From Blepharisma japonicum (taxonomy: Eukaryota; Ciliophora; Heterotrichea; Heterotrichida; Blepharismidae), in NCBI GenBank assembly GCA_949751835.1, contig CATKHK010000070.1, positions 62,001 to 126,000 on the forward strand: a stretch of DNA of 64,000 bases, written 5' to 3'. Under the pieces are notes generated by a model that was given only the letters and a program-made list of their open reading frames with translations, ran no database searches and was not told the DNA's origin. Shown piece after piece: positions 1 through 64,000 of the stretch (position 1 is the first letter of the stretch; the number at the start of each line of letters is the position of its first letter). The translations under genes were made by a program, and so were the position numbers.

Positions 1-742
1 TCTTAGTCCGATCCTTTCAAGTCAGCGCCTGTGAATAAATTTTCCTCGGAATCTCCCTAACCGAGTAAATTTGTTTTTCTATATAATCACAATTCGTTTG
101 AAAAGTCTTAACAGTCGATCTCTCGATTTCGCTTAACTTATTCTTTAAATTTTGAAATCCTTTCTTTATTTCTGCATCAATTTTCGCTTTTTTTTTCTGA
201 AAATTCTCATAAATGGTATCTAGTCTTTGCTTTATATCTTTTTCAATTTTTAATATAAGGCTTTTTTCTATAGTTTGCAGCATATCGGATAAAGTTTCAG
301 TTTTCATAGTAAATTCGTGTAGGAGCTCCTCAAATTGTTTTATTTCATGCCCTTTATGATCTCCAAAAAGGACACAGTTTGCACAGACTTTTTGTCGGTC
401 ATCAAGACAAATGTATTCTAACTGTCTTTTGTGGCTTTGGCATAAATTTTTTTCGGTTTTCGGTGGGGATTTAGAAAGAAGGCGGAGGAGAGCGTAATTT
501 TTGGGAAGTTCGTCAAGATGTGTCACTGTCAGAGCACCTCGGTCTTCAGGACAAATTAATTGGCCTCGTGAAAACATAGCACGAAGGCATGCTGAACAAA
601 AGGTGTGGCCACATTGAAGAATTAGAGGCTCTCTATCGGTAGAGTTGTAGCTTTCTTCGCATATATTGCAACAAAAATCTTCAAAATCCATAAGTTTATT
701 AGAAGTCGTCAATATATGCTTCGCTAGAAACCTAAAAACCAT
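1..742 (-). CDS. TRIM-like RING/B-box coiled-coil protein (3' end outside window)
   Basis: Likely E3 ubiquitin ligase-type protein. From the N terminus it shows a RING finger (CNIC, CGHTFC, SACL, CPED; the last ligand position is Asp rather than Cys), then a B-box (CQSH, CANC, HKGH ligands), then a long Lys/Glu-rich coiled coil. This RING/B-box/coiled-coil order is that of TRIM proteins; any C-terminal recognition domain is outside the window. Position 17-19 is a TGA on this strand, read here as Trp, so the frame continues off the left edge (W-K-D-R-T-K) and the gene is incomplete. The ATG at 742 is the longest start; a second ATG at 691 begins directly before the RING and is equally plausible. 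It diverges from the WD40-channel gene at 863 across a short AT-rich gap. Confidence 0.75.
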
Positions 743-862
743 TTAATTTATTTTTAAAAAATAGTAAATTCAATTTGCGAATTAAGCGGTTTTAAGTTTT
801 CAATTCAATAGTCTATAATCTATTCTATTACTTAAAACGAAATAAATAAAATTGGAAAAAAA

Positions 863-3800
863 ATGATCGATACGAAGCAAGAAGATCCTATCATTCCTCC
901 TCACTCCCCTATTAATGCAACACAAAATATCCCATCGCTTTTCTCAGCCCTCGGCTTTTCAAAAGTGGCGTTATCTTCAAGCCCAGGCAATCAGCAATCA
1001 TTTAGCCCTGAAAATGCTCTCATAAAAGAAAACATTGGCCAGTTTCCTAAGGACAATAAAGTTCTGCCTCAAAAAAGCTCTGATCCTGAAAAATCCAAAG
1101 ACCCCTTAGCAAAAGCAGACATCCTAGCAGCTCAGCCTGCGCTTTTCGCGTTATCTGCCTTAGTAGAAAAGCAAGTGAAAATAACCAAAAAACCAACCAA
1201 AAAGCGGCAGTACAAAAAGCCACTTACTCCTCAGCAAATCCGCCTCAATGAAATAATCGATGAAATATCAGAATACATAATGGGAACTGCTGAAGATTCA
1301 ATGACGACCCCCTTTCAAATCAGATGTTTGGCGCTTTCAAGAGACAACGTAAATTTATTTTTCGGAAGTAGCAATGGAAATATAGCTCGCTATAACAGGG
1401 TTCAAAAAAATATAACAGATGATATTCCACTAAATGTAGGACCAATCTACGGGATCTGTCTAGATGAAATGAGTAACAAAGCCTTTATTTGTGGAGAAGA
1501 CCCTATTGTAAGGATTTATAGGCTTCCTAGATTTGAGCTTGAGTTTGAATTGCAAGGACACGAACAGTCTGTAAATTCTATAAGATTAGGCCATAGTAGG
1601 GAATTTTTGTATTCAGCAAGTGATGATGGGACAGTGAAGAAGTGGAACTTAAAAACGCTTGAAAATGAAGGCACAATTATGCAACATGTAGGAAAAGCGT
1701 CATCTTTGGCTTTAACTCCAAACGGAAAATATGTATTTTCAGGAGGCGCTGATAATTTAATTAGAGTTTACCAACTTTCGTATGGCCAACAAATATTGAA
1801 TTTAAAATCTCACAATGACTGTATCAAGTCTTTAGCAGTAAATAGCTCATCAACATTCCTGGCGTCAGGATCTGATGATTGCACAGTAATTTTATGAAAT
1901 ATTGAAGACTTCACTCCAATCAGAGTTTTCATAGATCATGAGGCAACAATTCAAGCTCTAGCTTTTAGCTTAGATGGTAGCATTCTTCTAACAGGCTCTG
2001 CTGACTTTACTATAAAAGTCTGAGATCTTGCAAAAGAAAGACGTGAAATCACCCTAAATTCCCACAAAAATATCATAAACGAGCTTATCATTTCTCCAAA
2101 TCAAGATTTTATCATCTCTTGTTCTGATGATAAATCCTTAAGAGTATGGAGTTTCCCTCAGTTTTTAGAAGAACAAGTCTTCAAAGCTCTCGAAAACTCT
2201 TTTAACTCAGTCGTAATCAGCCCTCTAAGCAATGAAGTAATTTCTTGTGGGACTGATAAATATGTCAGATGGTGAAACCCTGCAAAAGACGAAGCCTGCG
2301 TACTATGTGAGACCAATGGAGCAAGTCTAAAAGTGGCTGTAGCAAAAGATGAAAGCTGAATAGCAGCTGGGGACGATCTAGGGAAAATTTACCTTATAAA
2401 CTATAAAGAAAAAAAGCTAGAAAAAGAAATCCAGGCCCATTTAGGACCAGTCAGGGATTTATGCTTTTCTCATGACACTAAATATTTGGTAAGCGGAGGA
2501 GGAGATTCTACTGTCAGTGTATGGCACATTGAGAAATTAGAAGCCACAGTATTAAGAGGACATTTACAAAGTGTATGAGCTGTCGCTATAAGTTCTGACG
2601 GAGAAACTGTTATTTCTGGTAGTGGAGATGGGACATTACGTGTTTGGGATATATATAAAGGCAAAGAAAGATATACCGCCCAGTCACAAGAACAAATTTC
2701 AGCGCTGCAAATAGATAGACAAGACAGATACGTGATTTCTGGAGACCTAAAAGGAAATGTCAAGATATGGAGTATATATGAAAAAGCTATAGAAACTGAT
2801 TTTAATGAACAGCATAGAGATTGTGTTACTTCTATCTATGTATGCCATGATAATGAAAACTTTTTGACATCCTCAAGAGATAAAACCATTTATATATTTT
2901 CATTAAAATATAGAGTAGCGCTGTCATATTTAACTAGAAAACAAACTATTTTTTCTATGGCAGTTTCTGCTGATGAGCAGCTTATTGCTACTGGTGAGCA
3001 GGAAATGATTTATTTTCAAGAAAACCCACTAAAATCTACAAAGCCAAGAATTGTGGGACCTCATGAAGGGTTGCAGAAGTTTATTGCATATATGAAAGAC
3101 GTTATTAGTGACGCTGGTCCAGAGCATGACTCTGCAATGGATAATTTCATTATTATGCCTTATTTTTTCAACATTTTACACATATACGCTTACTATAATT
3201 TTTCTAGCTACCTTAAGCAATCTCTATTACAATCATCAGCTCCTATGGTTCCATCTAGAGAAGGCCATACTCCAATGACAATAACTTTACTGCGTAAAAC
3301 AAGATACTCTAGAGACGAAATCATTAAAGCACTTTACCGCTTTGGAAAAAGCAGCCCTTTTATTCTTCTTACACTAGAACGTGATATTTTTGTGCTAACT
3401 AAGCTAGGGCTACCATTAGTAGAAGAACTCTATAAAGTATTGTTCCAACAAGCAGGTAGGCAGTCTTTGCCTAAATTTTGTGAAGACGAAGAAATGATTT
3501 TGCCAATCGTTAATTTGTCTGAACATCCTAGAATAAAACCAATTGAATTTATGGATGAATCTTTGATGGGAAGTAGTGGGAAATGTATTTGCTTTATGGA
3601 GAGCTATGTAAAAATAGCTTTAACTGTAGGCAGCAAAGAAAGTATTGATTTTTTAGAATCTCTGTCAAAATGCAAAAATAATGAAATTTTTAGAACTCCA
3701 TTTATTAAATCAATAATTGATTATAAGTGAAGACAAGTAGGATTTATGATGAAAACACTTGGTGGAATGTATTTCTTATATTTATTAATTATGTGCTTGT

Positions 3801-4705
3801 ATACTGCATATTTCCAAGGAAACGTTTATTTCCAGTCAGCTTTATTTGCCTTTAATGTTATTTTGACTGCATTTGAGACCTTCCAGCTATGTGTGTCAGG
3901 AAGCCATTATTTTACTTATGTATGGAATTATATTGATTGGACCAGAAGCATTTTGCTACTAGTTTACTTAATCAATTCCTGGTCTGATGTAGACATGGAG
4001 CTTAATTTTTCCATTTTTTCTTTAGCAACCTTTGTCAGCTGAATCAGAGGTTTTTCATTTTTCAGGATTTTCGAAAAAACAAGATATCTGACTAATATGG
4101 TTGTAGAGGTCATTAAGAGCATTACAGGATTTTTAGTTATCATGGCATATTCCACTTTCGCCTTTACCTTTTTATTTATGGTCCTAGCTGGCCTCCACGA
4201 TAACCCTTCCTTTATAAGCTATTTATCTGTCTCTTATAACTTAATGCTCGGCGCTTTTGAAGCTGGAGAATATGATGTAATTGAATGAACCTGCATAACC
4301 TTTGCATTAATAGTAAACCCTGTTGTTATCCTAAATCTCCTAATATCAATTGTATCAGATGCTTTTGACAAAGTCAAAAGTGACAGTATCTCAGCTGACG
4401 CTAGAGAACTTGTAGACATGATAATTGAAGTAGAAAACTTAATGATCACAAGGAGAGGAAGAAATGAAAAAAAGTTTTTCCAACTCTGCAAAGAATATGA
4501 AAAAGATGAAGAAGACGAGTGGGAAGGCAAAATTAGAGAAATGCAGAAATATATTGAAGAAATTATAGAAAATAATGAAAAAGACAGAGAAAAGATTATC
4601 AAGATGATTAAGATGCAGGAAAGAGAAGCTAACGAGCAGTCAACAAAACTAGATATAGTGGTTCACAGAATGAAAAAAATCTGTGAAGCAGAAAAAATTA
4701 TTTAA
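863..4705 (+). CDS. WD40-repeat / TRP-like cation channel fusion protein
   Basis: One uninterrupted frame of 1,280 codons when TGA is read as Trp. After a low-complexity N terminus (about 110 residues) come many WD40 blades (about residues 145-760; GH...D...W-D/N motifs, several of whose blade-closing Trp are TGA). Then follows a region with about six hydrophobic helices (about residues 960-1170), including a pore-like loop and a last helix followed by a TRP-like segment (NLLISIVSDAF), and a charged coiled-coil tail. I infer a membrane cation channel of the TRP/ion-transport type in which WD40 blades occupy the place of the ankyrin repeats seen in animal TRPs. The selectivity and gating cannot be judged. 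The stop at 4703-4705 lies inside the 3' end of the converging UBE3D-like gene. No intron is needed. Confidence 0.8.
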
Positions 4706-5624
4706 TTCTTTTAGAGATCAAATAGCTGACTTTCCAGTCAAAATAGTTTCTTTTTGCTTTTGGGAGGAGCTTATTTATGTTTTCTAGCGATTCCTTGATT
4801 TTTGTTATGTCTTCTTCAGGAACTACAAGTCCTTTATTTTGTGTTTGGCGATAAAGAATTTGATAGCCAGCTTCGAAACTTCCTCTTATGAAAATAAAGC
4901 TGTCCCATTTAAGTAGCCTGATTTCTAGATTGCCAATGACGATATCTCTATTAGCTTCATTAATTCTTTCAATTAAAGCTTCTTCTAACAACTCATCCAT
5001 TGAAATTAAATTTGGGGAAATTTTGTGTCTGAAAAAAATATTTGAGTCTAATGCTGTGTATCCTAAAACTACTCCACAATTTTTGCAGGAATAAAACCCT
5101 CTTGACTGTATTAATGAGTCTTCAATGACACTTGAGCCTTGGATATGGCAATAAAATAGCCCAATATAGCAGCTGCATATTTTTTACATATTAGGTCTTA
5201 GCTGTAAGCTTATAGGAGGTTCATGAGATGGATGGCAGCTTCACAGTTCACTTAAAATTTCCCAATTAGTAGACGGTAATGCCAAAGTTTTGTTGATATT
5301 ATTCGCAAATTCATTATCGCAATTCCTGCATCTTAAGAACTCTATATCCATATCATATTCCACTCTATCTCTAATCTCCACCCCTATATCAGCTTCACTG
5401 GACGCTCTAATATAAATTCATTTGCCTTTCTTTTCGCATATACAGTCATCTGTCTGTATAATCGGCGCTAACAATTTCACGATTATCGTAAAGTCGTTTA
5501 TTCCTATATAAAGTCTTTCAGGCTCTGGAGTTAGAACTACTCTTTGTTCTTCGTCACTGTTTAAGTGTATATAAAAGCTATAAGCTTTTAAATTCCTACT
5601 GAATTCACCGAAAATGCTTTTCAT
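4698..5624 (-). CDS. UBE3D-like (HECT_2 family) E3 ubiquitin ligase candidate
   Basis: About 303 residues in two exons. The best match I recognise is the HECT-like E2-binding family of human UBE3D: a Cys pair (CRNC) followed by a LPSTNW segment and an E-x-W-x-C-H motif, then a second Cys pair (CKNC) near the C terminus. Two Trp in this region, including that of the W-x-C-H motif, are TGA. An in-frame TAA at 5184-5186 lies within a 15 nt intron (5173-5187); removal keeps frame and gives a continuous zinc-binding region. The ATG at 5624 is only 7 bp from the ATG of the divergent FYVE gene; the frame is open upstream to a stop but has no other ATG. Its 3' end overlaps the WD40-channel gene by 8 bp. 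Confidence 0.7.
5173..5187 (-). other. 15-nt intron in the UBE3D-like gene
   Basis: GTAAAAAATATGCAG on the minus strand. It contains the only in-frame TAA of the gene; removing it preserves frame and joins P-N-I with C-Y-I. Confidence 0.85.
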
Positions 5625-5631
5625 ATAAATA

Positions 5632-6882
5632 ATGGAACCACAGTTAGTAAAAGCAAATACTCCTAAGAGCACTTCGTCAAAATCCTCATATAATGGAGAT
5701 ATACCTAATAATGGTTGAAAAGAAGAAAAGAACTGCGCAGTTTGCGATTCAAAGTTCAGCGCTTTTGGAATGGGCAGACACTGCTGCAGATTTTGTTATA
5801 AAGCAGTTTGCTCTAAATGTTCGGAAAATAAAATAAAAGTGCCGGATAAAAGCGAAAAACAAAGAATTTGCGATAAATGTTTTGAGGAGAGGCTAAATAA
5901 TCAAGATGCACAGATGATAAGAGAAACCATTAAGCTGAAAGATGAACAAATCGCAATTTTAGATAAAAGGCTAAAAGATGATACCAAAGAACTCAGAAAA
6001 GAGCATAAAGCAAGAATAAAAGAAGAAAAAAAAGCTGGGGAATTAGAAGAAAAATTTAAATCAAAAAATGAGAAAATTGAGGAAATTAGAAAAGAAGTGG
6101 AAAGAAATTTAGAAAAATTGGGGAAAAATGAAAGCAAAAAGAAAAATCTCGAAGGGGAAAAAGAGAAGTTAGATATTGAAAGTGATAATTGTGACAAGCC
6201 ATTGCCAGATCTGCAAAATAAGGCTGAAAATAATATGAAAGAAATAGAAAATGATAAGAAAACACTAAAAGAGTTAGAAAGGAATTTATCTAGCTTAGAA
6301 AGTGACCAGAATTCCTTACAGAGCCAAGTGCAGCTGAGGACTGCAGCCATTGACGACTTAAGAGCAGCTATATCTAAAAGAGAAGCAGAAATCGCCCAAG
6401 TGTCCAAGGAGTTGAATGAGAACCAAAACCACTGCCAAAAACTGAAAACAAAAATTGACGAGCTTTCAGCAGAATTCAAAGAGCTAAAACTTCAAGAAGA
6501 AACTCTCCTTAACCAAGAAGAAAACTTAGAGCAAGAAGTAAAATCACAGCGAAATATTGTAAGTGAGCTGACAGAATCAATACAAAACTTAAACTCGCAA
6601 ATAAATAAAACCCAAGACTCAATCAACAAAAAGCAAGAAGCAGAAACAGAACTCAAGACACAGGTCCAGGACCTTACAAAAAATAATGAATCTCTAGACG
6701 AAAAGCAAAAAGAAAACGAAGACAAGCTTAAAAAACTCAACGAAGAGTATCAAAAGTCATTAGCAGATTTAGATGAAGCAAGCAGAGACCTAAGTGCGTT
6801 GAATATTATGCTGAATGAAAGCAAAAAGAAGCTAGACGAGCCAGTCCAAAAGAAAAAGAAATCAGATTGCATTATATATTAA
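5632..6882 (+). CDS. FYVE zinc-finger coiled-coil protein with CaaX-like end
   Basis: About 416 residues. The FYVE finger spans about residues 27-90: a Trp (TGA) followed by CAVC, then GRHCCRFC, CSKC and a final CDKC pair, giving the eight Cys ligands. The basic R/K-H-H-C-R patch of PI3P-binding FYVE domains is present as GRHCCR. The rest is a long Glu/Lys-rich coiled coil. It probably binds PI3P on endosomes and acts as a tether, like EEA1-type proteins, but the GTPase partner is unknown. The start at 5632 is required because a start at 5770 would remove the first Cys pair. The last four residues are C-I-I-Y, which resembles a CaaX box although Tyr is an unusual final residue. Confidence 0.85.
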
Positions 6883-6894
6883 CTTATCTTACAA

Positions 6895-8136
6895 TTAATT
6901 ACCTCTAGAAGCAGCTCTTTGACGAAAAGCTGCATTTAATTGTTTGGTCATTAAAGAGCTTTCTTTTACAAAGGAGTTTGCTAATTCTTGGTATTTTTCT
7001 GCGTCAGCGCTGTCGTCTATGAAGGTTTTGGATTGGATTTCTAAGCTTTCTTTCTTTTTTAGGCTGGGATATCGAGATTTTATTGGAGAGTTACATGAAC
7101 TTGTGGGGCGGGATCGAAAATAAGAAGAATTGCTTCTACCTATTGCAAGAATTTGGTTTACGTAATCTTTGACTGATCTTACAGGTGTTTTATTGACATT
7201 GAAGCTTTGGAAAGAAGGATCCTGCTGGAGCATAGGCTTGATTTTAGACTCAGCAGTAATTATTATGCTTTGATGTCTGCTTGGAGGCTTTGAGGGTGGG
7301 TTAAGGTCTCTCAGCTTTTTCATTTCAAAATCTTTTCTTTTCTGCTCCTCTTGTGCATTTTCTTCTAAAATATCTTTTATATTACTATCAATATGATCCA
7401 TTTGCAAATCCCACATACTTTGGTACTTCTATATATCCTTTACCTTATGCCCTTTTGCATGCTGCTTATTTTTTCTTCCTGATTCTTTTGGAGACGCACT
7501 TTTTTCATTTTTTGATAATTTTGTAGTCGCTTTTTTTACATAATGACTGACTTTATCTTGAATTATTTGTTTGGAATGATTTTCGTCTATACATTCATTG
7601 ACCAGTAAATATTTTTCACAGAAAAATTGTGGCAGATTTTTCATTTTTTTAGCTTCTAATGTAGGGTCAAAAACAGGTGCATTTATGTACTCGACCATAG
7701 CTTCGCTTATGTAGGGGCCTTCGACATCTAGGGTTTTTGATACGTTGAGAAGTGTGTCAGAGTCTGTGTATTCATAGCGACTTTCATTAATTGCAGGATC
7801 CTTTATAGGGATATCTTGGAAAAACGAGATGTTTTCTTGGCTTAAGTTGGATATTTTTTTGGCTTTATTTAAAATGCTCACAAACTTATTGGGTTTTTCT
7901 TTTAAAGGTGTTAGTTTTGATTTCGACATTGTGAAAAGCAGTTTTTTGAAGCTTTTATTCTGGTTTTCGACAGCTTTAAACAGTCTTTCCCCTCGCTTTA
8001 CTCTCAAGAGTCTCTGCTCAGAGCTCTTTCTAAATATATTTTACAAGTAAAATTTCAAGTCAAGTTTTTTAGGGTTGTTACCAAATATAAAATCCTGGTT
8101 TCGATTCATAACAACATTTCCATCTTCATTTGTCAT
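6895..8136 (-). CDS. hypothetical Lys/Ser-rich protein, three exons
   Basis: I do not recognise a family. Two apparent neighbouring frames plus an upstream exon become one protein of about 403 residues after removing two 15-nt introns (8030-8044 and 7429-7443), each of which contains the stop that separates them. The protein is hydrophilic and rich in Lys and Ser, with no membrane segment or signal peptide. The C-terminal third holds several Ser-Pro sites and poly-basic stretches, suggesting a regulated cytoplasmic, nuclear or cytoskeletal protein (inference only). The ATG at 8136 follows an AT-rich stretch and lies 46 bp from the ATG of the divergent golgin-like gene. The 3' end lies 12 bp from the stop of the FYVE gene. 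Confidence 0.7.
7429..7443 (-). other. 15-nt intron
   Basis: GTAAAGGATATATAG. Its final TAG would terminate the frame; removal is phase 0 and fuses two otherwise separate frames into one protein. Confidence 0.85.
8030..8044 (-). other. 15-nt intron
   Basis: GTAAAATATATTTAG. It contains an in-frame TAA; removal connects an ATG-initiated upstream exon to a frame that otherwise lacks an early ATG. Confidence 0.8.
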
Positions 8137-8182
8137 CTAATTAATATTTATTTAACTGATTATTCTAAAAAATAATTATAAT
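8137..8182. promoter_or_regulatory. 46-bp divergent intergenic promoter region
   Basis: Only 46 AT-rich bases separate the start codons of the unknown protein (minus) and the golgin-like gene (plus), so the core promoters of both must lie here or inside coding sequence. No specific motif is assigned. Confidence 0.45.
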
Positions 8183-9223
8183 ATGAGTGGGATTTTAAAG
8201 TGGGCTGAGTCAAAACTAGAAAAATTCGACTATCCTGCTACAGATGCCTTTAGCTCAGAAAAAAGCCTCGAAAACGAAAGAGAAAAACAAATCGAAGACA
8301 TGCAGCAATATATAGCGAAATTAAAAGCAGATATGAGATCTATTAGAAATTTATCAAATCAGCAGGCAGATGAATTTCAAGACAAACTTCAAGCCCAAGC
8401 CGAAACTTATAACCTCACTGTTGCAGATTTACAGCAGCAAGTAAAGCAGATGTCTGAAGAAAACCTTTTGTTGAAAGAAAAACTCAGGGCTTCTGATAAA
8501 AAAATTACCAGCTTAGAAGAAAGAAATGCACAGCTTATTTCTTCCTTAGAAACTGAGCTATTACCAGAGCAAAGACCTGAGGCCACATCTGACCAATTGC
8601 AGTATGAAATTAACATAATGAAGCAGCAAGTCTCAAGCCTAAAAGGCCTTCTCAATGCAGAAAAACTAAAAACAGAAAATGCTATAGGTGAACAAGCCCA
8701 AGAACGAAAAATTTTTAATATTGAAAAAAATAATTTAGAAGGAAAAATAGGAGAATTAGAAGACGAGCTATATAAAACTAAAAGAAATATAGAAGAGCTT
8801 AAAGAGCAACTCGAGGAAAGCAGAACAAAAGAGCCAAGCAGCAGCACAGACTCACAAAATTTACTGGCCCTTTCTGAGCATTTACAGACAAAACAAAGAT
8901 CAATTGAGGCTCTTATAAGTGAAAAAGCTACACTTATTTTGCAATTGGAAAATGAGAAAAAAGAAAAACATAAACTGTTGGAAGGATCCTACCAAAATCG
9001 TGTAAATAGGCAGCCATTGACAAATATTGGGATTTTTAAAACAAGAGGAAAGCTTCATAGAGTTATAGAATGGCTTGATGATGGCCTACGAGAAATTGGT
9101 GACACTTTAGATGAAATTGCGCTAGCAAGGTTTGGAGTCCTTATTTATATGCTTGTGATTCATTTTTGGGGGCTTTATTACATTTTAGGGCACGAAGAGA
9201 AGCCATTTTTAAGCTCAAATTAA
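8183..9223 (+). CDS. golgin-84-like tail-anchored coiled-coil protein
   Basis: 346 residues, no intron. A short N-terminal amphipathic stretch (ILKWAESKLEKF) is followed by coiled coil over about residues 30-260, then a single hydrophobic segment near the C terminus (about residues 312-335) followed by a short charged tail. The sequence before and in that segment (ARFGVLIYMLVIHFW) resembles the conserved end of golgin-84 (ARVFVIIYMALLHLW), which anchors it in Golgi membranes. I infer a Golgi tethering golgin. It is shorter than animal golgin-84 (about 730 residues). The 3' end converges on the sorting-nexin gene with 16 bp between stops. Confidence 0.7.
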   Translation: MSGILKWAESKLEKFDYPATDAFSSEKSLENEREKQIEDMQQYIAKLKADMRSIRNLSNQQADEFQDKLQAQAETYNLTVADLQQQVKQMSEENLLLKEKLRASDKKITSLEERNAQLISSLETELLPEQRPEATSDQLQYEINIMKQQVSSLKGLLNAEKLKTENAIGEQAQERKIFNIEKNNLEGKIGELEDELYKTKRNIEELKEQLEESRTKEPSSSTDSQNLLALSEHLQTKQRSIEALISEKATLILQLENEKKEKHKLLEGSYQNRVNRQPLTNIGIFKTRGKLHRVIEWLDDGLREIGDTLDEIALARFGVLIYMLVIHFWGLYYILGHEEKPFLSSN

Positions 9224-9239
9224 TAATAATCAATTAAAT

Positions 9240-10388
9240 TTATCACCCTATGACTCTATTATAAGCTTCTCTCCAGACTTCAGATATTTTTTCAGTCATT
9301 TCTTGTTTGTATATTATCAGTTGGTTACTTACAGACTTTCCCAGAAAGATTTTTTCCTGCTGAAATTGTTCTAAATCTTTTTTCAAATCAGCATTCAAAT
9401 CTCGCATGTTAATATTTGCATAAATTTCAGGTTTTTCAATTTTTATTTTGTTTCTTCTTTCAAGAGTTTCAAGGGCTCCTAAGGTCACTCTTCGATAGTC
9501 TTCTAAATCTTGGCCGACTAATAATTTTATTTTATCAAAAGATTCCTTTTGGACTTCAGCTATTTGATGGTGTGTTTCAGCAAGAATTTTTAATTTTTCA
9601 GCAATTTGCTCTTTCTCGACTTTTCTCATATTTTCATACGCTTTTGATAGGGCGATGTTGCTATTAATTTCAGCATCTAAATTAGCCACCATTTCATTGC
9701 CTTGACTGCATAAAAGTTCTTGTTGCTGATACAGCCCTCTTAATTCTGTTCTCTGAGTATTAAAAAACACATCAGCTTCATCTTGTAAAACAGGCTGCTC
9801 TCCATACATATAGCTTGAAATAGTCGAAGAAACAGAACTTTTGAAATCACTAAAAGTCCCAATCCAGCCTTTTTTTGCTTGGCTTTCTTTCATCCTAATT
9901 TGCAAATTTGCTTCATCATCTCTCATAAAGAACAAAAACTCTTGGCTTTGACTAATTTTAGGATGACCTGCAACCCGTTTGAGGAACTTTTCAAGCCCGT
10001 ATCTTCTCATAGTATAAAAAATTGATTCTTGATTTGTCCAATATCCAATGATCCCTTCTTTTTCTGGGAGAGCTGTTGTAATACAGCCTGGAAAAGTCTC
10101 TGCAAACTGGTTGCGGAGTCATACAAACTCTCGATATCGGCGGTGGACTAAGAGAGTGCCATTATGATATATAGGAAATGTATAGTAAGATTCACGGCCT
10201 TCTCTATGTTTCTGTGCTTCACCGAGTGTGATGTCTTGATAATCTTGAATATTTGATTGAAATGATTGAGAGCGATTTGGCAGATCAGACTCTATTGAAT
10301 AGCGATTTCTGGGTTTGGCGTAACTTCCAGAGCCTGGGTTAATTTTTTCCTCTTCTAAAGATTCAATATCATTAGGTGTTCTTCTCAT
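9240..10388 (-). CDS. PX-BAR sorting nexin
   Basis: About 382 residues. The N-terminal part has a PX phosphoinositide-binding domain (about residues 50-160) with the HRRYREFVWL motif whose Trp is TGA, the basic residues expected for PI3P contact, and a proline-containing loop (ALPEKEG). The remainder (about residues 170-380) is an alpha-helical BAR-like region. This is the layout of SNX proteins that sculpt and sort endosomal membranes. The TGA at 9243-9245 is read as Trp so the stop is the TAA at 9240-9242 and the protein ends in Trp. The exact SNX subfamily is unclear. It sits among FYVE, golgin and Rab genes. Confidence 0.8.
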
Positions 10389-10595
10389 TTTTGTTTATAG
10401 AAAGCAATATTTAGCCCTATATATTTGAGAAAGGTTAAATTAGTTGAAGCTACTTATAATTAAATTAAAATATTCTATTATAGAATTTCCCATTGCATAA
10501 GTTTTTTAAAATTAAAATAAATAACGAATAAATTATTAGATTCTCCTCTATTCCCTCGCATTCAAAATAATTTATTCCTCTCTAGATAAAGATAA

Positions 10596-11210
10596 ATGTC
10601 AAGGAGAGACTAGTAATCCCTAAACAGTGATTATCTCTTTAAGATGGTTCTTATCGGAGATTCCGGAGTCGGCAAGTCTTGCATTCTTCTACGGTTCGCA
10701 GATGACACTTTCTCAGAAAGCTATATATCCACTATAGGTGTAGATTTTCGCTTCAAAACACTTTCAGTAGATGGCAAAATCGTAAAACTCCAAATTTGAG
10801 ATACAGCAGGCCAAGAACGTTTTCGGACCATCACAAGTGCATACTACCGAGGTGCAGACGGCGTTATGATGGTCTTCGACAAAACAGCCCGAGAAAGCTT
10901 TAATCATATCACAGATTGGCATGAAGAGATCAATAAATATTCAGAAAACTCTTCAAGAGTTCTAGTAGGCAACAAATACGATATGACTGAGCATATACAA
11001 GTGGACGAAGAAACTGGCAAGCAGCTAGCTGAAAAGCTGGGAATGCATTATATTGAAACTTCTGCCATGAATTCTTATCAAGTCACTACCGCTTTTGAAC
11101 TTATTGCCAGAGAACTGATACAGAAAAAAGGAAGTCAGCAAGAAAGAGGGAAAAAATTAAACCCAGTGAAAACGAGAAAGCCTCTATCATCGTCTTGTTG
11201 CCAGAATTAA
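10596..11210 (+). CDS. Rab-family small GTPase (Rab1/Rab8-like)
   Basis: 199 residues in two exons. It carries all G boxes: GDSGVGKS (P loop), the effector threonine in [26 protein letters not shown] (its Trp is TGA at 10798-10800), the guanine-binding NKYD motif, and ETSA. The C terminus ends SSSCCQN, a double-Cys signal for geranylgeranylation. The N terminus MSRRDYDYLFK is formed by splicing a 15-nt intron at 10613-10627 and matches the YDYLFK lead typical of Rab1/Rab8. It controls vesicle docking in the secretory pathway, by family knowledge. The exact Rab number needs a tree. It diverges from the sorting nexin gene across 207 bp. Confidence 0.92.
10613..10627 (+). other. 15-nt intron in the Rab gene
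   Basis: GTAATCCCTAAACAG. It contains an in-frame TAA; removal gives the typical Rab N terminus. Confidence 0.9.
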
Positions 11211-11242
11211 GAATGATAATCTAAACTTTTTATGATAATTAG

Positions 11243-12151
11243 CTAGAGGAAATAAGGCACGACAGATCTGGGAGGGATACTTTTGGCACTTTCTGGGACT
11301 TCTTTGAACATTTTGAATTCTCGGTTGAGGTTTTCATCAACGACCAAAATTGAAGCGTCATTTGCGCAGCGATAAAAATAGTTAGGAGCACTCCAAACGG
11401 TAACTAAATTTTGTTTAGGGAACCAAAATTTGTAGCCTTCCTGTACAAGCTGATGGGCTCTACAGATTAGTGTAAGCCCATTTATTTGGTTGAACTCTTC
11501 AGTCACTTTAGAACCGAAAATCCATCCAGCTCCTCTTGGGCTCATAGACCAAGTTTCAATATCTTCTGGGTCGCTCCACATTAGATCGCAAAAAGCTCCT
11601 TCTTGTGGTATTTCAACTTTTCTATCAATAACCCTCATTTGGTCAATAGTTTTGATTTCAGGGGAAAGTCCTCCATGGACACACAAAATTTGTGAGTCAA
11701 CAACAGCAGCTATATTTAAGTAGTCAAAGACCTCAGTGCAATATTTCCAAGCATTGGCGTTTCCGTATTTTCTGACACATTCATCATAAAATCCATAGAC
11801 TTGAGTAATTTGACGACTTTCATGGTTTCCTCTAAGAAGGGTAATATTTTGGGGATATCTGACTTTTAGAGCTATTAAAAGCTCGAATGTTTCAACTGAG
11901 TTATAGCCACGGTCTACATAGTCACCCATGAAGATATAGTTGACGTCGGGAATTTGGCCGCCAGTTCTGAAGAGTTCTAGTAAGTCATAAAATTGGCCAT
12001 GGATGTCTCCACAAATAATAACAGGGGCTGAGACGGGTTGAACGTTGTTTTCTTCCATTAGAAGGGCTTTTACTTTTTCACATAGATTGAAAAGATCACT
12101 TTCAGGCAAGCATTTACCTTCACGAACTGTTTGTAGCCAAGAATCTTCCAT
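11243..12151 (-). CDS. ppp6c: PP6-type serine/threonine phosphatase catalytic subunit
   Basis: 302 residues, close to the 305 of human PPP6C, in one exon. It shows all PPP metal-binding and catalytic motifs: GDIHGQ, GDYVDRG, RGNHES, HGGLSP, and the WSDP and SAPNY segments. The C terminus ends in PYFL, the methylation-type tail of the PP2A/PP4/PP6 group. Diagnostic stretches (LPENDL-like start, [19 protein letters not shown], the RGAGWIFG segment) favour PP6 over PP2A or PP4. Expected role: a cytosolic/nuclear holoenzyme with SAPS-type subunits acting in the cell cycle and signalling. It lies downstream of mitochondrial Hsp70 on the same strand. Confidence 0.9.
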
Positions 12152-12458
12152 TTAATATGCACGTTGATAGTTATTAGGAAAGGAAAAAGAGAAGAAAATA
12201 GTTTTGGCTGACAAGTTTTGAATTGGTCTTACTTTTTTGATTTGAATTTATACTACACAGATCTGGCTATAAAGAAATAATTATCAGTATAAATTCATTT
12301 CTTTTGAAATGCATTCGAAATCAACTCAATAGAAATTCTTTTCATGAGCTTTTTAGCTAAAATTCTTAAAATTTATTTATTTGAATTTCTAAAAATATCA
12401 TACTAAAGTAATTTAAATTTTTATAATCAGACGATTTTTAAATTAATCATAAAAATAT
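12152..12458. other. intergenic, 307 bp, AT-rich
   Basis: It holds the 3' flank of Hsp70 and the upstream region of the PP6-type gene, both on the minus strand. I see no further gene or repeat. Confidence 0.6.
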
Positions 12459-14390
12459 TTATTCTTTCTTATCTTTATTGGCATCATCTTCATTATTTTG
12501 TGTGGTTTGATCCCCTTGCTGCTGTTGTTGGTTCTGTTGTTGTCCTTGATAAATGCTCTTTCCGATTTCCAATGATAAGTTCTTAATCTTGTCAATTCCT
12601 GCTCTCATTCCGTCTACATCATCTGCGCTCATCTTTTCTTTCAATTCACTAATAGCTTGTGTGATATCATTGCTCACATTTTCAGGGATTTTATCCTTAT
12701 GCTCATGAATTGTTTTTTCAATATTATAAATGGTATTATCAGCTTCATTCTTAGTATCGATAGCATTTCTTCTTTTTTCGTCTTCTGCTCTTAATCTTTC
12801 AGCGTCTTTGACCATCTTTTCAATATCAGCCTTGCTGAGTCCTCCAGAAGACTGTACAGTGATGCTTTGGTCCTTGCCTGTGGCTTTATCTTTAGCGTTG
12901 ACGTGGACAAGCCCATTGGCGTCGATATCAAAAGTGACTTCAATTTGAGGCATTCCTCTAGGTGCTGGTGGGATTCCAGTTAAATCGAAATTTCCAAGCA
13001 GCTTGTTGTCGTTGGCCATTTCTCTTTCACCTTGAAGGACTTTAATTGTAACAGTGGTTTGGCTGTCTGCGGCTGTTGAAAAGACCTGTGACTTTCTTGT
13101 TGGAATTGTGGTGTTTCTATTGATAATTCTTGTGAAAACGCCTCCAAGAGTTTCAATACCGAGAGACAAAGGAGTGACATCAAGAAGGACAATGCCTCCC
13201 ATTTCTCCTTGTAGCACTCCTGCTTGGATTGCGGCACCCATAGCGACTGCTTCATCAGGGTTAACACTTTTGTTGCCTGGCTTTCCGTAGTACTCTTTGA
13301 CGAATTCTTGGACTCTTGGCATTCTTGTCATACCACCTACTAATAAGATTTCTTGTAATTGGGATTTATTGAGTCCTGCATCTTTTAAGCAGACTTCACA
13401 AGGTTTTTTGGTCCTGTCAATAAGGCTTGCAGTGAGTTGTTCGTATTTAGCTCTTGTCAGCTTCATATTCAAATGTTTTGGTCCTGTTTTATCAGCTGTG
13501 ATATAAGGCTGGTTAATCTCAGTTTGTGTGCTTGATGAAAGCTCAATTTTTGCCTTTTCTGCAGCTTCTCTGATTCTTTGTAAAGCAGTCCTGTCGAATT
13601 TAAGGTCAATTTTAGTTTCTTTCTTAAATTCTTCCAAAATATAATTTTGTAAGACATTATCGAAATCTTCGCCACCAAGTGCAGTATCTCCATTGGTTGC
13701 TTTTACTTCGAAAACTCCTTGGGAAATTTCAAGAATTGAGATATCAAAAGTACCACCACCAAGATCAAAAACTGCTATAACTTTGCCTTCATTTTTGTCA
13801 AGACCATATGATAAAGCAGCGGCTGTTGGTTCATTGATAATTCTTTCGACTTCAAGGCCTGAAATCTGTCCGGCGTCTTTGGTTGCTTGTCTTTGGGAGT
13901 CGTTGAAGTAAGCAGGGACTGTAATTACAGCTTTTTTAACCTGACCACCTAAGTATGACTCAGCAGTCTCTTTCATTTTCATGAGGACAAAAGCTCCAAT
14001 TTGGCTTGGGCTATATTTTTTGCCGTGAGCTTCAACCCAAGCATCGCCGTTAGGAGCTTTTATGAGCTTGTAGCCTAAGGACTTTAGATCTCTCTGGATC
14101 GTAGGGTCATCATAGCGGCGGCCAATAAGTCTTTTGGTGGCGTAAAAAGTATTTTCAGGGTTTGTGACGGCTTGGCGCTTGGCTGCAACACCGACGAGTC
14201 TTTCGCCTTCGGCTGAAAAGCTGACGACGGATGGGGTTGTTCTCATACCTTCAGAATTTTCTAGAACTTTGGGTTGGCCACCTTCGAGGACTGCGACACA
14301 AGAGTTTGTGGTTCCAAGATCAATACCAATGGCTTTAGAGAATTGTCGGCTTAGTAAATTCTTGCTGAATGAGCTTGAGAGTCTTAACAT
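12459..14390 (-). CDS. mitochondrial Hsp70 (DnaK-type) chaperone
   Basis: 643 residues, one exon. It begins with a basic, Ser-rich, Arg-containing presequence (about 18 residues) before the DnaK start [15 protein letters not shown]. The nucleotide-binding domain has the phosphate motifs ([11 protein letters not shown]) and the conserved [11 protein letters not shown] segment. The substrate-binding domain and an alpha-helical lid follow, then a Gln/Asp-rich tail. It lacks an ER retention signal or the EEVD end of cytosolic Hsp70, and its sequence is DnaK-like ([18 protein letters not shown]). It should act in matrix protein import and folding. The gene is less AT-rich than its flanks. Confidence 0.95.
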
Positions 14391-15252
14391 TAAAATATGC
14401 GGCTCTAAATTATCAGTTCCATATTGGGAAAGAAAGATAATTTGTTTAAGCTAAATCTTGTTTAGGTGGGAGATTTTGAGAAAGTGAAGTGCTTATAGGA
14501 AAATTAGAGGGAATATAGAAATTTGTGGGCGATGGGGTTCAAATAATTGAAAAATTAATGAAAAAAATATGATAGTAGGAATTTTATGAGTTTATTGGTA
14601 TTTTAAATAGAAATAAAAAAAGAAATGATAGAATCAGAATGAAATTGCTTAAAAATGACAGAAAATATAGTCTTTGGGAAATTAGGCATACTCAGAAATA
14701 AAAATGATAATCCATACTTAAATAGGGAGGATTATTTTCAAGAATATTGGAAATCAGCAAAAAATCGTCTATCTGAAATAGTTTAAAATATTAAAATTAG
14801 TGAAAGTGGTCCTATTTCTTTTATAACATATTTGCAATTCAGCAGATTGGAAAATAATTAGGCAATTCATCTTATAATTATTGAATGTGATTTTATGATG
14901 TATTTAATTAAAACTCTCTGGCAGCCACAAATCATTTTATTGTTAAATATATTTACAAATCAATTTATCAAGAAAAAATGGATGCATTGAAGAATTAAAT
15001 TTAGTGAGTCCTATTTTGGTATTTCCCTTCATGAATGGACAAATATTTTGAAAATTATAGTTGTTAAAGATTAATAGCTCTAATCAATTTTTTCCTAATC
15101 AAACTCGATACATTATTTACTAAACTTATAATGGAGTATTTAACAAAAGTGAAGAACAGAATTATCAATAAACCAATTAGCATAATTATTATTGAATGAA
15201 ACAATTTACAAGGATATAATAAAAATTCTTAATGCAATTATTTAAAAATGTT
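14391..15252. other. intergenic, 862 bp, strongly AT-rich
   Basis: Apart from the possible gene relic at 14625-15074 I see no gene, tRNA or repeat. It separates the Hsp70 promoter from the end of the TruA-type gene. Confidence 0.5.
14625..15074 (+). pseudogene. possible decayed coding sequence, family unknown
   Basis: A 450-base frame begins with an ATG and shows protein-like composition in three stretches, with both TGG and TGA at Trp positions, but it is interrupted by two in-frame stops (TAA 14784, TAG 14859) that no 15-16 nt intron removes. In DNA this AT-rich about eleven stops would be expected by chance in 150 codons. It may be a relic, or simply a fortunate open frame. No family is recognised. 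Confidence 0.25.
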
Positions 15253-16050
15253 TTATGGATATGCGACCTCAGCTAAATAAAGTCCTGCTGATGGGGCTAA
15301 TTTTGGCTTTTTATTGTCTTTTCCTTTGAAAAATCCTTCAAGCTCTTCTTGTGTAATTTTATTAGATGCATAGCCAACCAGCGCCCCAGTCATATATCTA
15401 ATTTGATGCCAGAAAAACCGAATCGATTTAAAATGGATCTCAATAACATTTTCTTTGTCTTCCACCCATGACTCAATCTCCATTTGTTCGTCGATTGGCC
15501 TTTTTTCATCTGGTCTACACAAGTTAATTGGATTAATTGGTGTTTTAAATATTTCTACTGCTTGGCTTAGCTTTTCTTTATCAATATCATCTATAACCCA
15601 ATAATAATTCTCCAGAAAAACTGAAGATTGGCCTATATAAATTTTGTATATATATTTCCTATAAGTAGCATTAAATCTTGCATGAAAATCAGGGCTTACT
15701 TCTTCAATTCTTTTAACTCGAATCAAATGATTGGCTTTTTTTAGTTCTTGATTGAATTTAATTACCAAGTTAGTTGGTGGAATTAGCATAAAATTCGGCA
15801 AAGTCTGAAATTCTATGTGAAAAGCATTGGAAATTGCATGCACCCCACTATCAGTTCTACTAGAACCTTGCAAAGAAAAAGATTTAATAAAGCCTTTATC
15901 AATAGGTTTTCTTATTATAAATTTCAATGCATCTTCTAAAGCACCTGATACTGTTGGCTGGTTGGCTGGCTTGCCTTGATTTTGTCATCCGCAGAATGAT
16001 TTCCCTACGTATTCTGCAAAGCATAAATATTTTATGATATTCATTTCCAT
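15253..16050 (-). CDS. TruA/PUSL1-type tRNA pseudouridine synthase
   Basis: About 265 residues, the size of bacterial TruA. Visible motifs are the N-terminal Y-V-G-x-x-F-x-G-W-Q (its Trp is TGA), the TVSGALEDAL helix, and the catalytic-loop R-T-D-S-G-V-H-A with the nucleophile Asp at about residue 67, followed by the HARFNATYRKY, FWHQIRYM and G-L-Y-L-x-E motifs of the family. It should isomerise uridines in the anticodon stem-loop region of tRNA; a compact form like this is often organellar (PUSL1), but no presequence is evident. The start could be 16050 or 16044 (ATG GAA ATG). The stop is TAA at 15253-15255. It lies 19 bp downstream of the cyclin gene on the same strand. Confidence 0.88.
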
Positions 16051-16069
16051 ATAATTTTAATTATTCAAT

Positions 16070-16823
16070 CTAATAAGGGATTAGTTTTTTACTTGATCTT
16101 TTTTTTAAATGTGAACGAGATATAGGAGAAATCATTTCTTTTAGATGAAAATAATACTTTGAGTATTGTTCAGGGGATATGAAAAGTCTCCATCCAAGAG
16201 CACTTGCAAAATTCATTTCTAGGAGGTTTGTGGATCGTATTGTATAGTATGGATATAAGTTGGCAAAATCGATATTCAAAACACATATGTCTTCTCACAT
16301 TTTGCTAGATAGCAATAATCCTGTATAAACTATTGGTCTCCAGTTGGTGCTTGATAATTGTACTCCTCCTTCAGTTATAAGCCTTTCTACATAAATAAGC
16401 ATCATAACGACACATTCATGCTGAACAAATAAATTTTCAAAGGTCGGCTTGATAAAATCAAAAATCTGTAAAACTGTTGGAACAGGAAATTCGGGCTTAA
16501 TCTCTTTCTGAAAAAATCCAAAAAAAGGTAAGATGTCCATATGATTAGAAAGCTGTTGTGTGTATCATCTAATTTTATATTTACTTGATTTTCAAATAGT
16601 GGATTTCATCAAAAATCATTGATTGCTCAGAAATTGTGGATTTTTGTCCTTCTAGTATATAACTCAATAGAATCCGGCAAATTAATCGTAATAAATCACT
16701 CATATCTTGGGTAATTACACCAATAGAATTAGTATGGTCGACGTCATCATGAACCATTGAATCAAACTGAGACAGACTTTCTGGTGTTTTAAGAGTGTTA
16801 TTGTAATTGAGTATTGCGCTCAT
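16070..16823 (-). CDS. cyclin Y-like protein
   Basis: About 245 residues in two exons. The cyclin box spans about residues 90-215 and matches the CCNY group: a VVMMLIYVERL helix, then STNWRPIVYTGLLLSSKMWED (the Trp after SSKM is TGA), and later EQYSKYYFHL. Cyclin Y binds and activates CDK14/16-type kinases at membranes in animals, but the N-myristoylation start of human CCNY is absent here. A 16-nt intron (16569-16584) shifts the frame by one and its removal joins the N-terminal helices to the box. The start ATG at 16823 has no alternative upstream in frame nearby. Confidence in the cyclin fold is high; subfamily is moderately certain. Confidence 0.8.
16569..16584 (-). other. 16-nt intron in the cyclin gene
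   Basis: GTAAATATAAAATTAG. It contains an in-frame stop (TAA) and its length of 16 is needed to move into the downstream frame. Confidence 0.85.
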
Positions 16824-16861
16824 TTCTTTATCTTGGAAATTTTCTGCTTAGGATTTACGAT

Positions 16862-16934
16862 TTCCCATTTTTTAACTTTAAAATAAACTATTAGTTTTAG
16901 AAATAAATAGTAGCGTCTTGTCATTACTTACTAA
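16862..16934. repeat. imperfect direct repeat, copy 1
   Basis: It begins TTCCCATTT and ends with an 18-base string (16917-16934) identical to 17079-17096. It lies just upstream of the cyclin start. Confidence 0.5.
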
Positions 16935-17026
16935 CTCTTCTAATTAAAAACAAGTAAAGCCTTAGCATTAATAGTGCCATTTTAAAATTTCCTAGCAAAT
17001 CTGTAGATTGAATTATGATTTATAAA

Positions 17027-17096
17027 TTCCCATTTCGGTTTAAATTAATTTTAAGCTTACGTAATAAAATAATGACATCTTGTCATTACTTACTAA
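17027..17096. repeat. imperfect direct repeat, copy 2
   Basis: It begins TTCCCATTT (17027-17035) and ends with the same 18-base string (17079-17096), which covers the stop codon of the RING-H2 gene. A perfect 7-bp inverted repeat with a 3-base loop (AATGACA-TCT-TGTCATT, 17071-17087) is embedded. Confidence 0.5.
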
Positions 17097-18376
17097 GTAA
17101 ATAGCGTTTCAATTCTTCTTTCGGTAATTTCATTATTCTCGGTTTGCTGGATGGTTTCTGTAGAAAACGTCGTTATATTCTCTGCCACCATGTTTTGCTT
17201 GCAAAGTGGGCATCTAATATTATTGCTTGCTCACTCATCAATGCAATTTACATGAAAATAATGTTCACAATCAAGCATCCTTATGAAAGATTTTGGCAAA
17301 AAATCATCCAGACATATTGCACATAATTCTGAACCCTTGCCTAAGTTTGACCACTTTATAGATGGAAACTGAATTTGTATTCCAATTCCTGACAAAGGAC
17401 TAGCTGAATTTTCTGACTGAACCCTTGCAAGATTCCGATGCCTTATGATGACTCTAACAATTGCTGAAAAAATAAATCATAATGACACAAACAATATAAC
17501 TGAAATTGTTATAACAATTATGCATGTACTTTTATCGAGCTCTGTATTATTGCTATCAAACTTAAAACTGAGTTCTATTTCACATAATTCTGGCCCGTAA
17601 CAAAATAATGAAAGCTTCAATGAATTTGTGTCGATAACTCCTGAAATGTATGTAAATTCGTTATTTCCATTTGTAAATCAAAATGCCATATCTGATTCAA
17701 ACATGCTTGGAAGAGTATTTTGTATACCATTATACATGAAATAAAAGTTTGGATTACCTTTTTTCTTTGAAAATTTAATTGACAAAGTTGATGCTTGATT
17801 AGGAAATTCAAGATAAAAAAATTTTCAGCGATAAGGAACTATTGTTTGATTGTTTACGGAGTTTAGACATAGCCCTTCAAGCTCTACTGAACAATCATAG
17901 CCTGTATAGCTATAATCTCTACACAAACAGTCACCTTCTTTGCATATAGATCTAGAATCGCATTTAAAGCAACATTCTGAGTTTTTAGTTACTTGGACAT
18001 CAATTGCATAATTTATTAATATATCAGTGTCCTTATAAACTCCAATTATAATGTTACTTCTACCAATCTCTTGTGTAGAATTATATGAAATTGACAGAAA
18101 ACTGTTAGGTTCATTAAAAACCCAACTTTTAAAATCGTAAAAGTCGAAATTGTTTTCAAAACTTTTTATAGAGGAGTCATAAAAAAAATAAGGCTCTTTG
18201 TTGTAAGTTGCGGCTAAAAGTACAGATGGTGAATTATTTTCTTTTATGAGTTGAATAATCAATTTTTCACCTTTTGATATAATCGGTATTTTCAAGTCAA
18301 TATAATTTCATTGAGAATCTTGAGAGTAATTTTTAGCAAATACAGAAATTCTGGCTATAAGCCAAAAAAATAGCAT
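17093..18376 (-). CDS. membrane-spanning RING-H2 E3 ligase candidate
   Basis: About 427 residues. A hydrophobic N terminus (LFFWLIARISVFA) looks like a signal peptide. A large lumenal or extracellular region follows, with a Cys-rich EGF-like patch (about residues 140-175; CCFKCDS...C.C), then one transmembrane helix (about residues 282-305) and a cytosolic tail with a RING-H2 finger: CAIC, C-E-H-Y-F-H-V-N-C, CPLC, with the conserved Trp after the second Cys/His cluster encoded by TGA. This is the layout of PA-TM-RING/Goliath-type E3 ligases of endosomes. Six or more Trp are TGA. The stop TAG at 17093-17095 lies in a repeated sequence. Family-level function is inferred. Confidence 0.8.
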
Positions 18377-18652
18377 TATAGATTATTAAGAAACGTTCTT
18401 TGCGATGGAGGAAAAAATGTGGATGATATTTAATAGAAATATATCTAAATCTATTTTATATAAATGGAATAGCTTTTATATTAGTTCTTTATGCAAATAA
18501 TTTTTAAGTAAATATCACTTTTAGTATGAAAGAAGAAAAGCTATTTAATATTTATTTTAAATTAATACAAAAATTTTAATAAATTCACCATATTGACCAT
18601 TTTTTGAATTTATCAAAATCTAAAACTGAAATAAACTCTAATTAACTTGTAA

Positions 18653-19768
18653 ATGAATTTTTCCAGAAGATTTAGTATCCTTGCAAGCTCTCTTCCCATA
18701 TCTTCATTCATCCCATCTGCTTTCCCTTCACCAATTCCTAGCTCTCAAGCACTTTTGCCTCACTTCAATCTAGTCAACTCCATTAAATCATCCCCAGCAA
18801 ATATAATAGACCAAATAAAGCGTCTACCTCAATTTGATTCCTCAACTATCTATCATGATAATTACCAAGTTGAACTCGCTACATTGCTTCATGCAATGAT
18901 AGTTTCAGCTTATTACTGGCACTCAGACCCTCCACTAAGCCGAATACCCTCAAATATTGCTATTCCTTTCTGTGATCTCAGCAAACATCTAAGCCGTGCT
19001 CCTATCCTCACAATAATTTCAACCCAATTTTACAACTGAAAATTAAAAGACGAATCTAAGCCATTTCACCCCAACAACATTGAAGCTTTATTCACTTTTT
19101 CAGGCACAGAAGACGAAGCTCAGTTTTATCATTGTGCAACTTATATTGAATATTTAGGAAATTCTATTATACATGCTATCCCAAAACTATATAATGGAAT
19201 TTTCACAAAAAATGAAAGCGATGTCAAAAATTCATTAAAAATTTTTACAAAAACTTTAAAAGAAGCTAAAAAATCTTTGGGGTTGGTATATCAAAAGGTG
19301 GATCCAAATTTATTTTATTTCGGATTTAGGAAATATTTGAGATCTTTTGATGGAGGGGTTATATATGAAGGAGTCTCAGAAACTCCTCAAAAGCTAATGG
19401 GGCCGACTGCAGCTCAAAGCCCATTAATGAGGCTTGTGGATACTGTTTTTGATTTGAATAGTAATGATGAGTTTTTATTGCGAATTCCATTGTACATGCA
19501 AAAAGAGCATAGAGACTTAGTAGAATTTGCTGAAAGAAACAGACCAAATAACTTAAGAGAAGCTATTATAAGTTTAGATGCAAGTGAAGAGTGAAATTCT
19601 GCTATTGACGAGTTATGCAATTTCAGAGTTGCCCATTCTAAGCTAGCCTACCATTATATTATAAAACCAAGTCAAGGAGATGAAAGCAAAGGCACTGGTG
19701 GGTCCTCTTTAGAAGCCTTTCTCAGTGCATTGATGGAAAATACTAAAAAACTAATGATCATTAAATAG
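18653..19768 (+). CDS. indoleamine 2,3-dioxygenase family heme enzyme
   Basis: About 371 residues. It matches the IDO family: an FYNW segment in the N-terminal half (Trp is TGA), an FFG-type linker region, G-G-V-I-Y-E-G-V, then A-A-Q-S-x-L-x-R-x-x-D, IPLYMQKEHRDLV, F-R-V-A-H-S-K (the His expected to ligate heme iron), and the substrate-loop G-T-G-G-S near the C terminus. IDO opens the indole ring of tryptophan to N-formylkynurenine. The first 25 residues are Ser/Phe-rich and might be a targeting sequence. The stop is TAG at 19766-19768. The enzyme degrades the amino acid that TGA encodes here, a coincidence rather than evidence. It lies 53 bp before the next gene. Confidence 0.88.
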
Positions 19769-19821
19769 TTTGAGAATTTTTTGCCTTCTTGCTTTGATTT
19801 CTAATGAAATAAAGAAATAAA

Positions 19822-20559
19822 ATGGTAGACCATATCACAAAATCTCTTTTATATAGACTAGATTATTATTTTTGGCCCTATATCGCTACAAACAAGTTGT
19901 CCATGACTATTTTTATAGGACGCAAATGATGAGCAGTTTATCGAAGCATCTGTACTATTATATCTCTAATATTATTTGGATTTAGTGTCATGCTGTCTTC
20001 AAGCTTTAAGTTTCTTCTCCAATTTGGCAGCTGAAGCATGATTTTAACTCTGCTTTTCTTTTTCCTTTTACTGATAAATTATTATTACAAGAAACTATGA
20101 AAACTCACACATATTTTATATGAAATGACTTGGTGCTTTAATTGGACATCAGTTATCATTCATTGGGGAATTGTCTTTTGGATGGAGTCAGAAGCCTCCA
20201 ATTTGTATATAACAATAGGATTGCATGGAGGATTATTAATTTTATTGATACTCGAATCTCTGAACAACCAAATATGATTTTATGCTCGACATCTGTACAT
20301 TATTTGCTTTCTTTCATTATTGTACTTTATCATAATCATGACATATTCACTAGCTGTCGAAAAAATATATGTTAGCTTTTCTTTTAAAGACGCCAAAACC
20401 TACCTCATTCTCCTAACCTCTCTAATTATAATCACCCTCTCCTTTATTTCAGGCTCCATATTAGACAAATTCAAATCTAGGCATGCAGCAATTGAAGTAA
20501 TCCCAGAAAATGGCTACACCTATGATGAGCTCCAAGATACCGCAAAATCCTTCAAATAA
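19822..20559 (+). CDS. multi-pass membrane protein, AIG1/rolling-stone-like (tentative)
   Basis: 245 residues with about six hydrophobic helices over nearly the whole length, many Trp (several TGA), and a polar C-terminal tail. The layout and an intramembrane His in GLHGGLLILLILE recall the FAR-17a/AIG1 lipid hydrolases or the rolling-stone family, but the match is weak and I cannot confirm the catalytic Thr. Location would be an internal membrane or the cell surface. It is separated by only 30 bp from the RCC1-repeat gene downstream. Confidence 0.65.
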
Positions 20560-20589
20560 TTAAATGTCTTCTTATATAAATAACCCATA

Positions 20590-21798
20590 ATGATTTCTAA
20601 ATTTTTATCAAGAAATTACGGGAAAGTCGGCTCACTCTACACATGGGGAAATGGCTACCACACAACTCTAGGACATGATGACGAAATGCCCTATTTAAGG
20701 CCGAAGAAAGTAGAATTTACGCATAGGGTTCCAAGCGAAATTGAATGAGAACTAAACTACCATTTAAGAAGAACCACTCAGCCTTTAAAAGCAAAATTTA
20801 AAACAGTCAAGACAGGGATGCTCCACACTGCTGCTATTTCTGAAACTGGGCAGCTTTATACTTTTGGAAATGAGACTTATAATAAGTTAGGATTTTTCGA
20901 TAATCCATTGATTCCTGGCAGAGTTGTAGGGTTAATTGGAATGAATGTGGTTGACGTCGCTTTAGGGCTTGATTGCACTTTAGCATTAATAGGTATTTTA
21001 TAGCCAGACAGTGGAAGAGTCTTTAGCTGGGGATATGGAGGGGAAACTTATAGTCATTTATATGCTGCATTATTCAAAGAAGAAGCTGGTGCATTAGGAT
21101 TAGGCGACTTGTACAATTATAGCGTCCCTACTGCTATCCCGAACTTTGAAGACGTCATACAGATTGAAGCTGGGTATTATCACGCCCTAGGACTAACAAG
21201 TATCATTTATTAAGAAAATGGGCATGTATATTCTTGGGGAAATAATGAATTTGGAGAACTTGGAGTAGAGATGGAGCTCGCAAAGTCCCCTGTGAGAATT
21301 GATTTAGAAGGGATCACAAAGATTTCAGCTGCAGCTAATTATAGTGTTGCTTTGAACAGTAAAAAGTATTTAGATTTTGGAGATGTGTGGGTTTGGGGAA
21401 GGAATCATTATGGACAGTTAGGAGTTAAAGAAGATAAATTGGTGAAGCCTTTTAAGCTTACGACAGGAGCAAGAGATATTGAAGCAGGAGAAGGGTGTCT
21501 TATGGTTGTGAAAAATAATGAGCTATATATGGCTGGATTAAGGGAATTTTATGAACTTACACATTTTCCTTGCCAAAGTGTGCCAATAAAGCTTTCATGT
21601 GGAGATGATCATGCTGAGTTTGTGGCTGCTAATGGGTTAGTGTATGCTATGGGAGGGCTGTTTAGTGAGAAGGCTCAAGGCTATTTTTTCCATAAAAGAA
21701 ATAGAGATTTTACTGAAGCTCCAGTAGGGTTTTTCCCAGGAAAAATTCTACATCTTGCAGGAAAATACAATTATCATGCAGCGGTGCTAGAAAATTAA
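20590..21798 (+). CDS. RCC1-repeat beta-propeller protein
   Basis: About 392 residues in three exons. Repeated RCC1 blades are visible: Y-T-W-G-N-G, Y-T-F-G-N-E-x-x-N-K-L-G, VFSWGYGG, VYSWGNNEFGELGV, VWVWGRNHYGQLGV, giving about six to seven blades. Two 15-nt introns (20993-21007 and 21200-21214) contain the only in-frame stops; both removals restore a G-x-V-x-S-W-G motif. RCC1 proteins can be Ran exchange factors or scaffold domains; the Ran-contact residues cannot be judged here, and ciliates have many RCC1-like proteins, so a general scaffold is the cautious reading. Confidence 0.85.
20993..21007 (+). other. 15-nt intron in the RCC1 gene
   Basis: GTATTTTATAGCCAG. It contains an in-frame TAG; removal gives ALIDSGRVFSWG. 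Confidence 0.85.
21200..21214 (+). other. 15-nt intron in the RCC1 gene
   Basis: GTATCATTTATTAAG. It contains an in-frame TAA; removal gives GLTKNGHVYSWG. Confidence 0.85.
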
Positions 21799-22234
21799 TA
21801 ATAAAATATTTATTAAAAAATTTATGCTAACTTACGTAAGAGAGCTAGTATATCTATGATTTGGAAATTGAATTTTAAGTTTAAATATCATTGAAATATA
21901 ACTACTCAGAGACCGATTTAATAAGTATTATTTATAATGAGCATGCTGATTTGTTTTAAAGCACCCAAAAAACTCTATACTAGTACTAGAGCAGATATGG
22001 ATAAATATTTATTTAAGAAGTGCAACATGTTTTTTAATAGCCTTTTTATAAAACACTAAATTTTCAAACCCTTCCTTTTCAACTCTAAACTTCTCCTATT
22101 CTTTCGTTGGCCAAGCAAATTAAAAATATTTAATTTATTCTGCTTCATGATATTTAAATCTTATTCCAATTAAAGCAAGTTAAAAGTATTTATTTTTCAA
22201 AACCTGATGACAGAAAACATAAAAGATTAAAACC
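21799..22234. other. intergenic, 436 bp, AT-rich
   Basis: 3' flank of the RCC1 gene and upstream region of the first ATPase-guanylyl cyclase. No gene or repeat recognised. Confidence 0.55.
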
Positions 22235-25200
22235 ATGAATATCTTAAAAAAAGAATTTAATATATTAATGGGAGAAGACAAATTATTCAAAACGAGTTCA
22301 GCACCAGGCTCAGATTTCCGGCAAATAAGCATAGACCGAGGGCGTGCATCTGAATTAATTGTATTTCCAACAAATTACATAACAACAGCAAAATATACAA
22401 TTCTAACACTTATACCAAAGAACTTATTTGAGCAATTTCATAGAATTGCAAATATCTGATTCTTGATTGTTTCGATACTTCAACTTTTGCCGCTTGACCT
22501 CTCACCAACTTCAAATTGAGCTACAATTGCTCCGTTATCATTAGTCCTTACTGTGACTCTATTCAAAGATGTTTATTTGGACTATTGCCGGCACAAAATG
22601 GATCGAAAAATCAACAATAAAATAGTTAACATCTGAGATGAAAACCAAGGAAAATTTATTGAAATCAAATGAAAAGACTTAGAAGTAGGAAATGTGGTGC
22701 TACTAACTGAAGAAAACTGCCAAGTCCCTGCAGATATAATGCTTCTTACTTCAAGCCACCAAGAAAAGTTAGTGTATATAGAAACAAGCAGCTTAGATGG
22801 AGAAAGCAATTTAAAAATAAGAAACTGCGTATATGAAATTGCCAGTATTTTCGAAAATGAGTCCCCAGACTCTGCTATTAAAAAATTATATCATCTAGAT
22901 GAAGGCGTGCTTAGAACTGAGCAGCCTAATAACCGACTTCATGCCTTTGATGGCTCATTAAAGCTAAAAGGCCACCCACGAGCAATCCCTATTGACATAA
23001 ACCAAATGGTCTTGCGAGGCAGTAGCATAAGAAACACCCGCTGAGTCCTCGGACTCGTCGTTTTTTCCGGTTCAGATTCCAAGCTGATGCGGAACTCTAA
23101 AACTCCTCCTCACAAAAGAAGCAATATGGAACGAAAAGTCAACAAATATCTTGCAGTGGTATTTTCTCTATTATTCTTAATGGTATTTATCAGTACCAGT
23201 ATATCATTATCTTACTATTATTCAAACAAAAAAGCTGTAGAGTATTTTTCAGGTACCACCGTTGAAAACCAGCCTTTAATTATATTCACTTTTTTGATTT
23301 TATACAATAGCTTGGTGCCTATTTCTTTATATGTGACTATGGATTGTGTGAGAATTATCCAAGCACAGTTTATTAGATGGGATTTAGAGATGTTTAATGA
23401 AAAAATGAACCAGCCTACAATTGTGAAAACTATCGATTTAAATGAAGATTTAGGACAAATTGAGTATATTTTTACAGATAAAACAGGGACTCTGACTGAA
23501 AATCAAATGGAGTTTAAAAAATGCTATATTGGTGGAAAATCATATGGATTTCTTGAACCTCAGCACAGCACAAGGCAAACCCAGCTTTATCAGCATAAAA
23601 AATTCAAATTTGATGACCCACAGCTATGGGAAGATTTACAAGGAGAAGGCAAGGCAGAAATTTCAGCCTTTTTCGAAGGCCTTGCTTTATGCCATACTGT
23701 AATAGTAGACCATAAAGAAGATGAAACTGTATACCAAGCTGCTTCTCCTGACGAGGAAGCTCTAGTAATCGCTGCTCATTGTTTCGGATTTTCTTTTATT
23801 TCAAACCAAAACAAAATTTATACCTTAAAGATAAATAATGAGTGCATGGACTACAAAATATTAGGAATAAATGAATTCACATCAGACAGGAAAAGAATGT
23901 CAATTGTAGTAGTTCCTTTAAGTGATAAATCCAGAAAGCCATTTTTAATCTGCAAAGGAGCTGACAACGTTATGCTTGAGCGCTGCTTGGGAACTTCAAA
24001 TGAAATTGAAAAGCTAACAGTAAATTCATATGAGTTTTCTGTATCTGGGCTCAGAATTATGGTTCTTGCTAAAAAAGAATTGACAGATGAAGAAACACAA
24101 GCTTACAAAAAAGGTTATAATGATGCTGTTCATGCTTTAAATAATAAAGACAAAAGACTTGCAGATCTCGCTGAAGAACTCGAGCAAGATATGCAAATTG
24201 TAGGAGTCACTGCAATCGAAGATAAAATCCAAGAAAATGTTCCGTCGACTATATCAACACTCATTGATGCTGGAATTAAAATATGGGTATTAACAGGTGA
24301 TAAACAAGAAACTGCTATAAATATTGGCTATTCCTGCAAATTAATTAAGTCAAATATGAACCTCATTAAAGTCAATGCAAAATCATTAGAAGAGACTAGA
24401 AATATTCTCAGAGGAAACTTAACAAAAAATATAAGTGGACATGAGTTTAGGAGACAAACAAGTGTACTGGATCAAATAAGATATGTTGGCAATAATAATA
24501 AAAACACTCCTGGGAATTCTGTGATTGGTGACAAAATGATGCCCAGGTATCAATTTGTGAAGCATGATACTGATCTTCTTGATGGAGACATCAAAGTCAA
24601 AAATCCTCATTTATTGAATCAAGCCCTAATAGTTGATGGGCTGACATTAAGCTTTATTTTATCAGATTCAGTATGCCTGAGACTTTTTGTTATTTTAAGC
24701 ACCCTTTGCAAATCAGTTTTATGCTGCCGTGTTTCCCCTTTACAAAAATCAGAAATTGTGAAAATTATTAAAAATCATTTAGTCTTTAAGCCTATGACAC
24801 TAGCAATTGGGGACGGAGCCAACGATGTATCAATGATACAAGAAGCTCATGTAGGAATTGGAATTGTAGGCAGAGAAGGCATGCAAGCTGTAAACTCCAG
24901 TGACTATGCTATAGCAAGATTTCAATATTTACTACCTTTATTATTGAAACATGGTAGAAATAATTATGGAAGGCTTGCAAAGGTTATTTTATATTCGTTT
25001 TATAAAAATTTTATGCTGGTGCTTCCTTTATTTTACTTCAGCTTCCTCAATCAGTATTCTGGAACTACGCTTTATGATTCTTATCTCCAGGTGTTTTTTA
25101 ATGTAATTTTTACATCACTTCCTATAGTAGTTGTAGGGAGCATGAATAAAGATATAGAAAGTAGTGTGGTAATGGCAAATCCTTTTGCTTATATTCCTGG

Positions 25201-28200
25201 GATTTTTAATAAAAAATTCAATCTTGTTATTTTTATTAGATGAAGCTTTTTTGCTATACTTCATACACTTTGGATATTTATTCTTTTGAGAGGGGCTGAC
25301 TTATTTACTATGGATTCGCATGGGATGATGAGTGGGCTTGATTTATTTGGGACAGCTGGATTTTTTGCAATTATTATAACAGTGACATATGTTGTTTTTC
25401 TTGAAATGAGAGATTGGACATGAATATTTGTGTTAATAGCAAGTCTTAGTTTATTATTATTTTATCCGTTCGTATTTATATATGATGTCACAGCATTTCC
25501 TACAAATAATCTTGCGGGTGTCCCATCTAGGCTGTATAAGGTCGTTTATTGGTTTTTTTATATAACCTTAGTTCCACTTGGATGCTTTATTATAAATCTC
25601 TCTTATTTTTTTACAAGAGTTTTGTGATATCCTACGATTTCAGATCAACTGATAAAATCTTCACCGATAGCTCCTGAAGAAAGATATGAAGAAAGATATG
25701 TGGAAAACGAACGAAAAAATAATTTTCGTTTAGAAGAATACGGAGCAGCTTTAAACAAAGTCTTCATTAACAAAAATTTCAGAAACCTCACCAACCAAGA
25801 TGAAGACAGCAACTTTTACGCAATGAACTCTATCACTCTTGCATTTAAAAACCCATACGTTGAGAACAGTTATAAACAAAGCATGCTCGAAAATCAAGTA
25901 AAATTCACCAGATGAATGATAAAAATAATATTTGTGCTATACTCCATATACTGTATTGCCGATTTATCATCAAATTCATATGGCGACGCTTATATAGCCT
26001 TCAGATGTATTATGATAGGTGTTGTTTTTAGCTTATCTTTCTTTGCATCATCCCAGATATTTAAAAAACACTATGAATTATCTATAGTAATAATCATCTT
26101 TTTCGCCCTACTGATCAAATTTATTTTTGAAACAATTGCTATGAATGATGCCTCTATGAGTACTGCAATTGTCCCAATCGCTGTATTTATTTTGTTTAAT
26201 GTGAGCAATTATAAGATGTTTTTTATCAATTTGATTTTTTTGGTGATGTATTTAATTAGAATCACTATCTGGTATGCTGATCATTCTTCTCAAGCAGAAG
26301 CCACAATTATTATAACAAATTACATTGCATTATTATCAGGAATATTTTTAATAAGTGCTTATGTTGGCTATAAGATCGAAAAATTCAACAGGATTTCGTT
26401 TATCCTTGACAAAAAGCTTCAATTTCAATTCCAAAAAGGCCAAGATATATTAGGCAACCTCTTACCAGGGTTCGTTAAGGATAGAGTTAAACAAGGAGTA
26501 AGATATATAGCTGAAGAGCAAGCTCAAATTACTTGTCTATTTTGCGATATTTATGATTTCGATACCATTTGTTCGATACACACACCAAATGAGCTTCTTG
26601 AGCTATTGGATAAATTCTTCGCTATGCTAGATGCACTTTGTGATAAGCATGGAGTCACTAAAATTGAGACAGTCAATAAAACCTATATGATTTGCGGAGG
26701 ATTAAAAGATAGTGAAGCTCATCTTCCAAAAAAGCAGTTAAGAAGAAACCACGCAGAAAGGTGCCTAGATATTGCCTTACACATAATTAAAAAACTTGAG
26801 CCAGTTTATATCAAAAATGGGCACAAGCTACAAGTAAAAATAGGAATAAATTCGGGTCCTGTGATTGCTGGGGTTGTTGGCGAGCATAAACCACAATTTT
26901 CCCTTGTAGGTGACACTATTAATACAGCTGCAAGGATGTGTGGGACAATCAAAGTCCCTGATCGAATTCAAATATCAGAAGACACTTACAATTTATTAAA
27001 CAATCATGGCGAGTACATCTTCTTGCCAAATCAGGTTGAAGCCAAAGGCAAAGGAATCATGAACACTTTTCTAGTTGAGTCCGCAAAAGGACGTAATAAG
27101 CCAAGAATGCTTGGAGAAGGAAGCGTCCGTATCCCAATAAATGATCTGTCAGTAGAAGAGTCATTCTATGGAATTTCTGATAGTGTTTTAGAGAGAAGTT
27201 CTGAGCCTCTTATGCAGGATATAATTAGAGGGACAACGATTTTAAACTTTGAAGAAGAAAGAGTCCAAGAAGGCGAAAAATTCGACTGGACTAAGCTGAG
27301 AAAAATGCATGGGGATGAAGATAATGATTTAGAGCTTGCTGGACCTATTCATTGGCTTATGTGCAGCTTTTTTGAGACACCTTCGCAGCATAAATTTAGG
27401 ATTCGACAGTTTAATAATGAAATAAGAAGCGTGAATATTGGACTTTATTTGAGCATTGGCACCTTCACCACAATTACTATCGTATTTATTGCTGCTTATA
27501 GTGCTGATGAGTTAGCGGGATCTGTTATACAGGTGATTTTGAGATTGAGTTATATTTCTATTTTGGTATTTTATTTGATTTTGTTACTAAAAATTTATCA
27601 AAACTCAATGTTCCCTTGGGGAGTCATGATGATCTACATATACATAACATTTGTTAACCTTTTAAATTTCCATGATATAGACACTGATTTAATTTATCTT
27701 AAAATCATTCAAGTGATGTATACGAATATTGTAGTAAACCATGTCAGTGGGCTACCAATTGGGTATATATTAACTGCTACTGTAGTTAATTTTGTTGATT
27801 GATGCTGCGTAGCTTTTAGTTCAGAACATTCATTAGGAAGAATGATTGAAGGAACTTTTTTTATTGTTGCATTTTTCTTTTTAAACTGTATAGCTAGCTT
27901 TGTAAGAGAATATCAAGCTAGAAAATCATATGATCTTAATAAATTCGCTGAGAGGGAAATTAAAAACACAGAAAAATTGTTAAATCAAATGATACCTCCC
28001 CAAGTACTCAGAAATCTTCAGAATGATATTACTACAACTGATAGATACACAGATGTAACTATAATTTATGCAGATATCTGTGGATTTACCAGCTGATCTT
28101 CAGATAAAAAACCAATAGAAGTTGTTGGTATGCTTTCGAAACTCTTTACTAATTTTGATCATTTGTGTGTAAGGCATAATGTCTATAAAGTTCATACCAT

Positions 28201-28636
28201 TGGAGATTGCTACGTTATATTAAGTTTTACTGATAGCGAAAAAAGGAATTTTAAAGAAGAAGCAGTTAATATGGTTGAAATGGCTTTAGATATGGTTAAA
28301 GCTATCAAAAGAGTTAATAAAAGCAAAGGAATCGGCTTGAATATGAGAATTGGAATGCATACAGGAGTGGTTGTTGCTGGAATTACAGGCACAAATATTG
28401 TGAGATATGATATTTACGGTCCTGATAACGATATCGCTAATAAAATGGAAAGTAAAGGATGCCCAGGGAGGATAAATGTTAGTCAGGTTTCTAAAGCCAT
28501 TTTACAAGAAATAGTGCCAAACAGATTTGAATATCAGTTTAATACTGTTGTGACCCATGATCCAACTCAGAGATCTCTAGACTCATTCTTTTTAGTTCCA
28601 TTACTTGAAAAAGATATTATAGTTGATGAAGAATAA
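22235..28636 (+). CDS. P4-ATPase / guanylyl cyclase fusion, copy A
   Basis: One intronless frame of 2,133 codons. The first half is a P4-type (flippase) ATPase: N-terminal helices, DGES, the P4 signature P-I-S-L (about residue 362), phosphorylation motif D415-K-T-G-T-L-T, T-G-D-K-x-E-T-A and G-D-G-A-N-D (D860). Then come two sets of about six helices, each followed by a class III cyclase domain. Domain 1 (about residues 1402-1620) has D1438, a guanine-selecting Glu (E1478) and N1563/R1567, but Asn replaces the second metal Asp. Domain 2 (about 1926-2129) has both metal Asp (D1947, D1991), but Lys in place of the catalytic Arg. The two together make one active site. This is the architecture known from Paramecium, Tetrahymena and apicomplexan guanylyl cyclases. 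By alignment with copy B the real start may be the ATG at 22268. Confidence 0.93.
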
Positions 28637-28998
28637 AAAATTAATTTAAAATATGTTGAAATAGTTTGTTCTAAGATTCTTTCCAATTCTACCATTTTCA
28701 TTATTTATTCCTTATACCTATTTTTTTATTTTGTTAGCTTTTAAAGCTTTGGAGGATAGATTTTGATGTGACAAAAGGCTTGCATTGATACTCAAAAAAG
28801 GTAAAATCTCAAATAATAATTATGTAAAATTGAAATACCATTAAATATTGTTCATTAATTTTATTTGAATTAATTACCGCTAAATCGATCAATTTTTATT
28901 TAAATATAGCAATTTTTAAAGAACTATAAAAGCTGCATAGAAGAAAGATTTTTTCAGCAATAATATTCAATTTTTTTCAGTAAATTTATAAATATATT
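28637..28998. other. intergenic spacer between the two guanylyl cyclases, 362 bp
   Basis: AT-rich, with no gene seen. It must carry the terminator of copy A and the promoter of copy B. Confidence 0.55.
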
Positions 28999-31900
28999 AT
29001 GGGAGATGATAAGCTTTTTGGAGCAAGTACAGCACCAGGCTCAGATTTTCGTCAAATACATATTGATCGAGGCCGTGCATCAGAACTAATTGTTTTTCCT
29101 ACAAATTATATCACAACCGCAAAATATACCTATTGAAACCTATTACCAAAAAACCTATTTGAGCAGTTCCACAGAATTGCAAATATCTGATTTCTAATAG
29201 TCTCAATTCTTCAACTATTGCCTCTTAATTTATCCCCTACCTCAAACTGGGCCACAATTGCTCCATTATCCCTTGTCCTTACAGTAACACTCTGTAAGGA
29301 TATTTATTTAGACTGATGCCGTCACAAAATGGACCGTAGGATTAATAACAAAAGAATTAACATTTGGGACGAAAATAAAGGGAAATTCATCGAGCTCAAA
29401 TGGCAAGATCTTGAGGTTGGAAATATTGTGCTTTTAACTGACGAAAATTGCCAAGTACCAGCTGATTTAATCCTTCTTACTTCAAGTCACTCAGAGAAGT
29501 TTGTATATATAGAAACAAGTAGTTTAGATGGAGAAAGTAACTTAAAAATTAAACACTGTGTGAATGAAATTGCCAATATTTTTGAAAATGCGTCACCTGA
29601 TATGTCGATTAAACAATTATATCATTTAGATGAAGCGGTATTAAAAACAGAGCAGCCAAATAATAGACTGCATGCCCTTGATGCTTCATTGAAACTTAGA
29701 GGGCATCCTCGGGCTATACCAATTGATATTAACCAAATCATTCTGCGAGGAAGTTCAATTAGGAATACAAAATGGGTGCTTGGCTTAGTCGTTTTTACAG
29801 GAATCGATACAAAACTTATGAAAAATTCAAAACCGCCACCCCACAAGCGAAGCAATGTAGAAAGGAAAGTCAATAAGTACTTAGCCTTGGTTTTTTCAAT
29901 ATTATTTATTATTGTGCTGATATCTACTTCGATTTCTTTATCTTACACTTATAACAATAAAAGTGCCGTCAAATTTTTTACAGGTGCTGAGCTGCAAAAT
30001 TCTCCTTTGGTCGTTATAACTTTTTTGATTTTATATAATAGTTTAGTCCCAATTTCTTTGTATGTGACTATGGATTGTGTGAGAATTATTCAGTCGCAAT
30101 TTATTAAATGAGATTTGACCATGTATAGTGAAAAAATGAACCAGCCGGCAATTGTAAAGACGACTGATTTAAATGAAGATTTAGGACAGATTGAATATAT
30201 TTTTACTGATAAAACAGGGACTTTGACGGAAAATATCATGGAGTTTAAAAAATGCTATATTAATGGGAAATCGTACGGATTTTTAGAGTCTCAGCAATCC
30301 GATCGACCTACTCAGTTACTTTATCACCCGAAATTTAAGTTTGAAGACCCACAACTTTTAGAAGATTTGCAATGGGATGGAAAAGAAGAAATTTCAGCAT
30401 TTTTTGAGTCACTTGCACTTTGCCATACAGTTATACCAGACCATGTAGATGGGGAGCTTGTATATCAAGCTGCATCTCCTGATGAAGAAGCACTTGTAAT
30501 TGCAGCCCATTGCTTTGGGTTTTCTTATATTTCTAGCAAAAATGGGATTTACACACTACAAATCAATTTAGATATAACTGAGTACAAAATCTTAGGGATT
30601 AATGAGTTTTCATCAGACAGGAAGAGAATGTCAATTGTGGTGTTCCCTATAAATGATAGGACAAGAAAACCTTTTTTAGTGTGCAAAGGAGCCGATAATG
30701 TTATGCTGGAAAGATGCCTTGGGACGACATCTCAGATCGAAAAGCTGACAACTAATTTGTACGAATTCTCTATAGAAGGATTAAGAATTATGATTATTGC
30801 AAGAAAAGAGATGACTGAAGAAGAAGCTTTGGCCTATGAAAAAAAATATAGTGATGCAAAAAATGCTTTAAATGATAAACAAAAAAGACTTGCAGAATTA
30901 GCTGAAGAACTAGAGCAAAATATGACGATTGTAGGAGCCACTGCTATTGAAGACAAAATTCAAGAAAATGTCCCTGAAGCAATATCTACCTTAATAAACG
31001 CAGGCATAAAAATATGGGTATTAACCGGTGATAAGCAAGAAACAGCCATCAACATTGGCTATTCTTGCCATTTGTTAAAGCCAGAACTCGAATTAATGAA
31101 GCTTAACGGCCGAAGCATAGATGAGACAAGGAACATTTTACGCTACAACCTAGCCCGACACGTAAAATGTGACGAAGACGATGGAAGGAAACACAGTGTA
31201 CTCAGCCAAATCAGATACGTAGGCAACACCCCATCAAATAGTATCATAGGCTCAAAAAACACTGGTGCAAGATATCAATTCATAAAAAATGATGTTGATA
31301 TATTTGATGGAGATTTAGAAGTAAAAAATATGAATACCCTTAAACTTGCCCTTATAGTTGATGGAGTCACTTTAGGATTTATTTTAGCAGATCCACTGTG
31401 CTTAAGACTATTTGTAATTTTAAGTACCCTCTGCAAGTCAGTTATATGCTGCAGAGTTTCTCCACTTCAAAAAGCTGAGGTAGTGAGGACTTTGAAAAAC
31501 CGCTTGGCTTTTAAGCCTATGACTTTGGCCATTGGCGATGGGGCAAATGATGTCTCAATGATACAAGAAGCACACGTAGGGATTGGAATTGTAGGTAAAG
31601 AAGGCATGCAAGCTGTAAATTCCAGCGATTATGCAATTGCAAGGTTCTATTTCTTGCTGCCATTGCTGCTAAAGCATGGCAGAAATAACTATGCAAGAGT
31701 ATCAAAGGTGATTTTATATTCTTTTTATAAAAACTTCATGCTAGTTTTGCCATTATTTTATTTCAGTTTTTTTAATGCTTATTCTGGCACTGCGCTTTAT
31801 GACTCTTGGCTAATGGTTTCTTATAACATCATTTTTACATCTCTGCCTATTGCTGTTGTTGGAAGTATGAATAAGGATTTAGAAGGAGGAATAGCAATAG

Positions 31901-34900
31901 CAAATCCTATAGTTTACTTACCTGGGATTTTTGGGCTGAAATTTAATTTCAAAATATTTTTAAGATGATGCACTTTTGCAATTGTCCATACGATTTGAAT
32001 ATTTTTCCTTTTAAGAGCGGTGGACTATTTTACGATAGACTCACAAGGATCTTCTTCAAGCTTAGATTTGACTGGGACAGCAGGATTTTTTGCAATTATT
32101 ATTACAGTTACATTTGTAATTGCGCTGGAAATGAAAGATTGGACACTCTTATTTGTGCTGGTTACGACGGTCAGTTTACTGTTGTTTTATCCAATTATTT
32201 TTATATATGACTATGGAGGATTTCCGACACCAAGTATGGTTGGGATATCAACAAGGCTTTATTCAGTTCTCCATGTGTTTTTATATATCACTTTTGTCCC
32301 TTTAACCACTTTTATCCTGAATATAACTGTTTATCTAATTCGTACTCTTTGAAGCCCTACAGCTTCTGACCGAATCATCCAAGACTCAGTTTTAGCTTCA
32401 AAAAAGTATTCAAATGACCCACAAAACGATTCTTTTGCGAAGGACAATTTCAGACTTGAAGAGTATTCTTCGAAGCTTAATAAGGTGTATATTAATAAAG
32501 GTATTAAAAATGATATGAATGAAGATGAAGACAGTGATTACTATGCGGTATCAAACATTACTTTACAATTCAAAAGGGCTGATAATGAAAAAGTGTATAA
32601 GCTTAGCTATATTGACAAGAGAATTAAATATACGAGAGCAATGTTTATTGTAATCACTTTTATTTATACGGTATATATAATCCCAGATATGGTTGTAAAT
32701 ACATATTCTGATACTATAATTGTATCAAGATGCGTTATTTTTGTAGTTTTGGTTTGCATTTGCATTTTTACTAAGACGCATACATTTAGAAAACATTGCG
32801 AATTTTATATTTTGACCATTACATTTTTAGGATTATTGGCGAAATTTATTAATGAGTCAATGCTTATGAACGATGGTTCAATGAGCACAGCAATAGTACC
32901 GATAGCATTATTTATTTTATTCAATGTCAGCACTTATAAAATGTTTATCCTTAATTTATTATTTTTGATCATGTATTTTATAAGGATATCAATATATATT
33001 GTAACTAATGTTGACCCTGGTACTGGTTGGATGGTTATAATCAATTATTTAGTTCTTTTGTCGGGGATTTTTATAATAAGCGCTTATGTTGGATACAAAA
33101 TTGAAAAATTTCATAGATTAGAATTCATCCTCGATAGAAAGCTTCAGCTTCAATTCCAAAAAGGTCAAGATATCTTAGGCAACCTATTGCCAGGTTTTGT
33201 AAAAGAAAGGGTAAAGCAAGGAGTAAGATATATAGCTGAAGAGCAAGGAGAAGTCACATGCTTATTTTGTGATATTTATGATTTTGATACCATTTGTGCA
33301 ATTCATACACCTAATGAGCTACTGGAGCTCTTAGATAAATTTTTTGCTATTATAGATGCTTTATGTGATAAGCATGGGGTAACTAAAATCGAAACAGTCA
33401 ATAAAACCTATATGATTTGTGGAGGACTAAAAGACAGTGAAGAAAGACTTCCAAAAAATCAGCTCAAGCGAAATCACGCTGAAAGATGCCTTGACATAGC
33501 GCTTCACATTATTAAAAAAATAGAGCCAGTCGTTTTGAAAAATGGGCATAAGCTTCAAGTAAAAATTGGAATAAATACAGGCCCTGTAATTGCTGGGGTT
33601 GTTGGAGAACACAAACCTCAATTTTCTTTAGTTGGGGATACTATAAATACAGCTGCCAGAATGTGCGGAACTATAACAATTCCTGACCGAATTCAAATAT
33701 CAATGGACACTTATAACCTTTTAACAGAGAAAAACCGATATCTTTTTACACCTAATGAAGTGGAGCCGAAAGGGAAGCCTAAAATGCATACTTTTTTCGT
33801 AGAAAGTATTAGAAGCCGAAGAGGGTCAGAACTAGTAACAGCTTTATTAGACGCAAGCACAATTTCTCCTGATCATTCATTTTATGCTATTGCTGACGAT
33901 AGTTTAGCAAAAAGCCAGGAACCTTTAATACAAGAATTAATACGGGGAAGCACTGTAAAAGACTTTGAAGATGATAGAGTAGAGCAAGAAGAAAAATTCG
34001 ATTGAAATAAACTAAGGGAAACTGCATCTGCTGAAGATGAGTTTGAGTTAGAGCTTGCAGGACCAATGCATTGGCTGATGTGCAGCTTTTACGAAACCCC
34101 TGCAGAGCATAAATTCAGGATCCATCAATTTACAAACGAGCTTCAAAGTGTGAAATTTGGACTTTGGCTGAATATGTCTGTGTATGTTGTTATGATTACT
34201 CTTTTTACTGTACTCTATGCCTTTGAAGATTCAAGTGGATCGATTTTCCAGATAATCATAAGAGCCTGCTATATAGCTGGCTTAATGATAAACTTGATCT
34301 ATATAAAGCAGCTAAGCGAAAGCTCTCTTTTCCCATGAGGAGTTATGATACTTTACATTACGATTTCCTTTGTAAATAACCTAAACTTTGAAGAAGTCGG
34401 CCGGACCCTCACATATGCAAAAGTTTTACAAGCAATGTTCACAAATATTACAGTAAACCATATAAGCGCTCTCCCAATTGGATTTATTCTTACAGCAACT
34501 GTAGTGAACTATATAATCTGAATATGTATAGTTTTTAGCACAAGCTACTCTGCAAATCTAAAAATAGAAACTACCTTTTTTGTTACTATTTTCTTTCTAT
34601 TAAACTACGTTGCCAGCTTTGTAAGGGAATTTCAAGCAAGAAGGTCCTACGATCTTAATAAATGTGCAGAGAGAGAAATAAAAAACACAGATAAGCTTCT
34701 AAGCCAAATGATGCCTCCACAAGTGCTCAGAAACCTTCTAAACGATGTAGCCACAACTGATAAATACACAGACGTGACGATTATTTATGCTGATATCTGT
34801 GGGTTTACCAGCTGGTCTTCTAATAGGAAACCCATAGAAGTTGTAGGGATGCTATCCAAGCTTTTTACTAATTTTGACCATCTTTGCGTAATGCATAATG

Positions 34901-35355
34901 TATATAAAGTCCATACTATTGGAGACTGCTATGTTGTTTTAAGCTTCACTGATAATGAAAAAAGAGACTATAAAGAAGAAGCTGTAAGGATGGTAGAAAT
35001 GGCGTTGGATATGGTAAAAACTATTAAAAGGATAAGCAAAAGCAAAGGAATTGGCTTAAATATGAGGATTGGCATGCACACTGGAGAAGTTGTAGCTGGA
35101 ATCACAGGCACGAATATAGTAAGATATGATATCTATGGCCCTGATAATGATATCGCCAATAAAATGGAAAGCAAAGGATTCCCTGGCAGAATCAATGTAA
35201 GTGAAGTGACAAAAGCAATTTTACAAGAAATGCTTCCTAGCCGCTTTGACTATGTTTTTAACACAGAAGTAAGACATGACCCAACCAACAGGACCCTGAA
35301 CTCGTATTTTATAATTCCTTTGCTTGAAAAAGATATCATTGTTGATGAAGAATAA
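28999..35355 (+). CDS. P4-ATPase / guanylyl cyclase fusion, copy B
   Basis: A 2,118-codon paralogue of copy A with the same order: P4-ATPase (D404-[23 protein letters not shown] all present), six helices, cyclase domain 1 (D1425; KIETVNK with the guanine-selecting Glu; NTAARM), six helices, cyclase domain 2 (D1932 and D1976; NDIANKM). Identity to copy A is high over the catalytic parts by eye and lower in the membrane and linker regions. Both ends match copy A (MGDDKLF start; EKDIIVDEE end), so this is a full tandem duplicate rather than a fragment. It makes cGMP, by family knowledge; the ATPase half may translocate phospholipid or act as a regulator. All Trp at TGA codons fit. Confidence 0.93.
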
Positions 35356-35402
35356 TATTAATTTAAGGCTTTGTAAAATTTCCAATTAATGGCCTTCAAT
35401 GT

Positions 35403-35804
35403 CTAAATATACTTTTGAAGCTCATTTAGTTTTCAGTCCTGCGTTTGCTTCCTTACAATTGTAATGATCATCCTTATATGCTTGAATTTCTTATAAGCTC
35501 CAAAAGATGGCACAGCTCCTTTGTCATATTTTTTGCAATTATAATCTTGTTTTTCTATTAAAAATTTTGTATCCTTAATGCTTAAAACTTACTTTGTAAT
35601 TCTCCAATCTAGTTTTTTTGAGTCTGAGATAACAACTAGCATAGTTTTTCTAGAGATATAGAGTAGCAATTCTTTAGCTCTGCTTTATAGAGATGTTTCT
35701 CTGCTAGCTGTAGGCTTCTTGTTGACTCTTGCTGGATAATGCTCATATTTTTTTACAGCCAATTTTTGAATTGAGTCATTAAAAGTGGTATTTTCGTCTT
35801 GCAT
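35403..35804 (-). pseudogene. possible decayed small gene, family unknown
   Basis: A 134-codon frame from an ATG at 35804 to TAG at 35403 encodes protein-like sequence (for instance ISRKTMLVVISDSKKLDW and KGAVPSFGAYKKFKH, plus a TGA-encoded Trp near the end). Two in-frame TAA (35685-35687 and 35589-35591) interrupt it and no 15-16 nt intron removes them. Amino-acid composition looks coding rather than random. I recognise no family. It could be a relic, or a gene with unusual splicing. Confidence 0.35.
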
Positions 35805-35830
35805 AATTATTAATCAAATACTTAAGAATG

Positions 35831-35845
35831 GTAAGCGACACTTAG
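35831..35845 (+). other. possible 15-nt intron directly after an ATG
   Basis: GTAAGCGACACTTAG follows an ATG at 35828-35830. It has GT, AG and the A at position 10 seen in the other introns. If real, the phosphodiesterase gene starts at 35828 with a one-codon first exon. Confidence 0.4.
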
Positions 35846-35848
35846 TGG

Positions 35849-38638
35849 ATGATCAAGTTCTTAAATAAAGAAACCAGGTATCAGGTTCCTCGCTGATGAA
35901 CCCACATGAGTTCTAACCACGACATAGTGTGACTCTTCCAAGATGACATTCAAGTGTCACCTGATGAGCGGTTTCCTTTTTACTTGAAATTGGTAAGGGT
36001 TGCAGTGCTCCAACTAATTTTATTGTGCGCAGTCGCATTTTTATTCGGCAATGGCGAGTATTTTTATAACGAATGCCAAAGGAGGAAGAAATGTATGACA
36101 TATTGCCAAGAAGCCTATTTTCCTTTATTAACATGCTCAAATTCAGGCTATATGCTGAATTACAAAGGAAATGAGTACACAAGGCTATGGAATTACCCTT
36201 ATTATGATAACTCAGAATATAGGATTTGCTATGGCTATATGAGTGACAACCCTGACTACTCCACATCAGAATGGGACTCTAATAGACAAGAAAGGCTTCA
36301 TACTTGTTTTCCAGCTTGCAAAGCAGAAAACGATACAGATTATACAGAAGACACAAGACCTGTATGCACAAGCAGTACTACTGACCCTGGAATGGTATGC
36401 GTTAGAGAAAATGACTCATGCGAACAAGTGTATTTACCTTCAAGGGTGGGTAGAGTGGATGGGATTTCTTTCGATATTGGCTATGCTTGAATTGCCATTG
36501 CTATTGCAAACTGTTTTCAGTATATTTACTTGTATATCCTTATATTTACGCTTGGACTCAAGTCTATGAGCATAAACAACATTAAAATAGGCTTCATGAA
36601 ATGTGGCGTGGAAACTGTTATTTTGGTTATTTCTGGGCTTTGTTCGCTGCTAATTGTATATCAAGCTACACTTATTGATGCTTATGGGCCTTCTAAAGAG
36701 TTTTGGTTCACGTTTTTTGTGGCTTTTATGATAGACCAGTCGAAGAGCTTTGTGTTCCATACAGGGGTATGATATTTTTTATTCCGTAGATGTGGATACT
36801 TAAGAACAAACGAAGAAGATTTTATCGACCCAGCTTGGAAACATAAAGATGAGCAAGCACAATTATCAATTCGTGGCCAAATCGCTAAAATAATGGAGAC
36901 AAATCAGTATAAATTTTGTTCTATGGGCTTTCTAGGCATTTATGCTGTCTATGTTTTAGCAATTTTAAGTATTGGCTCAAATACCATCCTCGATATTATT
37001 GATGTATCCTTTATAGGTGTCTTTTTATTTGAAATTTGTGTAGCTACATGGGTCAATTGCATGAAAAACTTTATGGACTTATTTAATATCTTTGACGCTG
37101 TTATTGTGTCTGTATCTTTTATTCTATATTTTGTAGGGGTTGGAGCTAAAGGATTAGCAGTCCTTAGGTTGCTGAGACTTGTAAGGCTTATTATTGTATT
37201 GAGAAAGGTAACTGCTAACACTCAACGAAAAAGCAGCGGGTATTCGACTGTTTATGAAGAGTCTTTAGCTATACTTAGACAGCTGAAAAATCAGAAGAAA
37301 TTGAGCTTTAAACAGAAAAAAGAGCTCAACTGGGTTATAGGGATTATAGAAAGTGGAAAACTTTATGATGTAGTGGTAGCTCAACAGAACGATAAAGGAA
37401 ATGGGCAGATTTCTCAGGATAATGAAGGCAGAAAATGAATTAATATGGCCACAATTATCGCGAATGATCCTTTGTTGTGGTTTGATAGAGATCTAGACGA
37501 TTATCTGTACGAGCGTCAAAGAGACGACGAACCTGAAGACAATAAAGATGAATTTGAAGAAGAAATCCGCCAGATCATTGGAATTTCTGAAAAAACCCAT
37601 TTTCAACTTGAAAAGATTTTCGACGACATCGGCAAATGGAGATTTAACGCTTTTCAATACTTTGACTTATGTGGGCCTCAGGTAGTTTCTCATTTTATTA
37701 TCAGGCTCTTTAAGCTTTACGACATTTCAAGAAAATTCGAAATCCCAATGATGTCTCTCAAAACCTTTTCAACTGCTATATATGAAGGATATTCCAGCAC
37801 AAATCCATATCACAACGCAATTCATGCTATTGATGTAGCACACAAGCTTAATTATTTTATCTTGACTGGAGACTTAATGAAATATATTTCAGATCTCGAC
37901 ATCATGGCAGCGCTTATAGCAGCAATTATCCATGATTTCCAACATCCAGGAGTCACTAATGAATTTTTAATTAAGCGGTCTCATTCAAAAGCAATCAGAT
38001 ATAATGATTTTTCAGTCCTGGAAAGACACCATTTAGCTAGTGCGTTTGCTGCTTTGTTAGACCAAAGCTGTGATATTACTATTAATCTTACTGAAGATCA
38101 ATACTGGCTAGTGAGGACTACCATTGTAAAAATGGTTTTATCGACTGATTTGAAGCTCCATGACAGGACTTTAGGGTCTTTCAAAAATTCAAGAAATATC
38201 CCGAATTTTCCAAATAATGATAAAGAGAGACAAATTTTGATGAATATCGCCTTAAGGATTGCTGACAATGGAAACCCTCTGCAGCCTCAAGATTTGTACT
38301 TTAAATGGATGGCTTTAATGATGGAGGAATTTTACCAGCAAGGAGACATAGAAGAGCATTTAAATATGGAGCTTACCGCACCGTTTATGGATAGAAAAAG
38401 CACGAATCCTTATACAAGCCAGCTTGCTTATATTGAAGTAGTTGTGGAACCAATGGTAGAAATATGGATTGATTTTATACCAGAGGTGAAAGAAGATATA
38501 TATACTAGAGGACTTCTAGAAAATAAAGAAGCCTTAAGACAAAAGTCAGATACAGTGCCGAAAATGAATAATGAAGAAGATACAAATGAAATTGACATGA
38601 AAAGAAAACGAAAAGAAGGGATGTTGATGGAGAAATAA
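35849..38638 (+). CDS. voltage-sensor-like membrane domain fused to cyclic nucleotide phosphodiesterase
   Basis: One frame of 929 codons. The N-terminal half has a first helix, a long Cys-rich extracellular loop (about residues 70-205, at least a dozen Cys), about three more helices, then a four-helix segment (about 350-455) resembling S1-S4, with NIFDAVIVSVSF in S3 and an S4 of regularly spaced Arg (R440, R443, R446, then R452/K453). No pore helix or filter follows; a charged helical linker leads into a class I PDE domain (about 535-905). The PDE has HNAIHAIDV (H655, H659), HDFQHPG (H695, D696), the IADNGNP metal Asp and the conserved SQ before the last helices, so it looks catalytically intact. 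It should hydrolyse cGMP or cAMP. Start at 35849, or 35828 if a mini-intron is spliced. Confidence 0.85.
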
Positions 38639-39097
38639 TCTATTATCTTTAATTTATTGAATTCAATGGATTTAAGTGAATTAAATTAATAATATTTTAA
38701 AAATAAACTTTTTATAATGCTTGTATAATAATGCTATAAAATTAGGAATTTTGAGACATATCTGAAAATGAACTAATAATTGAATAGCAAATATTAATGC
38801 AAAATAAATAAAAATATTTTTTTGTTCACACCTAGCAAAGTAAGTAATAAAATTAATGTGCATAAATAATTTTAATAATTTTTTTGTGAATATCTGATTT
38901 TAAAAATAAGAGCATTTTTTAAAATATTTTTATTAGAGCGGTTCTATTATTATTAAAAATGTTTAAAAATATCATTTAAGGCGCTAAAATATTTTCAAAT
39001 ATATATACACTGAAGATTTATTATATGAAGGTGTTTATTTATTAATTAAAACTTAAATTGTCTATAGAGAAAAATATACTGGTAAAAATATACAAAG
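38639..39097. other. intergenic, 459 bp, very AT-rich
   Basis: Nothing recognised beyond AT-rich flanks. Confidence 0.55.
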
Positions 39098-39856
39098 ATG
39101 AGCAGTAAAGAAATTGGCAATGAAGATCCAAAAAGAGGACTGCCAGAATTCATAAAAAATCAGTCTCTGCGTTCTATGTCAATTTCTAATATCAGTCATA
39201 CGCAGTCGACCCTTAATTCGCAACTTGAGAATTATATGGATGCTCACCTCAATGATCTAATTAGAAAAAAAAGTCAAGAAGTTAAAGAGTCTCCACCTTC
39301 TATAATAAGCCAAAAGAAGCGGGGCAGAAAACCACTCTATCCTAACCATCCAATCAAGAAGAAAACTGAAGAAAAAGATAAATATTGGCTTAGAGTATTC
39401 AGAGCTTATATGAAATCGCAGTATTCAAAACTGAAACTAAGGTTTACCAAAGACGATCAGCTATTTTGACTTGAACATCTAGGCTCAGAAGGGATACCAG
39501 GGAAAGGAAGTAGATTTTTATCCTATGGAAAAAGATATAAAAATTTTTTATTTTCTCAACCCATTTTTGTTGCATATTTTAGGGAGTGATTTACAAACCA
39601 TGGCCAAGAAGATTTATCTAAAAAAACACCACGAGGATCTGATTTATGATATGTATACTATAATTATGGAAGTAAGAAGCTTTTTAATTATACTCCCAAA
39701 GGATGTTCGTCAATTGATGGTCAAGACTCTCCATTAAGCTGTACTTCTCCACCAAAGCCTCAAGAGGAGCCTTTGGTACACACAACTGGTTTTTGTATGA
39801 TTGATTCAAATAATGAAGTATATTTTGAGTCGTCCATTAAGCAGAAAATAAGTTAA
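39098..39856 (+). CDS. hypothetical basic protein with AT-hook-like motif
   Basis: 252 residues, no intron; three Trp are TGA. The only recognisable element is K-K-R-G-R-K-P (about residue 72), an AT-hook-like DNA-binding core, followed by a basic region (NHPIKKKTEEKDKYWLRVFRA). The rest is unknown, with a W-F-T-N-H-G segment in the middle and a Pro/Ser-rich patch near the C terminus. I infer a nuclear DNA-associated protein, weakly. The stop is TAA at 39854-39856. It stands alone between AT-rich flanks. Confidence 0.65.
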
Positions 39857-40876
39857 TAGCGTTCAATACAAATATGATTAATATTTAAAAATATAATTTC
39901 AAAGGTTATATATGGCATCAGATGAAATTTAGAAAATAATAATCAATTAAAGAAAAAGATGTTGAAGTTTAGAAAGGACTCTTAGAAGATTTATATAATA
40001 TTGGCATTTATGTATATTGTTAATTGGGTGTTTGCAGCAGTAGGAGATAAAGTATTGCTTTTAATTTTAATTAAATCATTTCTAACACTATAAAATATAA
40101 ATTAGTTCTTGCTAGAAAAAATATTTTGCTTGTTAAAAACTTATTTGCAAAATATGGATTTATATTTTTTCCCTGTATAGTCATAGATATATTAGTTTTG
40201 GACTCAAAAGATAATATTTACATGAATTTCCCCCCCCAACTTAGTGATAATATTAATTTAAATATAATTTTACTAATTTTAAAATTTTAAATTCAGCTTA
40301 TTTTTATCAATTTTTTAATAATTATATTTAAACTATATTTTTTTGACATACACATATGCCTTCTTATAATTTCAAAGGTGTCAGTCATTTAAATTTATGC
40401 AAAATCTAAATATCGAGCTTTTAAATTAATAAGAGAAATAATTAAAGCAGTAACGAATAATATTTAACATTCATCACATGCTTATTAAAATACTTAAAAA
40501 TGTAAAGTATTGCTATCAAATGTGTGGGTCCATTATGCCATTTCTATTGCAATCCACAAATAATTCCAAATCAACTTTTCCCAATAATCCAAACAATTAA
40601 TTAATTCGCTTTCCATAGGCCAAACTTTGCAAAGATTGTTATGATTCTTCTATTCCTTCCATTCTCAGGATTTTGGTTTGAGAAATTATTAAAAATTAAT
40701 TTAATTGATTTTTAAGGTCTTTTGAGTTTTACTTTATTATCTTTATATCTCAACCTTTAAATTTTGACAAAATTTAAAACTGCAGTTTTTCCCTTTTCTA
40801 GAATTGAAATTTTTTTAAGCCAAACCTTTTCCTTTATCTATTGATTTCTCAACATAAAATTGGCGAATTTAATAAA
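39857..40876. other. intergenic, about 1 kb, AT-rich
   Basis: No gene supported. A run of eight C (40230-40237) stands out in AT-rich sequence. The last 90 bp resemble the region upstream of the second cathepsin-like gene. Confidence 0.5.
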
Positions 40877-41782
40877 ATGAAAATTTTATTACTTTCGGCT
40901 CTAGTTGTTATTGCCTTATCAGGGCCAGCTATTGTCCGTGACCCATCAGCTCCGCTTTTTACTCAAGAAGATATCGATTTAATTAACCAAAGCCAAGATT
41001 CATGGACTGCCTCACTCGATTGGGTTGGTTCTATGACCTCTGAAGACGTCAAAAAATACGCTACCACCCAAATTAGACCAAGAGAGTTTCCAGAATTTAA
41101 CTGGGGAGCAATACTTGAAAACCTCCAAGTTCCAAGCAGCTTTGACTCAAGAACTACATGGCCAAATTGTATTCACCCAATTCTCAACCAAGGAGAATGT
41201 GGATCATGCTGGGCTTTTGGAGCAACTGAAGCTCTCTCAGATAGACTTTGCATTGGCTCTAAAGGATCAATTAATGTCGTCCTTTCTCCTCAATACTTAG
41301 TTGATTGTGACCATACTAGCCAAGGATGCAGTGGAGGATACCCAGATCTTGCCTGGAGCTTCATGAAGACTAATGGAGTACCTACATACTCTTGTGTCGG
41401 GTACACAGCTGCTAATGGGAATTGCCCAAAAACTTGCGATAATGGATCTTCATTACAATTCTACAAGGCTGCATCTGTCAGCACTTACAGTGGACCATCT
41501 GCAATTCAAGGTGCTATTCTCGCTGGAGGTCCAGTAGAAACTGCTTTTAGTGTTTATGAAGACTTTATGACTTACAGTGGTGGTATTTATAAGCATACCA
41601 CTGGTGGTTATGTTGGAGGACATGCAGTAAAGATTATTGGTTGGGGCAACCAAAGCGGAACCAATTACTGGATTTGCGCAAACTCTTGGGGAACTAGCTG
41701 GGGTATTCAAGGCTTTTTCTGGATTGCCTTTGGACAATGCGGAATTGATAGCCAAGCAGTTGCTGGAAGCCCTCTAGTTTAA
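40877..41782 (+). CDS. cathepsin B-like cysteine protease, copy 1
   Basis: 301 residues from the ATG at 40877, which starts a typical signal peptide (MKILLLSALVVIALSGPA). A propeptide precedes a mature start near V-P-S-S-F-D-S-R. Catalytic residues are present: Gln and Cys in [13 protein letters not shown], His in [11 protein letters not shown], Asn in NSWG. The SDRLCI segment is the cathepsin B hallmark. The region where cathepsin B has its occluding loop is much shorter and lacks the His pair, so it should act as an endopeptidase rather than a dipeptidyl carboxypeptidase. An ATG at 40841 in frame would only add residues before the signal peptide. Location: lysosome/food vacuole or secreted. 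Confidence 0.92.
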   Translation: MKILLLSALVVIALSGPAIVRDPSAPLFTQEDIDLINQSQDSWTASLDWVGSMTSEDVKKYATTQIRPREFPEFNWGAILENLQVPSSFDSRTTWPNCIHPILNQGECGSCWAFGATEALSDRLCIGSKGSINVVLSPQYLVDCDHTSQGCSGGYPDLAWSFMKTNGVPTYSCVGYTAANGNCPKTCDNGSSLQFYKAASVSTYSGPSAIQGAILAGGPVETAFSVYEDFMTYSGGIYKHTTGGYVGGHAVKIIGWGNQSGTNYWICANSWGTSWGIQGFFWIAFGQCGIDSQAVAGSPLV

Positions 41783-42381
41783 GATAATAATTTCATTATG
41801 TCAAATTTTTTATTCGTAAATTAATATGGTCTTAATAGCAGAAACACTTTTTTTATTGAAATGAGTAGTCTTTATTATGTAAATAAAATTATTTTATCTT
41901 GTAAAATTTTATAATTAATCTTTAGATTGAAAAATGGCAATTATACATCGTTTGCTTGAAACTTAAAATTGAAATTATAGAAATTTTTTAAAAATGCTCT
42001 ACATACCTAGAGTAATATATTTATTAAACTGGCCATTTTACAAATTTAGTAGAGAGTTAGTTATTTTGTATTAGAATTTTCATTTTTTATAGATTTTAAT
42101 TGCTCATTATTTTCGAATAATTAATTTTTCGTTCAAGATTTTATAAAATAGACAAATCATATCATATATAAATAGTGAGGGTGATATCTAGAAGATTTTA
42201 AAAATCAGCTAAATATAATTTTCAAGTTACTTCCAATAAATTTTACAGTCATGACTTAACAATCTTTAAATTTATAATAATCGTTAGCAGATAGTTTTCT
42301 TTTTTCTTCAATTGTAAATTTTTTTAATCAGCTTGTCCATTTTAATATTGATTTGGTGACATAAAATTTACGGATTAATAA
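41783..42381. other. intergenic, 599 bp, between the two cathepsin-like genes
   Basis: AT-rich. The last 80-90 bp are similar to those before copy 1 (an ACATAAAATT...AATAAATG arrangement), so the duplication included the proximal promoter. Confidence 0.5.
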
Positions 42382-43287
42382 ATGAGACTGTTATTACTTA
42401 CAGCCCTAGTTGCTATTGCCTTATCAGGACCAGCTATTGTCCGTGACCTATCAGCTCCGCTTTTTACTCAAGAAGATATCGATTTAATTAATCAAAGCCA
42501 AGATTCATGGACAGCCTCACTTGATTGGGTTGGTTCTATGACCTCTGAAGACGTCAAAAAATACGCTACCACCCAAATTAGACCAAGAGAGTTCCCAGAA
42601 TTTAACTGGGGATCAATACTTGAAAACCTTCAGATTCCAAGCAGTTTTGACTCAAGAATTCAATGACCAAATTGTATTCACCCAATTCTCAATCAAGGAG
42701 ATTGTGGATCATGCTGGGCTTTTGGAGCAACTGAAGCTCTCTCAGATAGACTATGCATTAGCTCTAAAGGGTCGATTAATGTTATCCTATCTCCTCAATA
42801 CTTAGTTGATTGCGACAGTACATGCGATGGATGCAATGGGGGATACCCAGATTTTGCCTGAAACTTCATGAAAACTAATGGAGTGCCTACATATTCTTGT
42901 GTTGAATACACAGCTATTAATGGGAATTGCCCAAAAACTTGTGATAATGGATCTTCATTACAGTTCTACCAGGTTGCAAGTGTCAATACTTATAGTGGAC
43001 CATCTGCAATTCAAGGTGCTATTCTTGCTGGAGGTCCAGTCGAAACTGCTTTTAATGTTTATGAAGACTTTATGACTTACAGTGGTGGTATTTATAAGCA
43101 TACCACTGGTGGTTATGTTGGAGGACATGCAGTAAAAATTATTGGCTGGGGCAACCAAAGCGGAACCAATTACTGGATTTGCTCAAACTCTTGGGGAACT
43201 AACTGGGGTCTCCAAGGCTTTTTCTGGATTGCCTTTGGACAATGTGGAATTAATCATCAAGCAGTTGCTGGAAGTCCCTCAGTTTAA
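42382..43287 (+). CDS. cathepsin B-like cysteine protease, copy 2
   Basis: 301 residues, the same length as copy 1 and nearly identical through signal peptide, propeptide and mature enzyme. It reaches full length only with TGA as Trp (42664-42666, where copy 1 has TGG, and in AWNFMK). All catalytic residues are intact ([27 protein letters not shown]). The most different stretch is around the DCD(S/H)T segment before GGYPD. The pair shows directly that TGG and TGA are interchangeable for Trp in this genome. Tandem same-strand duplicate. Confidence 0.92.
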
Positions 43288-43421
43288 GATAATAATAATA
43301 ATTTATTGTGCAAATTCTTTTTTTGAACAATCAATATGATCTTAATAATAAAAAATTAATTTCATAACTTTAGTAGTCATTCATTAGAAATAAAAATTTA
43401 GACAAAATATTTTGCATTAAC

Positions 43422-44351
43422 TTAATTATTAAACCACTCATGAGCAGCAGTACTCAATTCAATAGTCTGATCTCTTATAGATCCTATTACAGCTTCTACA
43501 TCAAACATCGGAGCTAGTTCTGAGTAGCTTAAAATCGCACATTTTTGCTTAATGCCAAAAAGCTTCAACTTCTGAAGTCGTTTGCTGATCATTTTAAACG
43601 TAAATTTGTCAAGATTAAAAAGATTTACTGGCCTTTTTAGCAAAAACTTCAAGAACTCTCCATATGCAGAATGCAAAGTCAAAGGATTGTTTCTTTCAAT
43701 TACTTTTAAAAAGCAAGCAAAAACTATCAATTCAATTGGCTTGAGCTGTATTATAGTTGCTATTTTTTTATCTTCTCGGCTTTCTACAGTCATTCTGCCT
43801 AAATCCTTTGCAAAAATATTCACCTCATCTTCTACTGCTGTTGCTGCTGGAGAGACAAGCACAATTTGACATGAAAGCCTTGACCGAATTCTTTTTTCCA
43901 GCATTTCAACAAAATTTAGATTAGGCGTGATTCCCAAAATGCAGAGCATACACATTTCAGTATGAATGAGCTCAAATAGAGTGTAAAGTAAAACCTGCTT
44001 AATTATTTTGTGTGCGAATTCTTCTATGTCTTTGATAATAATCAAAATTTTATCATTAGGCGATAAGTTTTCTTTAAGGAATTTCAAGCTGTTTTGGATT
44101 GAAGTTTCTTTGTATTCAAGGCTTTTCTTTTGGCTGATTCCTCATACTATAGTTTGGAAAGCTGAGACGTCATCTGAAGCTAAAATTCCACTTATCTTAA
44201 TTATGATAGGTTTATGTTTGCTTTCTAGGGCATTGTCGATAATTTTTTCATTATAATTTCCTCTTTGTCCCATCATTAAAATGCATTGACTTTGTCGATA
44301 ATCATAGCACATATCAAACAAATTTCTCAGCTGGGTATTACAAGATTCCAT
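43422..44351 (-). CDS. ORC4-like origin recognition complex subunit
   Basis: About 309 residues, shorter than the roughly 430 of human ORC4. The strongest match is the central ORC4 segment: I-I-I-K-D-I-E-E-F-A-H, Q-V-L-L-Y-T-L-F-E-L, then C-I-L-G-I-T, and L-E-K-R-I-R-S-R-L-S, the sensor/arginine-rich part of the AAA+ fold. The N-terminal Walker A position reads GQRGNYNEK and lacks the G-K-T/S, so ATP binding here is doubtful. A winged-helix-like C-terminal region follows. Role: part of ORC binding replication origins, by family. It converges with cathepsin copy 2 and diverges from the BTB gene by 153 bp. Confidence 0.72.
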
Positions 44352-44504
44352 TGCTATTTATATTTATTTCAAGTCCATAAAAAGCATTTTCAATAAATTT
44401 TAATTAATTAAACAATTTTTATTATTTCTAATCTCTTCTCTGGGACTTTAACTTTCATTTTTCTTAATTTTAAGAACTCATTCTTCATACGCAGTAATTT
44501 AAAA

Positions 44505-47500
44505 ATGTCAAACACATCTTTTGAAACTACACTTAAAATTCGCACAAGTCCTATAGAGCAATTATCTGACACTGATATATGCATACGGTTTACTTTGGAC
44601 TTCCTTCAAAGAATTAATTTAGCGAGAAAATCGTAATTACTATTCAGACAAGGAAACCCACTTCTTTATCTTGATGAAAATTGTTGTGCAGCTTGCTCAG
44701 AATCAATGATTAGACTTGGGAATTTAGACACAATTTTGCTTGCAAATAATGTAGTTGGAACAGATTTCAAGCATATCGCCCTAGATGGAACTTTTGATGT
44801 CGCGATGTCTCATAATGTTAACAGAGCAGTCTATGACAATTTCAATCGTTTAGTCGAAACAGCTGACCAAAACTCTCAAATAATCCTGAATGACCCATAT
44901 TTTACTCACATTGGCATTTATGCTAAAAGATCTTACTCAATGTTCAAACTCGTTATAATTGTTTTCAAAAATGATTTATGAATCCACCATGCCAAACATG
45001 ATATAGAAGAAGGCTACCACATTACAGGAAAACTGCTTAATCACCAAGTTATCCTTAGCTGCTTAATAATTAAAGACCTAAAAGAAGGATCAAAAGCCAC
45101 ACTTGCAGGTCCAAAAAGAATTAAATATAATTATGATACTTTGGAGTTTGAATTCACTATTCCAAGGGTAATCATAGCTCAAAGAAGCCTCGGCGAGAGA
45201 AATTTGGAATTTTTTGCTTGCCAAGACCAGAGGCAGATTAATTATGGCCAAGGCCAAGATCTACAGCAAATCCCTGACGGGCTAATACCTGTGCATAAAA
45301 TGGCTTTTAGCGGGCTTTGGGAATCGAATATTATGTTTGAATTAAGGAATCCAGAAGATTCAGCTTTTGTCCTGAATGAATATGAGTCAAAATCTCAGAA
45401 AAATGTCATGGTGTTTTCTGGGAACGACTTCAAAAAGTCTGCATTGGCAACTGGCAGAGGGAGAGGAAGAGGAATCACAAGGCAAACTGTAGGGATTAGA
45501 AATTCGTGGGGAAGAGGGGCAGGGACACCTTTTAAAGGAATTGATACAAATTTGCCTAGTGTTCCTGAACTTCCAAGTGGAAATATGGATAGAAATGACA
45601 GTTATTCAAGAAATACTGGATATGGAAATACCGGTAGTGGGTATAGCAGCAGTGGATATGGAAATACAGGAAACAGCTATGGAAATAGGCAAACTTCTAC
45701 AAACAGTTGGGAAAATCAGCCCATTGCCAGCAGTGGGTCTTATATGAGTATGGCTTCAAGCAACAGCTATAACAGAAACAAGGAAAACAGTTATTCCAAT
45801 AATAGAGCTCCTAATGATCCTATTTTGCCAAGTGCTTCCAGGCCAGAAAATCGAGAAGTTCCTCAAGTATTCAATTTTGGAGACAACCCATTTTCTACTC
45901 AAAACTCTGTGCCAAATCCATTCAGTTTATCAAACCCTTTCAGCCAAGCTAACAATCATAATTATAGATCAAGCACTCCAATGCTAAACTCGTCAACTCC
46001 CTATTCCCAGCCTATGTCAAATCAAATTATTTCAACTCCTACAAACCCATTACACTCTTATTCTATAAGCCAGCCCCAAACCTATATAAATAATTACCAA
46101 CCCCAATTTCCTATACAAACAAATCCTATAATTTCTCCAATTCAGAACCAAACGCCTATGTACCAGCAGCCTACTGTTTATGCCTATCCTCAACAAATAA
46201 TTACTCAACAACTACCTCAACAATATATAGCCCAATTTCCTCAGTCTCCAGGGCCAAATTTCTATCAGCCAAACCAGTTTTTTAGCAGCCAAAGAATTGT
46301 TCAGCCTGGCTGCCATTTTGCAAGTCCTCAGCTAGCCCATATGATAAATAGCATTCCTCCAGGGACACCTAATGTTTTTCAAAATTCAGGCCAGCCAACA
46401 CAAGTTTTTTCTGCAAGTAATATAATCCAAAACGGCTTTGGACAGCCATCAGCACAAGGTATTTTTGGAAATACGCAAAGAAGCTCTTTAGGATCTACCT
46501 TTAACAAACCTCTCGACAAACTAAATCAGCAGCTCAAAGCAATCTCACAAAAACCTAAAGAAACCGAAAATATAGAAAATCCTGACCTAGTTAATATCCC
46601 CGCCTTAATCTTGCCAATTCCTAAAGGACTATTAGAAGATATTAGGAAAATTCAGCCTGAAAATACTTCATATAAAACTTTATATCAAACTATGGAATAT
46701 TCTGATGTCCTTATCAGAGTAAAAGAAACTGATATTAAAGCACATAAAGCTGTTTTATACTCTGCTAGCCCTTTTTTTAGGGATTATTTAGATAGACTTA
46801 AAGGGATCCCATCCTCAATTCACGTCGCCAAAATTATTATGCCTACTTGGTTTTCAGTAGAACCATTCAAAATTGTATTGAAATTCATGTACAGCTGTGA
46901 CGTCGAAAAAGAGCTGATTAACTTAGCAACTGCTAAAGAAATTCTGCAAATTGCTGACCATTTAGACCTGATAGAACTTGTAAGAGTAATTATTGTAAAA
47001 TTTGTTATTGTGCAGCTCACAAAAGATGATGTTATTGGGTTATTGCAATTAGCTGGTTCTAGAGGAAAAGATACAAGGGATGAAGCATGGGATTATTTAA
47101 TGGATTCCTGTGCTATGTTTGCTGCTCAGCATTCTAATTGGCTAGTAAGAAACAGAAGAGCTGAGTGTGTAGGACTTCCACTAAGCTCATTAATGAGGAT
47201 GATTGAATTCGCTATGGGCTGTTGTGTCTCTAAAGAGCATATTGCACTAGTTTTAAAGCTGCTGACTGACATCAGATATGCTGATGATATTTTTGCTTTA
47301 GCAACAAAAATCAGTGCTTTGTATATGATAGGATATACTGATAGCACCTTAGATATAAGAATGGTTGACTTTGTCAAACCTTTTACAAAGGAACAGCTTG
47401 GAAAACTAGATGAAAATATGGCAATGGAATATGCAATTCTTGAAGAAAACGCTCCTTATTATCTTACTTTTGTAAGACATACACCAGTTCCTCCACCACA

Positions 47501-48800
47501 GCTGCCTGAGTCGATTAACTTAATAAATGCTCCATCAAGTAACCCTCTTTCAGTCCAACCATCATCCTCATATCAAAATTTGCCTCCTCAAATGAATAAA
47601 GAGCCTACAAAAATTACCAGCTCATATACCCAGAATATCGCACCTGTCGCAACCTGTATATTTGACCCGAAAAATCTTCGTGCACGCAAAAACCCTGTTT
47701 TTTCTTTTTCAGTCCCTGAAATAAACCGTTCCCGTAACGTAATGTCAAGATGTTTTACCTTTGCTAACAGAAAATGGTCAGTCTTGGTGAGTACTTGCCC
47801 AGATGGATTTACATCTTTATTTTTATGTGAAAGAGGCCCAGCTGACACTGAGTCAAAATTCATGTCATTATTATTTACTTCAGTGCTTTTTGAACTAGAA
47901 ATAGATGACCAAGCTTTAAGAGAAACCAATAGAGTTGGAAACCAAAGTATGGCTTCTTGCTGCTTTTATAGCTTTCCTAATGATCATTATCATATAGCGG
48001 GGGAAAGAAAATACTGCAAAACTTCTACCCTAAAAAACCAAGAAAGCGCGATAGTTAATGTATATATGAGAATAGCTGGAATTCATTCAGGAATCATGCA
48101 TTATTTAACTGAAAATTTCAGTACACTTATAGTGAAAGACTATAAGAGCTTTCGAGACATGAGTTTTTATAATATGAAATATATTTTATCACATGATGCA
48201 TTAGCAGTTAAAGATGAACATGAAGCAGCTGGGGCGTTATGGAAATATGCAGCATCAAGGGAGCCTGAGGTTATCAATATCATGGTCCCGGAGATCAGGT
48301 ATCAGTTTTTAAGCATGAAAGATTTATTGACTCTAGCAAGAGATCATAGAGCTATCAGAAATGCTGCCAATTTTGGCTATATTTTTAAGCAGGAATATTA
48401 TAGAAGAACTGCTGGAAAACCTATTACAGAAAAACCAAGAAATAATTATGCAAATACTTTAGAAGACTTTATGAAAATTGATCACAATGAAAGCATTATT
48501 GACTGGATTTTGCATAGCAACCATCATGAAGGTTATGAAGACAAGCTTGCACAGGTAAAAAAGCAGTATGAAGAAGAAAAGGCTATGAATGATAAAAGAA
48601 GAGCTGAGCTGAATGCTAAAAAACATGAACTTTACATTGAAAATGATAAATTGGCGCAAGAGTTGAGGAAAACGAGAGTAGAAGAAAGAAGGATTGGGCA
48701 TGTGGTAAATGAATTGCCTAAAGCAGAGGTAGATTTGAGAAATACAAGACAGAATTATGAAATTTATGATTCTGGGAGATCAGAATGCACTATTATGTAG
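44505..48800 (+). CDS. large BTB/MATH protein with low-complexity middle and CaaX-like end
   Basis: About 1,426 residues in two exons (15-nt intron 44633-44647). The N-terminal 300 residues are of unknown family. Residues about 310-660 are low complexity: RG repeats, then a Gly/Ser/Tyr/Asn region and a Gln/Pro/Asn-rich stretch with repeated NPF-like motifs. A BTB domain (about 725-835) contains S-D-V-L-I-R-V and H-K-A-V-L-Y-S-A-S-P-F-F, followed by a BACK-like helical part. A MATH-like beta domain follows at about 1060-1160, then a coiled coil (about 1340-1395). The last residues are C-T-I-M, a farnesylation-type CaaX motif. BTB/MATH proteins often serve as cullin-3 substrate adaptors; here that is inference. 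Confidence 0.75.
44633..44647 (+). other. 15-nt intron in the BTB/MATH gene
   Basis: GTAATTACTATTCAG. It contains an in-frame TAA; removal connects the ATG-bearing exon to the long frame. Confidence 0.85.
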
Positions 48801-48969
48801 TTTTAAAGTCTAATTGATAATGGTAATGACCAATTATTAAAATATAGCTCTAAAAATTGATGAGGAATAATCCAATAATAAAGATCCGAGTTTTTATATA
48901 GAAATAATAGGCTAAACCAATTTATTTGTTATAGCATGATTAAATTTATTATTAAAGGTATTAATTACA

Positions 48970-50019
48970 ATGAGCAGCAAATGTAGTTTTTTAGGTTGCA
49001 ACCAGACAGCAGATGTTCAATGTTTATGCTCTACTCCTAAAACACTTCTTTGTAATGCGCATCTGGGTATTCATATTTCAACTGTTTCTGGGATGCACAG
49101 CTGCAAGCAGATTATTTCAAAATTCAACAACCAATCACGCAAACAAGTCTTAGAATTTTTGATTAGTGAGAAGCAGAGCTTATTCAGCTTGAAAAATGAT
49201 ATTATTCAAAAGTCCTCAGCATTATTAAAAATTTTATCTGACAACACTTTCAATGAAGTATCAAATATAGAGACTCAGCTTAACAAAATCCAAGGTCTAA
49301 TAAACGACATTCGCAAAGATTCGTCAAAAGCAAGTCACTTAAAAATCTTGAAGGAAGCTCCTAATCAAGCTTTATCAAAATACAAAGAAATTCTAGATGA
49401 AAATTTCATTTCATTAAACATCGAAGAAATTATTGACCTTATTTATTCCCCAGCTTTAAAAGACAAATATATCAAAAAAGAAGATTATGAGGCAAAAATA
49501 TTAAAATATGAAGACAAAGTAGATAATCTTGTAGAAAAGCTGAACTTATCTGAATATAAATATAAGAACTTTGAGCTTTCAACTAAAAGAAACATAGAAA
49601 GTATTACAGGTAATAGCGAACTTCTTAAGAAAGAAAATGCATCTTTAAATGGACAGATATTGCAATTAAATCAACAAATGGCCCAATTAAATGAGCAACT
49701 AAAGAGGATTGGATCAGTAAAATTCCAACAAAATGAAATGGGAAGAGGAAGTGTTGATGATTTAAAAGCTACTATTAAGCAATTAGAAGAAAACAACGAA
49801 GCCCTAATATCAGAAAATAGAAGGCTGACTAAAAGACTTAAAGAAAAATCGAAAAATGACAGAAATCCTAGAAGACACGATTTTATTTGCAAAATATGTG
49901 GACTCCCAGTTTTGAATGCTTCAGCTGGTTCTAATCCTTCAGGATTCTATGGGACAGGAAATGTTGAATTATATAGCAGACATTGCGTATGTGCGAATCC
50001 AATTTATAAAATTAACTAA
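48970..50019 (+). CDS. B-box-like zinc-finger coiled-coil protein
   Basis: 349 residues, no intron. The N-terminal 45 residues hold a Cys/His cluster (C-x4-C, C-x-C, C-x2-H, H, H-x-C) like the B-box-type fingers common in ciliate proteins. A long coiled coil fills about residues 60-300. The C terminus has another Cys-rich patch (CKIC and HCVC pairs) consistent with a small zinc ribbon. No catalytic domain is visible; a scaffold role is most likely. The next small gene on the same strand starts 51 bp downstream. Confidence 0.68.
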   Translation: MSSKCSFLGCNQTADVQCLCSTPKTLLCNAHLGIHISTVSGMHSCKQIISKFNNQSRKQVLEFLISEKQSLFSLKNDIIQKSSALLKILSDNTFNEVSNIETQLNKIQGLINDIRKDSSKASHLKILKEAPNQALSKYKEILDENFISLNIEEIIDLIYSPALKDKYIKKEDYEAKILKYEDKVDNLVEKLNLSEYKYKNFELSTKRNIESITGNSELLKKENASLNGQILQLNQQMAQLNEQLKRIGSVKFQQNEMGRGSVDDLKATIKQLEENNEALISENRRLTKRLKEKSKNDRNPRRHDFICKICGLPVLNASAGSNPSGFYGTGNVELYSRHCVCANPIYKIN

Positions 50020-50070
50020 ATTACGATTGATTATTTAATTTGAGAAATATTTAACTGTTAAAATTTAAAT

Positions 50071-50616
50071 ATGAATCCTTATGCAAATCCTTCAAAAATC
50101 ACGCTTCACATCCCTCAACAATCTGAATTCGCTTATGAAGAATTAGAACGAAAACTTCTAATTGCCAAAAATAAGCGTCATGAACTATACGAAAACTCGT
50201 TAAGAGAAAAACTGAATTACGAAAGAGAAATTCGTAAATTAGAAAGCCAAAATTATAAACTTTATCGCTATAATAATGTGCTGGAAATGAAATGCCAAAG
50301 TGTTGACCCCTTAGCAGCTGATAAAGAAAACCCTACAGAAAATAGCAAAAAGGCTTCAGCCCACCATAGAAACCCATTAAAAGAAATATCTGGAAATATT
50401 TCACGAAGCAAAAGTAGGGAAAAATCTACTACAAAGTGTACAAAGTCAACACAATTTTTGAGCAAAGAAAATGCAGTTATAAATAGAAGAATTCGTTCGA
50501 GAGTTTTGAAATCATCAGAAGTCCCAGACTTGTCCCCAGATGTCCAATATGATGAAAGCCTTTTCCAAATAATTGATGAAATAGAAAATATGAGTATTAG
50601 GAAAGATTCTTTATAG
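50071..50616 (+). CDS. small coiled-coil protein with KEN-box-like motif
   Basis: 181 residues, no intron, unknown family. The N-terminal half is predicted coiled coil (about residues 25-75). It is followed by D-K-E-N-P (about residue 88), which has the form of a KEN-box destruction signal, then N-P-L-K-E-I-S-G-N and a Ser/Arg/Lys-rich stretch. It may be a cell-cycle- or cytoskeleton-related protein; that rests only on these short motifs. The stop is TAG at 50614-50616, 21 bp from the end of the converging calpain-like gene. Confidence 0.6.
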   Translation: MNPYANPSKITLHIPQQSEFAYEELERKLLIAKNKRHELYENSLREKLNYEREIRKLESQNYKLYRYNNVLEMKCQSVDPLAADKENPTENSKKASAHHRNPLKEISGNISRSKSREKSTTKCTKSTQFLSKENAVINRRIRSRVLKSSEVPDLSPDVQYDESLFQIIDEIENMSIRKDSL

Positions 50617-50637
50617 TTATTAATTTTTTGATATAAT

Positions 50638-52965
50638 TTATTGCCATATAAACGAATTGATATCAGGAGATAATTCTTGTCTTGCTATCTTAAAGTCTGT
50701 TTCACCTTGAAAACTCAAAATAAGTGGCTTTGACTCAATCGAGTAAAAGTGCTCATCATAGCCTAGCAAGCAAAGCCAGTTCCTAACTCTCTCTTCTCCT
50801 TCTTTTCCTTCTTTCAGATTATCAATAAAAATCTCGAAAAATCCTTGTCTTGTCAACCCATCATGAGTACTTGTGTATTTACTTAAAATATTTTTGACAA
50901 AAATATCAGAAGTTATGTAGACTCCAAGTTTTTTGTTGAAATTAAAGAATTCGTCGAAATTCAATGGGGCGTTTACGTTGTAGCTTAGTCTTCTGTATAA
51001 GTCTCGGATTATGTTTTTAAATATGGGATGAAGATCGCCCATTTCTGTTATTAAAGGAAATTTTAAAGGGATAAAATCAGCAGGTTTTGTCAGAGAAGCT
51101 GCAGTACTTGTTGGGATTACTAAATAATTGCCTATTTCCAAATTGCCTTCTCAGTAGATTTCACGGACACATTGAGTTGTCTGGGTTTTGAAGTAATTTT
51201 CATAGCCAAATGCAGTTTTTCTAAGGATAGCTAGCCCTAGGTCTAGATATTTCCTCAGCTCTCTAGCTCCTATACTGTTTTCATCTTCTTGGTGGACACC
51301 AATAAACATTTTTGTAGGCTCACTTATTTCGATTTCCCAACAATGTGTTGATTTTCCTATGTTTTCATATTTTTCCATCAAGGTCTTTAATCTGTATTCT
51401 ATATATTTTTTGATCCTTGAAACAATAATATATTCAAAATTTTTGAAAAGATCTGTTTTACACATTCAAAATGACCCTTCATTATTATCGAATTCAATTT
51501 TTAGTGTTTCTCGAGTTTCCAAAGTCCATAACGGAGATTGATCACTTCAGTCTCCAGTTCAATCGTATTCATCCCATGGGTTTTTCAATTGAATAAGCTG
51601 TGTATCATTTAATGTTTCTAATCTATTGATGTAAAAAAAATGCTGCTGTAAAATTCCTGTGCTAGAAAATAGTTCTTTTGTGGAAACGACCAAAGAGGCT
51701 CCTTCAGATTTTCAATGATTTAGCTGGTCTCATAGAGAGCTTCCAAAAGACTGTAAAGGATAAGAAAAAGAAGGACATCCGGTTAAATCAATAATTGAAT
51801 CTGTAGGTTTGATTTTTCTTAGGGAATAGTAGTACCCATTAATTTTTGCATATGATTTTTCAAGTAGCATAACTCATAACTCAGGACCATGATTACAATT
51901 AAATATCGGCCCCATCCCTGTGTGACAAGGAAAATAATCATCAATCGTCATCGTATGATTTTCCCCATTTTTCAATAACTTGACTCTATAAATGCCATTT
52001 TTATTAATTCCTGAATTTTCATAAAACATATTTTTTATATGCTCTGTTTTCTCCAGCAGTGTAGTTATTAAAGCCATAAGTCAATTATTTTCAATGGTTC
52101 CTTGCATAATTGTGCTGTCTTCTAAGTCATCCTCATAAATTTTGATTTCCCCAACCATAAAATCTCCTGGTCTTCTTCATTGGATTTCATTAAGCTGCTC
52201 TGAAACGTAGCCAAGTATTGAATAATCATTAGGTGGAAATAAATGATCAGTAAATTTATTTTCACCAAAAATCCTTTCTAAATACTTTAAAGGTACCACA
52301 TCTACAGGCACGCTTCGAATTTGGAATTTCGCATCTTCAAGCTCTTGGTTTTGTTCTCTTTTTATTTGTTCAAGATTTACATCGGCTGGCTTTAGGTAAT
52401 ATTTATACGTATATTTATATGACCAAATCCCAGCAAAAGTTAATTCACAGAAGGTTCTTGCAGACTTTGGAGGTAAATCTATTACAATTTGCATAGAGCC
52501 ATTAGGTGGCTTAATGCCACTCATATCAAGGAATATAAGCTCAAAATGGATCATTTCAGGTCTTCCGTTGATAAGTTCAAAATTGATGGTTTTTCCTATG
52601 TCGTTTTGATTTATAACTAATTCCAATTCTTCGCTGATATGGACTCGCTTGATTATAGGGTCTTGGCTTAGTTTTTGGTATTTATATGAATATTTATAGG
52701 AAAATTGGCCATCTGTGGAAAATTCTGCGAATTTAATTGTGGAGTAAGGGTTTATTTCTATGTGTCTTTCTAAATTGCTGTCATCTCTTAAGCGAGCTTT
52801 GTTCAAATCACTAAATGTGAAGTCAATTGTAAATAAAAATGATGTTGAGTTCTTCATGCTGAATTCTACCAGTGATTGAGAAGGAATTTTAGTCATTAAA
52901 AGTTGAAGCCCATGGCATAATACTTTTCGAACAGTGTCTTCTCCATTTGCATCTTTTGTTTTCAT
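50638..52965 (-). CDS. calpain-like protein with degenerate catalytic site
   Basis: 775 residues, one frame with many TGA-encoded Trp. The N-terminal 220 residues hold two related beta-sandwich repeats (each ending S-Y-K-Y-x-Y-K-Y). The calpain protease core follows (about 265-480): Q-G-T-I-E-N-N-W-L-M-A-L-I, VMLLEKSYAKINGYYYS, DLTGCPS, QQHFFYINRL, LKNPWDEYDWTGDWSD. The catalytic Cys position is Asn (N294), while the His and Asn equivalents appear present, so it should be inactive as a protease. A C-terminal region of about 290 residues resembles calpain-type beta-sandwich and helical domains. Many protist calpain-like proteins lack catalytic residues and act as cytoskeletal or membrane scaffolds. 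Confidence 0.82.
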
Positions 52966-53577
52966 GCAATTTATTATGTAATTGACATTTTAATATATAG
53001 CTGAAAGACAAATTATAAGAAATTTAAGTGACCAGATAATATTAGGATTATGGGTTTTGTTAAATTTAATATTTTACTACTATTAAATAATAAGATTAAA
53101 ATAATGATCTATTTTATCAATAATTGAAAATAATATATATAAAATTAAACATAAAGCTATAATTCATTATTTTGTGAATTTAAATTAATTTTTAGTATAA
53201 AGTTATTTTTTTAATTTTTAATTAAAGTAATTATTTGCAGCCAAAAATCTTCATGAGCTTATCCCATATTTAAGAGCAGTAAATAATCATACCATTTTTA
53301 TTTACTCATCATTGATAGATACAAAAAAGTAAATAATCAACAACCCGCAAATCGCATTTATCAACAGGCATATTCAAGACTCAGCAATGTTTTATTTAGC
53401 TTTATCAGCATTCCTCTAAACCTATCATAAACTGCCAAAAGCTTAAAATATCTTTGAAGATAATTTGAATCTATTTTTTTTTGCTGATTATCTCAAATAC
53501 TTGCCTTTAAAACCTAAACATAAAGAATAATCACATTAATTTCCATAAAATTACGCACATTCTCCGTAATAATAAAA
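52966..53577. other. intergenic, 612 bp, AT-rich, divergent promoters
   Basis: Between the divergent calpain-like and propeller-like genes. No gene recognised. Confidence 0.5.
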
Positions 53578-54679
53578 ATGAAGGCTAATAATCTTTACGA
53601 GTGTTTGTTTAGCAGAGAAATTGGATCTCTTCCCAATAATGCTATAGCTCAGCAAATCCCGTTTAGATCTACATGAGCATCCAAAGTAACTCATTATTTA
53701 GTTAATATTTACTCATATGGAAATAACGAACTCTGTAGTATGAATTAAAGGTAGAGATAATTATGTCGTCTCTCTTAATAAGAGTGGTAAAGCTGTATAT
53801 CGAAGCCTTTTACCATTTTCTAATCCAGTAATGCTATCAGAGCCTAACGAACATGTCTACAAAATTTGTCTGTCATCAAAGGGAGCATTTTTCATGTTAA
53901 AACGGATCAATGAACCTAGTCTACAGTTTTACACAATCTCAGAAGAAAATTTAAAAAATGGGATTTTTACAAGAACAAGGATCCTTGAGAGGCTTGTTAT
54001 AGAGCTCAAAAATTATGAAGAAATCGACTATGAACGGCAAATACTGTCAGTGAAAATTGGTAATACCTACCAGTTATGAAGTTTGGAGACCGAAAATATT
54101 ATCTTTTCATTTCCATCACTTCCAAATGCAGTAGCTAGATATTATAAAGGATATGTTATTTTATGTACCCAAGAAGAAAAAAGCTTTGTATTCACTATTC
54201 AAAATGTAGATTCCAATACTATGTATCGAGTAAGGATCATGGGGAAAGGAATTTTACATCATTTTTTAGTATGCCAAAATTGACTAGTAGTCAGCATCAA
54301 GCATAGTTATATACAATTAATAAATCTGCTGACAAGAGAAACCAAATGAATCAAAAAATGTGGAGCAAAGCAGTTCTATGAAATTGAAAGCGAAGATGGA
54401 AGCATGCTAACTTTTAGTGACGGCACTGCAATTTTAATTTCTGATACTGAAAAAGAGTTCAACTTAGGGTTTCCTGATGGTATTTACGCAGATGTAGAAG
54501 GAATGCTGATTGCTTATTGTGAAAACTCAAGTAATATTAAAGTGCTTGATCTGAAAACTTCAACAATTGTTAATTCAATTGAGATGAAACGAAATGAAGT
54601 GACATGCATTGGAATTAATGAGCAAACCCATCAAATTTTCGTAGGTTTCAAATCTGGAAAGATTTGTGTTCTAGATTAG
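53578..54679 (+). CDS. WD40/beta-propeller-like protein, family uncertain
   Basis: About 361 residues in two exons joined over a 16-nt intron (53735-53750), which shifts frame by one and removes an in-frame TAA. Secondary-structure impression is all-beta, with repeated short strands and blade-like ends (IKVLDLKTSTIVNSIEM; IFVGFKSGKICVLD), suggesting a degenerate propeller. No strong GH-WD signature is seen. Function unknown. The first exon start at 53578 is the first ATG of that frame. It diverges from the calpain-like gene. Confidence 0.6.
53735..53750 (+). other. 16-nt intron in the propeller-like gene
   Basis: GTAGTATGAATTAAAG. It contains an in-frame TAA, and 16 nt are needed to connect the two frames. 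Confidence 0.7.
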
Positions 54680-54890
54680 CCTTTTTGGTATTTAATAATT
54701 TTAAATTTCAAATTCACCCCATCATAAAATTCTTCAAAATTCAGCTTTATATAATTTAGCTAGAAAACGAAAATTATTGATTCAGAACTTAATTAAATCA
54801 CTTAAATATTAACAATTTATTAAAACCTCAATTAACAAATAACCCAGCATGTTAATTTCCCTATTTCCTTAATTAGAAAACTATGCTAAG

Positions 54891-55418
54891 TTAGTTAATA
54901 AGAATGCCCTCATACTTTTGTTGGAACCATTGCATAGCCTCTTCTCTTGTTACTTTCTGACTCTTTCCAAGTCTTGAAGTAGCATGACGTCTTTCCTTAA
55001 TCCTATTTCCACTGCGAGCAAGAACAACATAGAAATCCATCCCATAAATACCTGTGTTAGGGTCATATTTGATGCCGAGATCAATGTGCTCTTGGACTCC
55101 AAAGCCGAAATTTCCGCTCTTTGAGAAGTTTTTTCTTTTAAGTTCGAACTCTTTAACTTTTAAGCCTCTTTCTAAAATATCTTCAGCTTTGTCTCCTCTC
55201 ACAGTGGTGTAAACAGCGATTTTTTCATTACGTCTGATTCCAAAAGAACGAATGGTGTATCTAGCTCTTGAAAACACTGGTTTTTGATCTGTAAGATCAG
55301 CCAAAACTTTCCCTGCTCTGGTCACTCTGTCACCAGCCTCTCCAACACAAATATTGAGAACAAGTTTTTCAATTCTTATGTTTCTCATAGGGTTGTCCAG
55401 CTTCTCTCCCTTGACCAT
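54891..55418 (-). CDS. RPL11: 60S ribosomal protein L11 (uL5)
   Basis: 175 residues. It matches eukaryotic uL5 almost throughout: [76 protein letters not shown], and the R-A[12 protein letters not shown] end. It is a component of the 5S RNP at the central protuberance. I use the ATG at 55418 ([12 protein letters not shown]), which fits family length; an in-frame GTG lies just upstream but is unlikely. No intron. It diverges from uS15. Confidence 0.96.
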
Positions 55419-55489
55419 TTTATTATTTACCACTCATTTTCTTAAGCATATAAGTGACTTAGAATCATACACTTAATTACATAAATTTA
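55419..55489. promoter_or_regulatory. 71-bp divergent promoter between uL5 and uS15 genes
   Basis: The two ribosomal protein genes are head to head with 71 AT-rich bases between start codons, which suggests a shared bidirectional promoter. No motif is assigned. Confidence 0.55.
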
Positions 55490-55945
55490 ATGGGGCGCAT
55501 GCATTCGAAAGGTAAGGGGATAGCATCCTCTGCTCTCCCCTACAAAAGAGCAGCACCAAGCTGGCTTAAAGTGTCTTCTTCAGAAGTCAGCGAGCACATT
55601 GTCAAGCTAGCAAGAAAAGGACTGTACCCATCACAAATCGGTGTAATACTTAGGGACACCTCAGGAATCCCACAGGTCAAATCCGTTACTGGCGCTAAAA
55701 TCCTCAGAATCCTTAAGAAGAACGGAATTGCTCCAGAAATCCCCGAAGACCTTTACCACCTAATCAAAAAGGCTGTCCAGGTTCGCAAGCATCTTGAGAA
55801 GTTTAGAAAAGATAAAGACAGCAAATTCAGACTGATTTTGATCGAGTCAAGAATTCACAGACTTTCACGCTACTATAAAAGAACAAAGAAATTGCCTGCT
55901 AACTGGAGATATAACTCTTCAACAGCTTCGGCCTTAGTAAGCTAA
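55490..55945 (+). CDS. RPS13: 40S ribosomal protein S13 (uS15)
   Basis: 151 residues, exactly the eukaryotic length. Diagnostic stretches are [41 protein letters not shown], and [12 protein letters not shown] with the P-A-N-W-R-Y end. It binds 18S rRNA in the platform/central domain. One exon, stop TAA at 55943-55945. It is noticeably richer in G+C than its flanks. Confidence 0.97.
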
Positions 55946-56300
55946 ACAATTCTTTTTAGGATAATTAAGTCTTTTAAAAGAGATAAAATTGAGAATATTG
56001 GAGTAGTTTAAAGAGGAAAATGATTTGTTATGGCTAGTTTGGGAAGAGAGAAAATTGTTCTGTTGGATAAAATTTTTACAAATTTTGGGTTTTGTTAAAA
56101 TTGTAAAGTTTTTGAGGGATTTCTTCAAATAATTCAATAGCTTGAAATACTTTTGGTTGAAAGTTGATAAGTCTAAATATTATAATAATATGTAATATTG
56201 ATATAATATACGCTAAGGCTAATGATAATTCAATATTAATATAGGTTTAGGCTTTTAATATACATATTTGACCTGATTATGAATCAAAATAAGTTATTTT
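55946..56300. other. intergenic, 355 bp, AT-rich
   Basis: 3' flank of uS15 and upstream region of the next gene. A short open frame on the minus strand here has low-complexity Asn/Lys/Ser composition and is not supported. Confidence 0.5.
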
Positions 56301-56972
56301 ATGATAATAATAGATAACCCTTTCCATACTTGTCATAAAAAGAATAATTTTTCTGAAAATATGCAAAAAAACTATTTAAAGCCTGCAGAAAGTGCATGAA
56401 ATGATACAGGCAAGGACTCTAGCTTTCTCCAATACACCCCAATGCAGTCAAAATTTCATAAAAGCTTTGATATGTCCATGCACAGCTCTCCATCCAAAGC
56501 TTCTCATCTAGAAGATAAAAGAAAGAGTTGCAACTTCAGCAGCTCATTTAGCACAAGCGAGCTTTCTCCTTTAATTCAAAAGAAAAATGCAAAATATCTG
56601 TCAAAAGGTATGAATTTGTGCTATGAAATTTATCCTTCTCCTCTCCGTCCAAAAATGCCCCTCCCTGAAAGAACTCTGCAAAGGCAAAAAACAATAAAAA
56701 TAAATTATGATTTCAACCAAATCAACAAGCTTTCAAAACCTTATAACAGCTATGGAAACATAGTATTTAAGCGAGCGCTATATAAAATTCTACTAGACCC
56801 TTTAATTACTCCAAATATCCCAAAACAGAGAAATGAGGCTAAAAGTTTTTCGATGAGCTCAGAGAAAAGTATTATAAAATCTGATGTAGAAAAAATCATG
56901 GAGAGCTTGGAGCCGCTTAGACAGCACAAATTAAAAATTCGGAAGTTTAATTATATAAATAAAAATATATAA
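56301..56972 (+). CDS. hypothetical Ser/Lys-rich protein
   Basis: About 223 residues from the ATG at 56301, or 203 from the ATG at 56361; one Trp is TGA, just after the second ATG. No family recognised. It has a Ser-rich N-terminal half with several Ser-Pro sites, a Pro-rich middle (PSPLRPKMPLPERTL), and a basic C terminus. No membrane segment. The stop TAA (56970-56972) is one base before the BBS7 start codon on the same strand; no short intron joins the two, so they are read as separate genes. Confidence 0.6.
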
Positions 56973-56973
56973 A

Positions 56974-59046
56974 ATGAATATTTCTCGTGTTGATTATGTT
57001 CAAGTGCCAGGTACAAATCGAGGTGTTTTGGCGCTGCTACCACAAGGTGACAGAGAGCCATTAGCAGTTGGCGACCAAGCAGGAACTCTTTCACTATTCA
57101 GACTTGACCCAATCTCTACAACTGATATTTGGAAACAAGTTTTAAGGCCGATAACTCACTTAGAACTCGGAAGGCGAATCCAATCCTCCGCTCCAACTGA
57201 AACAATCTATGCATCAAGTGGCTGCTGTATCCAAAGTTTTTCAAACGGTGGCCGAGAAGTATCAAACTTCGACACAAATATTGCAGAAAATGTAAAATCC
57301 TTTAAAGTCCAAGAGTCTGATATTTGGGCTAGTGGCAAATACATTTACAGTCATTTTGTGAATGAAAGAGATGTAGATTACATTATTTTTGAAGATCTTA
57401 TAAATGATCTTGCTCTCTGTAAAGTCTCAGGAGATTTAGTTACAAATGCAGTTTTAGCGTTTAATGATAAAACAATCAGAGTTCTTGACGGAAGCAAAGT
57501 AAAATACTCCCAAGTTCTAGGCTCATCCCCTACAGTGCTAACTAATTATAATCAGAGGGCTAATGATTTTTCTCATACCAGAAGTCTTCTATATGGAACT
57601 TCTTCTGGGTCTATTGGATTGATAAATTTAGAAAGGGAAAGGTCAAATTTGTTATGGAATATTGATATGGAAGGAAAAGAAATTAATTGCATTTCTACTT
57701 ATGATATGACTGGAGATGGGTTTAAAGATGTGCTGGTAGGAAGAAATGATGGAAAAATTGAAATCCATTCTTTTGACCAAAGTTCTGGAGAATTACTATT
57801 AAATTCTAGCATAAATGTAGCTGAAGGAGTTACTTCATTGGCTGCTGGAAAGCCTAGAGGGTCTCCAGAAATTTTAGTTTCAACTTATTCAGGAAAAATA
57901 CTTGGAGTTGGAGAATCAAATATGCCAATTGGCACTGGAGCTAGTGTAATTGAAGGATTACAAGGAGAAATCACACTTCTAAAGCACCAAGTTGATATGG
58001 CAAAGAGAGAAAGCGCATCTTTTTTACCAGGACAGACTTCAGGGACTACTGCAAAAGTATCAAATACTTTGTCATTAGTAGGAGATGAAGCTTGCTATTT
58101 ATTAACAATTCAGTCACAAGAGCCAATAGGATTAATTTGCTTGCAATCAGAAGTGCCACTAGATTTAATAGAAGACGAAAACAGCAAAGTTATCCATAAT
58201 GTTCAAGATGAAGGACAAATTTTGATGACTTTTAGGTTCCCTGACTCGAGTTTTACACATTTTGAGATGAAATTCAGAAGTACTGAAGGGCAGTCTGGGG
58301 ATATAATGCTTTATATTATACCTACGCTAGAACCAAAAATAGCCCAGTTGCTTAAGTTTGATCTAAAGCCTTTATCTTTGCATGAAAAAGTGTCAGCAAT
58401 TCCTGAAGAAGGCCACCCTTTAAATAACTTGCAAATCACAGGATCTTTTACTAAGAATGATATGCATGGCTGGGTAAGTCACACTTTGCCCGATGTTCCT
58501 CCTCACACAACAGAAAACAATGTTACTCTTTATTACACCAACTGCATTTTGCATACAGTTTTAATTGTAAAATACACAGCAAATTTTGCGGAATTCAAAA
58601 GTGACTCAGTTTCGGTGATTGCGATAATTAAAGAAAGCATTTCGAAACATGCAAGCTTTAAAAAAATTCAATTAGATATAAGATATATTGAAGAGCCAGC
58701 ATCACATGAGTATGTTTTGAGGCTAATTGACGAGCAATTAAGTGTATTGCAAGATTTAGAGACAAGAAATCAATTATTAGACGCTTTGAGAGAGATAAGT
58801 AATCAAGGAGATCTAGAAAAGTTTTCAGAAGAGTTCCAAGGAGTTTTGACAGAAAGTGAGAGTATACAGAATGAGTACAAGAAAAGGCCTAAAAAATTGC
58901 AATTTTTACAAGGAGTGATTTCTGATTTGTATGTAGACAAATCAAAATTCAGAGGTATCCATAGTGTAAGCAATAGAATTCAGCAACTTCAACAAATTTT
59001 AGCAAATTATGATATAGAAGCTTTGATTGAGTTTTTCAAAGAATAA
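56974..59046 (+). CDS. BBS7: Bardet-Biedl syndrome 7 protein (BBSome subunit)
   Basis: 690 residues, close to the 715 of human BBS7, and matching it along its length: an N-terminal beta-propeller (D-Y-x-Q-V, V-G-D-Q-x-G, L-E-L-G, FDTNIAE, D-L-L/V-L-V-G-R-x-D-G, E-I-L/V-V-S-T-Y-S-G), a coiled-coil linker, a GAE-like beta domain (LKPLSLHEK...P-L-N-x-L-Q-I-T-G), and the C-terminal platform and hairpin (EEYKKRP-like, LY-V-D-K-S-K-F-R-G). It is part of the BBSome, which moves membrane proteins with intraflagellar transport. One exon, no TGA needed. Confidence 0.95.
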   Translation: MNISRVDYVQVPGTNRGVLALLPQGDREPLAVGDQAGTLSLFRLDPISTTDIWKQVLRPITHLELGRRIQSSAPTETIYASSGCCIQSFSNGGREVSNFDTNIAENVKSFKVQESDIWASGKYIYSHFVNERDVDYIIFEDLINDLALCKVSGDLVTNAVLAFNDKTIRVLDGSKVKYSQVLGSSPTVLTNYNQRANDFSHTRSLLYGTSSGSIGLINLERERSNLLWNIDMEGKEINCISTYDMTGDGFKDVLVGRNDGKIEIHSFDQSSGELLLNSSINVAEGVTSLAAGKPRGSPEILVSTYSGKILGVGESNMPIGTGASVIEGLQGEITLLKHQVDMAKRESASFLPGQTSGTTAKVSNTLSLVGDEACYLLTIQSQEPIGLICLQSEVPLDLIEDENSKVIHNVQDEGQILMTFRFPDSSFTHFEMKFRSTEGQSGDIMLYIIPTLEPKIAQLLKFDLKPLSLHEKVSAIPEEGHPLNNLQITGSFTKNDMHGWVSHTLPDVPPHTTENNVTLYYTNCILHTVLIVKYTANFAEFKSDSVSVIAIIKESISKHASFKKIQLDIRYIEEPASHEYVLRLIDEQLSVLQDLETRNQLLDALREISNQGDLEKFSEEFQGVLTESESIQNEYKKRPKKLQFLQGVISDLYVDKSKFRGIHSVSNRIQQLQQILANYDIEALIEFFKE

Positions 59047-59101
59047 TCGATTTAAATAACACCCCATCTTTATTCATTTTTCTTATAATAATAAAACAGT
59101 T

Positions 59102-61705
59102 ATGACCTACTTCTCAGAGAACTCCAAAAGTATCGATTTTCCATTAGTTACAGATGAGCTTGAATACAGCGATCCCCTTATCCCCATGAAACTTCACGTT
59201 GCCTATCTCCCCAACTCGTTACTCACATCATTTGTTATCGAAAGTTCTACCGCTGAGGAGTCTGAACTTTTTGATAACGCTGCTGAGTTATATGATTCAG
59301 TAAAATATGATGAAGAAATAGAGCTTTTAGGTCGCCCAGAAGCAGCCCAGAATTTCCGCTTTGAAAAGGTCGAAAAAAATCCTTGCGTCCTCCATGACAG
59401 ATTTTTCTTTGGAAAAGGAGAAACTGTCTTCAAAAATGGGCTGAAATACACAGGGGATATGAATTTTTCGCTGATGCATGGAAGAGGAATTATACAAGGG
59501 GATGGATTTAAGTATACAGGGACTTTTAGGAATAATGAAATTGAAGGGGATGGAAGGTATGAATGGAAAAATTCAGTTTATGATGGAGAAATTAGGAGAG
59601 GGACAAGAAATGGAGACGGAGTTTTGAATTTTGCAAATGGAGTTACTTATAATGGACAGTGAAGGGAAGGGCTAAGAGAAGGATATGGAAAAGTTGTATT
59701 CCCTAGTGGCCAAAGTTATGAAGGATATTGGGAAAAAGGCAAAAAGCATGGATATGGAGTCCTAAAATTCTCTTCAGGGAATGTTTATGAAGGAAATTTC
59801 CAAAACGACAAAATGTGTGGACAAGGGACTATGTTTTGGAACACAAAAAAAGAAAAATACACTGGAGAATGGAAAGATAGCTTAACCCATGGCTATGGAA
59901 TCCACATTTGGCTTGATTCCAAAGGGAATAAACTACTCAGAAATAGATATGTCGGGCAATGGGCTTTTGGAAAGAGAAACGGCCAAGGTACATTTTACTA
60001 TGCAAATGGCAGCAAATATGAAGGAAGCTGGGTAGATGACTTAAAATCAGGTCAAGGTACAATGACTTTTGAAGATGGCTCAGTCTACTCAGGAGCATTT
60101 GAAAATGACCATATGGTTGATCGAACACTATCTGGACAAGTTGAAGTTAGAACTGCTACATCTCCACAAATGGCCCAAGCAAATACCACAGCTGCTGCCA
60201 ACACTACAAAAAAATCTATTTTAAAAAACAATCCCCCAAAGGACAAACCCTCTAAAGATGCACCGATCACCCAAAAAAAATCCCCGGATGGTGGCATGTT
60301 TGCTTCAAAAAGATCAAAGCGCCATGTTGAGGCTAATCCATTTAAAAATTTACTTGACATTACAGATATCACTATTTTTGAAGAGGATGAAGAAAAGGCT
60401 GAAAAAGAGATCCAAAATTTGCTTTTAAAGCATAATAGTAATATGATGATGTGGTATAGACGGTATAGCACTCAGCAAGAATCCAAAGAAAAAGAAGAGA
60501 GTTTTACGATGGTAATGAAGCAGTTTTGGAGGTTTTTAAGAGATTCTAGAATTATTTCTTATAAAACGCCAATTGCACATGTTAACAGATTATTTGTGCA
60601 AGGAAGCAAAAATAGCTTCAAAATTGCTGGGTCAAATGTAGAAGCAGGAACAACTGTTGAACAGTCATATATTAATAAGTCGTCAAGGCCATTTACACCT
60701 GCAGTTCCACCTAATTTGGATATTTCGAATATTGTTTCACAAGCTGACCCAGAAACGCTCAGTGATGAAGAAGAAGCTTTAATTGAGCTTGAACTTGACG
60801 ATGTTCATAGCACAGATAGACCGATTTTAATTAGGCAATTTATGGAAGCATTAGTAAGAGTCGCATTTTTGAAATATTCAAATGGAGGAAAACTCCACTT
60901 AGAAAATGCGAAAATTAACATAAAAGAAGGGCAAGTTTATGTTGAAAGGCCTCAAAGCCAAATTGGATGTGCCTTATATAAACTATTTTCTGAAAGACTC
61001 GAACCTTTTGCTGGTAATAAAACATGTAAAACAATTGAAGAAGACATTGACATTGAAGAAGGATTATCAGCAATCCAATCTAATGTAGCTGAAGAGCTAT
61101 TCCTTAGATATGCAAAAACAGACAAAGGTCTTATATCAAGAAAAGATATAACAATTGAAATAAAAAGTCTAGTTCAAATGCTTAAGGATTCACATGTAAT
61201 TCCAAAACATAAGTCTTTTGAAGAAATTTTGGAAATTGTGGAGAGATACCATGATCCTGAATACTCATATACAGAATTAATAAAAGAAAAATCGGATAAG
61301 GTTAAGACAAGGGTTCTAATAAAATTATTAGGATCTGAACTAACTGAATATGAGTTTTATGAAGTTATTGTACTTATTGGATTAAGTATGGTTGAAAGGA
61401 CAGAGTTTATGGAATCAGAAGAAAGTGAAGATAGCTATGCAAGAGATCGTGTAGAAAAATTCTTTAATGAAATTTTGATTCCTGGATTTGGAGCTAAAGC
61501 TGAGCCTGAATTGTCGGAGGAGGTTGAAAAGCCCAAAATTCAGAGGAAAAAGCCAAACTTGTCAAAATATAAAATTAACTACCCTAAGACTCCTAAGCAA
61601 AAAACAATTGAAGAAAATATTAGAAAGAAGAAGGAAGAGGAAGAAAGAGAAAACAAAGAAACTGCAAATATGGAAAAAGAAGACGTTAACATTAATTTAC
61701 CTTAA
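59102..61705 (+). CDS. RSPH10B-like MORN-repeat protein
   Basis: 867 residues, nearly the 870 of human RSPH10B. After about 110 residues come about nine MORN repeats (about residues 115-335; Y-x-G-x-W/F-x-x-x-x-x-x-G-x-G motifs), one of whose Trp is TGA. A Lys/Ser linker follows, then a C-terminal half with F-W-R-F-L-R-D-S-R-I-I and further helical segments like the RSPH10B tail, ending in a charged coiled coil. RSPH10B is associated with axonemal radial spokes, so an axonemal protein is likely. Adjacent to BBS7, making a ciliary pair. No intron. Confidence 0.78.
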
Positions 61706-61954
61706 AGCTAACATATTTAAAAAAACCAAAAAATAAATATGATCAATGGAAATATTAGAATAGAATAATAATTAGGTCTTTATCTTAATTTAGAAAAGTT
61801 TGGAAACTTCATAGGATTACTAATATTTCTTGGTGAATTCATGCATTTAATTATAAAAGAATACCAAATTAGAAGAATAAAATTATAGAAAAGCCCCTAA
61901 GTAAACTTCTCTCTAAAAGTCTATTTTTTCAGTACATTAGATTTGAATAAAGAT

Positions 61955-62458
61955 ATGGACTTCAACCCAAATGCTTACATAGAAGACTTTGACTTCGAAT
62001 CTCTCGAAGGCCTCCAGGAATTTTCCCAAGCCTTCCCAGTCCAGCCTTTTCGCTATGAACTCAATTCTGCATCAGTGTCAGTAAAATGTGAACTTGATGA
62101 CATCGCATCTCTCGAACCAGCTTATATGGACGATTCTACTGCAAGTACTTCGCCATGCGAAAGTTCAACTCAGCAATTTATCCCAAAACCGATCCCAAGC
62201 ACTCTCTTCATTGTTGATGAACATAAAGAAAAATTAATCGGAGCATTAACAGTGGAAGAAAGAAGAGAAAAAATTAAAAAATATCAAGAAAAGAAGAAAA
62301 GAAGGACGTGGGATAAAAAAATCAGCTATGTTTGTAGAAAAAAAGTAGCTGATAAAAGAGTCAGAGTTAAAGGAAGATTTGTTACTCAAGCCCAAGCTGA
62401 GGAAATTATAAAGCATCAGAAAGGGGAAGTGAAAAGCGATAAAACAATTCTGGAATAA
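61955..62458 (+). CDS. CCT-motif protein
   Basis: 167 residues from the ATG at 61955. The C-terminal part (about residues 88-140) is a CCT motif: R-E-K-I-K-K-Y-Q-E-K-K-K-R-R-T-W, K-K-I-S-Y-V-C-R-K-K-V-A-D-K-R-V-R-V-K-G-R-F-V. The N-terminal half is acidic and Ser-rich, like an activation region. In plants CCT proteins (CONSTANS, PRRs) are transcriptional regulators that contact NF-Y and DNA; CCT-only proteins also occur in alveolates. Nuclear role inferred. It has no B-box in this protein. Confidence 0.82.
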   Translation: MDFNPNAYIEDFDFESLEGLQEFSQAFPVQPFRYELNSASVSVKCELDDIASLEPAYMDDSTASTSPCESSTQQFIPKPIPSTLFIVDEHKEKLIGALTVEERREKIKKYQEKKKRRTWDKKISYVCRKKVADKRVRVKGRFVTQAQAEEIIKHQKGEVKSDKTILE

Positions 62459-63718
62459 AATTTAAATTAAATAAATATAATTAAATCAGCAAAAGTCTAG
62501 AATTTATTATAAAGATTTTTTAATTCGATTTTATTATTACTAAGCCTCTTATTATAATTTTTTTTGCTATATTTTTAAAAATAAATTCAAATCGAATGAA
62601 GAATCAGAATTCAATGCATCAAAATATGCCGATAATTGAATGATTACCTCTCTGTAATTTAACTAGATGCTCAATTCATTTATGAACGGGTAATTTTTAA
62701 AACAATTCATTCCAATTTTGGAAAATTTAAATTTGTAATAATATGGCTAAATTAGTACTGTTTTTAAGATAGCAAGTCTACGCATGCCAACTTTTTAATA
62801 TATATTGGGTGGGGAAGGGAGTTTTACCATTTTCCCAAAGGGATTTATTTTTACCAAACAAATTTTTAGATATATCTAATTTGCAGATAAAATTGTCAGA
62901 GGTTAGTAAAAATGCAATGCGTATTATTTATAATTGCATTTTTATCATTAAAAGTGATTTTATAGAAATAAAATTAAAGATTTTGCGTTTATAATTTTCC
63001 ATTCTTTTTAAACAAAGAATGAACTGTGCTTGATTTTAACTCTAAAATTAAAAATGCACATTTCAAACTAGAATCAAAGTTTTTTGCTTATCTCTTTATT
63101 TGCTGTAGTGATTGATTCATCTCTAGTACTTATGCATATCAAATTAAAGTTATTGCCATTATTAGAAAGTGATATTAATTTTGATAAATGGATTAGTAAG
63201 TACTTAATTTGTGATAATAATTTTAAAATTTATTGAAAAATTTGGGCAAATGATGTCAATTCCGCCATTTAAAATTAAATTTCTAATTTTTGTTTAATAG
63301 ATTGATATATTGCATAATTATCAACCTCAATGAGTGGCATTTTCAAAAAAATACTTAATAATTTATGTTTCACAATCACGTGTTATGTAGAAGCCTAAAT
63401 ATTTACTATATGAAAAATTTTAAATGATAAATGCATAATGAATATTTAATTTTTTTCATAAGAGTAAGCATAATACTTTATAAAACACAATGATAGATAA
63501 GCAAATGATGCATAAAACCTAAAGAATTACCTTATAATCCTAGTGAGCAAAGACTAATCGAGCTATCTGATTCCCAAGCAAAGGTTTTTATTTACTCTTA
63601 AATGGTAATCTATCTATAATCAAAATTAATATTAAAGATATAGAATATTCATTATCTGAACTTAAAACAATGACATAGCCTTTGAAAATTTTATGATCAC
63701 TGTTAAACTTATACAAAA
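62459..63718. other. intergenic, 1.26 kb, AT-rich
   Basis: No gene supported. Two short open frames (from about 62597, and 62809-62994) are protein-like but lack support. The last part is the upstream region of the AGC kinase. Confidence 0.5.
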
Positions 63719-64000
63719 ATGGTTGACAGGAGTGTGTCAATGGAAAATTTTACTCTTTTAAGTGTGATTGGCAAAGGCTCATACGGTAAAGTGCTCCTTG
63801 TAAGGAAAAAAGATACCGGTGAGCTTCTTGCCATGAAAATGTTGAAAAAAGACTACATAGCTAGTCGAAATCAAATAGAACATACCAAAACTGAAAGAAA
63901 TGTTCTTGAAAAAGTCAATCATCCATATATCGTTAAACTGAAATACGCTTTCCAAAACCCCAAAAAATTATATTTTGTTCTTGAATATTGCCCAGGAGGC
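63719..64000 (+). CDS. AGC-family protein kinase (3' end outside window)
   Basis: 94 codons are present. The kinase starts with F-T-L-L-S-V-I-G-K-G-S-Y-G-K-V (glycine loop), followed by the ATP-anchoring Lys in L-A-M-K-M-L-K-K, the helix C Glu in H-T-K-T-E-R-N-V-L, H-P-Y-I-V-K-L, and the hinge region F-V-L-E-Y-C-P-G-G. This is typical of AGC kinases (S6K/SGK/Akt/PKA group). The subfamily cannot be told without the rest. The ATG at 63719 is used; a second in-frame ATG seven codons on begins directly before the kinase domain. Confidence 0.85.
   Translation, partial: MVDRSVSMENFTLLSVIGKGSYGKVLLVRKKDTGELLAMKMLKKDYIASRNQIEHTKTERNVLEKVNHPYIVKLKYAFQNPKKLYFVLEYCPGG

Follow-up and report, generated by a model that had tools for sequence, protein, structure and literature searches.

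A gene on the forward strand of the window (the whole 64,000-nucleotide stretch of DNA analyzed here) codes for a protein, P0001, that begins with four predicted membrane helices, the first two of which flank a Cys-rich loop, and continues with a four-helix voltage-sensor domain (VSD; residues ~334-460), a linker, and a class I cyclic nucleotide phosphodiesterase (PDE). Three lines of evidence support a pore-less VSD fused to a class I PDE: a match to only part of the Pfam family Ion_trans, a fold comparison that includes the VSD of the voltage-sensing phosphatase Ci-VSP, and residues for charge transfer and gating charge that do not differ among the 38 proteins aligned. We therefore interpret P0001 as an integral membrane class I PDE that is gated by a built-in voltage sensor, with a probability of roughly 0.7, where the voltage dependence itself is what we infer. 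If true, the breakdown of cyclic nucleotides would join the functions that are directly commanded by membrane potential.

Table 1. Features of the VSD-PDE gene, its upstream neighbors, and VSD-cyclase genes of the same genome. Coordinates are window positions unless a locus is given; residue numbers are those of P0001.
Feature	Coordinates	Strand	Basis
VSD-PDE gene	35849..38638	+	929 codons plus stop, one uninterrupted frame, table 4 (TGA=Trp)
Membrane helix M1 (44-66)	35978..36046	+	model ma463bf783911, hydropathy
Cys-rich loop M1-M2 (67-209), predicted extracellular	36047..36475	+	conserved Cys
Membrane helix M2 (210-236)	36476..36556	+	model, hydropathy
Membrane helix M3 (242-279)	36572..36685	+	model, hydropathy
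Candidate membrane helix M4 (282-314)	36692..36790	+	model; D296, Q297, K299 in >=90% of rows
VSD S1 (352-375)	36902..36973	+	model, fold comparison
VSD S2 (379-409), D385, F392, E395	36983..37075	+	model; all three identical 38/38
VSD S3 (411-429), N413, D416	37079..37135	+	model; both identical 38/38
VSD S4 (433-456), R440, R443, R446, R452, K453	37145..37216	+	model helix extends to 463
S4-PDE linker (457-578)	37217..37582	+	predicted cytosolic helices 468-480, 487-501
Class I cyclic nucleotide PDE catalytic domain (579-896)	37583..38536	+	Pfam PDEase_I 654-882
P4-ATPase/guanylyl cyclase-like gene, copy 1 (context)	22235..28636	+	ORF; cyclase matches C70:88513, C70:90040 inside
P4-ATPase/guanylyl cyclase gene, copy 2 (context)	28999..35355	+	ORF, Pfam
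L038 VSD-type Ion_trans + cyclase	L038:847-3579	-	Pfam Ion_trans 4-117
L039 VSD-type Ion_trans + cyclase	L039:1942-4584	+	Pfam Ion_trans 3-116
L040 VSD-type Ion_trans + cyclase	L040:1546-4344	+	Pfam Ion_trans 3-113

The open reading frame of P0001, which lies in a host genome of 45.2 Mb and 224 contigs, is intact when TGA is read as Trp, and 6 TGA codons fall within it. This code is supported because two of these codons occupy conserved Trp columns in the alignment of 38 proteins: W308 (Trp in all 36 rows with a letter) and W530 (Trp in all 38). The TGA positions 16, 17, 28, and 214 are in variable columns and carry little information on the code. Read in this way, the frame, the coordinates, and the numbering of R440, R443, R446, and R452 given in the original prediction are correct. 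Two relatives, P0004 and P0009, back the start codon, as their alignments begin at this Met. The 38 aligned proteins are the window protein, its paralog (P0022), and all but one of the 37 others that the relative searches returned; the one excluded was P0039, which has no PDE domain. P0021 repeats the C-terminal part of P0006, such that the 38 rows are not wholly independent.

We consider it nearly certain that the S1-S4 segment of P0001 is a genuine VSD. A 126-residue piece (window positions 36863-37240) matched Ion_trans with 42.2 bits (cut-off 25), and the match covered positions 12-111 of the 241 in the family, which is the S1-S4 half only. The family was missed by a Pfam scan of full-length P0001, where PDEase_I was the sole family at E<=1. 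A search of PDB sequences with the VSD recovered a Nav1.7 VSD2 chimera (E 1.6e-6), and the sequence matches among solved structures were to channels of the Nav/Cav type. Structure prediction and comparison with known sensors, which had been suggested as a check, indicate that the four helices form the S1-S4 fold of a VSD and align with solved VSDs, including that of Ci-VSP; in the fold comparison, at least one-fifth of the VIA rows are confined to residues 334-460.

The residues expected of a functional sensor are conserved. All 38 aligned proteins share D385, F392, E395, N413, D416, R440, R443, and R446, position 452 is Arg in 36 and Lys in 2, and position 453 is either Lys or Arg throughout. 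The spacing D-x6-F-x2-E, together with the S3 Asp, is that of the outer acid, charge-transfer Phe, inner acid, and S3 Asp of Shaker; the charge-transfer center of P0001 (S2 acid and aromatic, S3 Asp) comprises D385, F392, E395, and D416. An S4 with Arg at every third position had been described, and this holds for R440, R443, and R446 and again for R452, but position 449 is Ile, and the S4 charges consequently read R, R, R, gap, R-K. P0001 has a single instance of the pattern [RK]hh[RK]hh[RK], but 442 of 20,000 shuffles of the protein (2.2%) also contain it, which makes the pattern alone weak evidence; it is homology that settles the identity of the VSD.

The gap at position 449 and an Ion_trans match that is partial and is missed in the full-length scan are both consistent with a degenerate, voltage-insensitive channel remnant that was inherited with the PDE. 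However, the charges of such a remnant would be lost, yet the eight key VSD residues are invariant, and S4 has the highest mean conservation (0.76) of the 12 segments measured in the N-terminal half (0.40-0.62 in the others). We therefore regard a remnant as very improbable and retain the interpretation of a working voltage sensor.

A pore or filter was sought after S4 with Pfam, the model, and hydropathy and none was found, in agreement with the original prediction. The Ion_trans match stops at position 111 of 241, the modeled helices after S4 are short (468-480, 487-501, and 504-515), and no hydrophobic window (cut-off 1.4) lies between residue 457 and the PDE. The only such windows after residue 457 (676-694 and 859-877) are within the PDE domain, and the S5-P-S6 arrangement of voltage-gated channels is absent. 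Instead, S4 is followed by a linker of ~120 residues without membrane helices, in which W495, K504, Y506, and W530 are identical in all 38 proteins; the full-length model gives linker residues 502-564 a pLDDT < 50.

A VSD without a pore domain is also the layout of Hv1, and the VSD of P0001 might accordingly provide a voltage-gated proton or cation pathway, with the PDE as its cytosolic regulator. The S1 Asp of Hv1 is required for proton selectivity, whereas S1 of P0001 contains neither Asp nor Glu; E350 is positioned just before it. This difference, and the Nav/Cav-type affinity of the VSD among solved structures, render an Hv1-like function highly unlikely when compared to control of the PDE by the VSD.

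The PDE domain was identified with 231.2 bits to PDEase_I. Its best solved relative is PDE4D (E 1.3e-56), and the best 50 structural matches of the full-length model are all PDE4 entries. The catalytic core is intact: the metal-binding His/Asp residues that had been noted are all present (H655, H659, H695, D696, and D806), as is Q858. N809, considered as a guide to a preference for cAMP or cGMP, is not decisive: it aligns with an Asn of PDE4D, but 15 of the 38 rows have Lys at this position and 2 have Trp. At E<=1, P0001 has no match to Guanylate_cyc, as an ion-channel adenylyl cyclase would, and no PTEN-like phosphatase domain (Pfam), as a voltage-sensing phosphatase would.

All six core residues are kept in 28 of the 38 proteins, P0001 included, and the core is altered in the other 10. 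P0005, P0008, P0013, and P0014 have Thr in place of H655 and Ala in place of Q858, which suggests that their PDE is dead or only binds its ligand while the VSD is intact; P0032-P0035 have Leu in place of Q858, and the H695/D696 pair is missing from the divergent relatives P0036 and P0038. Relatives with an altered core may have turned into voltage-gated binders of cyclic nucleotides, and the key VSD residues are identical even in these 10 proteins.

This persistence of VSD residues where the PDE core is altered would also fit a VSD that is real but that serves in assembly or targeting, for example in channel pairing or in placing the PDE at the ciliary membrane, with a PDE that is constitutive or controlled by the Cys-rich domain. 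A further module of four helices and eight conserved Cys precedes the VSD, and the weak full-length model (mean pLDDT 65.5, pTM 0.43) shows no interface, both of which favor such a role. Nevertheless, anchoring alone needs no invariant gating charges, charge-transfer Phe, and acidic partners, and we consider assembly or targeting unlikely as the sole function and gating of the PDE by the VSD the better explanation.

The N-terminal module is best described by a model of residues 1-520 (ma463bf783911) that was built with the 38 aligned proteins (mean pLDDT 81.6, pTM 0.67). It contains long helices at 44-66, 210-236, 242-279, 282-314, 352-375, 379-409, 411-429, and 433-463. The four-helix segment ending in S4 that had been described is thus present in this model, but the candidate membrane helices number eight in total rather than four. 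M4 was not flagged in the hydropathy scan at a cut-off of 1.4. The loop between M1 and M2 spans 143 residues and has eight conserved Cys (76, 82, 86, 96, 127, 153, 184, and 191), each of which is retained in 32-34 of the 33-35 rows that have a letter there. An extracellular position of the loop is predicted from the eight membrane helices of the model combined with a cytosolic PDE. Charge counts per segment do not decide the topology: K+R versus D+E is 5/6 in the N-terminal stretch, 14/22 in the loop, 5/7 in the M4-S1 linker, and 11/6 after S4. The 520-residue N-terminal piece, which contains the four-helix module (window positions 35849-36790), matched no Pfam family at E<=10. The loop had been put forward as a possible ligand sensor; our guess is that, with the four additional helices, it probably forms a second module for sensing or assembly.

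It had been suggested that related ciliate proteins may exist in databases, and the combination of Ion_trans and PDEase_I in one protein had been proposed as a search target; such proteins are indeed present in databases. Precomputed assignments to PF00520 and PF00233 were both present in 20 of 20 proteins from the first relative search and in 17 of 18 from the second, with the searches reaching only proteins that share short exact words with the query. The architecture recurs in a paralog in the same genome, in Stentor coeruleus (SteCoe_35440), and in Chromera velia, and the relatives also include a protein from transcriptome MMETSP1397, which we take to be that of Climacostomum. Together with TGA=Trp, relatives of this kind suggest a Blepharisma-like heterotrich as the source of the window. 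A search of the genome with the N-terminal half of P0001 recovered only the gene itself and one paralog (in two pieces); this paralog, P0022 on C19, has 973 amino acids and is 29% identical to P0001 end to end. A search with profile A4, in which the 7999 candidates sharing the most words were scored, yielded 17 proteins at E<=1e-20, comprising 13 already known, P0040 (a fragment with a PDE only), and three ion-channel proteins.

The host genome has 70 PDEase_I matches, the last two of which look like pieces of one gene, and these were compared by eye with the rows listed of at least 157 Ion_trans matches (150 of 247 candidates scored). A candidate third VSD-PDE on C12 was rejected: neighboring Ion_trans and PDE matches are in separate frames there, and the 733-residue PDE frame begins after Ion_trans. 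The 45.2 Mb genome also has 87 Guanylate_cyc matches; together with the 70 PDEase_I matches, these indicate that cyclic-nucleotide genes are numerous.

A tandem P4-ATPase/guanylyl cyclase pair is positioned directly upstream of the VSD-PDE gene on the same strand, with 493 bases separating copy 2 from the VSD-PDE start. A cGMP module defined by gene position was considered and rejected, since no cyclase was seen by eye near the paralog on C19 (four longest ORFs per locus, L036 and L037), which leaves position as weak evidence. Elsewhere in the window (positions 863-4705), a 1280-residue protein has WD40 repeats (Pfam) followed by a hydrophobic C-terminal part that by eye resembles an ion channel.

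Three proteins of the same genome, L038, L039, and L040, combine Guanylate_cyc with an Ion_trans match limited to S1-S4 (respective ranges in Table 1). By eye, their S4 has basic residues at every third position. These proteins are possible synthetic counterparts of the VSD-PDEs. We tentatively propose, as somewhat short of an even chance, that ciliates of this kind place both sides of the messenger under voltage control by single proteins, with VSD-cyclases (L038, L039, and L040) that make cyclic nucleotides and VSD-PDEs (the window gene and P0022) that destroy them, such that a change of membrane potential would produce a transient in cyclic nucleotides that requires neither calcium nor G proteins.

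In the proposed mechanism for P0001, a change of membrane potential would move S4, this movement would be passed via the linker helices to the PDE, and the rate of cyclic-nucleotide hydrolysis would change. An electrical event in the ciliate would then directly reset cAMP or cGMP beneath the membrane. As to the direction of control, activation by depolarization is our guess. A voltage-gated PDE could link the electrical signals of ciliates directly to the messengers that steer cilia, and tools for the control of PDE activity by voltage could be developed from a VSD-PDE.

The parallel with voltage-sensing phosphatase that had been drawn is apt as an analogy, and the VSD model aligns with the VSD of Ci-VSP. 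However, the effector of Ci-VSP is a lipid phosphatase rather than a class I cyclic nucleotide PDE, and P0001 adds four extra helices and the Cys-rich loop. In SLC9C1, the sperm Na+/H+ exchanger, the effector is an exchanger, unlike the PDE of P0001. Class I PDEs of the PDE4/PDE1/PDE7/PDE9 type have the catalytic domain in common with P0001 but differ in the N-terminal part, where P0001 has a membrane module of eight helices that includes the VSD in place of UCR, GAF, or other soluble regulators.

No voltage-sensitive, -gated, -sensing, or -dependent PDE and no PDE voltage sensor was found in searches of the open-licence literature, and one may be described elsewhere. The VSD proteins listed in the available part of a 2023 review are channels, sNHE, an adenylyl cyclase with a K+ pore, VSP, and Hv1, with no PDE (PMC10651576). 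Term checks of the accessible text of PMC4588038, PMC8584932, PMC5746546, and PMC3440755 yielded no VSD-PDE, and in the last of these, a 2012 review of voltage-controlled enzymes, that text has 0 occurrences of ‘phosphodiesterase’ and ‘PDE’. A review of Paramecium, in the portion available, counts PDEs as components of cilia and raises the question of which of these allow depolarization and hyperpolarization to alter the beat (PMC4588038).

The original prediction named no described voltage-gated PDE, and searches of the open-licence literature recovered none; the combination of Ion_trans and PDE had already been noted in two PDEs of Toxoplasma. According to the portions of the reports available, an ion transport domain or portions thereof occur in PDE4 (PMC7720076) and in PDE4 and PDE16 (PMC8809380), and were read as implying that cyclic nucleotide signaling is coordinated with cation transport, or that the enzymes may regulate ion transport or be under its regulation. 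These portions do not refer to a voltage sensor, the word ‘voltage’ occurs 0 times in the main text of both papers, and catalytic residues of TgPDE4 are reported there as substituted. TgPDE4 and TgPDE16 share an Ion_trans portion and PDEase_I and possibly have the architecture of P0001, a likeness drawn from the descriptions in these papers. In the accessible part of a Euplotes genome paper, PDEase_I and Ion_trans genes are always adjacent (PMC8670190), which could represent the same fusion split in annotation. Collectively, these reports place the domain combination already on record, whereas no reading of it as control of a PDE by a voltage sensor that lacks a pore and has its full set of residues was found in searches of the open-licence literature. 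The available text of PMC10865986 describes apicomplexan PDEs as having undefined regulatory domains, and recognition of a VSD could therefore give meaning to the ‘ion transport’ portions in the Toxoplasma enzymes.

The ion-channel adenylyl cyclases of Plasmodium, Paramecium, and Tetrahymena (Weber, 2004, via the accessible parts of PMC10651576, PMC12414865, and PMC5746546) resemble P0001 in joining an alveolate VSD to a cyclic-nucleotide enzyme. As described there, they have a K+ channel pore and make cAMP, whereas P0001 has no pore and is a hydrolase. L038-L040 in turn resemble the VSD-cyclase family of Phytophthora (PPTG_13136 and PPTG_13761), as characterized in the available part of PMC12223298, and both the Phytophthora proteins and L038-L040 have a cyclase where P0001 has a PDE.
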